DNA from: Candidatus Mcinerneyibacteriota bacterium
Lineage (GTDB): Bacteria; Macinerneyibacteriota; Macinerneyibacteria; Macinerneyibacteriales; DSCS01
Direction: 5' to 3'
DNA length: 22,147 nt
NCBI GenBank assembly: GCA_016937175.1
Contig: JAFGWL010000032.1
Coordinates: 1-22,147 of the forward strand
Numbering within the stretch: position 1 is the first letter of the stretch; each line of letters starts with the position of its first letter. This document shows positions 1 to 22,147 of this stretch, piece after piece. The translations under genes and the position numbers were made by a program. The notes below the pieces were generated by a model, which made no database searches, was not told the origin of the DNA, and saw only the letters and a program-made list of their open reading frames with translations.

Positions 1-616
1 CTGACCAGAGGATGAACAACGCCACACCGACACCCAGATAACCGTCTATCCCCGGAATTATAAAGGTGAAGAGGACAAGGACAGAAGACAAGGCATCACT
101 GCGATGATGCCATCCATCGGCTTTGAGTGTCTCAGAACGGATCCTCTTCCCCAGATAGAAAGAGACTTGAGCCATAAACTCTTTCAGAAGGATGCTTCCG
201 GCAATAGCTGAAATAAAGACAAGAGTGCTCTCCACATCCTTCCCGGAGGCAATGGAGCGAATGGAACTTTTGATGAATTCAAATCCTGTGATAAACAAAA
301 GAAACGAGACACCTAACGTGGCAATATGTTCTGCCCTTCCGTGCCCGTAGGGATGTTCACAGTCGGGGGGACGGTAGGCCATTTTGAAACCGAAAAAGAC
401 CCCGATAGAGGAGCCCACATCGGACAGCGTGTGGACAGCATCCGCCATCACAGCAATACTGCCGCTGAGCAGCCCTACAGTCATCTTGATTCCGAAAAGG
501 ATTACATTGAAGACGACACTGAAGAGCCCCTCATATTTGCCCCAGTATTCTCTTTCGGAAGAGGGATGCTTTTGAAAAGAACGTCTGTAAAGCGATCCGA
601 TCAGCGGCCCGAACAC
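1..616 (-). CDS. Cation diffusion facilitator (CDF) metal transporter, partial (C-terminus off the window)
   Basis: Inner-membrane divalent-metal/proton antiporter of the CDF family; the first 205 residues are present and the gene continues past the left edge. Reading starts at a GTG (616-614) with GGGAGG five bases upstream. Family marks are clear: the TM2 metal motif ADAVHTLSD (H62, D66), the loop motif HPYGHGRAEH (88-97), and the TM5 motif ADGWHHRSD (H170, D174). In known CDF structures an HxxxD pair in TM2 plus HxxxD in TM5 gives a zinc-type tetrahedral site, so zinc is the likeliest substrate, although Fe, Co or Cd cannot be excluded. Several hydrophobic helices follow a short basic N-terminus. 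It is the last visible gene of a long operon; its ribosome site overlaps the stop codon of the Cys-rich gene before it. Confidence 0.93.
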   Translation of the reverse strand, partial: MFGPLIGSLYRRSFQKHPSSEREYWGKYEGLFSVVFNVILFGIKMTVGLLSGSIAVMADAVHTLSDVGSSIGVFFGFKMAYRPPDCEHPYGHGRAEHIATLGVSFLLFITGFEFIKSSIRSIASGKDVESTLVFISAIAGSILLKEFMAQVSFYLGKRIRSETLKADGWHHRSDALSSVLVLFTFIIPGIDGYLGVGVALFILWS

Positions 617-620
617 CTTT

Positions 621-627
621 TCCTCCC
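621..627 (-). promoter_or_regulatory. Ribosome binding site fixing the GTG start of the CDF gene
   Basis: On the minus strand GGGAGGA lies about five bases before the GTG at 616 and overlaps the TAG stop (629-627) of the upstream gene. It supports GTG as the start, since no ATG is suitably placed, and suggests translational coupling. Confidence 0.7.
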
Positions 628-1028
628 TATATAAGCTCTTTCATTTTTCTCTTCAATTCTTCCAAAGCCGTTCTCAGTGTCACACGATAGGCCTTTTCAC
701 GGAAGAAGATCTCTTTACCGTCGATGGTCAAAATACGGTCCTCGGGAAAATCCGGGACTTCTTTCGATGAACACTCTCCCCCGGCGGTAATGAGAAAAGC
801 TCCTTCGGGAATGATTTCCGGAAGTTCTCTGACAGGCGATACTTCAAAAAAGCCAGAAAGGAGATCAAGGACCTCTTTGTCAGTACAGTCGCAATCCAAA
901 AGATAGAGGGTCAGTTCCTCCTCAGCCGGTTCATAAGAGCAAACCCCGTCCACACAGACTGGAGCCCCTGTTAGAGCACCATACATCATGGCCAAAAAGC
1001 TTATCCCGATGACAATACGCTTCAGCAT
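627..1028 (-). CDS. Small Cys-rich exported protein of unknown function
   Basis: I do not recognise a family. The 133-residue product has a basic start and hydrophobic stretch (MLKRIVIGISFLAMMYGALTG) that looks like a signal peptide cut near residues 19-22. The remainder is acidic with five cysteines: C25 and C30 (CVDGVC), C46 and C48 (LDCDC), and C86. The stretch from LYLLDC to LITAGGEC could be a thioredoxin-like beta-alpha-beta unit, but without a usual CxxC active site this is only a guess. The end is a charged helix. The ATG overlaps the purM stop (ATGCTGA, 7 bases shared), so it is translationally coupled to purM; the CDF transporter follows. Cys pairs next to a metal transporter permit a metal-binding or redox role, but nothing proves it. 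Confidence 0.75.
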   Translation of the reverse strand: MLKRIVIGISFLAMMYGALTGAPVCVDGVCSYEPAEEELTLYLLDCDCTDKEVLDLLSGFFEVSPVRELPEIIPEGAFLITAGGECSSKEVPDFPEDRILTIDGKEIFFREKAYRVTLRTALEELKRKMKELI

Positions 1029-2011
1029 ATTTTCACACCCTTTGCACCTTTGACGATTCGTCCGATAAGAGCAGGGTTTTCTCCCCGGTCAGCCAGAATC
1101 TCCATGACAGTCTCTTTATCTTCCGGAGCCACGGCCATGATCAGGCCGATCCCCATGTTGAAGGTCGTGAACATCTCCTCTTCGTCCACCTCTCCCTGCT
1201 CTGCGATCCGGCTGAAGAGAGTAGGGATCTCCCAGCTCCCCTTATGGATCTCAGCAGACAAGTCGTGGGGAAGTATCCTCGGAATATTCTCGTAAAACCC
1301 GCCTCCGGTCACATGGACCATCCCATGGACCAGGACTTTTTCAAGGATAGCAAGCACAGGACTGACATAGATACGGGTAGGTGTCAGAAGCTCTTCCAGG
1401 ACAGATTCATCCGGATCCCGCTCATTGACCAGGACTTTACGGGCCAGGCTGTAGCCGTTGGAGTGGATCCCGCTGGACGGAAGGCCGATGAGAAGATCCC
1501 CTTCCCGGACCAGGCTCCCGGTCACCATCTTCTCCTTTTCACAGACTCCCACGGCAAAACCCGCCAGGTCATATTCCCCTTCGGCGTAAAATCCGGGAAG
1601 TTCTGCCGTCTCCCCTCCCAGAAGTGCACACCCCGACTGACGGCATCCTTCGATGACGCCATCGACGATGGCTTCGATCTTTTCGGGTTCTACGGCGGAA
1701 GTGGCAATATAATCAAGGAAAAAGAGCGGGCGGGCCCCTTGGACCAGGATATCATTGACACTCATGGCCACAAGGTCGATCCCCACTGTATCATGTCTGT
1801 CCAACAGGAAGGCTATTTTGAGTTTTGTCCCCACTCCATCGGTCCCTGAGACCAGGACCGGCTCCCGATATCCGCTCAGGGCGTAGAGCCCTCCGAAAGA
1901 CCCGATATCTGTCAGTACATTGGCATCAAATGTCGTTTTGACTTTTTCTTTGATCCTCCTGACAGCTTCATTCCCTTTTTCGATATCCACGCCGGCGTCA
2001 CGATATTTCAT
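1022..2011 (-). CDS. purM: Phosphoribosylformylglycinamidine cyclo-ligase (AIR synthase)
   Basis: Catalyses the ATP-dependent ring closure of formylglycinamidine ribonucleotide to aminoimidazole ribonucleotide, the fifth step of de novo purine synthesis, in the cytoplasm. The 329-residue length is close to the family's usual 340-350. Diagnostic motifs are GTDGVGTKL (56-64, nucleotide-binding loop), VGIDLVAMSVNDI (76-88) and GGETAELPG (132-140), followed by the ATP-grasp-like C-terminal half with GGGFYENIPR. The ATG at 2011 has GGGAGGG five bases upstream. It follows the pseudouridine synthase gene by 24 bases, which contain a short hairpin, and its stop overlaps the next gene. Its pathway partner purF lies about 18 kb away in another operon. 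The family assignment is secure. Confidence 0.97.
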   Translation of the reverse strand: MKYRDAGVDIEKGNEAVRRIKEKVKTTFDANVLTDIGSFGGLYALSGYREPVLVSGTDGVGTKLKIAFLLDRHDTVGIDLVAMSVNDILVQGARPLFFLDYIATSAVEPEKIEAIVDGVIEGCRQSGCALLGGETAELPGFYAEGEYDLAGFAVGVCEKEKMVTGSLVREGDLLIGLPSSGIHSNGYSLARKVLVNERDPDESVLEELLTPTRIYVSPVLAILEKVLVHGMVHVTGGGFYENIPRILPHDLSAEIHKGSWEIPTLFSRIAEQGEVDEEEMFTTFNMGIGLIMAVAPEDKETVMEILADRGENPALIGRIVKGAKGVKIC

Positions 2012-2021
2012 ATTACCCTCC

Positions 2022-2034
2022 CGGGGAATCCCCG
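2022..2034 (-). other. Short GC hairpin between the pseudouridine synthase gene and purM
   Basis: CGGGG and CCCCG pair around a three-base loop in the 24-base intergenic gap, directly before the purM ribosome binding site. There is no T-run, so it is not an intrinsic terminator. It may mark an mRNA processing point or influence purM translation, or it may be chance. Confidence 0.35.
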
Positions 2035-2035
2035 T

Positions 2036-2737
2036 TTATTGTAATAATAATGCTATTTCTTTTTCCGTCAACTCCCTCCAGGATCCGGGGGATAATCCTT
2101 TCAAGGTAATCCCGCCTATCCTGACTCTTTTCAACCCCGTCACCGTTAATCCTACCTTCGAGGCCATCCTGCGTATCTGACGGTTTTTCCCTTCCGTCAA
2201 AATAATGGAAAAGGAATGGGGTCCCCTTTTTGTGACATTTGTCTCTTTCAGCTGTTGCCCTTTCAACGTCATTCCCCGGCGCATCTTATCTAGCGCGCCT
2301 TCGTGGACGTTCTCTTCCACCTTCACTTCATATTCCTTCTCCTTTTCCCGTTCAGGGGCAGAGATGAAGGCGACAAAACGGCCGTCATCCGAGAGAATCA
2401 TCAGCCCCTCGCTCTCTTTGTCCAGACGCCCGGCATAAGAGAGTTTTCGGTTGAAAGGAAGGACATTGCTCAGAGAGTCTCCTTCGTCCTGAGAAAAGGT
2501 GCAAGTAATCCCTACAGGCTTATAAAAGGCGATGTAGATCCTGTCATGAAGTCTTTCTTCTCCCCCCGAGGTCAGAGATACGTTATCCTTCGAAAGATCT
2601 ACCCTATGCCACGGCTCTGTCACAACTCTTCCATTGACAGTGACATACCCGGCCCGGATAAGTTCGTCACCTTCCCGGCGGGACGCCAGGCCAAGCTCCT
2701 TCAAAGCTTTGTTGAGCCTGACAAGGGAAGCTTCCAT
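2036..2737 (-). CDS. RsuA/RluB/RluF-family rRNA pseudouridine synthase (RluF-like)
   Basis: Converts a specific uridine in ribosomal (or tRNA) to pseudouridine. The chosen start is the ATG at 2737, giving 233 residues; the open frame extends upstream to 3031 but that part is the shadow of the DUF4870 gene. An S4 RNA-binding domain (about 5-50: RLNKALKELGLASRREGD) precedes the catalytic domain with YKPVGITCT (72-80), the catalytic Asp106 in GRLDKESEGL, and GKNRQIRRM (183-191). The ending with GSWRELTEKE resembles RluF (23S U2604 in E. coli) more than RsuA, but the exact target cannot be assigned. It starts five bases after the DUF4870 stop with only a weak ribosome site, so coupling is likely. 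Confidence 0.9.
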   Translation of the reverse strand: MEASLVRLNKALKELGLASRREGDELIRAGYVTVNGRVVTEPWHRVDLSKDNVSLTSGGEERLHDRIYIAFYKPVGITCTFSQDEGDSLSNVLPFNRKLSYAGRLDKESEGLMILSDDGRFVAFISAPEREKEKEYEVKVEENVHEGALDKMRRGMTLKGQQLKETNVTKRGPHSFSIILTEGKNRQIRRMASKVGLTVTGLKRVRIGGITLKGLSPGSWRELTEKEIALLLQ

Positions 2738-2742
2738 ATCAC

Positions 2743-3090
2743 TCAGTTCAGTTTGAGCCGCCGCGCCAGAGAGCCGATAACGGGAAACTCGAAGATCTCT
2801 TTCTGACAATAGAGGACAATGCCTGTCACGGAGATGGAAAACTGGAGAAGCATGCTTAAAAGAAAGAGGATCTCTCCTATTTTCGGTATAAAAAGAAAAA
2901 GGAAGAAAAGAAGGAAAAATGCGAACTGGATCACTCCCTGTTTGGCATGGTAATGGATAAATTTGTTCTTGTGGGTGAAAAGGAAAGCCGGGATCAGGGA
3001 GAAAGGGAGTCCGTAGGAGAGAAGTCCCCATATCCAGGTGGCCCGGCGAAGTTCCTGCTCTTCAAAAGTATAGTATTGGCGATGTTCCAT
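2743..3090 (-). CDS. DUF4870-like small membrane protein
   Basis: A 115-residue integral membrane protein with three predicted helices (about 20-40, 50-70 and 72-95) and a positively charged tail. The motif FIHYHAKQG after the first helix resembles the F-x-x-x-HAKQ signature of the DUF4870 (Tic20-like) family, whose function is unknown. The ATG shares one base with the iorB stop (TGATG), and the next gene starts five bases after its end, so it is inside the operon. There is no sign of export or enzymatic residues. Confidence 0.8.
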   Translation of the reverse strand: MEHRQYYTFEEQELRRATWIWGLLSYGLPFSLIPAFLFTHKNKFIHYHAKQGVIQFAFFLLFFLFLFIPKIGEILFLLSMLLQFSISVTGIVLYCQKEIFEFPVIGSLARRLKLN

Positions 3091-3674
3091 CAGCCAGCCA
3101 GCTCCTTTCCGCGTTGGAAAGCTTTCAGGTTGCCCTCAACGGTCTTTTCCGGAACCATATTCCCGATCGCATCTTTCATGGATTTGTCGGAGATCTTCAT
3201 CAGATGAGAGACTGTCCCCAGCAAAACCACATTGGCAAAGCGGATATTCCCCAGCTCTTCTGCGATCTTTACAGCATCGATGAGGTAAAAACTCTTTCCG
3301 AAAGCCTCTTTCAAAACAGCAGCCGGGTCTTTGGGATATTTGACTGTGCCGAAATAGACAGAATTGGGGACGATCTTTTCGTTACTGCAGACGATAAACC
3401 CTCCTTCTTTGAGATATTTTGAAAACCTCATGGCCTCAACCAACTCAAAGGAGAAGATGATATCAGCCTTCCCTTCTTCGATGAGGGGAGAATATACTTT
3501 TTGTCCATAACGAAGATGTGAATTGACACTCCCTCCCCGCTGGCTCATGCCGTGGACTTCAGCCTTCTTGACATCAAAACCTTCCAGCATCAAAGCTTCG
3601 CTGAGTATCTCACTTGCTGTCAGAACACCTTGTCCTCCGACACCGACCAGCAGAATATTTTTGACTTCATTCAT
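3090..3674 (-). CDS. iorB: Indolepyruvate ferredoxin oxidoreductase, beta (gamma-domain) subunit
   Basis: Small subunit of the enzyme that oxidatively decarboxylates aryl pyruvates (from Trp, Phe, Tyr) to aryl-acetyl-CoA with ferredoxin as acceptor. The 194-residue length fits the family. It carries the pyruvate-oxidoreductase gamma-domain signature: VGVGGQGVLTAS near the N-terminus, then VHGMSQRGGSVNSHLR, and Glu/Asp-rich IIFSFELVEAMR. The ATG at 3674 has a strong AAGGAGG eight bases upstream and lies 14 bases after the iorA stop, so the two subunits are co-transcribed. The stop overlaps the next gene by one base. Substrate range may be broader than indolepyruvate (general 2-oxoacids). Confidence 0.93.
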   Translation of the reverse strand: MNEVKNILLVGVGGQGVLTASEILSEALMLEGFDVKKAEVHGMSQRGGSVNSHLRYGQKVYSPLIEEGKADIIFSFELVEAMRFSKYLKEGGFIVCSNEKIVPNSVYFGTVKYPKDPAAVLKEAFGKSFYLIDAVKIAEELGNIRFANVVLLGTVSHLMKISDKSMKDAIGNMVPEKTVEGNLKAFQRGKELAG

Positions 3675-3688
3675 CTTTATTCCTCCTT

Positions 3689-5443
3689 CTAGACCAGCTC
3701 AATGGCATCTTTGGGACAGACCTGAGCGCACACTGAACAGCCGGTGCAAAGGGATTCCACAATATGGGATTTTGTCTCGTCTTCATTTTTGACCACCGCG
3801 GGGCATCCGACTTTCAGACAGATCCCGCAGTTAATACATTTGTCTTCATTGACTCTGTACTTTTTGATGTCGAACTTTTTCCTTCTGATGAGCATACAGG
3901 GATTGTATGTGATGACCACAGAGACTTCTGGGCGGTCCATCTCCTCTCTGATGACATCTTTCAAAGCCTTCAGGTCGTAGGAATCCACTTTCCGGACATG
4001 CTCCACGCCGATGGCCCGGGCCAGAGCTTCGAGATCCACTTCCCGGGTCTCCTCTCCCATGAGGGTATATCCCGTCCCGGGGTTTTCCTGGCGTCCTGTC
4101 ATAGCTGTGATCCTGTTATCCAGGATCAGGATCGTATTGGATCCTTTGTTGTAGACAGCGTCCATCAACCCGGTGACACCTGAATGCATAAAAGTGGAAT
4201 CTCCGATGACGGCCACAGACTGGCGTGAGAAATCGATCCCCAAAGCCTTTTCAAGTCCAATATTGACTCCGATGGAAGCTCCCATGGCGATAGTGGAGTC
4301 CATAGCTGACAGAGGAGGCTGGACACCCAGGGTATAACAGCCGATATCTCCTGTTACCACAGCTTTCAGCTTATTGAGTGTATAAAAGACTCCGCGGTGG
4401 GGACAGCCGGGACAGAGGACAGGCGGACGTGAGGGAAGGGACTTTTCATCGACCTTCTCCGTCGTAAGTGGCTCCTCTTTTTCCGGAGAAAGAGCTCGTC
4501 GGACGATCTCCACGTTGAGCTCCCCGCACCGGGGGATAACTTCCTTGCCTATGACCGGGATCCCTTCAGCCTTGATCATCTCTTCGATGAAAGGCTCCAG
4601 TTCTTCCACCACATAGAGGGTTTCCACAGCTTCAGCGAAGGCTCTGATCTTATTTATGGGAAGAGGGAAACTCATCCCCAGTTTCAAGACAGAAGCTTCC
4701 GGAAAGGCTTCTTTGACATATTGATAGGCAATGCCGGAAGTAATGACCCCTATCTCTTTTTTATTCATCTCTACGCGGTTGACATCAATGGTTTCGGCCA
4801 ATTCTGTAAGTTTGATTGACCTCTCCTCCACCGTGGGGTGGCGTTTCCTCGCATTGGCCGGGACCATAACATATTTGGAAGGGTTCTTCTCAAAACCGAG
4901 GAGCCCATCGTGCTCTTCACGCTCCTTCAATTCCACCACAGTCTTGGTGTGGGAAATCCTTGTCGTCGTCCTGAGAAGGACGGGAGTGTCATATTTCTCG
5001 CTGATCTCCAGAGCGAGGCCGACAAAATCTTTCGCTTCCCCTGAGTCTGACGGCTCCAGAAGAGGCATCTTGGCAAATTTTGCGTAATATCGGTTATCCT
5101 GTTCGTTCTGTGAGGAGTGCATCCCCGGGTCATCGGCTGAGACAAGGACAAACCCTCCCTTGATCCCGGAGTAGGTCACTGTCAGGAGAGGGTCCGCAGC
5201 CACATTGACGCCCACATGCTTCATGGCCACCAAAGTCCTGGCCCCTCCGAAAGAAGAACCGATACCCACTTCCAGGGCCACTTTTTCGTTGGGAGACCAT
5301 TGGGAGTTGATTTTCTCTTTATACTGAACCATATTTTCCAGGATCTCTGTGCTGGGGGTTCCGGGATAAGCAACGGCGACACGGCCTCCGTTTTCGTAGA
5401 AACCCCGTGCAACAGCTTCATTACCCGATAAAAGCTTTTTCAT
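3689..5443 (-). CDS. iorA: Indolepyruvate ferredoxin oxidoreductase, alpha subunit
   Basis: Large catalytic subunit of IorAB; binds thiamine diphosphate, CoA and two [4Fe-4S] clusters and transfers electrons to ferredoxin. The 584-residue protein begins with the pyrimidine-domain motif AYPGTPSTE (about 24-32). The diphosphate-binding motif follows later, as GDIGCYTLG and GDSTFMHSG, ending in LDN about 27 residues on. Two ferredoxin-type cysteine sets sit at the end: C536, C539, C542, C547 and C566, C569, C572, C576. PCMLIRRKKF just before them is typical of IorA. The start codon overlaps the TPR gene's stop (ATGA) and has GGGAGG upstream. Ferredoxin use implies anaerobic or fermentative metabolism. 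Assignment is secure; preferred 2-oxoacid is not proven. Confidence 0.96.
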   Translation of the reverse strand: MKKLLSGNEAVARGFYENGGRVAVAYPGTPSTEILENMVQYKEKINSQWSPNEKVALEVGIGSSFGGARTLVAMKHVGVNVAADPLLTVTYSGIKGGFVLVSADDPGMHSSQNEQDNRYYAKFAKMPLLEPSDSGEAKDFVGLALEISEKYDTPVLLRTTTRISHTKTVVELKEREEHDGLLGFEKNPSKYVMVPANARKRHPTVEERSIKLTELAETIDVNRVEMNKKEIGVITSGIAYQYVKEAFPEASVLKLGMSFPLPINKIRAFAEAVETLYVVEELEPFIEEMIKAEGIPVIGKEVIPRCGELNVEIVRRALSPEKEEPLTTEKVDEKSLPSRPPVLCPGCPHRGVFYTLNKLKAVVTGDIGCYTLGVQPPLSAMDSTIAMGASIGVNIGLEKALGIDFSRQSVAVIGDSTFMHSGVTGLMDAVYNKGSNTILILDNRITAMTGRQENPGTGYTLMGEETREVDLEALARAIGVEHVRKVDSYDLKALKDVIREEMDRPEVSVVITYNPCMLIRRKKFDIKKYRVNEDKCINCGICLKVGCPAVVKNEDETKSHIVESLCTGCSVCAQVCPKDAIELV

Positions 5444-6087
5444 AACACCTCCCTGATGGCGATCATCTTCTGATAAGGAGACTCAGCAAACCGTTCAGAG
5501 GAAAGCTCGTCTGCCGCTCTCTTCATAAGGTCTTCGTCCTGAGTCGCCCTTCCGCATAAATAGAGCAGGTAAAGGGCATTATCGTAGAGAGGGCTCTCAG
5601 GTGCGATCTTATAGAGGTTCTCTTTAGCCGTTTCATATTGGCCTGACTTCATGTAGAGTCCGGCCAGGGCGATATGAGCCGGTTCTTTATCTTCCAGGGC
5701 CCGGGAGGCCATGTGAAAAAAGTCGAGGGCTTTTTCATTATCCCCTTTTTCACGAGCCATCAGGCCGAGACGGTACAGAAGCACAGCTCCGCTGGGGGTG
5801 TTCTTATATTTTCTCGCCATCTCCTCGATAAGGGGGATCTTATCCTCGGGCACCCCTTGCAGGGATCCTCCCCCCAGGTCCCGGATTGTCTTTGTGATAT
5901 TGACCCCGGCTGCACTGTCCCGTCTGTCATTTTGGTAGCGTATGACAAGCGCAGCGATAAGGATTATGACAAGACAACCCGCTACGATAAGGATCGTATT
6001 CAAGCGGGGCGTGACCCAATGTAGAAAACGGGAAAGGACAGAGGCGACTTCATTCTCTTTTAATTTGTGGCGTTCAGAAGATCTCAT
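5440..6087 (-). CDS. Membrane-anchored TPR protein
   Basis: A 215-residue protein with a charged cytoplasmic N-terminus, one transmembrane helix (about 29-49) and a soluble helical region with TPR-like repeats. The repeats read YKNTPSGAVLLYRLGLMARE, KALDFFHMASRALEDKEPAH and GLYMKSGQYETAKENLYKIA. The layout recalls YfgM-like ancillary proteins, but sequence identity to that family is not evident. The ATG at 6087 is preferred to an upstream TTG at 6090, because AAGGGGG lies seven bases before it. It is the first protein gene after the tRNA-Arg (26-base gap, no terminator seen), and its stop overlaps the iorA start by four bases. A scaffolding role at the membrane is inferred from TPRs only. Confidence 0.85.
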   Translation of the reverse strand: MRSSERHKLKENEVASVLSRFLHWVTPRLNTILIVAGCLVIILIAALVIRYQNDRRDSAAGVNITKTIRDLGGGSLQGVPEDKIPLIEEMARKYKNTPSGAVLLYRLGLMAREKGDNEKALDFFHMASRALEDKEPAHIALAGLYMKSGQYETAKENLYKIAPESPLYDNALYLLYLCGRATQDEDLMKRAADELSSERFAESPYQKMIAIREVL

Positions 6088-6094
6088 CAAAATA

Positions 6095-6101
6095 CCCCCT
6101 T
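6095..6101 (-). promoter_or_regulatory. Ribosome binding site deciding the ATG start of the TPR gene
   Basis: Minus-strand AAGGGGG is seven bases before the ATG at 6087. The in-frame TTG three bases earlier would have only four bases of spacing. Confidence 0.6.
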
Positions 6102-6113
6102 TTGAAAGTGAAA

Positions 6114-6187
6114 TACGCCAGGAGGGATTCGAACCCCCGACCCTTGGTTTAGGAAACCAATGCTCTATCCTACTGAGCTACTGACGC
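6114..6187 (-). tRNA. tRNA-Arg (anticodon CCU)
   Basis: A 74-base cloverleaf reads on the minus strand. The acceptor GCGTCAG pairs with CTGGCGT (two G-U pairs). The D arm is GCTC/GAGC, and the anticodon arm is TTGGT/ACCAA with loop TTCCTAA (anticodon CCT). The T arm is GGGGG/CCCTC with loop TTCGAAT, and the discriminator is A. It decodes AGG. The 3' CCA is not encoded, so it must be added by nucleotidyltransferase. A good promoter lies just upstream, and the TPR gene follows after 26 bases with no terminator. Confidence 0.97.
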
Positions 6188-6205
6188 ATCCGAATTGACA
6201 AGGTG

Positions 6206-6233
6206 AGTATATCCAGAGAGGCTTGAATGTCAA
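6206..6233 (-). promoter_or_regulatory. Promoter of the tRNA-Arg gene and probably of the iorAB-purM operon
   Basis: Minus-strand TTGACA (6233-6228) and TATACT (6211-6206) are separated by 16 bases. The predicted start is about 12 bases before the tRNA. No other promoter is visible before the TPR gene. Confidence 0.8.
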
Positions 6234-6290
6234 TAAAAATTTCCCGGGCTCTGAGGCACCTGCTCTGTGATAATCGAAGAAAGTGGAGAA

Positions 6291-6319
6291 TTGACAAAAG
6301 TGATCCCCTGAGATATATT
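6291..6319 (+). promoter_or_regulatory. Promoter of the AMIN/NlpC envelope operon
   Basis: TTGACA (6291-6296), a 17-base spacer, and TATATT (6314-6319). The predicted leader is short, about ten bases, and contains the AGGAGG ribosome site (6327-6332) four bases before the ATG at 6337. It is divergent from the tRNA promoter about 58 bases away. Confidence 0.8.
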
Positions 6320-6336
6320 AGGTAAAAGGAGGCATC

Positions 6337-6897
6337 ATGAAAAAGCTTTTTATAATGACGTTTTCCCTTCTTCTTACAGCAGGAACTCTTCTGGGAGATT
6401 CGATGCTCAAAGATTTCAATATCAATGAATACAAGAATATGTATCAGATCACCATTACCTTCGATACGGCCCCGTCCTATAAGGAGATGACTCTTGATGC
6501 ACCCATGCGTATCGTCCTTGACCTTCAGAATACGGTCATGGCCCCGCCTAAAAGGACGGTCACCATACAGCGCCCTCCTTTCAGGGAGATCCGGGTAGCC
6601 CAGTTCACCCCCTCTTCGGTCCGCTTTGTCCTGGAGCTTTCAGAAAAAGTGATCTATACAGTCGCCAAAAACCAAAACAGCCTCATCATCTCCCTGCCCT
6701 ACAGAAATGAAGATAAAGTCGATACAGTCCAGCGGTATGTCGACGTCAAAGTCACTCCGCGCCCTGAAAGCGTCACCCTGACAAGGGTCAAGATCGGGAC
6801 CCCGGTCAAGGTTCTCAACGAAAAAGAAGACTGGCTGCTCATCCTCCTTCCCGACGGACAGGACGGATGGGTGAAAAAAGAGAGTATCCAGCTTTGA
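6337..6897 (+). CDS. Secreted AMIN-domain protein with C-terminal SH3-like domain
   Basis: A 186-residue exported protein. Residues 1-20 are a signal peptide (MKKLFIMTFSLLLTAGTLLG). Residues about 24-118 resemble an AMIN domain: repeated beta strands such as YQITITFDTAP, MRIVLDLQNTV and VRFVLELSEKVIY. AMIN domains target cell-wall amidases and secretin-type proteins to peptidoglycan or the septum. Residues about 126-184 look like a bacterial SH3 domain (VTPRPESVTLTRV through DGWVKKESIQL), a wall-peptide binding module. No catalytic domain is present, so it is likely a targeting or activator protein. The next gene starts three bases after its stop and encodes a peptidase with similar front modules; the two probably act together in the periplasm. 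Confidence 0.85.
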   Translation: MKKLFIMTFSLLLTAGTLLGDSMLKDFNINEYKNMYQITITFDTAPSYKEMTLDAPMRIVLDLQNTVMAPPKRTVTIQRPPFREIRVAQFTPSSVRFVLELSEKVIYTVAKNQNSLIISLPYRNEDKVDTVQRYVDVKVTPRPESVTLTRVKIGTPVKVLNEKEDWLLILLPDGQDGWVKKESIQL

Positions 6898-6900
6898 CCC

Positions 6901-7980
6901 ATGAAAAGGCTGACAGGATCACTCCTCCTTCTCCTTTTTATAACTTCTCTCTGTCTCTCCAGCCCTGAAGTCACAGTCTCCTTTAAAAAGAACTATACAT
7001 CTCTTGATTTTACCGGAATCAAAATCAGTGAAATCGTGCCATACCCGGGAGAGGATAAACTGGTCCTTAAGGTCACGTCTCCTCTTCGCCCGAGCCACAC
7101 TGTGGTCGATTACCGGGCTGTCAAGACGATCTCTTTTTATCAAGACCGGATCGAAGTCCTTCTCGCCTACAGCCGCAATTACTCCTTTTCGGGATCGATT
7201 CTCATTATCGTAGATTCTTTCCCCCAGACGGCCTTTGCCCGTTCACAAGTGACTCAGGTCCGGAGCCGGCCTCAGCATGATGCCCCGCTGGAATCAGAAC
7301 TTATCCGAGGTTCCCTCTGCCGGATCGTAAAAAACAAGAAAAGCTGGCTCTATGTGAAAATTCCTGATCAGAAGGGTCATGCTGGCTGGGTCCGGGAAGA
7401 TGATCTGGATCTTCTGATCGCCCACGGCCTCTCTCTCGATCAGGTCGTCTCAGAAAAAAGGATCATCATGACAACCCCGGATGGCGGCCAACATCCCCTC
7501 CAGGGAGGGACTCCCTACCGTATCTTAAGTCGGGATGAAGAGCAGTTATATATCGTCCTGGCTGACGGAACGAAAGGGACCATCCCTACCCCTTCTCCGG
7601 CCGATTCCTCCTCTCTCAGAGACAGGATCATCAGGACAGCCCGGGATTTTATCGGAGTCCCTTACGTCTGGGGAGGAACCAGCAGCCACGGGCTTGACTG
7701 TTCAGGCCTCACCTGGCTTGTCTACCGCATGAACAATATCACCATTCCGCGGGACGGGACTCCCCAATACAAGTATGGGAAAAAAATAACCAAAAGCAGC
7801 CTTCAGCCCGGCGACCTTGTCTTCTTTTCCACATTCAAACCGGGGCCTTCTCATGTGGGGATCTATATGGGGGATTCCCGTTTCATCCACGCCGCCACTG
7901 AAGGAGTGCGTATCTCCTCCCTCGATGAGCCCTACTACGCTCAAAGGTTTTACGGAGGTGTTACCCTCCTAAAGCCTTGA
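6901..7980 (+). CDS. SH3-domain NlpC/P60 peptidoglycan endopeptidase
   Basis: Predicted periplasmic D,L-endopeptidase that cuts peptidoglycan stem peptides. The 359-residue protein has a signal peptide (1 to about 20), a beta-rich AMIN-like region (about 23-107), SH3-like repeats (about 117-170 with HAGWVREDDL, and about 178-228), and a full NlpC/P60 domain (240-359). Catalytic residues are in place: Cys267 in LDCSG, His318 in SHVGIY and His330 in FIHAA; YVWGG (255-259) and LQPGDLVFF are also family marks. The Cys before the cleavage region has Leu, not Ala/Gly/Ser, in front, so a lipoprotein signal is unlikely. Translation starts three bases after the AMIN gene. Its stop is six bases from the stop of the convergent ABC gene. 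Confidence 0.93.
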   Translation: MKRLTGSLLLLLFITSLCLSSPEVTVSFKKNYTSLDFTGIKISEIVPYPGEDKLVLKVTSPLRPSHTVVDYRAVKTISFYQDRIEVLLAYSRNYSFSGSILIIVDSFPQTAFARSQVTQVRSRPQHDAPLESELIRGSLCRIVKNKKSWLYVKIPDQKGHAGWVREDDLDLLIAHGLSLDQVVSEKRIIMTTPDGGQHPLQGGTPYRILSRDEEQLYIVLADGTKGTIPTPSPADSSSLRDRIIRTARDFIGVPYVWGGTSSHGLDCSGLTWLVYRMNNITIPRDGTPQYKYGKKITKSSLQPGDLVFFSTFKPGPSHVGIYMGDSRFIHAATEGVRISSLDEPYYAQRFYGGVTLLKP

Positions 7981-7986
7981 CAGGAG

Positions 7987-8718
7987 TCAGTATTTCAAAA
8001 CTTTGGCAAGAAACAGCCTCAGGCGCTCCTCAGCGGGATAGTCAAAGATCTCTTCCGGAGTCCCTGCTGCAGCTACGGTTCCCTCATCAAGAAAAAGGGC
8101 ATAGTCGGAAACGATTCTGGCAAATCCCATTTCGTGAGTCACCAGAATAAGGTCTTTCCCTTCTTCCCGCAGCTCCTCGATGACATCCAGGACTTCTGAG
8201 GTAAATTCGGGGTCAAGAGCTGATGTAGGTTCATCGAAAAGCAGAAAAGAGGGACTGACTGCCACGGCACGGGCAATAGCCACACGCTGTTTCTGGCCAC
8301 CTGAAAGGAGAGCCGGTTTTTTTTCAGCGTGCAGAGAGAGCTGAAACCTCGCTAGAAGCCCCATGGCATGTTCCCGGGCTTCTTCCTGCCCGTATCCGTG
8401 GACATGGACAAGGGGAAGCATAATATTCTCCACAGCGGTCATATGAGGGAAAAGGTTGTAGGATTGAAAGACCATCCCCATGGTCTTCCGATATTCTCTT
8501 AAGGAGCTTTCTTCCGTGGGGATAGGCTTTCCGTTGATGATGACCTCCCCTGCTTCCGGGACAAGAAGCCCTGCAAGGATCCTGAGGAAAGTGGACTTGC
8601 CTCCTCCGGAAGGCCCTATGATGACCAGAGAGCGGATCCCGTCGAGGTGAAGAGAGATGTCGGACAGGACTTTTTTTTCGTCAAAGGCCTTAGACAGCCC
8701 CCTTATATCAAGTTTCAT
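7987..8718 (-). CDS. Polar amino-acid ABC transporter, ATP-binding protein
   Basis: Cytoplasmic ATPase that powers the importer encoded with the next two upstream genes. The start chosen is the ATG at 8718 (243 residues); the frame stays open to 8844 but that is permease shadow. Walker A is GPSGGGKST (35-43), Q-loop Q85, signature LSGGQ (138-142), Walker B LLFDEP (159-164), D-loop SALD and switch His195 (THEMGFA). This matches the GlnQ/HisP/ArtP class. The gene overlaps the permease by 11 bases. It ends convergent with nlpC. The amino acid transported cannot be read from the ATPase. Confidence 0.95.
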   Translation of the reverse strand: MKLDIRGLSKAFDEKKVLSDISLHLDGIRSLVIIGPSGGGKSTFLRILAGLLVPEAGEVIINGKPIPTEESSLREYRKTMGMVFQSYNLFPHMTAVENIMLPLVHVHGYGQEEAREHAMGLLARFQLSLHAEKKPALLSGGQKQRVAIARAVAVSPSFLLFDEPTSALDPEFTSEVLDVIEELREEGKDLILVTHEMGFARIVSDYALFLDEGTVAAAGTPEEIFDYPAEERLRLFLAKVLKY

Positions 8719-9505
8719 AGGAAAAAGCCCTTTCCAGTCGTTTAGAAAGATTCGAAATAGGATATGTGATAAGAAGATAGCCCAAAGCCAAAGGGAGGTA
8801 GCTTTCCAGCGTAGAGTAGGTGTAGGCGTTGACTTCCTGGGCATTGAGAGTAAATTCGCTTACCGAGATAATGGAGAGCAGGGAAGAGTCTTTGATAAGA
8901 GAGACCAGCTGGCCTGCCAGAGGAGGAAGGATACGTTTGAAGACCTGGGGAAAGATGATAAACCGGTACTGTTGAAAACGAGTCAACCCCAGAGAACGTG
9001 CTGTTTCAAGCTGTGTCTCACCGATGCTGTCGATACCAGCCCTGATGATCTCAGATATATAAGCTCCGGCAAAAAGCGAGAGGATCATGACTCCGGTCAC
9101 ATAACGGTTCTGGACACGGAAAGCATCTGCAATAACATAAAAAAAGACCAGGATCTGGACAAGAAGCGGCGTCCCCCGGATGATCTCCACATAAAAACGG
9201 CTGAAAAAGTAGAAGGGAAGAAACCTTGATTTCTGGCCCAGGGCGAAAAGCGACCTCAACAGGAAGCTGACAATAAGGGAGAAAAAGGAGAGGACCAGCG
9301 TCATCCCCAGGCCCCGGATGAATTTGGCCCGGTAGGCCCAGACTCCGGCCCAGTGAAAATCATACTCCAACCGAGAAAAGGAGAAGATGAAGATCAGAAG
9401 GATAAAGAGGGCGACCAGGAAGGCATTCAGCAGAGTCGACGGGCAGGGAGACGGAGCTTCCCGGTCAGATTCCCTTAAAAAACAGTTGAACCATTTTTTC
9501 GTCAT
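8708..9505 (-). CDS. Polar amino-acid ABC transporter, permease (HisM/GlnP family)
   Basis: Integral membrane subunit of the importer, 265 residues. An extra N-terminal helix (about 25-45) precedes the canonical permease core starting with FIRGLGMTLVLS (62-73). The conserved EIIRGTPLLVQI (107-118) follows, then the EAA loop GETQLETARSLGLTRFQQY (162-180), which docks on the ATPase, and LPPLAGQLVSLIKDSSL, all standard for the HisM/GlnP/ArtQ family. A single permease gene implies a homodimer. It starts 12 bases after the receptor gene and overlaps the ATPase gene by 11 bases. Confidence 0.93.
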   Translation of the reverse strand: MTKKWFNCFLRESDREAPSPCPSTLLNAFLVALFILLIFIFSFSRLEYDFHWAGVWAYRAKFIRGLGMTLVLSFFSLIVSFLLRSLFALGQKSRFLPFYFFSRFYVEIIRGTPLLVQILVFFYVIADAFRVQNRYVTGVMILSLFAGAYISEIIRAGIDSIGETQLETARSLGLTRFQQYRFIIFPQVFKRILPPLAGQLVSLIKDSSLLSIISVSEFTLNAQEVNAYTYSTLESYLPLALGYLLITYPISNLSKRLERAFSYET

Positions 9506-9517
9506 CGTTTTTAATTC

Positions 9518-10315
9518 TCAGGGAGAAAAGAAGAACGGGATCCCCAGTTCCTCAAAGGTCTTCTTTTCCTCTTTGAGATACTTGTCAGCCAGCCTTTCAA
9601 ATCCGCCGCTTTCTTTGAATGATCCCAGAAATTCGTTCACTTTCCGGTGGAGCTCAACATCATCTTTACGCATGGCCATTCCCCAATATTCGAAATCCTT
9701 CTGAAAAGGTTTCAAGATCGCCCGGGTCGTGTCACGGTTCTTCTGCCAGTTCGTCAAAATCGTCATCTGGTCATAGATAAAACAATCAGCTTTTTTCTGA
9801 ACCACTTCAAGAACACAAGCGCTCTCTTTATCAAAGACATTGATCCTGGCCAGGGGAAAATGCTCCCGGGCGTAGAGATGGCCTGTAGTCCCTTTTTTAA
9901 CAGCGATGATACGCCCTTTCCGATTCAGGTCTTCGACCTTCTCCACGGGGGAATCCTGAGAAACGAGAAGAGCCAGATAAGCTTTGGAGTAGGGTTTTGA
10001 GAAGGTGACCGACTGGCTCCGCTCTTCGGTGATAGTCATAGACGAGATGACAATATCGATCTTCCCAGTCTTCAACGAGGGGATCAGCCCGTCAAAGCTG
10101 ATATTCCATATCTTCACGGGGCGTCCCAAGAATTTTCCCAGTTCATGAGCCATGTCCACACTTATACCTGTAGGGTTTCCTTCTGTATCTGTCATCTCAA
10201 AAGGCGGATAGGCCAGTTCCATCCCTACATTCAGGATATTTTCTTCGCGAGGTCCGCAACCCCCAAAAAGCAACAGGCTCACAAAGAGTATGATACCGGT
10301 GACCTTCCCTTTCAT
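9518..10315 (-). CDS. Amino-acid-binding lipoprotein of the ABC importer
   Basis: Solute receptor of SBP family 3, 265 residues. The signal ends in lipobox LLFGGC, so Cys20 should be lipidated and anchor the receptor to a membrane facing the periplasm. Family signatures are NVGMELAYPPFEMTD (29-43), SVDMAHELGK, FDGLIPSLKTGKIDIVISSMT and TEERSQSVTFSKPY (97-110). The Arg in that last motif usually pairs with the ligand carboxylate. The ligand (Gln, Arg, His, Cys and others are possible) cannot be fixed. A strong ribosome site (AAGGAGGG) precedes the ATG, nine bases after the DUF4197 gene. Confidence 0.94.
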   Translation of the reverse strand: MKGKVTGIILFVSLLLFGGCGPREENILNVGMELAYPPFEMTDTEGNPTGISVDMAHELGKFLGRPVKIWNISFDGLIPSLKTGKIDIVISSMTITEERSQSVTFSKPYSKAYLALLVSQDSPVEKVEDLNRKGRIIAVKKGTTGHLYAREHFPLARINVFDKESACVLEVVQKKADCFIYDQMTILTNWQKNRDTTRAILKPFQKDFEYWGMAMRKDDVELHRKVNEFLGSFKESGGFERLADKYLKEEKKTFEELGIPFFFSP

Positions 10316-10324
10316 ATTCCCTCC

Positions 10325-11047
10325 TTAAAGGTTTCCAAACACCCGTCTCAGGATATCTGAAGTCCTGGCGGCGGGGTCTTTCCTGATCTTCTCCTCTTCA
10401 CGGGCCAGCAGCAGAAAGAGTCCATCCAGGGCTCTCCCTGTCACGTAGGAGTCCAGGTCTTCATCCAGGATCTGGACAGGCAGAGTTCTGATCTTTGTTT
10501 CGATATCCTGATAATAGGCGGTGACTCCCACTTCACTCATGGCCTTTCGGACAAGAGGTTTGAGCAGAGAAGAGAGACGGTCATAGGATTTCGATTTAAA
10601 ATAGTCGGTGGCAGCCCTGTCCCCCCCGTTCAGGATCCCCCAGGCGTCTGAAAAGGTCATCCCTCTGATGACATCCCAGAAGACATCCAGAGCCAGAGGC
10701 GCCGCTTTCTCGGCAGCTCTGTTCATGCTACGGTGAAACTCCTCGACACGGCTGCCGAAACCAGCCATCTTCAAAAGATTTTCCGCTTTTCGGATCATGG
10801 GAGGCAGAGGGATCCTGATAGCTCCGTCAGCCCAATATCCGTTTTCTTCACCGGCTTTCTTAACTGCCCTCTCGGCTCCTGTCCTCAGAGCCTCTGTCAA
10901 TCCCATGATGACTTCCTCCTCTGTCAGTGAGCCTGAAGCACCCCCTGTCAGAAGATTTCCCATTCGTTCCATATCTCCTACGGTACAACTATAGAGCAAC
11001 GTTCCCAGACACAATAACAGAGCCAGGCCCTTTAACCGTTTTTTCAT
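10325..11047 (-). CDS. DUF4197-family lipoprotein
   Basis: A 240-residue protein of the DUF4197 family, function unknown. The N-terminus is a lipoprotein signal ending LLYSC (Cys21). The mature part shows family-like stretches: [18 protein letters not shown], the [17 protein letters not shown] stretch, and a C-terminal [20 protein letters not shown] with [11 protein letters not shown], a typical DUF4197 ending. AAAGGAGG four bases before the ATG is strong. It lies 51 bases after the giant kinase/GGDEF gene. A TTGAGA-like -35 box is visible in the gap, but the -10 (TAAAGA) is poor, so a separate promoter is uncertain and read-through is possible. It precedes the ABC importer by nine bases, so it is probably in the same transcript. 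Confidence 0.88.
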
Positions 11048-11098
11048 ACGGCCTCCTTTTTTATCTTTACTTTGACAATAATCCCTTTCTCAAGATCC

Positions 11099-14000
11099 TC
11101 ATGCCTGTTTCCGGGGCCGTGACAGGCTGACTTTCTCATAAATGATCTGCCCCACTAAAGAAGCAAAACTCTTTTCCAGATGAATATTGAGCGAAGAGTC
11201 CTGGTTGTCATAGTAGACCGTGCCTCTTCTGGATCCCCGCGCTGACTCGTAGATAGATACATGGGTATCGGTCAGGTACGATGATGTCTCGTTACTTTTC
11301 AGGGCCCCTTCAGGAAGCGGATAGACAGCCCATCCCTTTTCATCTCCGATTTTGACGACAACAGTCCCGTTGAAAAGTTCGGTCAGGACAGCATTAGCCC
11401 GATCGACAACAGTTTCAAGGGACTCTGAATCGGCCCTGATCTGGTTCAACCGTACAAGGCAATCGATCTTCTCTTTTTCTCTCGCCGGGTTAGTGATAAC
11501 AGCCTGTCTCTCCCGCTTCTTCATCTCATCGTGACGGACGTCCGCCCATGAAGTCACACGGTTCCGTCCGGCCTCTTTGGATTCAAAAAGGGCATGATCA
11601 GCCTTCTCTATGAGTTCATCCAGGATCTCTCCGTCGTCGGGATAGAGAGCGACACCAAGGCTGACGGTGACTTTCTGTTTTTCCGCAAGATTCTCCTTTT
11701 CACAAGCCCGGCAGATGCGCTCTGCGATCATCAAGGCCTCGCTCCTTTTCTTCACCATGAGCGCAAAAATAAACTCTTCCCCCCCGTAACGCCCGATGAT
11801 GTCGATATGACGCGTGGATTGTGTGAAAACCCGTGCGATCCCTCTTAAGACCTCATCCCCCTTTTTATGGCCGTATTCGTCGTTGATGCTTTTGAAAAAA
11901 TCGATATCTCCCATGATCACAGCCATCTTTCCTCCGCTTTTCCGCTGCCGTGCCAGGAGGTCTTTAGACAGAGAAACCCAGCTGTCACGTTTATAGAGTC
12001 TTGTCAGGGGATCGATAAGAGCTGTCTCTTTCAGTAGGTTATAATAGAGAGTCGCGTTGGCATACTCCCTCATATAATAGAGAGGTTTCAGATCCTTCTC
12101 TTTTGGCCTGGTTACCCCTTTTTTGGTATCAAAATAGAAACAGCCGCTCATGGAAAGCATAGTGCTGAAGGAAGAACTCTTCTGTCCTTCAGCAGAACGG
12201 GCCACAGCGATATCGATAATGGGAAAGGCAAAAGCTTCAAATATTCCCCGGTCTTTCATAGGGTCGGGACTTTCCCAGAAATGTATGATATCCTCTTCAA
12301 CAAAAAGCTGCTTGTTTAGAAGTGTCTCGATGACAGGCTCTTCTTCATAATGATACATGGGATCATAGAACTCTTTCCTTTTGATCCACTTCTTGACGGG
12401 GTCGAACTCAAAGTAGATGCCCCGGGTCACATCGTATATATCCATGACGTTTTTAATACAGACTTCTGCCAGCTGTTCCACTGTCAGCATATTCTGATAA
12501 TGGGCTCTTTGATAAAAGGAGCTCTCATTTTTCTTTCGATAGGCCCGGGCTTTGGAAGACAGAGATTTGATATACTCTTCCCCCGTGGTCTCCAGAGGAC
12601 GGATCCCTTTTTCTGTCAGAGTCATTTCATGCATCTGCCAGAAAGGAGTCCTCCTGACCAGGGCAAACTCCCCTTTTCCCAATCCTCTGCGGGCCTGTTC
12701 CATCATCATAAGATAAAATGCAGCCAGATTCGCCTCTTCTACAGAAAATTCTTCAAGTCCGGAAAGCGCCACATGCAGAAAAAGCATCTTGACGGTAAAA
12801 AAGTGAGCATCCCCCATGACCACAAGTTCAGGATGGGGATGAAGTCCCGCTTTCAGAAGAAAGAGCTCCACAGCATATTGATACTGAGGTTCTGTTTTAT
12901 TACTGTATTCTGTTAATTCCTTATCAAGTAGCGTCACGATCCTTTTAAGTGTTGGGTGAAGTGCTTCAATGGGAAAGAGATAATAAGTCAGAGCTGCATA
13001 GAGATTGTAGAGTTTGGCGGGATTATCAATAAAATAGGAATCCCGGGATACAGACTCTGCAAGCTGAGCGGCCGGATCGGCCCCCTGGCGGTAAAAGAGC
13101 GTCAGGACTTTGAGGATAAAGTATTGGAAATATTGCCTTGTCTCCTTCTTCTTTTCATAAAAAGGCTCGACTTTGTGAAAATACTCTTCCATCTTATCCA
13201 TGCGTCCCAGATGATACCAGGCTCTGGCATAAATGGTATAAAAGGAGTGGACGGATTCGACACTGTCCAATTTATCTACGAGGGGCTCGAACTTTTTGGC
13301 GATCTCCAGCAGCTCTCCATATTTAAAATCGAGGATATAGTTTTCCATAAGATTATTGACGGCGGTAAAAAGAACCGGATAAGCCTCTCCCCTCTCCCCG
13401 CATTCGATGGCCTTCATGAGGAATTCCGCATGTTTTTCGGGCCTGTTCATCTCATAATAGACCACCGCTGTATTATTGTAGACAATGGCCTGAAGCATAT
13501 CATTATGCATTTCACGGGCGATACGGCCCGTGGTCTGGTAATATTCCAGCGCTTTTTCCGGGTTTCCCCTGTTGGCGATCCCTGAGACGTTATAAGCGGA
13601 AAAGACCATATCCCGGGGCAGCTCCTCTTCATGGCTTTGGGCAATTTCCAGCATTTTCGCACCCAGTTCCGAAAGCATGGTAAAATCATTCATTCGCAGA
13701 TAGGTCGATGTAATCGCAGAAAAGAGAGCAAACCGTGTCTCAAAATGAAGCTCGTCCAGGAGCGGCTTTATCCGCTTTTCAAACAGTTGGATCGCTTCCT
13801 CTGAGAGGGCATGGTTGGAGAGATACTCCAGAAGAGAGGCTGATACTTTCAGCCAGAGCTTTTCAGGGAGCAGGTCCTTTTCATCGAAGATGGCAGCGGC
13901 CTCCCTGGCCCTTGAAAGGCCGGCTACATCAGTCCTGAGAGCCACAGAGAGGGCCTTGTATTTCTCTTCCCGGGTACGGGCCAGCGCATCCATTTCATTG

Positions 14001-15928
14001 CAGATCCCGTTATAATCGAATTCCTTTTTCTCATCCTCTCCCGACAAAGCATAGAGGATGGCAAAATGCTTATCCTTGGGGATTTCCGGAAAATGAGCAT
14101 ACAGGTGTTTTAAAGCATGATAAAAACCCCTGTGAAGGGGAGATTTCTGATTCTCCTTTAAAGACTCGTAGAGTTCCAGAAAAGTGTCCAGTTCTTTCCC
14201 GTACATCTTCTGAACTACAGCCAGCCGGATAAAGGGAAAAACCAGAGAATGGTCTTCCTCAAGATACCCGGCAAGGGCAGAGACAAGGCGAGTATAGAGT
14301 TCATTGGGGCCCGGCAGTGCGATATTCTTTTTCAGAATATCATATTTCAAAACGATCCCCTCGCGTGGGAGAAGGATGTTTTTTTCTGCCAGGGCCTTGA
14401 CCGCATCGTCGTATGCAGACGGAAGGAGCTTGCAGACAGCCGGAGGAAGATACCCGTTAAAGTGATAGAGCACTCCCAGGATCTCTTTTTCTTCTCCGGT
14501 ACATTGTGAAAAGAGAGTCTTGTACTGTCTGTTAAAGTCAAAATACTCTTTGATCGGATGGTTTGTCTCATATCTCTCTTCAAAGACCCTGATCCCCTTC
14601 TGTCGGGCCATATTCTGAAGGCCGGCTTCGATCAAAACAGGCTCTCCTGCTGTCTCTTCCCAGATGTCATCGATCCATTTCTGCGGAAGTTCAAACAGGT
14701 GGAAATAGAAGGAAAGAATACGTTGGATCTCTTCTTTTGTCAATCTCTCGACATTGACCTGATCCTCATCCTGAACAAGATCTGTCCCGGAAGCATGAAG
14801 GATGATGAGCCTTTCCGGGGAAAGCTGATTTCTTATGCTACGGAGAACATCGAGGCTGAACGGGTCAAGCCGTGAAGTATCCTCAAGGATGATAGCAAGA
14901 GGGTGGATTGCGGTAAGCTCTTTGATAAGCTGGATGCTGATCTCTGTCAGTTTCGTTTTTTCAGCCTTCTCATTCCGCAAGGGGCGGGCCGGCGAGAACT
15001 CGGGGAGAGGAGCGATCTTACAATACTCTTCTCCATGGCGTCCGATGATCTTCTTTCCGTAATCAAAACGGTCAAAGTAGAGAAGAAGATACCGGATGAG
15101 CCCCAGGAATTCATCCTCTTCTGTATTTGCGACCCAGAGCGTCTTATAATCCTCTGTTTCCAGAAACGGGATCAGGCCTTTGGCAAAGAGACGGCTGTTT
15201 GCTTTATCCCCGTTGTAGCGGAGAGCAGCTTCGGTTTTCCCGCGAATCAGCTCCTGCCCCTTTTTCAGGTCCAGGGCCCAGTAGGCAGAAGGGAAAGAAG
15301 TCTCCTCAAGATGCCTGTAAAGGAGTTTCTCCTGAAGATCGGGGTCAAAAAGAGGATGGCCCAGATAATCCCTGACAGTCTCCCTCTTCTTAGGTATCAT
15401 GATATTCATTCTTTTAAAGATCTCGGTTATCTTCTTCATGTCATAGGAACGTCCTTCGGGTACATCAAGAAAAGGACTCAGGTCAAAGAAGAAGATCCCT
15501 TCTCCATCATAGAGGAAATTATTGATCCGGATATCGCCATGAAAGTAACCGGCCCGATGTATGAACGAGAGTCCGCACATGGCCTGGTTAAAAAAGAGTT
15601 TCTTATCCACTGAAGAAGTTTCCCGGAGGACATCAGGCAACTGGATGGCTGTATAAAAGTAGTCCCCGTCACTCATCACAGTGCCGTCAATGGAGTATAT
15701 CTTGTAAAACCTCTCCACTTTCCGGACAAGAGGGTGCTCCAGAAGTGAAGCCGCCCGGTATTCAATCTTGAAGTATTCGGCCGGAAACCTTTTTTTCACG
15801 TTGCGGTTGAGTATTTTAACGATGATCCCATCTCGCTTTTCGATCAGGTCACAGGCGCTGAAGACTAAACTGTTCAGAGTTTCCGCATACTTTTCTTTGA
15901 TTTGGTATCGTCCGTTTAAAACCTTCAT
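11099..15928 (-). CDS. Giant signalling protein: Ser/Thr kinase-like, degenerate ATPase, TPR, GAF-like and GGDEF domains
   Basis: A 1609-residue cytoplasmic protein with no signal peptide or transmembrane helix seen. Residues 1 to about 215 are a protein-kinase-like domain with Lys38, Glu56, catalytic-loop HGD (130-132) with Asn137, and DLS (149-151) in place of DFG. About 245-450 resembles an AAA/STAND ATPase: Walker-B-like LAIILEDTS (344-352) is present, but no Walker A loop. About 570-1040 is helical with TPR-like repeats (for example NPEKALEYYQTTGRIARE). About 1140-1300 is GAF-like. Residues 1300-1460 form a GGDEF diguanylate cyclase with DPLTRLYKRD, GDIDFFKSINDEYG, intact GGEEF (1382-1386) and RHID inhibitory site (1373-1376). 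About 1487-1602 looks like a second GAF. The output should be cyclic di-GMP; the input is unknown. It has its own promoter. Confidence 0.9.
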   Translation of the reverse strand: MKVLNGRYQIKEKYAETLNSLVFSACDLIEKRDGIIVKILNRNVKKRFPAEYFKIEYRAASLLEHPLVRKVERFYKIYSIDGTVMSDGDYFYTAIQLPDVLRETSSVDKKLFFNQAMCGLSFIHRAGYFHGDIRINNFLYDGEGIFFFDLSPFLDVPEGRSYDMKKITEIFKRMNIMIPKKRETVRDYLGHPLFDPDLQEKLLYRHLEETSFPSAYWALDLKKGQELIRGKTEAALRYNGDKANSRLFAKGLIPFLETEDYKTLWVANTEEDEFLGLIRYLLLYFDRFDYGKKIIGRHGEEYCKIAPLPEFSPARPLRNEKAEKTKLTEISIQLIKELTAIHPLAIILEDTSRLDPFSLDVLRSIRNQLSPERLIILHASGTDLVQDEDQVNVERLTKEEIQRILSFYFHLFELPQKWIDDIWEETAGEPVLIEAGLQNMARQKGIRVFEERYETNHPIKEYFDFNRQYKTLFSQCTGEEKEILGVLYHFNGYLPPAVCKLLPSAYDDAVKALAEKNILLPREGIVLKYDILKKNIALPGPNELYTRLVSALAGYLEEDHSLVFPFIRLAVVQKMYGKELDTFLELYESLKENQKSPLHRGFYHALKHLYAHFPEIPKDKHFAILYALSGEDEKKEFDYNGICNEMDALARTREEKYKALSVALRTDVAGLSRAREAAAIFDEKDLLPEKLWLKVSASLLEYLSNHALSEEAIQLFEKRIKPLLDELHFETRFALFSAITSTYLRMNDFTMLSELGAKMLEIAQSHEEELPRDMVFSAYNVSGIANRGNPEKALEYYQTTGRIAREMHNDMLQAIVYNNTAVVYYEMNRPEKHAEFLMKAIECGERGEAYPVLFTAVNNLMENYILDFKYGELLEIAKKFEPLVDKLDSVESVHSFYTIYARAWYHLGRMDKMEEYFHKVEPFYEKKKETRQYFQYFILKVLTLFYRQGADPAAQLAESVSRDSYFIDNPAKLYNLYAALTYYLFPIEALHPTLKRIVTLLDKELTEYSNKTEPQYQYAVELFLLKAGLHPHPELVVMGDAHFFTVKMLFLHVALSGLEEFSVEEANLAAFYLMMMEQARRGLGKGEFALVRRTPFWQMHEMTLTEKGIRPLETTGEEYIKSLSSKARAYRKKNESSFYQRAHYQNMLTVEQLAEVCIKNVMDIYDVTRGIYFEFDPVKKWIKRKEFYDPMYHYEEEPVIETLLNKQLFVEEDIIHFWESPDPMKDRGIFEAFAFPIIDIAVARSAEGQKSSSFSTMLSMSGCFYFDTKKGVTRPKEKDLKPLYYMREYANATLYYNLLKETALIDPLTRLYKRDSWVSLSKDLLARQRKSGGKMAVIMGDIDFFKSINDEYGHKKGDEVLRGIARVFTQSTRHIDIIGRYGGEEFIFALMVKKRSEALMIAERICRACEKENLAEKQKVTVSLGVALYPDDGEILDELIEKADHALFESKEAGRNRVTSWADVRHDEMKKRERQAVITNPAREKEKIDCLVRLNQIRADSESLETVVDRANAVLTELFNGTVVVKIGDEKGWAVYPLPEGALKSNETSSYLTDTHVSIYESARGSRRGTVYYDNQDSSLNIHLEKSFASLVGQIIYEKVSLSRPRKQA

Positions 15929-15937
15929 ATATCTTTC

Positions 15938-15966
15938 AGAATACAGAAGGTTTGCTTTGATTTCAA
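15938..15966 (-). promoter_or_regulatory. Promoter of the kinase/GGDEF gene, predicted leaderless
   Basis: Minus-strand TTGAAA (15966-15961), a 17-base spacer, and TATTCT (15943-15938). Only nine bases separate the -10 box from the ATG at 15928, leaving a predicted leader of about two bases. Confidence 0.7.
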
Positions 15967-15989
15967 GACAAAAGAAGACGGCTCTCCCT

Positions 15990-16637
15990 TTAAACCCCTA
16001 TTCTTCGGAGGATGTCACAGGGAGAGGAGATCCTGTAATCGGCCATATCCCACTCCTCTTCGGTCCCGTATCCATAAGTCGCAGCGCATGAAAAAACACC
16101 GGCCCTTTTAGCCCCGTTAAAGTCATGAAGACGGTCACCGACCATACACACAGCCTCATTTCTTGTAAAGGAAAGTCCATTCAGGACATCCCGGATAAGT
16201 TCTTCTTTGTCGGTCTTTCTCCCGTCGAAATGGCTTCCTGCAATGATCTGAAAATAGCGGGCCAATTGAAAATGTCCGAGTATCTTCTCAGCAAAGACAA
16301 GGGGTTTGGCCGTGGCTACAGCCAGAGTCACCTTTTTATCAGAAAGAGTGCGAAGCGTCTCAGTTACTCCCGGATAGAGATTATTTTCCCAGAGCCCTTT
16401 TCCCCGGTAATACTCCCGGAACAACTCTACAGCCCTGGAAGTGTCATCAGAATTGAGAGAAAACCTCTTCTGAAATGAATCGTGGAGGGGAGGCCCGATG
16501 AAACCCCGGGACTCCTCCGGCGTCAGGGGTGCAAGCCCCATTTTACCGACAGAATAGAATATGGCATTCATGATCCCCGGGGCAGAATCTGTGAGTGTCC
16601 CGTCCAGGTCCCAGATCAGGAGTTCAAATGGCTGCAT
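15990..16637 (-). CDS. HAD-superfamily phosphatase (phosphoglycolate-phosphatase-like)
   Basis: A 215-residue HAD hydrolase. Motif I is WDLDGTLTD (Asp10 nucleophile, Asp12 acid/base), motif II is Thr109 in VATAKP, motif III is Lys141 or Lys144 in GRKTDK, and motif IV is GDRLHD (Asp168, Asp172). A helical cap with GFIGPPL follows motif I, as in the Gph/PGP group, so phosphoglycolate or another small phosphoester is a plausible substrate, not proven. The ATG lies inside the end of nfo (14-base overlap), so it is the last gene of the purF operon. Pairing with a DNA-repair nuclease fits 2-phosphoglycolate removal after 3'-end cleaning of damaged DNA, which is an inference. Confidence 0.9.
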   Translation of the reverse strand: MQPFELLIWDLDGTLTDSAPGIMNAIFYSVGKMGLAPLTPEESRGFIGPPLHDSFQKRFSLNSDDTSRAVELFREYYRGKGLWENNLYPGVTETLRTLSDKKVTLAVATAKPLVFAEKILGHFQLARYFQIIAGSHFDGRKTDKEELIRDVLNGLSFTRNEAVCMVGDRLHDFNGAKRAGVFSCAATYGYGTEEEWDMADYRISSPCDILRRIGV

Positions 16638-17469
16638 ATTCTTTGAGCCTTTCGATTTCCCCTCTCCATTTTCCGGGGTCCGGAGTCTCCAGGATCAGAG
16701 GGATTCCATCAAGCCGCCGATCCCGGGCGATCCGACAGAAGAGATCCCATCCCAGATAGCCCTCTCCGAGAGAAGCATGCCTGTCTACCCGGCTCCCGAG
16801 CTCTTTTTTGGAATCATTCAGGTGCATCCCCTGTAAAGTGTCCAGGCCCAGGAGATCATCGAAAAGGTTCCAGAATTCCTCATACCCCGTATCTTCTTTC
16901 AGGTCATATCCTGCAGCATAAGCGTGACAAGTATCAATACAGACTCCGACACGCTCTTTTTGTCCCACCCGGCTGATGATGGCAGCGATCTCTTCCATTG
17001 AAGATCCTGCCTGGCTCCCCTGTCCAGCGGTATTTTCGATGACAAAGAGGCAGGTTTCTGTCTCGGCGATGGCCCGGCTCAACCCCTCGGCGATGAGGCC
17101 GAGAGTCCGGGAAGGTTCCAAAACACCCAGAGAACTGCCCGGATGAAAATTCAGTTTTTTCAATCCCAGCTGCTCCACTCTTTTTGCTTCGTCGATAAAA
17201 GCCTTCAATGCCCTTTCCCGCTTATTCTCCTCGGGCTGGGCGATATTGATAAGGTAACTGTCATGAGGCAGGACATTTTCGGGCAGGAAACCTCCCTTAT
17301 CCATCTCTTCACGAAAGGAGAGGCATTCCTCTTCTCTGAGAGGAGGAGCAGACCATTGACGCTGATTTTTGGTAAAAAGGGCAAAGGCCGATGCTCCGAT
17401 CTCCACAGCCCTCTGAGGAGCTTTGTCCACGCCCCCGGCAGCGCTGACATGGGCCCCGAAATACTTCAT
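16624..17469 (-). CDS. nfo: Endonuclease IV (AP endonuclease)
   Basis: Zinc-dependent base-excision-repair enzyme that cleaves DNA 5' to abasic sites and trims blocked 3' ends. The 281-residue protein matches the usual family length. All nine metal ligands of the E. coli enzyme occur here at the same numbers: His69, His109, Glu145, Asp179, His182, His216, Asp229, His231 and Glu261. The N-terminus FGAHVSAAGGV and motifs FHPGS, IENTAGQG, CIDTCHAYAAGYD and HLNDSKKELGSRVDRH are diagnostic. The ATG shares one base with the pepT stop (TAATG), and the gene overlaps the following HAD gene by 14 bases, so it is co-translated in the operon. Confidence 0.98.
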   Translation of the reverse strand: MKYFGAHVSAAGGVDKAPQRAVEIGASAFALFTKNQRQWSAPPLREEECLSFREEMDKGGFLPENVLPHDSYLINIAQPEENKRERALKAFIDEAKRVEQLGLKKLNFHPGSSLGVLEPSRTLGLIAEGLSRAIAETETCLFVIENTAGQGSQAGSSMEEIAAIISRVGQKERVGVCIDTCHAYAAGYDLKEDTGYEEFWNLFDDLLGLDTLQGMHLNDSKKELGSRVDRHASLGEGYLGWDLFCRIARDRRLDGIPLILETPDPGKWRGEIERLKEYAAI

Positions 17470-18725
17470 TAAACCTCTGTCTCCTCAGCCCACAACCGGG
17501 AGAGTTCCCGGATCGTCTCAACCGCTTTGACCATGGCTCCCAATGCGATCCACTCCTTTTTCGAATGAAAAAGATGCCCCCCGGCGAAAATATTCGGTGT
17601 AGGGACTCCCTTATAACAGAGCCTGGCCCCGTCAGTTCCGCCCCTTATTGCGGCTTTCAAAGGAGTCAGTCCGGTATTTTTCACAGCCTTGACAGCCAAT
17701 TCAGTGACCCGGGGATGCTGCTCAAGGATCCGGAGCATATTCTGATATTGATGTGTGACTGTCATTTCGATACCCAGGCCCGGATAACGGACTTCAAATG
17801 CCTCTTTCATCTGCTCAAGATAAGCGATCCTCCCTTTGTTCTCTTCTTCTTCAAAATCCCGGAGAATAAAGGCAAAACGGGCCCGGTTTTCTTCTCCGGA
17901 AAACCCTGTCAGGTGAAAGAAACCTTCCCGTTTTTCCGTGTGAGCCGGTGTCTCCTGTTCAGGGACCTGGCTGATAAAACGGGCGGCGATCTCTGCAGCA
18001 TTAAGCATCTTTCCCTTGGCAAACCCGGGATGGACATTCGCTCCGGTAAAGATGAATTCTGTTTTCCAGGCGTCGAAGCACTCGTCTTCGATCTCCCCTG
18101 CTTGGCTCCCATCCATGGTATAGCCGTATTTCCCGAGTCTTTCGATGTCTATCTTCCCGGTTCCCCGCCCGATCTCTTCATCGGGGGTAAAGACGATCCT
18201 CAGTTCCGGATGCTTAGCCTCTTTATCCTTCCGGAAACAGGCCAAAGCCGTCATGATCTCTGCGATCCCCGCTTTGTCATCAGCTCCCAGAAGAGTCTTT
18301 CCGGAAGCTGTGATGATCGTGTCTCCCTTATACCCCTCCAAGGCAGGCGAATCTTGCGGGGTGATCTTTAGACCGGGATCATCCGGAAAAGTGATCTCTC
18401 CTCCGCTGTAATCCTTATGGAGAAGCGGACGGACATCTTTCCCCGGCTCCGAAGGTGATGTATCCATATGGGCGCAGAAAGTGATCGGGGGGCTCTTGAC
18501 TCCCTGGGAAGCGGTTAAAGTCCCGTATACATAACCGCAACTATCACACTCCACTTGAGAAAGCCCCAGCTCTTTCAGTTCCTTTTCCAGAAGACGGGCC
18601 AGTTCCAGCTGGCCCTTGGTCGACGGACAGCTGGAACTCTCTTCATCAGCTGTGGTGTCTACAACGACATACCGCAGGAAACGCTCCAGAACATCTTTTT
18701 CAATAAACTCTTTGAACCTATTCAT
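17469..18725 (-). CDS. pepT: Peptidase T (tripeptide aminopeptidase)
   Basis: Di-zinc M20 aminopeptidase that removes the N-terminal residue from tripeptides in the cytoplasm. At 418 residues it has the family length. Metal and catalytic residues match the Salmonella PepT pattern: His86 and Asp88 in AHMDTS, bridging Asp149 in LLGADDKAG, Glu183/Glu184 in PDEEIGRG, Asp205 in YTMDGSQAGEIE, and His387 in LFHSKKEW. RGGTDGARL is also typical. A strong AAGGAGG lies nine bases before the ATG; the start overlaps the upstream gene by eight bases and the stop shares one base with nfo. It would supply free amino acids from peptides. Confidence 0.97.
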   Translation of the reverse strand: MNRFKEFIEKDVLERFLRYVVVDTTADEESSSCPSTKGQLELARLLEKELKELGLSQVECDSCGYVYGTLTASQGVKSPPITFCAHMDTSPSEPGKDVRPLLHKDYSGGEITFPDDPGLKITPQDSPALEGYKGDTIITASGKTLLGADDKAGIAEIMTALACFRKDKEAKHPELRIVFTPDEEIGRGTGKIDIERLGKYGYTMDGSQAGEIEDECFDAWKTEFIFTGANVHPGFAKGKMLNAAEIAARFISQVPEQETPAHTEKREGFFHLTGFSGEENRARFAFILRDFEEEENKGRIAYLEQMKEAFEVRYPGLGIEMTVTHQYQNMLRILEQHPRVTELAVKAVKNTGLTPLKAAIRGGTDGARLCYKGVPTPNIFAGGHLFHSKKEWIALGAMVKAVETIRELSRLWAEETEV

Positions 18726-19101
18726 GGCCGGTGACCTCCTTTTTGACCTCCCTCATCTCCCGGGCGATCTCGTTGACCCGCCATTCAAGAGAGTTGAGGA
18801 CCCAGAGTTTGAAATGGTTGACCCGGGCTTCCTGATGGACCAGATACATGACCTTGAGCGAGACGAAAAAGATAGCAAGGTCACTGAGAATGAGATGAGC
18901 CCGCCCTTCGGTGAAGAACGAGGCGATAAGCAGGGCCACGACAAGGATCAAAAAAACCGTATTGAAAAGTTTCGTATTGATGGTGGGCATCCCTCCGATG
19001 CTGCCCACGATCTTGCGGACCCGTTCCTTCTCCGATTTGAAATGCTCGATCTCTTCCCTTAATTCATGGATCTCTTCTTCATAGTTATGATAACCTTTCA
19101 T
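18718..19101 (-). CDS. Small coiled-coil protein with two membrane helices, unknown function
   Basis: I do not recognise a family. The 127-residue product has an N-terminal charged coiled coil (about 7-34, EEEIHELREEIEHFKSEKER) and two hydrophobic helices (about 46-63 and 68-88) with a very short turn. A second amphipathic helix (about 95-125, ending in REMREVKKEV) follows. This predicts a hairpin in the inner membrane with both coiled arms in the cytoplasm. A strong AAAGGAGG precedes the ATG, so it is a real gene. It overlaps the hydrolase gene by 17 bases and pepT by eight. It may oligomerise or tether a partner to the membrane; nothing in the sequence says which. Confidence 0.8.
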   Translation of the reverse strand: MKGYHNYEEEIHELREEIEHFKSEKERVRKIVGSIGGMPTINTKLFNTVFLILVVALLIASFFTEGRAHLILSDLAIFFVSLKVMYLVHQEARVNHFKLWVLNSLEWRVNEIAREMREVKKEVTGHE

Positions 19102-19879
19102 CCTCGCCTCCTTTCATAAAATCCCTCACGGCACGAAAGAGCAAAAACCGCTCTCTGTCCACAGGAAGCATGTGCCCTGACTCTGTGACAGTTAAGACGA
19201 CAAGAGGGATCTTCCCTATTTTTTTTGTGAGGTAGATCCTGTTTTTGATCACGGCCACGCGGTCCCTGTGAGAGAAGATAGCCAACACCGGGCTGTTCAA
19301 CTGTCCAAGTTTTCTTTTTGCCCTTCTCCTTAAGAGATCATACTGACGGATTGCGCTCAACGGCTCCCTTTGAAAACGGGGACGATAATGAAGACGTTGC
19401 TCTTCATCAAGGATATGCCTGTTCCCCCCTTTTTCATCCAGGGATTTCTCTTTATACTTTTTAAAAAGCTTGATCAGGGGAAGAAACGCCAGAAGAAGAG
19501 CCCGGCCCGGAGGAAAGACCAGGGGCGGTGCCAGAAGCAGAGTTTGTCTTATTTGCGGAAAGTCAGCTGCAGCTTCCAAAGCTAAAAGACTCCCCATTGA
19601 AAAGCCTCCGACTGTGACGCTGCCATATTGTTGTGTCAACTCTTCGACAGCTGTCTGAGCCTGTTTGACCCAGGAGCGGAAAGAAACGTTCCGAAACTCT
19701 TCCATAGTCGAACCGTGTCCTGCAAGAAGAGGGATATGGATATCCATATCCAGATATCGGAAGAGGTATTCCGCAAGAGGCCGGAGAGTCTCCGGCTCAT
19801 CGGAAAATCCGTGAAAAAGAAGAAGAGCCGACGAAGCTCCTTTTTTCAGAATGATGGGCTCAGCATTTCTGATATTCAT
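19085..19879 (-). CDS. Alpha/beta hydrolase (carboxylesterase or monoacylglycerol-lipase-like)
   Basis: Serine hydrolase of about 264 residues, cytoplasmic. From the ATG at 19879 the triad is Ser94 in GGFSMGS, Asp206 in FSHRD and His236 in ESGHMLP; LLFHGFSDEP supplies the oxyanion hole. A basic lid-like insert lies between Ser and Asp (about 130-190). The pattern resembles carboxylesterase Est30 and bacterial monoglyceride lipases, but substrate is unknown. The start is uncertain: a TTG at 19894 would add five residues and has a weak GAGAAG upstream, while the ATG has no visible ribosome site. Either way it begins inside the purF coding region, implying coupling. It overlaps the following membrane-protein gene by 17 bases. 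Confidence 0.88.
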   Translation of the reverse strand: MNIRNAEPIILKKGASSALLLFHGFSDEPETLRPLAEYLFRYLDMDIHIPLLAGHGSTMEEFRNVSFRSWVKQAQTAVEELTQQYGSVTVGGFSMGSLLALEAAADFPQIRQTLLLAPPLVFPPGRALLLAFLPLIKLFKKYKEKSLDEKGGNRHILDEEQRLHYRPRFQREPLSAIRQYDLLRRRAKRKLGQLNSPVLAIFSHRDRVAVIKNRIYLTKKIGKIPLVVLTVTESGHMLPVDRERFLLFRAVRDFMKGGEDERLS

Positions 19880-21314
19880 CACGGTCGTTTTCAATGCTTC
19901 TCTGTTCGTCCTCTTTGAGTGGCAGGGGATAATCTCCGTCGAAACAGGCGGCGCACACCGGCTGCCCCAAAGCCTTCCTGATATCGGGGATATCCAGGTA
20001 AGTCAGGGAGTCGGCTCCTGTGAAATGAGCCATCTTCTCTTCGAAATGGTCGATCCCCTCCTTATAACAGTCCGAATATTTCCTTGCGATGAGTTCATGC
20101 TGGCGGGAGATATCGATCCCGTAATAACAGGGGTAATAGACGGGGGGAGAAAAGATCCCGATATGGAGTTCTTTTGGCTGACTACGCCCCACAAGGCTTA
20201 CGATATGTTTTGTCGTGGTTCCGCGGACGATACTGTCATCGATGATGAGGACACGCTTGTCTTTGAACTCTCCCTCAATGGTATTATGCTTGAGCCGCAT
20301 GGCAAACTCCCGGTCATATTGAGAGGGCATGATGAATGTGCGCCCGCTGTAGCGGTTTTTGATAAAGCCGTCCCGGACAGGGACGTCAAGCTCTTCGGCA
20401 ATGGCCGTGGCTGCAGGACGCGCCGTATCGGGGACCGGGATCACCACATCCACCCGGATCCCTTTCCTTTTGATCTTTTCAGCTAACATCCTTCCCAATA
20501 CCAGGCGTGTATCGTAGACAGAATGGCCCGAGATGATGGAATCGGGCCTGGCAAAATAGATATATTCGAAAATACAGGGACGATGCTCTTTGACATCGAT
20601 CTCAACAGTCAAAGGTTTTTTCCCCTTCTTAAAGACCATGAGCGAACCGTTGGGGATGTCGCCCCGGTATTCAAAGCCGGTCATCTCCATGGCCACCGAC
20701 TCCGAGGCCACCATAAAACTTCCCTCCTGCTCTCCCCAGACACCGGGGCGTATCCCGTAAGGGTCGCGGCAGGCAAACATAGTATCCTCACCGTCGAGAT
20801 ACATGATCCCTACAATGGTAAATGCACCGCGGACCCGCTGATAAGTCTTCTTCAGGGCCGCTGTCAGGTCTTCGGTCGTGTGTCCGTATTTACGGATATT
20901 CATGAGCTCCTCGGCCAGGACATAGAGGACGGGCTCCACATCGCAACTCGAAGTCAGGTAGAGGGACTCTTCCAAAAAACGTTTTCTGAGTTCATGATAA
21001 TTGATGATATTGCCATTATGGGTGATGAAGATCCCCGGCTGTTTTTCAAAAAAGGGCTGGGCATTGACTTTCCCTGCGCTGCCCATGGTGGGGTAACGGA
21101 CATGTCCCATACCGATATTTCCCTGAAAAGAGGCCAGGGTCGATGGCGTGAAGACAGAGGAGACAAGGCCGTCATCTTTTTCCAGGAAGAATTTTTTGTT
21201 TTCTTTTGTGGCAATCCCGCAGGAATCCTGCCCCCTGTGCTGTATGGCCTGGAGGGCCAGGGCGATATCGTATTGGACACCCTCTTCTTTCAAAATACCG
21301 ATGACTCCGCACAT
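19860..21314 (-). CDS. purF: Amidophosphoribosyltransferase, iron-sulfur type
   Basis: Catalyses the first committed step of purine synthesis: PRPP plus glutamine to 5-phosphoribosylamine. The 484-residue protein starts MCGVIG, so Cys2 becomes the N-terminal nucleophile after Met removal, with no propeptide as found in Bacillus PurF. The glutaminase half includes HRGQDSCGI and GHVRYPT; the PRPP site is VLIIDDSIVRGTT (355-367). Cys247, Cys396, Cys454 and Cys457 (VCAAC) match the four [4Fe-4S] ligands of the B. subtilis enzyme, so an oxygen-sensitive cluster is expected. AAAGGAGA precedes the ATG. It is the second gene of its operon, 18 bases after the HAD gene; purM is in another operon of this window. 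Confidence 0.98.
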   Translation of the reverse strand: MCGVIGILKEEGVQYDIALALQAIQHRGQDSCGIATKENKKFFLEKDDGLVSSVFTPSTLASFQGNIGMGHVRYPTMGSAGKVNAQPFFEKQPGIFITHNGNIINYHELRKRFLEESLYLTSSCDVEPVLYVLAEELMNIRKYGHTTEDLTAALKKTYQRVRGAFTIVGIMYLDGEDTMFACRDPYGIRPGVWGEQEGSFMVASESVAMEMTGFEYRGDIPNGSLMVFKKGKKPLTVEIDVKEHRPCIFEYIYFARPDSIISGHSVYDTRLVLGRMLAEKIKRKGIRVDVVIPVPDTARPAATAIAEELDVPVRDGFIKNRYSGRTFIMPSQYDREFAMRLKHNTIEGEFKDKRVLIIDDSIVRGTTTKHIVSLVGRSQPKELHIGIFSPPVYYPCYYGIDISRQHELIARKYSDCYKEGIDHFEEKMAHFTGADSLTYLDIPDIRKALGQPVCAACFDGDYPLPLKEDEQRSIENDRDEYQKC

Positions 21315-21332
21315 AATCTACTTCTCCTTTAG

Positions 21333-22016
21333 TTATGGGGTGAACGGCCCGGCCCCAAGCCATGGGGGTAACTCGTAAAGAGATATTATATAGCGGTCAG
21401 CCTCTTTTTCAAGGAGTTTCCTTTTTCCGTACCCGGCATCATAGACCGCTACCGTCTTCATACCGGCCCTTTTCCCCGCCCGAATCCCTTCGATGATGTC
21501 ATCGACGATACAGATCTCCCCGGGATCAAGCTGCATCTCCCGGGACAGGGAGAGGAAGAGGTCGGGATAGGGTTTCCCCCGGCCCACATCACACGATGTC
21601 TTCACAGAGAGAAAATGAGAAAGGAGCCCCTCTCTTTCCAGGAGTTCCTCAATGACATCCTTGTTATTTGAACTCCCGATGGCCATAGTGAATCCTGTTC
21701 GTCTGAGCACTTCCAAAACTTCCCGGCATCCGGGTTTCAGCTTGACATGGAGCGGATAGAGAGACTGACTCATGGTTTTCCATTGGGCTTTGATATCTTC
21801 TACACTCTCTTTCAGGGCAAATGTCTTTTTGAAATAACGGGCGGTTTCTGTGAAACTGAATCCTGCGATCATCGTCCCCAACTCCTGGGGGACATCGATC
21901 CCCCGTTCAGCCAAAAAAATCCGGTCGATCTCCTGCCAGAGAGGCATGGAGTCCACCAGTGTGCCGTCAAAATCGAAGATAATCCCTTTGAATGTTCTCT
22001 TATTCCCGTTATTCAT
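21333..22016 (-). CDS. HAD-superfamily hydrolase (beta-phosphoglucomutase-like)
   Basis: A 227-residue HAD enzyme with motif I FDFDGTLVDS (Asp15, Asp17), motif II GSSN (Ser115/116), motif III Lys148 in GRGKPYPD and motif IV VDD (Asp172/173) followed by EGIRAGKRAG. The cap placement right after motif I and the GKP-YPD-F pattern put it with beta-phosphoglucomutase and related sugar- or nucleotide-phosphate phosphatases; the substrate is unknown. It is the first gene of the purF operon. No Shine-Dalgarno sequence precedes the ATG, and no other start upstream of motif I is available because an in-frame stop lies 15 bases before it, so a leaderless start is predicted. Confidence 0.92.
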   Translation of the reverse strand: MNNGNKRTFKGIIFDFDGTLVDSMPLWQEIDRIFLAERGIDVPQELGTMIAGFSFTETARYFKKTFALKESVEDIKAQWKTMSQSLYPLHVKLKPGCREVLEVLRRTGFTMAIGSSNNKDVIEELLEREGLLSHFLSVKTSCDVGRGKPYPDLFLSLSREMQLDPGEICIVDDIIEGIRAGKRAGMKTVAVYDAGYGKRKLLEKEADRYIISLYELPPWLGAGPFTP

Positions 22017-22025
22017 AGAAAAAAT

Positions 22026-22054
22026 AGTATATCAGCACCTGCAAAAGGCGTCAA
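22026..22054 (-). promoter_or_regulatory. Promoter of the purF operon, predicted leaderless
   Basis: Minus-strand TTGACG (22054-22049), a 17-base spacer and TATACT (22031-22026): nearly consensus for the housekeeping sigma factor. Nine bases separate the -10 box from the ATG at 22016, so the transcript should begin within about three bases of the start codon. Confidence 0.85.
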
Positions 22055-22060
22055 CAGACG

Positions 22061-22089
22061 AAAAAAAAGGGGGAGCAGGCTGCTCCCCC
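22061..22089 (-). terminator. Rho-independent terminator of the gene upstream of the purF operon
   Basis: Minus-strand reading gives a nine-base-pair stem (GGGGGAGCA/TGCTCCCCC) with a three-base loop, followed by eight Ts (22068-22061). It ends seven bases before the -35 box of the next operon and insulates it. Confidence 0.92.
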
Positions 22090-22118
22090 GGTTCATTTCT
22101 CTTTATCGGCGCCGGTTC

Positions 22119-22147
22119 TCAATCGGCATAGAGGCCGGCATCGGTCA
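22119..22147 (-). CDS. Probable C-terminal end of an upstream gene, partial
   Basis: The minus frame ending at TGA 22121-22119 reads TDAGLYAD and stops 30 bases before the terminator, with codons typical of the neighbours. Only nine codons are present, so the family cannot be named. An alternative frame ending near 22094 gives a Cys/Arg-rich, less likely tail. Confidence 0.35.

Follow-up and report, generated by a model that had tools for sequence, protein, structure and literature searches.

The window analysed (22,147 nucleotides, the whole of the stretch taken from contig JAFGWL010000032.1 of Candidatus Mcinerneyibacteriota bacterium, assembly GCA_016937175.1) carries a complete gene on the minus strand (11099..15928) that starts with ATG and encodes 1609 amino acids, an open reading frame far longer than expected by chance. 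The chain is made up of a kinase-like head, a STAND-like region lacking a P-loop, a TPR block, a probable GAF-like domain, an intact GGDEF domain and a C-terminal extension; the union of kinase-like, ATPase-like, TPR, GAF-like and GGDEF parts in one protein had been proposed in the original prediction. No hydrophobic stretch of transmembrane strength was found along the 1609 residues (maximum mean hydropathy 1.5 over 19 residues). On the same strand, an HAD-family phosphatase gene (15990..16637, Pfam) lies upstream, 61 bp before the start of the kinase-GGDEF gene, and a DUF4197 gene (10325..11047, Pfam) lies downstream, 51 bp after its stop.

The phylum was sampled with three genomes: the source genome (G000), a second of the same genus (G001), and G002. 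The G002 orthologue (L070) is whole and shares 25% identity over the chain; the G001 orthologue shares 49% identity over aligned columns and is present in two pieces (first L069, second L068), each of which stops at a contig end. In G001, genes of 281 and 223 aa precede the orthologue and a gene of 240 aa follows it (ORF on L068), and in G002 the orthologue is preceded by a gene of 216 aa. As a neighbour of similar size was found in both relatives (L069, L070), the HAD-family phosphatase gene is a probable operon partner of the kinase-GGDEF gene. A one-off gene fusion or an assembly chimera was ruled out, since the whole length is common to orthologues and paralogues.

GGDEF matched 14 times in the source genome, and six of these matches lie in open frames of 1472–1705 aa; the genome holds about six such kinase-headed GGDEF proteins, with several more in each relative. 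All three of its Pkinase matches sit in these proteins, and the paralogues C10 and C20 exceed the Pfam Pkinase cut-off. A tree of the family resolved five paralogue groups (A–E), four of which include all three genomes, and this places most duplications before the split of the two families. Group C has a canonical glycine loop (GEGSMGIVY), with DFG in two of three, and the loop is lost in groups A and B. Group D also takes in WOR-3-like sequences. A close pair on C6 belongs to group B, and two paralogues of this group are neighbours, spaced by about 1.9 kb and two ORFs, in both genomes (L025:1153-5928 and 7827-12566, minus strand; L063:4338-9095 and 10965-15563, plus strand). Members of group E (L028:4672-9714, minus strand; L067:2226-7283 and L074:125-5179, plus strand) have lost the kinase motifs, carry MGEEF or MGDEF in place of GGDEF, and are retained in all three genomes; the arginine of RxxD is also missing in two of the three. 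By sequence, they seem degenerate in both the kinase and the GGDEF part and nonetheless maintained.

The kinase-like domain covers residues ~1–175 (15404..15928, minus strand) and was assigned by Pfam, a family profile, Foldseek and motifs. Pfam alone was marginal for the single sequence (Pkinase, E = 0.0015, residues 32–143; 18.4 bits, below the cut-off of 31.7), but a profile of 21 family heads matched StkP/Stk1 and other kinases in the PDB (5e-20, profile positions 2–169). Foldseek of the head model returned PknB as the top match (E = 1.7e-7, probability 1.00), and the elements of the model follow the kinase order of beta strands 1–3, C-helix, beta strands 4–5, long helix and catalytic loop. 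Two structure models were used, each for a part of the chain; their confidence was modest, with a mean pLDDT of 52 and 65. The Ser/Thr-kinase-like fold originally predicted at the N-terminus was confirmed by these sequence and model comparisons.

The head keeps the VAIK lysine (K38), the C-helix glutamate (E56), the catalytic aspartate (D132), the asparagine (N137) and the DFG aspartate (D149). K38, E56, H130 and D132 are invariant in all 18 members of groups A–D, and N137 and D149 are retained in 17 of the 18, with only 4% of columns 1–210 invariant across the same sequences. Because nucleotide-site and catalytic residues are kept amid so little invariance, ATP binding by the head is likely. 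Among the three orthologues of group A, 20% of columns are invariant, all five catalytic positions included (chance of this overlap ~0.0004 by simple sampling, which ignores the general conservation of functional columns). The glycine loop after strand 1 reads AETLNS, with no glycines, HRD is replaced by HGD (H130-G131-D132) and DFG by DLS. The kinase match ends near residue 150–170 of a domain of ~260 residues, which leaves a short C-lobe in which the activation segment and substrate-binding lobe appear reduced or missing. Given the glycine-free loop and the short C-lobe, phosphotransfer may be absent.

A region resembling STAND/AAA_16 domains follows (residues ~225–460; 14549..15256, minus strand; hhalign and TIGR03903). 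An AAA/STAND-like ATPase had been predicted here, and the claim stood for the half that holds Walker B and GxP (residues ~320–460) but failed for the P-loop. Pfam reported AAA_16 over the Walker-B part (E = 0.049, residues 313–376), and among the best 25 of 29 families listed AAA_16 was not found at E ≤ 0.01 for the 17 members. A profile of groups A and B was compared by hhalign with four P-loop-bearing proteins of other lineages (probability 95.4, E = 1.8e-8); the match spans residues ~312–464, starting at the Walker-B strand and taking in the GEP motif, and TAGEP of groups A and B aligned with TxGNP of the P-loop-bearing proteins. The NCBIfam family TIGR03903 matched locally at residues 321–437 (E = 4e-8). 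A motif search for GxxxxGK[ST] found no P-loop anywhere in the 1609-aa chain. In terms of sequence, the region is a STAND-type domain after loss of Walker A and, lacking a P-loop, is probably inactive as an NTPase. An active AAA/STAND ATPase was rejected, as no group has a P-loop at the expected place, and to speak of the region as an active AAA/STAND switch would for this reason be wrong.

Two P-loop-like segments were seen in paralogues. In group E, a strand-turn-helix was aligned to the P-loop (GESGSLKET vs. GARGTGKTR, probability 39.7, E = 3e-4), which is suggestive of a decayed P-loop. In group D, GLHASGKT and GLNASGKT fit the P-loop pattern (C20 and its G001 orthologue; L027:4585-9000, plus strand, and L066:3383-7795, minus strand); the fit is probably accidental, because the segment is located just before the Walker-B-like strand.

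The long helical-repeat block of the original prediction (residues ~500–1120; 12569..14431, minus strand) was confirmed as TPR by sequence comparison, with repeats at ~690–990. TPR_12 of Pfam matched residues 787–842, 14 of 17 family members also have TPR_12 matches, and a profile of the middle region matched many TPR structures in the PDB. A GAF domain is probable between this block and the GGDEF domain (residues ~1145–1276; 12101..12496, minus strand), on the basis of a model, a fold search and a weak profile match. The ~150 residues before GGDEF have a GAF-like order of predicted helices and strands (low-confidence model, pLDDT 35–73 by block), and a fold search of the C-terminal third, from the same kind of low-confidence model, gave Dcsbis as the best match together with a bacteriophytochrome cyclase. 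Dcsbis is a diguanylate cyclase of the GAF-GGDEF type. The profile match of the region to a known GAF was weak (E = 0.005), Pfam GAF was not found for the 1609-aa protein at E ≤ 1, and no GAF family was found for the 17 members among the matches listed. Several GAF-like domains had been proposed, of which one, before GGDEF, is plausible.

A connecting, putatively signalling helix leads into the GGDEF domain (residues 1277–1304; 12017..12100, minus strand; helix 153–180 of the model). The GGDEF domain itself (residues 1299–1459; 11552..12034, minus strand) was matched by Pfam (E = 2.2e-38, 132 bits vs. a curated cut-off of 23.8), TIGR00254 (6.9e-46) and PDB 3ign (2e-27). It has the signature GGEEF (residues 1382–1386; 11771..11785, minus strand), the metal-binding residues, and the RxxD product-inhibition (I-site) motif as RHID (residues 1373–1376; 11801..11812, minus strand), five residues before GGEEF. 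The prediction of an intact domain was confirmed at the level of sequence, and the domain is a predicted cyclase. The chain ends in an extension (residues ~1465–1609; 11102..11536, minus strand) delimited by alignments and a low-confidence model. This tail of 145 residues occurs in every group except D; a second GAF domain at this place (1465–1609) was rejected, with no support in profile comparison.

For the survey outside the phylum, the first profile covered the full chain, scored two candidates per genome and was dominated by GGDEF, and the search was repeated with GGDEF and kinase removed. With this middle profile, and two candidates scored per genome, full-length relatives were found in at least six of 386 genomes, three from genus g32 besides the three Mcinerneyibacteriota. 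Full-length relatives scored at least 820 bits, and the best match after them (77 bits) covered TPRs only. Beyond the phylum, at two candidates scored per genome, WOR-3-like MAGs were the only source of close full-length relatives. Two of them are named: L108, from a candidate division WOR-3 MAG, which the tree shows as identical to G179 of genus g32, and L106, from a MAG that carries the label Desulfuromonas sp. SDB; a single-sequence scan of the named genomes gave no relative, and an alignment scan found them. The architecture survey that had been proposed in related genomes shows an arrangement shared by both relatives and by WOR-3-like MAGs, not a lone oddity.

Several records met in the survey deserve mention. 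‘Desulfuromonas sp. SDB’ (L106, LKUE01) groups with WOR-3 sequences in the family tree (support 80 only), and ‘Bacillota bacterium SpSt-1200’ (L105 and L107, DSCS01 records) shares its phylum with Mcinerneyibacterium; the titles of these three records look mislabelled. In another lineage (G052), L151:590-4606 (plus strand) encodes a GGDEF protein of 1338 aa in which GNQRIGKT at residue 249 resembles a P-loop and Pfam gave no domain besides GGDEF; to judge from its motifs it is possibly an NTPase-GGDEF fusion. L144:3960-7571 (plus strand) encodes 1203 aa with an N-terminal GGDEF followed by AAA_16 with an intact P-loop and TPRs, the reverse of the domain order in the 1609-aa protein.

The 1609-aa protein is probably a diguanylate cyclase of the cytosol, subject to product inhibition and gated by its kinase-like, ATP-binding head together with the TPR and GAF-like modules. 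The head would bind ATP, possibly along with a substrate or partner, and its role would be mainly regulatory; the STAND remnant would be a structural adaptor, and the TPR block would bind partner proteins or peptides. The state of head, STAND remnant and TPRs would be passed to the GAF-like domain and through the connecting helix to the geometry of the GGDEF dimer, where two GTP would be converted to c-di-GMP and synthesis would be feedback-limited at the RxxD site. A histidine-aspartate relay would not be needed inside the chain. The original prediction of output without a phosphorelay stood to this extent, as Pfam and NCBIfam gave neither a histidine-kinase nor a receiver domain in the chain. 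Two-component signalling is present elsewhere in the source genome, which gave 23 HATPase_c matches. The source genome also gave several HD_5 (HD-GYP-type) matches, and no EAL or PilZ; HD-GYP proteins would remove the c-di-GMP.

Alternatively, the head may be a genuine Ser/Thr kinase whose target is the TPR, GAF or GGDEF part of its own chain, or a partner, with phosphorylation turning the cyclase on or off. Such activity would agree with the lysine, glutamate, catalytic aspartate, asparagine and metal-binding aspartate kept by group A in three species, and with the canonical group C paralogues; the lost glycine loop of groups A and B, HGD for HRD, DLS for DFG and the curtailed substrate-binding lobe all speak against it, and we consider it unlikely for the 1609-aa protein. 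Still less probable is a pure pseudoenzyme scaffold, in which neither the kinase-like nor the STAND-like part binds nucleotide and both serve only to hold the TPRs and the GAF-GGDEF unit together. The missing P-loop, the eroded glycine loop and the persistence of group E without kinase motifs would suit a scaffold, but the nucleotide-site residues of groups A–D are far more conserved than their surroundings, which would be unexpected if nothing were bound. That the GGDEF domain of the 1609-aa paralogue is a GTP or c-di-GMP sensor, with the kinase head as output, is suggested by the degenerate MGEEF and MGDEF of group E in the same family and is very improbable, as in the 1609-aa copy GGEEF, the metal-binding residues and RxxD are all complete, with no reason to assume inactivity.

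With the ATP-gated cyclase as the preferred reading, a broader and decidedly tentative proposal is that Mcinerneyibacteriota have co-opted the Ser/Thr-kinase fold as a head that reads ATP and regulates c-di-GMP synthesis, next to a STAND adaptor devoid of a P-loop. Every Pkinase domain detected in the source genome is on a diguanylate cyclase, and under this proposal group E might tune the active paralogues by hetero-association. One small genome holds heads that are canonical (group C), eroded (groups A and B) or dead and paired with a degenerate GGDEF (group E), which makes the family well suited to the question of whether heads of this kind work as kinases or as ATP-gated cyclase switches.

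The system had been put forward as unusual, and this was weakened by an in silico report of 2005, by the paralogues, the WOR-3 relatives and L142, and by the missing P-loop. In that report, a protein of Clostridium thermocellum (gi|23020879, 1826 aa) is given as ‘Kinase + 6 TPR repeats + GGDEF’, and Ser/Thr kinases are proposed to share c-di-GMP output with histidine kinases (PMC1262709). Like the 1609-aa protein, it is described with an N-terminal Ser/Thr kinase, TPRs and a C-terminal GGDEF in one large chain; the two were compared by description only, and the entry as given there mentions neither a STAND remnant nor GAF (PMC1262709). Little beyond PMC1262709 was found on the exact architecture, and the literature searched gave no bench work on kinase-TPR-GGDEF proteins.

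L142 (1540 aa, G119), from a different lineage, has the same kinase-TPR-GAF-GGDEF order and output, with 36% identity to the 1609-aa protein at the GAF end and GGDEF and no convincing similarity beyond these. It differs in a full canonical kinase (HRDLKPGN, E = 3.6e-42) and a clear Pfam GAF, and by sequence is an independent chain of this order. Given the C. thermocellum protein (PMC1262709) and L142, the architecture class is already described in silico. Kinase-AAA_16-TPR-GAF-histidine kinase hybrids (L145, and cyanobacterial dual kinases such as HstK, cited in PMC1262709) share the module order before the output domain, but their output is a histidine kinase, and in L145 the P-loop is intact (GARGTGKT) and the kinase domain full-length. 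The TOMM system kinase/cyclase fusion (TIGR03903) is likewise described in NCBIfam as a kinase/cyclase fusion and is locally similar, but belongs to another system by its family description; membership was ruled out by score (31.5 vs. a cut-off of 705.75). Dcsbis and other sensor-GGDEF cyclases resemble the C-terminal third in having a sensor domain, a helix and GGDEF, and differ in having no kinase-like head, STAND remnant or TPRs. Against these systems, the present analysis adds a family of paralogues from a poorly known phylum, the loss of the P-loop, the pattern of kept and lost kinase motifs, and the placement of all detectable kinase domains of the source genome on GGDEF proteins.
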